Shown here in pieces: positions 1-15,520 of a DNA stretch of 15,520 nt. Origin of the DNA: Promethearchaeota archaeon (GTDB taxonomy: Archaea > Asgardarchaeota > Lokiarchaeia > Sigynarchaeales > SOKP01). Positions within the stretch are counted from its first letter, which is position 1; each line of letters starts with the position of its first letter. A program made the translations under genes and the position numbers. The notes beneath the pieces are model-generated. The model was not told the origin of the DNA. It searched no databases and saw nothing but the letters and a program-made list of their open reading frames with translations. The DNA is taken from positions 1 through 15,520 of the forward strand of contig DAOUUT010000055.1 in the NCBI GenBank assembly GCA_030668025.1, given 5' to 3'.

Positions 1-719
1 GCTATTTTTCCTATTTCGGTATTCATCCCCGTCCCAATTGCAATTCCTTCTCCATTTCCTCTCGTGATTATCGTGTTCATGTATCCAAGGTTAATTCTAT
101 CAGCTAGAATCATCTTTTCATCTACGATATCTAATTGTTTTTTTACAGGAGCAGATTCCCCGGTTAAAATTGCCTCATCGACGTAAAGCGAAAATTCTTT
201 TATTAATCTTAAATCCGCCGGAAATTTATCCCCATCTTCAAAAAGTATTATATCACCTAGTGCTACATCTTCTACGGCAATTTCACTAACTTTACCATCT
301 CTACGAACCTTAGCAAAATGGGGCGCAAGTTTCTTTAAACTTTCCATCGATCTTTCTGCTTGATATTCCTGGTAAAATCCCAAAGCCGCGTTAGCAATTA
401 AAATAGCAGCAATTACGATAGCATCTGTATATTCTGAAGACCATTCTTCGGCACCAGGTCTACCACTTTCCCACAATCCAATAACAATTGAAATAACAAT
501 CGCGAAAAATAATAAATAAACAAGAAAGCTTTTAAACTGTCCGATGAAAATTTGTAGAGCAGTTTTTCCTTTTTCCTTTATCAATTCATTTTTTCCATAT
601 TTTTCAAGTCTAGCTGCTGCTTCTGATTCAGATAAACCACTTTCAATTGAGGTGTTCATTGCGTTTACGACTTTTTCAATACTCTCCGAATGTACGCTAA
701 TTTGTTTTATTTCTACCAT
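1..719 (-). CDS. P2A-type cation-transporting P-type ATPase, N-terminal part (cut by window edge)
   Basis: Partial gene: 239 codons from the ATG at 719 to the left edge. Residues 1-60 match the cation-ATPase N-terminal domain. Two hydrophobic segments follow (about 62-82 and 98-116, TM1 and TM2). The actuator domain then carries the dephosphorylation loop TGES at 186-189 in the context VDEAILTGESAPVKK. The stretch FIGQFKSFLVYLLFFA before TM1 is typical of P2A (SERCA/PMR1-like calcium) pumps, so Ca2+ is the best guess for the ion, but Na+ or H+ pumps share this region. The phosphorylation motif DKTGT, the nucleotide-binding domain and TM3-10 lie outside the window, so ion selectivity and integrity cannot be judged. 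The gene is divergent from the selenoprotein candidate at 830, with a shared 110-bp intergenic region. Seen: TGES and the TM pattern; known: family mechanism; inferred: ion. Confidence 0.93.
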   Translation of the reverse strand, partial: MVEIKQISVHSESIEKVVNAMNTSIESGLSESEAAARLEKYGKNELIKEKGKTALQIFIGQFKSFLVYLLFFAIVISIVIGLWESGRPGAEEWSSEYTDAIVIAAILIANAALGFYQEYQAERSMESLKKLAPHFAKVRRDGKVSEIAVEDVALGDIILFEDGDKFPADLRLIKEFSLYVDEAILTGESAPVKKQLDIVDEKMILADRINLGYMNTIITRGNGEGIAIGTGMNTEIGKI

Positions 720-756
720 TTTTTGTTCACTATTTTTCGATTTTTTAAATTAAATA

Positions 757-766
757 TTTTATATAA
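757..766 (-). promoter_or_regulatory. Putative TATA box for the P-type ATPase gene
   Basis: On the minus strand this reads as an AT-only TATATAAAAT-like element about 40 bases before the ATG at 719. That would place transcription start near 730-740 with a short leader. The whole 720-829 region is AT-rich, so the exact box is uncertain. Confidence 0.35.
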
Positions 767-821
767 TAATGATTTTAAAATTTATACATTACCAAACATA
801 AAATAATAATAAAATAAATGT

Positions 822-826
822 GGTGA
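822..826 (+). promoter_or_regulatory. Shine-Dalgarno GGTGA that fixes the TTG start at 830
   Basis: GGTGA lies three bases before TTG 830. It is the same GGTGAT-type signal used at 2057-2062. It supports translation beginning at 830, upstream of the in-frame TGA at 941. The ATG at 947, just after that TGA, has no comparable signal in front of it. Confidence 0.55.
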
Positions 827-829
827 AGA

Positions 830-1204
830 TTGTTTAAATTATCGTTCTCAAAAACGGCTTTGGAGTATATTTTTGAAGAACAACAAAAAATTAAATCAGA
901 AAAATTAGTAGTAGTACTTTTTTATCATTCCGCTGAATCGTGAACAATGTGCTTCTGTGGGAATTTTGTCGAGTTAGTAGAAAAATACAAACTCCTAGAT
1001 GACCACGATTTTGTCGAATGGAAGAACATTGACATTGAAAACGAAAACTTTGAGGACCTGCGTGTGGAGGTTTACATCGAAAAAAATATCATTCCTGAAT
1101 TGGAAAATAAACCATTAATTATAGTGGATGCAGCAATAGGAGAAGTAGAAGGTAAAAAAGTAGGTATGTTGTTTATAAAAAAAAATTCAAATGTATACGG
1201 TTAA
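830..1204 (+). CDS. Candidate selenoprotein: thioredoxin-like small protein with in-frame TGA (Sec) in a UxxC motif
   Basis: The frame is open from TTG 830 to TAA 1202-1204 (124 residues) except for one TGA at 941-943 (residue 38). A hydrophobic strand LVVVLFYHS leads into A-E-S-[TGA]-T-M-C-F-C, so the TGA codon sits three residues before Cys41, exactly where a thioredoxin-fold protein has the first Cys of CxxC. A helix follows (about 44-56), and later a strand KPLIIVD (about 100-106) whose Pro could be the cis-Pro of the fold. Sequence on both sides of the TGA is equally protein-like, and GGTGA stands before TTG 830. The gene is therefore best read as a selenoprotein with Sec38 and Cys41 forming a selenenylsulfide redox pair. 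Without Sec decoding, only an 85-residue fragment from ATG 947 remains. Known: Lokiarchaeota have been reported to encode Sec and to use eukaryote-like SECIS elements. Alternatives: nonsense mutation (pseudogene) or sequencing error. The substrate is unknown. Confidence 0.6.
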
Positions 1205-1230
1205 TAGATGAACTTATCTTGAAAATTTTT

Positions 1231-1278
1231 GAAGATAAAGTGATACACGGTAGTGCCCGTGCCGTATTTAAAGACTTC
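1231..1278 (+). promoter_or_regulatory. Candidate SECIS-like RNA hairpin in the 3' UTR of the selenoprotein gene
   Basis: Starting 27 bases after the stop codon is a GC-rich island in otherwise AT-rich DNA. CACGG (1246-1250) can pair with CCGTG (1257-1261) around a six-base loop; an alternative fold pairs ATAC (1243-1246) with GTAT (1264-1267). Flanking this are UGA (1241-1243) on the 5' side and GA (1273-1274) on the 3' side, closed by AAG (1238-1240) with CTT (1275-1277). A UGA/GA internal loop above a basal helix resembles the kink-turn core of eukaryotic SECIS elements, which Asgard SECIS elements are said to share. The upper helix is shorter than in eukaryotic SECIS, and the fold was done by eye. 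A plain terminator or regulatory hairpin is the alternative. Confidence 0.4.
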
Positions 1279-1425
1279 CCTTCTTTAATCTAACTTGACA
1301 ATAAATTTATAAATACAAATGCTTAAATGGTCTAAGGAAAGACAAGCAGAAGCAATAGGAGATTTGATAGATTTTTTTATTGAAAATTTTTTCCAATAGA
1401 AACAACTTTTAATCAATAAAATAAA

Positions 1426-1434
1426 TTTATATAT
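1426..1434 (+). promoter_or_regulatory. Putative TATA box of the 1488-3370 operon
   Basis: TTTATATAT, about 55 bases before ATG 1488, would put transcription start near 1455-1460 with a leader of about 30 bases. It is the clearest TATA-like element in the 1205-1487 gap. Confidence 0.4.
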
Positions 1435-1487
1435 TCCTTCTATCTTTTTATTGTTAATCTTAAATATCAAAATAAAAAGTGATAAAT

Positions 1488-2054
1488 ATGAGGTATGCTA
1501 GGCTTTTTAGGTGGGTTATTAGAGTATTTTTGCTAGTTTTCACACTATCGTTATCGGCTGTGTCTCTTTTAGGTGGTTTCTCTGCGATGACAATTTTTGA
1601 TCCTGCCGTACAAAATGTGAAAATTCCTGATGGAGATATAACTTCCAATTTTGATGTTCTTAATCCAAGTTCTATGTATATTAATGTTCCTTATAATATC
1701 TCAAATACTGGAGTATATGATTTAACAAATATTACATTAAGTTTTCAAGTTTTTATGACTTACGGTGATGCATCAACACCATTAAATGAAACGACTACTG
1801 TAATAATCTTTGACAAAGAGGAAGTTATTGGAACTATAGCTCAGGGAACCAGTTTAAAATCGAATTTCACTGGTACGGTATCGGATGGATTTGTTATTGA
1901 TAATTTACCAAATCTATTAACAGAAGTAGATTGGTATAGAACACCTTATGTTTTAGAATTTCATGCCAGCCTTCAATTTAGCGCATCTTATTCACTAAAT
2001 CTATATACTTTTAAAGTTAATCTAATAAACTTTCCGGTAGGTCAGTATCCATAG
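1488..2054 (+). CDS. Membrane-anchored protein with extracellular beta-rich domain, unknown function
   Basis: First gene of a three-gene operon (188 residues). ATG 1488 is preferred over the in-frame GTG at 1479, because AGTGAT just before the ATG mirrors the GGTGAT in front of the next gene. A basic N-terminus (RYARLFRWVIR) precedes one strong hydrophobic helix at about 9-31, so the protein is an N-terminally anchored membrane protein or carries an uncleaved signal. The rest is polar, rich in Thr, Ser, Asn and alternating strand-like segments. It holds several N-x-S/T sequons (NIS, NIT, NET, NFT), consistent with an outward-facing, possibly glycosylated beta-sandwich. The segment FDVLNPSSMYINVPYNISN recalls LEA-2/LEA14-like beta-sandwich domains, but this is a weak resemblance. 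Function not recognised. The operon partners suggest a cell-envelope complex. Confidence 0.75.
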   Translation: MRYARLFRWVIRVFLLVFTLSLSAVSLLGGFSAMTIFDPAVQNVKIPDGDITSNFDVLNPSSMYINVPYNISNTGVYDLTNITLSFQVFMTYGDASTPLNETTTVIIFDKEEVIGTIAQGTSLKSNFTGTVSDGFVIDNLPNLLTEVDWYRTPYVLEFHASLQFSASYSLNLYTFKVNLINFPVGQYP

Positions 2055-2056
2055 AG

Positions 2057-2062
2057 GGTGAT
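2057..2062 (+). promoter_or_regulatory. Ribosome binding site GGTGAT for the gene at 2067
   Basis: A perfect archaeal GGTGAT sits between the stop codon of the upstream gene and ATG 2067, with a four-base spacer. It supports translation of the two genes from one transcript. Confidence 0.6.
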
Positions 2063-2066
2063 ATAA

Positions 2067-2582
2067 ATGGGGCGTAGTTTCAATATTTTTAAAGGTTTAA
2101 TATTTCTGAGTGTTTATATAACAACAACGATGGTTATTCCATTTCTCACTTTTACTTTAATCAAGAACGTTCAAATACTCGGCGTTGACATTATACTTGA
2201 ACAACCAGATTATGAGAGAATAATTTTTTGGGTTTCAGCATTCGGATTACTGATTAGTTCATGCGCATTTTTCACCTATTCTTCTCCTAAACAGTCAATT
2301 AGAAAAGGTACTTTCTCGCTAATTCAAATAATTTTAAATTGCTTGTATATATGGTCGTATAAGTTTAGTGGCGCTACTGAACTAAGGTTTGAAATAGTAA
2401 TTGAAATAGCAAGTTTTGGTTTTATAGCTGTAAACGTTCAAAATATGGTCATGTTATATATGGGGGTTTATTTTCTTACAATAGTTCTTAAAGGATATGA
2501 TTTTTTAGACTTTATTATTAATCGGGAAAAAATTAGAGAGAAGAGATATAAAACAGAGTTAGGAGGTATCGGTAAAGCATGA
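2067..2582 (+). CDS. Four-helix integral membrane protein, unknown function
   Basis: 171 residues, second gene of the operon; 12 bases separate it from the first gene, and its stop overlaps the next start (ATGA at 2579-2582). Four hydrophobic segments are visible at about 9-34, 49-71, 84-101 and 107-143. The C-terminal tail is charged (INREKIREKRYKTELGG) and probably cytoplasmic. The last hydrophobic stretch is long enough to be two helices, so a five-helix topology is possible. I see no catalytic motif and no transporter signature. Tight coupling with an ectodomain protein upstream and a membrane-anchored coiled coil downstream suggests all three form one membrane assembly. Function not recognised. 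Confidence 0.75.
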   Translation: MGRSFNIFKGLIFLSVYITTTMVIPFLTFTLIKNVQILGVDIILEQPDYERIIFWVSAFGLLISSCAFFTYSSPKQSIRKGTFSLIQIILNCLYIWSYKFSGATELRFEIVIEIASFGFIAVNVQNMVMLYMGVYFLTIVLKGYDFLDFIINREKIREKRYKTELGGIGKA

Positions 2583-3370
2583 TTTTTCAAACACCTGAGT
2601 TAGTTCAAACTATTGCGGATATTGTTGCAGCCATTTTAAATTTTTTATTTCCAATAGTATCACCTCTAGGTTCTTGGATGGTTAGTTGGATGGAATATCT
2701 TTTACAATATTTTCCTCAAAATAACCTAACATTATATATAGCCATATTTGTAATAATAGTTACAGCTGGAGCTATTGTTAATATAGCTTGGGCAGGGTTT
2801 AAAAAACCAAGTTTTCTTGTAAAAGCAAAAAAATTTGATGAGAAAGTAGAAAAAGCGGAAGAGCTTGAAGAAAAAGTAAAGAAAAAATCAGAGAAGCTAA
2901 AAGAGAAGGTAGAGAAAGCTGGCGAACTTGAAAAACAAGTAGAGAAAAAAGCAGAAAAGCTAAAAGAGAAGGTAGAGAAAAAACCAAAAAAACTTAAAGA
3001 GAAAAAAGCAAAAAAACTTAAAGAAGATGCCGAAGAACTTAAAGAGGATGCAGATGAACTTAAAGAAGGCGCAGAAGAACTTAAAGAAGATGTAAAAGAA
3101 CTTAAAGAAGCAGCAGAAGAATTTGAAGATAAAGCAGAAGAACTTAAAGAAGATGTAAAAGAACTTAAAGATGGAGCAGAAAAACTTGAAGTAGAAAAAG
3201 CGGAAGAACTTGAAGAAAAAGCTGAAGAGCTTGAAGAAAGAGCGGAAGAACTTAAAAAAGAAGCAGAAGAGCTTGAAGATAAAGCGGAAGAATTTGAAGA
3301 TAAAGCAGAAGAACTTAAAGAAGAAGCAGAAGAGCTTGAAGAAAAATCAGATAATCCTAATACAGACTAA
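2579..3370 (+). CDS. Membrane-anchored heptad-repeat coiled-coil protein
   Basis: 263 residues; the start overlaps the upstream stop (ATGA), with GGAGGT at 2562-2567 inside the upstream gene. Residues 9-30 are moderately hydrophobic and 51-72 form a strong transmembrane helix. From about 84 to 256 the protein is an almost uninterrupted series of seven-residue units of the type A-E-E-L-K-E-D, with Ala and Leu at heptad positions a and d: a long coiled coil or stable helix, about 26 nm if fully helical (0.15 nm per residue). Lys-rich units dominate to about residue 148 and acidic units after it, giving opposite charge blocks. The DNA shows matching degenerate 21-bp repeats, so the array has probably grown by unit duplication and may vary between strains. 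It ends in a short polar tail. A spacer, tether or scaffold role is inferred; no enzymatic domain is present. Confidence 0.8.
   Translation: MIFQTPELVQTIADIVAAILNFLFPIVSPLGSWMVSWMEYLLQYFPQNNLTLYIAIFVIIVTAGAIVNIAWAGFKKPSFLVKAKKFDEKVEKAEELEEKVKKKSEKLKEKVEKAGELEKQVEKKAEKLKEKVEKKPKKLKEKKAKKLKEDAEELKEDADELKEGAEELKEDVKELKEAAEEFEDKAEELKEDVKELKDGAEKLEVEKAEELEEKAEELEERAEELKKEAEELEDKAEEFEDKAEELKEEAEELEEKSDNPNTD
2999..3344 (+). repeat. Degenerate 21-bp tandem repeats coding for the AEELKED-type heptads
   Basis: Units close to GCAGAAGAACTTAAAGAAGA recur in frame about 16 times, with variable last codons. This encodes the acidic half of the coiled coil. The period of 21 bp equals one heptad, and all copies keep the frame. 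Confidence 0.7.
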
Positions 3371-3382
3371 AAAAAACAAATA

Positions 3383-3405
3383 AATTTTTATTTTTTCATT
3401 TTTAT
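3383..3405 (+). terminator. Possible T-rich terminator of the 1488-3370 operon
   Basis: Three runs of five to six T on the plus strand follow shortly after the operon's stop codon. Archaeal RNA polymerase stops at such T-rich stretches without a needed hairpin. The stretch also encodes the C-terminus of the convergent flavoprotein (Lys codons), so the T-runs may be coincidental. Confidence 0.3.
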
Positions 3406-4014
3406 AATTAATTCGGCAACCCTTTTGCCCGTATTTTTAGCAATTAAACCTCCTAGTTCATCGACTTCTCCCTTACCAACAAATTCTTTTAATCCAAATT
3501 TTTGGAGGCTAGTTATAGGTATGTTTCCCTCAAGAACAGGGTTACCCATGGCATTTCCTACCACGATCATTCCATGAATTAATCCAAAATTAATTAAATC
3601 TGAAATTACGCCTTCGCCACCATTTCTTAACCCTGTTGAAGCTAAAGGAGCTAAAATTACATCTTTTAATAGGTAATTTTTCATTTTCCACGGTCTTGAG
3701 CGATCGATAAATACTTTTATTTGAGAACTCACGGAGCCAAAATAATTTGGAGCAGCTATAAGTAGTGCATCTGACCCTAATAGTAATTTTTCTAACTCAG
3801 TAGTATCATCGTCTTCCGCTAAGGGGCAATCGTGTGGTTGTCTTAAACATTGATCACAGCCATTGCATGGAGTAAGTTTGAAATCTGTTATTTGAATTTT
3901 GTTGATTTCAAATTCTCCGTCAACGGATTTTATACCATCGATAGCTTGGTCAATCAAGAAGTTACAACTTCTATTTTTACGGGGGGAACCTACAATTAAG
4001 CAAATTTTCAGCAT
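3388..4014 (-). CDS. Iron-sulfur flavoprotein (flavodoxin-like NAD(P)H-dependent FMN reductase family)
   Basis: 208 residues. The start VGSPRKNRSCN (8-18) is the FMN phosphate-binding loop of the flavodoxin-like reductases. AAPNYFGSVSSQIKVFIDR (about 88-106) is the second family hallmark, which binds the isoalloxazine side. Between them lies a compact cysteine cluster C50-x2-C53-x2-C56-x6-C63, the pattern that binds a [4Fe-4S] cluster in archaeal iron-sulfur flavoproteins (Isf). The protein is therefore probably a cytosolic electron carrier or reductase with FMN and a 4Fe-4S cluster, able to pass electrons between ferredoxin-like donors and acceptors such as oxygen species or quinones; the physiological acceptor is not known. 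Length fits the family (about 190-210). It is convergent with the operon on its left (17-bp gap) and divergent from the gene at 4122. Confidence 0.9.
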   Translation of the reverse strand: MLKICLIVGSPRKNRSCNFLIDQAIDGIKSVDGEFEINKIQITDFKLTPCNGCDQCLRQPHDCPLAEDDDTTELEKLLLGSDALLIAAPNYFGSVSSQIKVFIDRSRPWKMKNYLLKDVILAPLASTGLRNGGEGVISDLINFGLIHGMIVVGNAMGNPVLEGNIPITSLQKFGLKEFVGKGEVDELGGLIAKNTGKRVAELIIKMKK

Positions 4015-4121
4015 TTCTAATCCTTTTTTTTCTTAATATTTTTAATATATTAAATTTATATTTGTAATTTATCTTTTATGATAATATAGGTATAAGTCAA
4101 TCTTTTTTTATCTAAGTCATT

Positions 4122-4862
4122 ATGAGCTTAAATGATAAATTCGACGGATACAAGCGTAAAAAAGAACTCTTAGAAGAATTAAATGTTTATAAATCTATTA
4201 TTTTAAAAAAGTTAGATATTGACGATTTCAAATCTGCGTTTGTAAAAATTGGATCTGCATTAACTTTAATTGAAGAACACCAGAACTATTTTGATTTAAA
4301 GAATGAACTCGGTGAATTTAACGATTTACAACAAAAGGCTCGCATTGAATTAGATAACCATCGCAAAATATATTTAAGACGGTACGATAATCTTTTAAAG
4401 GAAAACCTAACTGAGTCTAACTTGGAAAACTTCACAAAATTGTTAGTAATGTTGAAAAGCGAGGTTGATGAAAATCTAAATAGGTATAATCTTCAAGAAC
4501 TGTGTGATAATATCAATTTATATTTCAAGTTTATTAAGAAAGTGTATACAATCATTAGTTCCTATAGAGTTCTAAACTATAATGACGCCTCTGAGAAAAT
4601 CTTAAACTGCGTCAAGGATTTAAAGCATGAGAATTTTCCTAATTTGAAATCGCTAATTTTTAACATTTATCAGACTTTACTCCTTATACAATTTGAACAA
4701 ATGTCGGAAAAATTCGATAAACTAACTATTAATGAGATTTCTGAGAAATTATCAATTGTTCCTGAGAAGATTGAAGATATTATTAAATTCATCCAAAATC
4801 AACCTAACAATCCGATCAAGAAATATATAAAGTATAATAAAGAAGTATTTTTTAAATCATAA
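4122..4862 (+). CDS. Alpha-helical protein with possible PCI-like C-terminal winged helix
   Basis: 246 residues, rich in Lys, Asn, Leu and Ile, with no signal or membrane segment. Most of the chain looks like paired amphipathic helices. The last 60 residues read as a winged helix: helix QFEQMSEKFD, then LTINEISEKL, then SIVPEKIEDIIKFIQ, then two short strands ending in KYNKEVFFK. That order, with a polar gap and a strand-rich end, is what the C-terminal half of PCI domains (proteasome lid, COP9 signalosome, eIF3) looks like. This is resemblance by eye only; an ordinary helix-turn-helix is the alternative. ATG 4122 is preceded by an AT-rich promoter region shared with the divergent flavoprotein gene and lacks an obvious Shine-Dalgarno. 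The last six bases overlap tail to tail with the radical SAM gene. Function not known. Confidence 0.6.
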   Translation: MSLNDKFDGYKRKKELLEELNVYKSIILKKLDIDDFKSAFVKIGSALTLIEEHQNYFDLKNELGEFNDLQQKARIELDNHRKIYLRRYDNLLKENLTESNLENFTKLLVMLKSEVDENLNRYNLQELCDNINLYFKFIKKVYTIISSYRVLNYNDASEKILNCVKDLKHENFPNLKSLIFNIYQTLLLIQFEQMSEKFDKLTINEISEKLSIVPEKIEDIIKFIQNQPNNPIKKYIKYNKEVFFKS

Positions 4863-5774
4863 AGCACGGTAATTTTTTGGTCTTAAAAATTCTTTATGAT
4901 CCAGTCCATAATCAATAACTTCTAATATTTTAGCTTTACCTTTCTCTAAAGTTCCTTTAATTGGCAAATAATTCGATGCGTGGTTCGATCTGAAGATGCA
5001 ATTTGCGGATTTGTTATTAAAATTAACACTCTCTATGAACATCTTCAATTCCAATAAAATCTCTTTTGAATTCATTTCTTTTAATTCTCCACGCTTTTTT
5101 TTCTCATACATTACGGTTCCAGGAGGCATCATTAGAGATAAAAAAGCGATATACCATATTCTATCATCATCAGGACAAATTTTATTAACTAAATCTGCCG
5201 ACTCAAGAGCATGAGCTTTAGAGACTTCTTCATTATTCCCTCCTCCAAGCCCATTAATAAACGTGGCTGATAAAGTAATATTTGCCTTCATTAATTTTTT
5301 TGAAGCGTTAATAAAATCCGCTTTTGTAGCGTGCTTATTAACATCCTTAAGCAATTTATCATATCCGCTTTCAAACCCTACATATGCGATTTTTAACCCC
5401 GCATCCGATAATGCTCTTAATTGCATATCAGACTTTTTTAATATGTCTTTAGCGTGAGCGTAAACGCCTACTCTTTCCAATTTTGGAAAAATCTTCATGG
5501 CATAACTCGTAAGTTCTATGAGCTTATCCGCAGGTGTTACCATGGCATTCCCGTCTAAAAAGAATAGTTTATGCACTAACGAGCTATAATGTTTACTTGC
5601 CCCTATATCTAAATCTTTTTTAACCTCTTCAATTGATCTTACTATAAATTTTTTTCTAAGATTCGACATACAAAAATCGCAATTGAAGGTACAACCTTCA
5701 GTTAATTGAATTAATAGAGAATTTCCTTCCGATGGAGGTCTAAAAACAGGCTCACAATAATAGATACTTGTCAT
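4857..5774 (-). CDS. Radical SAM protein of the RPPSE / GCxxN-type family
   Basis: 305 residues. FRPPSEGNSLLIQLTEGC (11-28) leads into the cluster motif C28-x3-C32-x2-C35, binding the [4Fe-4S] cluster that cleaves S-adenosylmethionine. Next come LFFLDGNAMVTP (about 70-81), VGVYAHAKDIL (102-112), the SAM-contacting segment YVGFESGYDKLL (131-142) and the GLGGGNNEE loop (about 175). These are standard (beta/alpha)6-barrel elements of a widespread, poorly characterised family. The paralogue starting at 15107 has one extra residue in the motif (CX4CX2C). MMPPGTVMYEKKKRGEL (about 214-230) is also typical. Substrate unknown. It is the last of the leftward genes here, with its TGA inside the last codons of the convergent gene at 4122. 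A role in cofactor or RNA modification would be a guess. Confidence 0.85.
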   Translation of the reverse strand: MTSIYYCEPVFRPPSEGNSLLIQLTEGCTFNCDFCMSNLRKKFIVRSIEEVKKDLDIGASKHYSSLVHKLFFLDGNAMVTPADKLIELTSYAMKIFPKLERVGVYAHAKDILKKSDMQLRALSDAGLKIAYVGFESGYDKLLKDVNKHATKADFINASKKLMKANITLSATFINGLGGGNNEEVSKAHALESADLVNKICPDDDRIWYIAFLSLMMPPGTVMYEKKKRGELKEMNSKEILLELKMFIESVNFNNKSANCIFRSNHASNYLPIKGTLEKGKAKILEVIDYGLDHKEFLRPKNYRAL

Positions 5775-5851
5775 ATCCGAATTTGGAAAAAAAATGTGAT
5801 ATAACTTTACAATATTTGAAGTTTATTACTTATTTGTTCTAAATCCTAATC

Positions 5852-6544
5852 TCATTCTGATACTTCTTTATCCTCATCCTTGTCTTTAGGCTTTTTGGGA
5901 CAGGAATTAAGATGACGGCCTAAACGTATGAATCCCTTCCCACAATAAGGGCAGATTTGTTTATCTTTAGCCACACTCCCCTCAGTAGCCTCTGGTTTTT
6001 TCTTTTTCTTCTTTCTCGTTTTAGTAGGCAAGATATCGCTTATATCTGCATCTTCAGGCGCAAATTCACAATCGTTTACGTGGGTTCTAACATCACCAAC
6101 TATTACTTCGCCACAGAAGGGACATTCAATTTCAGTAAAATCTTCAGAATCTTCTAACTCGGATTTTCCCGCCTTTCTTTTTTCGAATTTTAAAGGAACT
6201 TCTTCATCTTCTTCTTCTTCAAATTCATCTAGTGATAAATCCATTTCGTCATCATGTGAAAGTTCTGCGAGTTCATATTCTTCCAATTCTATCTTTTTCT
6301 CCTTTATTTTTTTTTCTGCTTCTCTTCTGCTTTCTTCATAAACCTCTGAAACTTTCTTAGTAGCTTGTATGTATACATTACAAACCTGACAAATATAAGC
6401 TTTTTTACCAAGAACTAAATCTCTCTCTGCGCAATAACAAAGTGGTTGCAAGTTATTTGAGATATCTCCCATAGGGGTGAGGTGTTTACAAGCAATTTTT
6501 CTCGAATATTTAATTTTTTGTTTTCTGCGTGGAATAAAAATCAA
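5852..6544 (-). CDS. C2HC zinc-finger protein with acidic linker
   Basis: 230 residues. Two similar fingers: C141-x2-C144...H155-x3-C159 (CPFCGEVIVGDVRTHVNDC) and C198-x2-C201...H211-x3-C215 (CPYCGKGFIRLGRHLNSC), both of the C2HC type. The N-terminal part has another cysteine set (C19, C36, C38, C52, C55) that could hold one more zinc. A Lys/Glu-rich helix (about 62-92) and a very acidic stretch (96-116) lie between, and a Lys run (178-183) separates the two fingers. Such fingers bind nucleic acid or proteins; the mixed acidic and basic low-complexity parts resemble eukaryotic regulatory proteins. The start at 6544 fits a leaderless transcript from the TATA box at 6566-6575. It lies downstream of the JAMM gene on the same strand but with its own promoter. 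Target unknown. Confidence 0.75.
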   Translation of the reverse strand: MIFIPRRKQKIKYSRKIACKHLTPMGDISNNLQPLCYCAERDLVLGKKAYICQVCNVYIQATKKVSEVYEESRREAEKKIKEKKIELEEYELAELSHDDEMDLSLDEFEEEEDEEVPLKFEKRKAGKSELEDSEDFTEIECPFCGEVIVGDVRTHVNDCEFAPEDADISDILPTKTRKKKKKKPEATEGSVAKDKQICPYCGKGFIRLGRHLNSCPKKPKDKDEDKEVSE

Positions 6545-6552
6545 CCATCCAA

Positions 6553-6612
6553 AAGTAATAGAAATAATATATCTTAAAATTTAAGTAATAGAAATAATAT
6601 ATCTTAAAATTT
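6553..6612. repeat. Two perfect 30-bp tandem copies covering the zinc-finger gene promoter
   Basis: The 30-base unit at 6553-6582 is repeated exactly at 6583-6612. Each copy holds AATATATCTT (6566-6575 and 6596-6605), which on the minus strand reads as the TATA-like AAGATATATT. The proximal box is centred 26 bases before the ATG at 6544, the usual archaeal TATA-to-start distance for a leaderless mRNA. The distal one would add about 30 bases of leader. Confidence 0.85.
6566..6575 (-). promoter_or_regulatory. Proximal TATA box of the zinc-finger gene
   Basis: AAGATATATT on the minus strand, centred 26 bases upstream of the start codon, predicting transcription starting at or next to the ATG. 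An identical second box lies 30 bases further up in the duplicated unit. Confidence 0.5.
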
Positions 6613-6662
6613 AATTTTTTTGATTGTCCAAATAAAGAATTGTTATTACTTTTGTCTAAAAA

Positions 6663-8201
6663 TCAGAAATTATATTGGATGGATTTTAAATCGTTAATTA
6701 TTTTCTGCTTTGTATCAAGGTCTTCTATATCTGGCAATAAAACTTCGATGAAGTCTCTTAATTCTATAATTTTGTCAACAAGTATTTCGGGTTTACTCCA
6801 AGGTGTAATTCTTAAAGGGTGGCTATAAATTAAACCGTTATTATAATTTTCAATGGCTTCTCTATAAAAAAGGCAAGCACTACCTATGTTTTTGAATCTT
6901 TTTTCGTATACTGACCCAATTTTATTAAAAGCCATTCCAGCTCCAGCAAAGTCTTTAACTTCTATAAATTCTATAGCTGCATCTTCAATTCTTTTTAAAC
7001 CGCTTTCTATAACATTTAAATCTACTTGCTTTATAATTATGTAGCCTATTATGTAATTTGCGATACCTTGATAAAAGGTTTGATTGTTTAGTTTTGCTAA
7101 TTTATATAATTCATCGGCAAATTCTCTAGCAAGCACCAGATGATTATTTGCAATACACACTCTCGATACCTTTCTTAATAAATCCATCACTCGATTCGTA
7201 TCACTAATCTCTTTGTATTTCTCAATACCCTTTCGATATTTTTCTATGCCTGTAAACATATCTTTGTTTTCAAAAGCTCGATTTCCTTCGTAAATTAATT
7301 TTTCAGCAGATTCTTTTGCGATTGTACTACTCGTACTTGAGTCATAATATATGTTATTAACATTAAATTTAACATCTTCCGATAATGGGATGTCTACAAG
7401 ATTCTTTTTATATAATTCGTCGTTTGTGTTATCAAACACTTCGTCTACATCTTTATAACCTGATTCTAGTTTAAATTTTTCTTTATAGGCTTCTTGAAGT
7501 GGTTTTCCTGCGAAAGCTAAAGAAGATAACTCAGTAAGAACATTTGCAAAAAAGAATTTATTTAAACCTTTAACAATGTAATCCACTTTATGATAGTTAT
7601 TCTCAAATTCAACAGAATTTGAATCAATTGTAATATCAGTCAATCTATAAATCTCAAATCCTGTATCGTATTTAGTTAGTATATTATTATCAATTTTTTC
7701 TTTTTTTTTTTTACCGAGAAGAGTATGATCAAATACTAGCCCAACGAAATCGTCATTACTCTGTTGAAACCCTAACTGATTTATCAGGTCTACATAAGAA
7801 AAGAAAAGATTTAACCCTGGATGCGAGTGGAACCAACCAATCATATAATACTCTTTCTTTTCCTCGTCTTTATCTAATTTTTGCTGTATCTCATCAATAA
7901 ATCCATAATGCCTCTCATCCAGTTGAACATCTGTATCATGACCAAATGTGAGAGCTTCTGCACGTTCTATATATACAAATTGATCGTCAGAATAACCAAT
8001 TAAAATACCATAGATTTCTTTCCAATCACTTGAAGGAATTGCATGATTTGCATATCTACTAGCATATAATATTATTGTTTTATAAGCCTCTGCTTTGATA
8101 ACTACTGGTTTGCCTATTTTTATTTCACTAACATTTTCTTGCGTGATTTGTTTTCCTTCTTCGTTATCACGATCTTCATTTTTACGCGATTCTTCAGTCA
8201 T
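6663..8201 (-). CDS. JAMM (JAB1/MPN+) metalloprotease domain fused to TPR-like helical repeats
   Basis: 512 residues. After a polar, acidic N-terminus (1-28), an MPN domain spans about 32-215. The zinc-protease signature is complete: E62 (in WKEIYGILIG), H125-S-H127 (in IGWFHSHPGL), S135 and D138 with the canonical H-x-H-x7-S-x2-D spacing. These residues hold the catalytic zinc and water in Rpn11 and CSN5, so an active isopeptidase is expected, probably removing ubiquitin-like modifiers. From about 295 onward there are amphipathic helix pairs resembling TPR/SNAP-like repeats (e.g. EGNRAFENKDMFTGIEKYRKG; later AGAGMAFNKIGSVYEKRF) that would bind partner proteins. The catalytic MPN plus TPR combination in one chain is unlike eukaryotic Rpn11. 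No E1, E2 or ubiquitin gene is seen in the window. It is followed by the zinc-finger gene and preceded by a separate TPR gene on the same strand. Confidence 0.9.
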   Translation of the reverse strand: MTEESRKNEDRDNEEGKQITQENVSEIKIGKPVVIKAEAYKTIILYASRYANHAIPSSDWKEIYGILIGYSDDQFVYIERAEALTFGHDTDVQLDERHYGFIDEIQQKLDKDEEKKEYYMIGWFHSHPGLNLFFSYVDLINQLGFQQSNDDFVGLVFDHTLLGKKKKEKIDNNILTKYDTGFEIYRLTDITIDSNSVEFENNYHKVDYIVKGLNKFFFANVLTELSSLAFAGKPLQEAYKEKFKLESGYKDVDEVFDNTNDELYKKNLVDIPLSEDVKFNVNNIYYDSSTSSTIAKESAEKLIYEGNRAFENKDMFTGIEKYRKGIEKYKEISDTNRVMDLLRKVSRVCIANNHLVLAREFADELYKLAKLNNQTFYQGIANYIIGYIIIKQVDLNVIESGLKRIEDAAIEFIEVKDFAGAGMAFNKIGSVYEKRFKNIGSACLFYREAIENYNNGLIYSHPLRITPWSKPEILVDKIIELRDFIEVLLPDIEDLDTKQKIINDLKSIQYNF

Positions 8202-8306
8202 AGTTTTACCTTACATAAACTTAGATTAGGTATTACTAACCTCTTTACATTATTATGATAATTTTCTTAAATAAAATTATGTTTAATTGAAATGAAAATA
8301 TTAGAT

Positions 8307-8837
8307 TTAAAGTTCTAACTTCTTCTTTAATGCATTTTCTGCCAAATCAAGGATTTCTTTTGTAAAATTCAAACCAGGAATGATATCCAATGCTCTCCTT
8401 AAAGCTAATATCGCATCATCGTATCTTTTTATATTATAATACGCAGAACCTAAATTAGTCCATCCACATTCATCCTTGGGGTTAATATCTAAAACTTTTT
8501 TACTAGCTTCTATAGATTTATCGAATTCATCGGTATCTAAATATATTGAACTTAGCTCTCGCCAAGAAATTCCTAAATTTGGATTAATCTCTAAAGCATT
8601 GTTAAGAGCAGATATTGCTTTCTCATAATCTTCAATTTCATAATAAATATAGCCCAAATTATGCCAGTTGATTGCGTTTTTAGGATCTAGTTTTAATCCC
8701 TCTAAATAAGCTTTTATTGCGTTGCTAAATTCTTCGTTCTGAAAATAGGCATATCCTAACTTGATCCAAATAGCAGCATCAGCATTATTTTTTTTTAAGC
8801 GTTTTTTTAGGACTTCGATTTCCTTTGTCATTGTCAA
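8307..8837 (-). CDS. TPR-repeat protein
   Basis: 176 residues made almost wholly of four canonical 34-residue tetratricopeptide repeats at about 20-53, 54-87, 88-121 and 122-155, each with the W/A-x2-LG-x2-Y, A-x3-A and P pattern (for example NWHNLGYIYYEIEDYEKAI). A short charged helix stands in front and a Lys-rich capping helix behind. There is no signal peptide, membrane segment or enzymatic domain, so it is likely a soluble scaffold or adaptor. It lies 105 bases upstream of the JAMM-TPR gene on the same strand, and the two may be co-transcribed, though the gap leaves room for a promoter. The start at 8837 has an alternative Met two codons later. A joint function with the JAMM protein is plausible but only from proximity. 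Confidence 0.88.
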   Translation of the reverse strand: MTMTKEIEVLKKRLKKNNADAAIWIKLGYAYFQNEEFSNAIKAYLEGLKLDPKNAINWHNLGYIYYEIEDYEKAISALNNALEINPNLGISWRELSSIYLDTDEFDKSIEASKKVLDINPKDECGWTNLGSAYYNIKRYDDAILALRRALDIIPGLNFTKEILDLAENALKKKLEL

Positions 8838-8959
8838 ATTACATAAGTTAGTTTTTTCGGTCTATTCATTTTCAAAGATTCATTAGATAAGGAAATTTAA
8901 TTTTCCCTACTGATTTTTTGAGTTTAGTTCTAAAATAAAAAAATAATTTTTAATATTAT

Positions 8960-9781
8960 TTAATACGATTTTTCTTTTTTCTTCTTTTTTCTTGTTCCGC
9001 TCCCGGTCCAACTAAGACTTCCGAGGTCGATGCTTGAATCACCGCAGATAATTGCCAGCGCTATTATAATAAGTACAATAACTACAAATATTATGGCTAT
9101 GAATATAGCCAACAATGTCATTCCTAATATTTTATAAGCTACTAATAACCACTTGATTTTTTCTGCTTTTTTTACTACTTTTGAACCATAAAACATAACT
9201 ATCAATGCAACTACACAAATATAAGCAAATGTAATTGGAATTGTTAGTAAATAGTTTTGAATGTTAAAAACAATAATAAAAACAATTTCTACTAATACGA
9301 ATCCAAATATAAAAAGAACAACATGAGCCCATATATATCCCTTAGCAAAATATCTGTATCTTAAAGCAAGTGCTATTACATAAACAATCGAATTAGCACC
9401 TACCGCTAAACTTACAAACATATGAACTTGGGGTAAAAATTCAGTAAAAATAACTATAGGTATGCTAATAATTCCCGCAATAAAACAGAACACGAAAAAT
9501 ATTATTAGCCCAAGTAGAATCTTATTAGATTTCGCAACGAAGTATAACAATAAAAACAGAACCGCGTCAAGAATTATCATTGAAATGTAAAATACTAAAA
9601 ATGTTCCTGTGAGTTGGGCTTCAGAAAAAAAAAAACTGAATATTATTTCACCTATTAACCAAATTATTGAACCAATTAGCAAGGTTGGAAGAATTTTCTC
9701 TATAAAAACCTTACGTTGAGAGGGTTCGAGAATATACTTAGATTCTTTTTTAACTTTACTTTGTTTTTCTAAATTTGACAT
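8960..9781 (-). CDS. Seven-helix integral membrane protein, unknown function
   Basis: 273 residues. A charged cytoplasmic-type N-terminus (1-29) is followed by seven hydrophobic segments at about 30-51, 57-82, 86-111, 118-141, 148-171, 176-198 and 212-245. The chain ends in a Ser/Gly-rich linker and a basic tail (RKKKKKEKSY). The number of helices and the short loops recall the Bax-inhibitor-1/TMBIM family, but I do not see its signature clearly enough to assign it. The basic tail could bind anionic phospholipid head groups or nucleic acid on the inner face. It is the first gene of the leftward run and has an AT-rich upstream region with several possible TATA boxes. Function not recognised. 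Confidence 0.7.
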   Translation of the reverse strand: MSNLEKQSKVKKESKYILEPSQRKVFIEKILPTLLIGSIIWLIGEIIFSFFFSEAQLTGTFLVFYISMIILDAVLFLLLYFVAKSNKILLGLIIFFVFCFIAGIISIPIVIFTEFLPQVHMFVSLAVGANSIVYVIALALRYRYFAKGYIWAHVVLFIFGFVLVEIVFIIVFNIQNYLLTIPITFAYICVVALIVMFYGSKVVKKAEKIKWLLVAYKILGMTLLAIFIAIIFVVIVLIIIALAIICGDSSIDLGSLSWTGSGTRKKKKKEKSY

Positions 9782-10180
9782 TTTAAATTCACATTTTTTG
9801 GATTACTTAATTATTATTATTATATTAAAAAATGTTTAAAAAAGATTTGGAGGAATTTTTGATTACTAGAAAACTCCCGTTTTTTTAAGAATCTTAAATG
9901 TTTTAAATTTACAAATAGCTATAAAACTTGAGTATTCATTCTTAATAATGAGTATTTATTATAGAAGTAAATGTTATGAAAGCACTTCTTTTTACATGTA
10001 AAATTCACAAACTATCTTTAACTTGAATTGAATAAATAAATCGGATGGATTTTCCAGCTGGTAATATTTTTGCTTCCACTAAAATCATTTTAGTAATTTA
10101 GATAAAGTTAAATGTGTATCTGCATCTAATAAAAAACATAAATCTAAATTAAAATAAAAATTTGGTTATTGGCTATTTTA
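9782..10180. other. Non-coding stretch of about 400 bases
   Basis: No convincing gene on either strand; the longest open stretches are under 20 codons. It separates two divergent genes and so must hold both promoters. A minus-strand TATA candidate lies in the AT run around 9810-9830. It also contains the short direct repeat GAGTATT (9930 and 9950 region) and the palindrome at 10079-10093. No RNA fold stood out. Confidence 0.5.
10079..10093. promoter_or_regulatory. Palindrome CTAAAATcATTTTAG, possible operator
   Basis: A perfect seven-base inverted repeat around one central base, about 90 bases upstream of the methyltransferase gene. Size and symmetry fit a dimeric repressor site. In such AT-rich DNA, chance occurrence is quite possible. 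Confidence 0.2.
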
Positions 10181-11227
10181 ATGCTAATTTTTCATGTATT
10201 AACTCATCAATTTTATCACTTGTACCTCAATTTTTTGAACAGAAAAATTCTGAAATTTGTAATTAGCAAAATCTCATTAAAATTTCAACTTCTTCTTATT
10301 AAATATGCAATCAATTTCTATTACTATTTTTATAAAAATTTTTATTACGAAATTAATTATGGTACATTTCTTTGTTTAAAAAATATTTCAGATTATATTA
10401 AAGAAAAGAACATAAATATAACTACCTTTAGCAATGACTTCGACTATGAAAGTAAAAGAATTATTAAAGATTTTATAAAAAAGGCGTATTATATAAGCAA
10501 TCATAGGAGATTACAAAAGAAAATGGTTTTTGATTTAGAAAGTGTAAAAAAAAGACTAGAGGTTCATAATGAAATTAAACTAATAAAAAAAAAGTTCAAG
10601 TTGCCTATTGATAAATTTGATCCTTCAGTTTTTTACAATTTATGTGGGTTATATAACTTACCGAAAAATATTTTATCAAAATTAAACAATAAAGATTTCA
10701 TAGATGGTGGAGCATATATTGGGGATTCGGCTATAGTTTTTGAGACATTTTTTTTTCCTAGGCATATTTATGCATTTGAGCCTGATCCCAATAATTATAG
10801 ATTAATGCTAAGAACAATAAAAAATAACAATCTTAAGAAAAGTAGTCCCATAAATAAAGCTTTAGACGAAAAACGATCTTTTTTGAAAATGAGATTTTCT
10901 GGTGAATCTTCTCACATTTCCGAAGAGGGTTCTAATCAAGTATTAACTGAATCTATTGATAATTTTGTATTTGAAAAAAAATTAAATGTCGGGTTGATAA
11001 AACTCGATGTTGAGGGTCACGCTAAAAAAGTATTAGAAGGTAGTAGAGAAACTATCAAAAGTCAGCAACCTGTACTAACAATTGGTGTGTATCATAATGG
11101 AGAAGAATTTTTTGAGATTGTTGACTTTCTAAAAAATTTATCATTAAGATATGAATATATTATAAGAAGAATTGATCCACTCGATCCTCTACATGAAATT
11201 ATGTTAATTGCATTTCCTAAAAATTAA
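10181..11227 (+). CDS. FkbM-family SAM-dependent methyltransferase
   Basis: 348 residues from ATG 10181; a TTG four codons upstream (10169) is an alternative start, and neither has a clear Shine-Dalgarno. The C-terminal half is a Rossmann methyltransferase of the FkbM (Methyltransf_21) type: FIDGGAYIGDSA (about 173-184) is the SAM-binding glycine motif, YAFEPDPNNY (about 199-208) carries the acidic residue for the ribose, and LIKLDVEGHAKKVLEGS (272-288) is the family hallmark. Members usually O-methylate sugars of glycans or lipids. The N-terminal 170 residues are unusual: very rich in Phe, Tyr, Ile and Lys, partly hydrophobic, and they may form a helical extension or membrane-contacting part. 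Codon use looks even more AT-biased than the neighbours, which hints at transfer. It stands alone on the plus strand between leftward genes. Confidence 0.85.
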   Translation: MLIFHVLTHQFYHLYLNFLNRKILKFVISKISLKFQLLLIKYAINFYYYFYKNFYYEINYGTFLCLKNISDYIKEKNINITTFSNDFDYESKRIIKDFIKKAYYISNHRRLQKKMVFDLESVKKRLEVHNEIKLIKKKFKLPIDKFDPSVFYNLCGLYNLPKNILSKLNNKDFIDGGAYIGDSAIVFETFFFPRHIYAFEPDPNNYRLMLRTIKNNNLKKSSPINKALDEKRSFLKMRFSGESSHISEEGSNQVLTESIDNFVFEKKLNVGLIKLDVEGHAKKVLEGSRETIKSQQPVLTIGVYHNGEEFFEIVDFLKNLSLRYEYIIRRIDPLDPLHEIMLIAFPKN

Positions 11228-11271
11228 AAATAGTGTTAAGAATGAATCTAACTCCCTCCGAGAGCGCTGAA

Positions 11272-12489
11272 CTAATAAATTCCAGATTTTTTAAATTTTT
11301 TAATATCTTCCTCTGTATAGTTAAGCTCCTTTAGAATTTCTTTAGTATTATGTCCCATTTTGGGCGCTAAGTTTCTTATAGTTAAAGGCGTGCGAGAATA
11401 TTTGATTGGAGAAGCAATATTTTGGATGCTCCCAAATATCGGGTGTTCTATCTCAACAACCATATTTCGCGCTTTAATTTGTGGGTCTTCGCATGCTTCG
11501 CTAAAGTTTTTAACTGGCATAACGCACGAGTCTTTATTAGCGAAAATTTCCATCCATTCATCTTGAGTTTTCTTTAAAAATTCTTTTTGAATTTCATGAA
11601 ATACTATTTCTTTTTCTTCTCCTAGAGCATTCCCTTTCTGTATAAGATCTTCACGTCCAAGACCCTCACACACTCCACGCCAAAACTTTATTTCAATAGC
11701 GCCAACAGATAAGTACTTATTATCTTTAGTCTTATAAACTGAATAAACGGGAGCTTCACCATGAAGAGGATTTATTGGTTTAGTTGTTCCGTCATTTAAA
11801 TTCTTAGAAAAGTTAAAAGCAGCCGCCATTGGCATGAAAGAAAAAACGCAATCCGTCATTGAAACATCTATATATTGCCCCTCTTTGGTGGGGTTCTTAT
11901 CTCTTTCAATCAATGCTCCAAGAATACTTATCGTCGAAACTAATCCCCCCCCAATATCTGCTGCTTGTACGCCTGGAAGAAGAGGCTTTCTTTCTTGGTT
12001 TTTTTTTCCTAAAAATTCTCTTTCTTTATTTAGATCCAACATACCACAAATACCAATATAATTCAAATCATGACCTGCTGTTTGCTCGTAAGGACCATAT
12101 TGACCATATCCAGTTAAAGAACAATATATTATAGATTTATTTATTTTAAAAAGCGTCTCATAATCAATTTTTAATTTCTTAGTTACTTTTGGTCGAAAAG
12201 TCTCTAACACTACATCAGCTTTTTCCACCAACTTATAAAATACCTCTAACGCTTTATCTTTTTTTAAGTTAAGAGTAATAGATTTTTTATTTCTCATTAA
12301 TACCGAATTAAAAGCACTTTCGCGATACCTACCTTTTTGAAAAAAAGGCGGCGGACTACCGTAAAAATATTTCGGGTCTTCAACTCTAATAACTTCAGCT
12401 CCAAGATCAGCCAAGATCATTGAAGCGTAAGGACCGGGTAGCATTCTCGCTAAATCTATAACAACTATGCCTTCTAAAGGTAAACTCAT
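11272..12489 (-). CDS. CaiB/BaiF-family enzyme, probably alpha-methylacyl-CoA racemase
   Basis: 405 residues, full length for class III CoA-transferase-fold proteins. It starts with LEGIVVIDLARMLPGPYASMILADLGAEVI, written here only as its hallmark parts DLARMLPGP and DLGAEVIRVE. The active-site set is that of the racemase branch: H140 in AGHDLNY, D178 in AADIGGG and E266 in VGAIEIKFW correspond to the His/Asp/Glu trio of alpha-methylacyl-CoA racemase (H126/D156/E241 in the mycobacterial enzyme). The reaction would then be inversion of the 2-methyl stereocentre of branched acyl-CoA, needed before beta-oxidation of methyl-branched or isoprenoid chains. A true CoA transferase remains possible, since the fold and first Asp are shared. 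It is convergent with the methyltransferase; the gene upstream (12556) has a separate terminator-like T run. Confidence 0.85.
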   Translation of the reverse strand: MSLPLEGIVVIDLARMLPGPYASMILADLGAEVIRVEDPKYFYGSPPPFFQKGRYRESAFNSVLMRNKKSITLNLKKDKALEVFYKLVEKADVVLETFRPKVTKKLKIDYETLFKINKSIIYCSLTGYGQYGPYEQTAGHDLNYIGICGMLDLNKEREFLGKKNQERKPLLPGVQAADIGGGLVSTISILGALIERDKNPTKEGQYIDVSMTDCVFSFMPMAAAFNFSKNLNDGTTKPINPLHGEAPVYSVYKTKDNKYLSVGAIEIKFWRGVCEGLGREDLIQKGNALGEEKEIVFHEIQKEFLKKTQDEWMEIFANKDSCVMPVKNFSEACEDPQIKARNMVVEIEHPIFGSIQNIASPIKYSRTPLTIRNLAPKMGHNTKEILKELNYTEEDIKKFKKSGIY

Positions 12490-12518
12490 AATAATTTAGA
12501 TTAAATCTTACTTAATAT

Positions 12519-12540
12519 AAAAAAATTAAGAAAAAAATTG
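12519..12540 (-). terminator. Possible T-run terminator of the phosphodiesterase gene
   Basis: On the minus strand two runs of seven T follow 15-37 bases after the stop codon at 12556. This pattern fits factor-independent archaeal termination and separates this gene from the racemase gene. Confidence 0.35.
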
Positions 12541-12555
12541 TAATTTTTTTTTAGT

Positions 12556-13068
12556 TTATATTTCAATAATTTCAACTTCTAAAGTTTCAGTATCAATAAT
12601 AGCAAAAGTAGGCTTATCCGTTAAATAACCACAAACTTCGCCCGGGTTAACTACTAGCACCCCGTTATCATATCTTTTATTAACCGCTATATGTGTGTGG
12701 CCGGATAAGATAATGTCAAACTTTTTTGAAATCGCTAAAGCTTCAATAGTTTCTTGTTTTGGCATATGCGAAACAAATATACGCTTTCCACCTAACTCTA
12801 TTATGTGTTCATTACCATTTTGTGCGAATTTGCAAATTTGACCTAAAGTTTGCGTCATGTATAGGCGTTCTCCATCGTTGTTACCGAATACGCCATAGAA
12901 ATTCTTTTTAATCGAATCGTTGAGCTTATCAAACCAAAGTTTCACGAAAGGAGCGATATAATCTCCGCAATGGATAATTGCATCCACACCTTTATCGTTG
13001 ATTATTGAAACTGCTTTTAATATATTTTCTCGATTGTCGTGTGAATCAGACACAACGGCAAGAAGCAT
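12556..13068 (-). CDS. MJ0936/YfcE-family metallophosphoesterase
   Basis: 170 residues, normal for the family. All metal-binding motifs of the calcineurin-like fold are present: D8 and H10 (VSDSHDN), D36 (HCGDY), N63/N64 (GNND), the His of FVSHMP (about 100) and the SGHTH pair (about 121-125). These hold two divalent metals (Mn or Ni) that activate water for phosphodiester cleavage. The archaeal homologue MJ0936 is a phosphodiesterase with activity on simple bis-phosphodiesters; the cellular substrate is unknown, perhaps a cyclic or linear nucleotide. It is soluble and cytoplasmic, divergent from the isoprenyl synthase gene with a 139-bp shared promoter region. No oddities apart from a Lys-rich insert before GNND. 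Confidence 0.93.
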   Translation of the reverse strand: MLLAVVSDSHDNRENILKAVSIINDKGVDAIIHCGDYIAPFVKLWFDKLNDSIKKNFYGVFGNNDGERLYMTQTLGQICKFAQNGNEHIIELGGKRIFVSHMPKQETIEALAISKKFDIILSGHTHIAVNKRYDNGVLVVNPGEVCGYLTDKPTFAIIDTETLEVEIIEI

Positions 13069-13148
13069 TTTTTAATCACACTTTTTATAATTTTAACGAG
13101 TTTAAGAAATATTGTAAAGAAAATAATAAAAATGTTGGTTACACAAAA

Positions 13149-13158
13149 AGATATATTA
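13149..13158 (+). promoter_or_regulatory. Putative TATA box of the isoprenyl diphosphate synthase gene
   Basis: AGATATATTA lies about 55 bases before ATG 13208, predicting transcription start near 13178-13182. GTGAT at 13197-13201, six bases before the ATG, is the matching ribosome binding site. Confidence 0.4.
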
Positions 13159-13207
13159 TTATTTATTCTATATTAATACGAATGTAAGAAAATTTTGTGA
13201 TATTAAG

Positions 13208-14284
13208 ATGATCGAAGAATTCCTAAAAGTAGAGAAAGCCGCTATTGATAAAGAATTAGAAGATTATTTTTCGTATTTGAATAATAATGAGAGAGAAATT
13301 TTATTAAAAGATTTTTTTACACAACTTCAAGAATTTATTTTAAATAAAAAGGCGAAACGACTTCATCCAATTTTGTTAATAGCCGCGTTTATTGGGGTTG
13401 TAAATCCTATTTATTTGGATACTCAAATAGATCAAATTAGGAAAGTCTCTCTAGCCGTAGAGTTGTTACATAGCGGTCATTTAATACATGACGACCTTAT
13501 GGACGATGATTCCGAAAGAAGAGGTAAACCTACTTTTCATGTCCAAATTGAAAACGAAATAAGTAAGGTTTATAAGAACTTAGAGGTTCCGCATAAAGAA
13601 GAATTATTTAACAATTTTGGCAGAGACATAAGCATATTAGGTGGTACGCAAGGATATCTATTAGGTTTTGACCTCATTAAAGCCTCAAAATTCCCCGAGA
13701 AATTAAAGTTGTTAGCTCTAAACGAATACAGCTCGGCAATGGATAAATTAATGAAAGGGCAAATAGTTGAGGAATATATGAGATCCCACAATATTACTAT
13801 GTCTTTAGAACAGTATTTAAACATCGCGGAACTGCAAAGAGCTAGTTTAATGGAGAAATCAACGAGAATTGGAGCAATCTTAGCTAAAGGTAATATTCAT
13901 TATCAAATAAATCCATTAAGTAAAGCAATGGCCTTTATAGGTCAAGCGTATGCGATTCGGGACGATATACTTGACATGGAAGATGATATTAAAGCAAGGA
14001 AGAAAAAGATCGTTTACATATTAGCTGTTCAAAATACAGACGAGGAGCAATCCAAAATTTTGAATGAAATTTACCATAAAGAAGAGGAGTTGAATAAAAA
14101 CGATGTTAAACAAGTGATGGATGTTTTCGCTGAAACAAACGCTATAATTATTGCGGAACACTTTTCTAAAAATTTAATTAGTCAAGCAAACGATCATCTT
14201 AAAGATATTTATCCAGATTTAAATAAAAATCAGAAGATTTTCTTTAAGGAGTTCTCCGATTTTATATTTATGAGGACTTTTTAA
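13208..14284 (+). CDS. Isoprenyl diphosphate synthase (polyprenyl synthetase family)
   Basis: 358 residues, a little longer than the usual 300-340. Both Asp-rich motifs are present: D95-D-L-M-D99 followed by SERRGKP, and D252-D-I-L-D256. They bind the Mg-diphosphate of allylic substrate and drive head-to-tail addition of isopentenyl diphosphate. The fifth residue before the first motif is Gly90 and the sixth Ser89. Small residues there remove the floor of the product pocket, as in long-chain synthases, so products longer than C20 are possible; geranylgeranyl diphosphate for archaeal lipids is the default alternative. Three positions usually fixed differ: RLHP (51-54) in place of RLRP, ILGGTQG (143-149) where GD is normal, and YAIRDD (248-253) where FQxxDD is normal. 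Residues 112-140 look like an insertion. It is therefore a divergent member. Cytosolic. Confidence 0.9.
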   Translation: MIEEFLKVEKAAIDKELEDYFSYLNNNEREILLKDFFTQLQEFILNKKAKRLHPILLIAAFIGVVNPIYLDTQIDQIRKVSLAVELLHSGHLIHDDLMDDDSERRGKPTFHVQIENEISKVYKNLEVPHKEELFNNFGRDISILGGTQGYLLGFDLIKASKFPEKLKLLALNEYSSAMDKLMKGQIVEEYMRSHNITMSLEQYLNIAELQRASLMEKSTRIGAILAKGNIHYQINPLSKAMAFIGQAYAIRDDILDMEDDIKARKKKIVYILAVQNTDEEQSKILNEIYHKEEELNKNDVKQVMDVFAETNAIIIAEHFSKNLISQANDHLKDIYPDLNKNQKIFFKEFSDFIFMRTF

Positions 14285-14301
14285 TTTAACAAAAATTATT
14301 C

Positions 14302-14919
14302 TTAAGACACGATATAAGAAGTATTGTTATATCTTAACATCATATTATTTAGCTCTTTAAATACTTCAATAACGTTAAGATTCTTTAAAGCTGATGTTTT
14401 AAAAAATCCATCCAGTTCCTTTTCTTTTACATAATCTTTTATAACTTCTTCTTGGATTATCTTATCTCTCGGGGATGAATCTAATAAATCACTTTTACTT
14501 CCTACTAATATCTTAGGGATTTTTGAGCCTTCAGTGTGTTCTAGTAATTGATCATACCAGAAATTTAATTGCTCAAAAGATATAGGATTAGTTAAGTCAA
14601 AAACTAATAGAGCCCCATTAGAACCTCCTAAAAACTTAGGGATTAAGGGTTTAAAACGATCCTGTCCGCCAAAATCGAAAATTGAATTGGCGATAAATTT
14701 ACTTGGAACGCTCTCTACAGCATTTTTTTTATGAATTGGTAAATTAATTGAATGGAAGTTTAGACCTATTGTCATAGAAGAATCAAAATTGAAAGAATTA
14801 AAACAAAATCGATTAAATAAACTAGTTTTTCCAACACTTGCCCCTCCAACGATAACAATTTTACTTATATATAAGATGTCCTTCTTTTGGATACGAGTAC
14901 TTATCAATTTAAATACCAA
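14302..14919 (-). CDS. Ras/Rab/Arf-like small GTPase
   Basis: 205 residues from a TTG start at 14919; no ATG or GTG lies upstream in frame. The G domain is complete: P-loop G25-GASVGK-T32, switch I T50 (MTIGLNF), D82-F-G-G-Q86 at switch II, SKSD (141-144) in place of NKxD, and TSAL near 175 for the guanine base. DFGGQ, rather than the DTAGQ of most Rab/Ras proteins, recalls Arf, Rag and G-alpha types; Gln86 suggests hydrolysis is intact. The loop between switch I and switch II is about ten residues longer than in Rab (HKKNAVESVPSKF). There is no C-terminal Cys for prenylation, so membrane attachment, if any, must be by another route. Asgard archaea encode many such GTPases. Its regulator and partners are not visible here; the neighbouring isoprenyl synthase is convergent, 17 bases away. 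Confidence 0.92.
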   Translation of the reverse strand: MVFKLISTRIQKKDILYISKIVIVGGASVGKTSLFNRFCFNSFNFDSSMTIGLNFHSINLPIHKKNAVESVPSKFIANSIFDFGGQDRFKPLIPKFLGGSNGALLVFDLTNPISFEQLNFWYDQLLEHTEGSKIPKILVGSKSDLLDSSPRDKIIQEEVIKDYVKEKELDGFFKTSALKNLNVIEVFKELNNMMLRYNNTSYIVS

Positions 14920-15106
14920 AAAACCTTGTGCGTTTAGATGTGATGAAACTTGTATAAAATTATAAATTAACTATTAAAAAAAAATTTTATGAAATTGCTG
15001 TCAAAATATAAAGCTTAAATCTTTATTCTAAAAAGGCTTAAAATAACATAATAGTATTTGAATGTGCAATATTAAAATCTAAAAATTCAATTAATGTAGA
15101 ATTGTT

Positions 15107-15520
15107 ATGGTTCCTAAAGTCCCTCCGAGTCAAATAATTATAAGGCCGCCAGTAGAAGCGCATAGCGTGCTCATAGCTGTAACAGGTGGTTGTAGTTGGA
15201 ATCGTTGTCGCTTTTGTGGAACTTATAAAGGAATTTACGGCAACATTCAAGATTATGCAATTAGACCACTAGAAGATGTTTTAAAGGAAATTGATTATTA
15301 CGCCGAGAAAAATTATCATAGATATCCCGTTTTTTTAGCGGGGGGAAATCCTACTTCAGCCCCCACTGAATATCTAGTGAAAATAATTAAATACGTTCGT
15401 TTAAGGCTAAAAAACGTTCCAAGAGTGAGTTCCTACGCTAAAGCCTTAGATATTTTGAGAAAGACAGACGAGGAGCTTAAACAATTGGCAGACGCTGGAT
15501 TAGATATCGTTTACATGGGA
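15107..15520 (+). CDS. Radical SAM protein (RPPxE/GCSWN family), N-terminal part, cut by window edge
   Basis: 138 codons from ATG 15107 to the right edge, in frame to the end. IIIRPPVEAHSVLIAVTGGC (10-29) leads into C29-SWNR-C34-RF-C37, a CX4CX2C cluster motif followed by GTYK, which is typical of a large uncharacterised radical SAM family. Next come VFLAGGNPTSAPTEYL (about 76-91) and RVSSYAKALDIL (about 107-118), matching the barrel segments of the paralogue at 4857-5774 in order and spacing. The gene is thus a second member of the same family, with one residue more between the first two cysteines. The C-terminal two thirds are outside the window, so substrate-specific or auxiliary domains cannot be judged. 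It is divergent from the GTPase gene, with about 187 AT-rich bases between. Confidence 0.88.
   Translation, partial: MVPKVPPSQIIIRPPVEAHSVLIAVTGGCSWNRCRFCGTYKGIYGNIQDYAIRPLEDVLKEIDYYAEKNYHRYPVFLAGGNPTSAPTEYLVKIIKYVRLRLKNVPRVSSYAKALDILRKTDEELKQLADAGLDIVYMG

Follow-up and report, generated by a model that had tools for sequence, protein, structure and literature searches.

A cut-short Lokiarchaeal gene very probably encodes a selenoprotein with a predicted IscA/SufA/HesB-type fold

A cut-short Lokiarchaeal gene very probably makes a selenium-containing protein, and would belong to a selenoprotein family of Lokiarchaea and related Asgard archaea in which only the selenocysteine (Sec) form has been seen so far. 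The gene occupies positions 830-1204 of the forward strand of the window, the whole 15,520-nucleotide stretch of Promethearchaeota DNA that was analysed, and is supported by profile search, codon reading and dN/dS. From a TTG start, positions 830-1201 translate into 124 residues when TGA is read as Sec, followed by a TAA stop at 1202-1204. The only TGA lies at 941-943 (codon 38), so the single frame with one interruption described in the initial annotation is borne out. GGTGA at 822-826 on the same strand is a likely ribosome-binding site, and GGTGA or GGTAA is found in the same place in most of seven relatives. The codon aligned to TTG 830 is ATG in L036, L038 and L039, GTG in L005 and L041, and isoleucine in L006 and L040. 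A standard gene caller run on this stretch yields only an 85-residue ORF at 947-1204, the fragment that public records also annotate, in agreement with the earlier expectation that gene callers drop the Sec-containing part. The first two strands of the predicted model, and helix 1, fall outside this fragment. TGA is the stop codon in 4 of the 15 other window ORFs for which stops are listed, so there is no wholesale change of the genetic code.

A scan of GTDB genomes with the window protein gave seven loci, all with TGA at the aligned codon and all titled Lokiarchaeota or Lokiarchaeia. When 227 Asgard genomes were searched with a family profile, 33 places were found in 29 genomes, and TGA was present in 30 of these places, corresponding to 26 of the 227 genomes. 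Of the three places lacking it, L057 is a fragment at the end of a contig that breaks off ahead of codon 38, and the others are marginal profile matches, L058 and L059 (E 0.005 and 0.008, respectively). The latter is HesB-like by eye, has neither Sec nor Cys at the site and was rejected. Codon-by-codon reading took in 27 of the 30 TGA places (L031-L056 and L060). In all 27 there is one TGA, at the aligned position, and in none is it replaced by Cys or another sense codon; L046 and L056 contain an extra TAA within the matched stretch. This recurrence speaks against a sequencing error at TGA 941, an option that the initial annotation had raised. The ratio dN/dS, calculated over 36 pairs from nine genes of equal length, was 0.34 5' of the TGA and 0.18 3' of it, and both parts of the protein, before and after this codon, are under purifying selection. 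A second, more divergent TGA copy lies near the first in L051/L060, L053, L054 and L055 (genomes G114, G154, G156 and G106).

Among the 120 protein matches listed from public databases, out of 140 hits, none has Cys at the Sec38 site, so that a check for homologues with Cys or TGA at this codon gave TGA in 27/27 loci and Cys in none of the listed proteins. Ninety-nine of the 120 begin within a few residues after the Sec site and the other 21 show Trp there. From residue 40 onward, P0002 is identical to P0022, a fragment called from the same coding sequence; the Trp is a TGA read by another code (table 4), which is established for the pair P0002/P0022 only. With the divergent paralogues as queries, 11 proteins were obtained, nine with Trp at the site and two starting after it. 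Trp is found where genomic relatives have TGA in metagenome proteins P0002-P0004, P0008, P0033, P0036-P0045 and others, apparently through gene calling under another code, and Trp in such public metagenome proteins may be a flag for hidden selenoproteins.

The 3' ends of 27 genes (the window gene and 26 loci), from the last codons onward, were aligned as RNA (alignment A6). The 3' end of the gene is a eukaryote-like SECIS element with strong covariation, located at 1193-1269 on the forward strand. Its core (1208-1244) comprises AUGA at 1208-1211, a helix of 1212-1220 with 1232-1241 (bulge at 1237), an apical-loop AAA at 1223-1225 and UGAU at 1241-1244, and the pattern across the alignment is AUGA, helix, apical AAA and (U/C/G)GAU. 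AUGA is replaced by AUAA in L036 (genome G144) and by AUGU in L040 and L041, which are either real variants or errors. Over 27 distinct rows, 86.5% of cells were paired, compared with 78.6% in shuffled alignments and 37-51% with slid partners; as the counted structure was drawn after viewing the alignment and the alifold result, some of its margin over the slid partners follows from its construction, and the shuffles and a prediction test are the better controls. Changes on both sides were seen in 17 of 21 pairs, against 8.1 in shuffles. All nine pairs of the core helix have such changes, with 96.7% of cells paired. The outer stem (1193-1200 with 1262-1269) is the weakest part, at 72.2%; its 5' half overlaps the last codons, V-Y-G, and the conservation of these residues may be due to it. 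A second hairpin lies directly 3' of the core at 1247-1260, inside the outer stem (88.9% and 93.6% of cells paired). The layout is thus three-way, and this hairpin between core and outer stem covaries in the family. A similar hairpin was noted, by eye only, after the SelD genes of the same genomes (L019-L030). Asgard eSECIS-like elements with AUGA and GA have been described (PMC11227280), and the window element is like them in its AUGA/GA quartet and apical adenines.

Components of the Sec machinery were counted in the genomes of the seven relatives, as distinct from the window's own genome. SepSecS was found in 7/7, over the cut-off in six, and SelD, over the cut-off and with one TGA, in 7/7; FlpD genes with TGA were also present in all seven. 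PSTK-like matches were obtained in 7/7, all short of the cut-off, with E <= 2e-40 in six and 1e-4 in G005; as the PSTK model also matches weakly in 9/14 controls, little weight attaches to the match in G005. A tRNA-Sec model scored above its gathering score in one of the seven genomes, and ordinary tRNAs also match this model in all 14 controls. In four loci checked, a tRNA-Sec match lies beside SepSecS, with 53.9 bits in L009 and 28.0 bits (E 0.061) in L008, L010 and L011, the latter three falling below the gathering score. The initial annotation had asked for the Sec machinery; of the components it named, SepSecS, SelD and a PSTK-like gene are present in all seven relatives, and a tRNA-Sec match lies beside SepSecS in these four loci. 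The tRNA-Sec-like gene upstream of SepSecS in L008, L010 and L011 has 31 bases inserted in its T arm. A tRNA-Sec intron has been reported for Lokiarchaeota (PMC9499178), and the T-arm insertion agrees with it.

The claim that UGA 941 encodes Sec was upheld by the conserved TGA, purifying selection and the SECIS element at 1193-1269, the strongest of these lines of evidence and one that the initial annotation had missed; on these sequence features insertion of Sec at this codon is very probable. The ribosome would read UGA 941 as Sec by means of archaeal/eukaryotic-type machinery, directed by the eukaryote-like SECIS, whose core lies just 3' of the TAA and whose outer stem would reach into the last codons. 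Reading of the UGA as Trp, or by unspecific readthrough, would fit the Trp at position 38 of some public proteins; however, the identity of P0002 and P0022 makes this Trp a table-4 reading, TGA ends other genes in the window, and both SECIS and Sec machinery are present, so that this explanation has very little probability. Equally improbable is a true stop, with the 85-residue ORF as the gene, or a pseudogene or assembly error. Although the short form is what public records annotate, it would miss two strands and a helix of the predicted model, the same TGA recurs at every locus read, the part upstream of it is under purifying selection and the SECIS is conserved.

The initial annotation had proposed Sec38 and Cys41 as a redox pair in a UxxC site of a thioredoxin fold. 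Column 41 is Cys in the window protein but C, S, A, T, F or I across relatives, whereas Cys43 (TGT at 956-958, forward strand) is invariant in 24/24 members of the family alignment A3, so the conserved partner is the latter. The motif at this site is U-T-M-x-x-C-G-N, with U-x4-C spacing. A single exception to Cys43 was found among database proteins (P0031, with Asn). Cys43 is kept in the family and its paralogues.

The proposed thioredoxin fold was likewise not supported. In the predicted model the Sec loop is followed by a beta strand (41-51) and not by a helix, and the PDB matches of the predicted models are IscA, SufA and similar proteins, with IscA first for both models. Ten IscA/SufA/HesB-type entries head the PDB structure list (VIA) for both, and no thioredoxin-fold chain is among the structure matches listed there, an absence that carries no weight against such a fold; a Foldseek search with the better model returned no IscA among the best 50. 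PDB sequence searches with the family gave nothing useful. On the predicted models, the fold is very likely that of IscA/SufA/HesB proteins (A-type carriers). Sequence comparison gave mixed results. Compared directly, the family and the Asgard HesB profiles were scored as 17% and 6% probable, and a second Asgard HesB group (A8) as 1.9%. The window protein has no match to PF01521; 2/24 members match, with a best E of 0.055, below the gathering score. DUF6568 matches 4/24 members, and its best match (L003, E 0.00033, below cut-off) is better than the best for PF01521. DUF6568 may be a thioredoxin-like family; a literature search on it found no report. Both the weak match to DUF6568 and the low score in the direct comparison with HesB speak against the IscA-type reading. 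Matches to PLK4_bind_CEP192, DUF5893 and TIR were below cut-offs, differed between members and were discarded.

An indirect route links the family to HesB proteins. Three small ORFs found through their SECIS elements (L136, L138 and L139) match the family at 95%, with P 3.9e-8 over 110 columns and Sec on Sec, and match Asgard HesB at 76%, with P 2.4e-5 and Sec on the GCxG Cys. Through this profile chain, Sec38 falls on the GCxG cysteine of HesB proteins. Each of the three also matches PF01521 (E 0.0012-0.0077, below cut-off). In a joint alignment of 13 sequences, Sec/Cys is the sole invariant column, the four HesB rows having been picked and all having the GCxG Cys; this Cys is missing in 9/15 Asgard HesB-type proteins (alignments A7 and A8). 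A comparison of profiles A9 and A10 was set aside as evidence, with three sequences common to both sides. L136 and L138 lack Cys43, and in L139 it is displaced by one position; the Sec/Cys43 pair is therefore not shared across the wider group.

An oxidoreductase of thioredoxin fold with a UxxC site, suggested by the hydrophobic strand that precedes Sec and, if DUF6568 is thioredoxin-like, by its match in 4/24 members, is very improbable given the variable column 41, the strand rather than helix 3' of Sec and the IscA-type entries that top both lists. A PrxQ-like protein was considered too, PrxQ having CxxxxC spacing, and was rejected: the window protein does not match PF00578 (AhpC/TSA) at E <= 10, this family is absent from the 21 matched by A3 members, and the predicted fold is not that of thioredoxin. 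Separate PF00578 genes with one TGA are present in four of the seven relatives' genomes. The preferred product is thus a small protein of predicted IscA/SufA/HesB fold in which Sec would replace the GCxG cysteine. In IscA-type proteins this cysteine is a cluster ligand, and A-type carriers need C-terminal Cys ligands. No conserved C-terminal Cys is found in alignment A3, where the family terminus is NVYG, and Sec38 and Cys43 are the only conserved chalcogen residues of the family; on both grounds a Sec38-Cys43 selenenylsulfide redox cycle would be the most likely chemistry. The missing C-terminal ligands argue against the same selenoprotein, with the same fold, being a seleno-variant A-type carrier in which Sec38 would bind a metal or Fe-S cluster together with Cys43 or a partner subunit. 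Yet Sec sits at the position of the cluster-ligand Cys, the wider group retains Sec and not Cys43, and a cation ATPase adjoins the gene, and the ligand reading keeps a substantial minority share of the probability. A redox rather than a metal-ligand role for Sec38 is slightly favoured, and the full reading, a Sec-only offshoot of the A-type-carrier fold with a putative Sec38/Cys43 redox pair, has about an even chance of being correct.

The neighbour in divergent orientation is a gene for a Ca-type (IIA) P-type ATPase, a type assigned by NCBIfam on the L003 homologue; its N-terminal part lies at 3-719 on the reverse strand and is truncated where the window begins. For the full homologue (L003), the models that score best are PMR1- and SERCA-type Ca pumps, below cut-offs. 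The ATPase is divergent from the selenoprotein gene in 24/26 family loci, with gaps of 85-313 bases; of the two loci where it was not seen, L004 offers no more than 502 bases of upstream sequence, and in L055 no ATPase lies within 1026 bases. The two genes would have a common promoter region and perhaps a common function. On the other side of the gene, positions 1479-2582 contain two genes of 191 and 171 residues, membrane-like by eye, and homologues of this pair adjoin the selenoprotein gene in many of 22 loci compared.

As a prediction test, a covariance model (R1) was built from the 27 SECIS sequences and searched against 222 genomes, giving 42 sites in 33 genomes at E <= 0.01. Twenty-six are training sites and the 16 others comprise three just after family paralogues, six that were read and seven remaining. 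L137, outside the training set, lies 3' of a gene of VhuD type that contains two TGA codons (FlpD, E 3.5e-43), a known kind of selenoprotein. The sites in L083, L136, L138 and L139 lie 3' of frames in which a single TGA follows the first Met (L083:1160-1507, L136:1145-1501, L138:1141-1506 and L139:1615-1947 on the reverse strand), and these small genes are probably more Sec-containing HesB-group members in Asgard archaea. No ATPase gene was found within about 1.15 kb upstream of these four. At L133 (about 1501-1595, genome G122) the element adjoins the same ATPase, has core-helix mismatches and has no gene in front of it; it resembles a relic left by loss of the selenoprotein gene. In another search with the model, five sites with E 0.3-0.7 looked like chance. 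The model gave no match in 12 SelD loci, where likeness in the 3'UTR is by eye only. A lineage-specific, Sec-only branch of the A-type-carrier fold in Asgard archaea, with one SECIS type and several subfamilies (the window family, the tandem paralogues and the genes in L083, L136, L138 and L139), is a speculative extension and rather unlikely.

The family adds one to the seven Asgard selenoprotein families in the accessible part of PMC11227280, it includes paralogues in tandem, and R1 indicates others beyond it; with the added family and the R1 sites, the count of selenoproteins in Lokiarchaea looks too low, and starting a search from SECIS elements can find the remaining ones. A family without any Cys form seen is unusual and hints at selenium-requiring chemistry. 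The large set of SECIS elements with an extra 3' hairpin bears on the origin of eukaryotic SECIS elements.

No NCBIfam model matches the window protein at E <= 10. As far as the accessible text of PMC11227280 goes, the reported Asgard selenoproteins are SelD, FrhA, HdrA, FrhD, a Prx-like protein, an AhpF-N homologue and a DsbA-like protein; the window family shares organisms and machinery with these seven and is none of them, and the earlier statement that this is not a common archaeal selenoprotein therefore holds. The same portion of that paper describes a search whose starting point was known families, and which would overlook a new one. In the accessible text of a 2026 review (PMC13188914), no U-x4-C family is listed and the string is absent, and no report of the family was found in the portions available of the literature on Asgard IscA, Promethearchaeota selenoproteins and Lokiarchaea HesB. 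On the sources searched, the family is new. It resembles the archaeal HesB-like selenoprotein TIGR01911 in being small, of the HesB/IscA group and with Sec at a GCxG-type site. That model does not match the window protein at E <= 10, matches 1/24 members at E 0.053 and is over its cut-off in 0/222 Asgard genomes. Its motif, in the accessible text of PMC13188914, is UxGP, in contrast to U-x4-C in the window family. The CC/Se motif family of Moorella type (NF041239) has a weak likeness to 2/24 members, best E 0.17 and none over the cut-off; for the SECIS-found L138 and L139 its E values are 0.0015 and 0.019, again short of the cut-off, and its motif is given there as CxxU rather than U-x4-C. From the A-type carriers of PF01521 the window family differs in having Sec for Cys, in being without the C-terminal Cys ligands and in scoring below the Pfam cut-off, and it is like them in its predicted fold and in the alignment of its Sec with the GCxG Cys.
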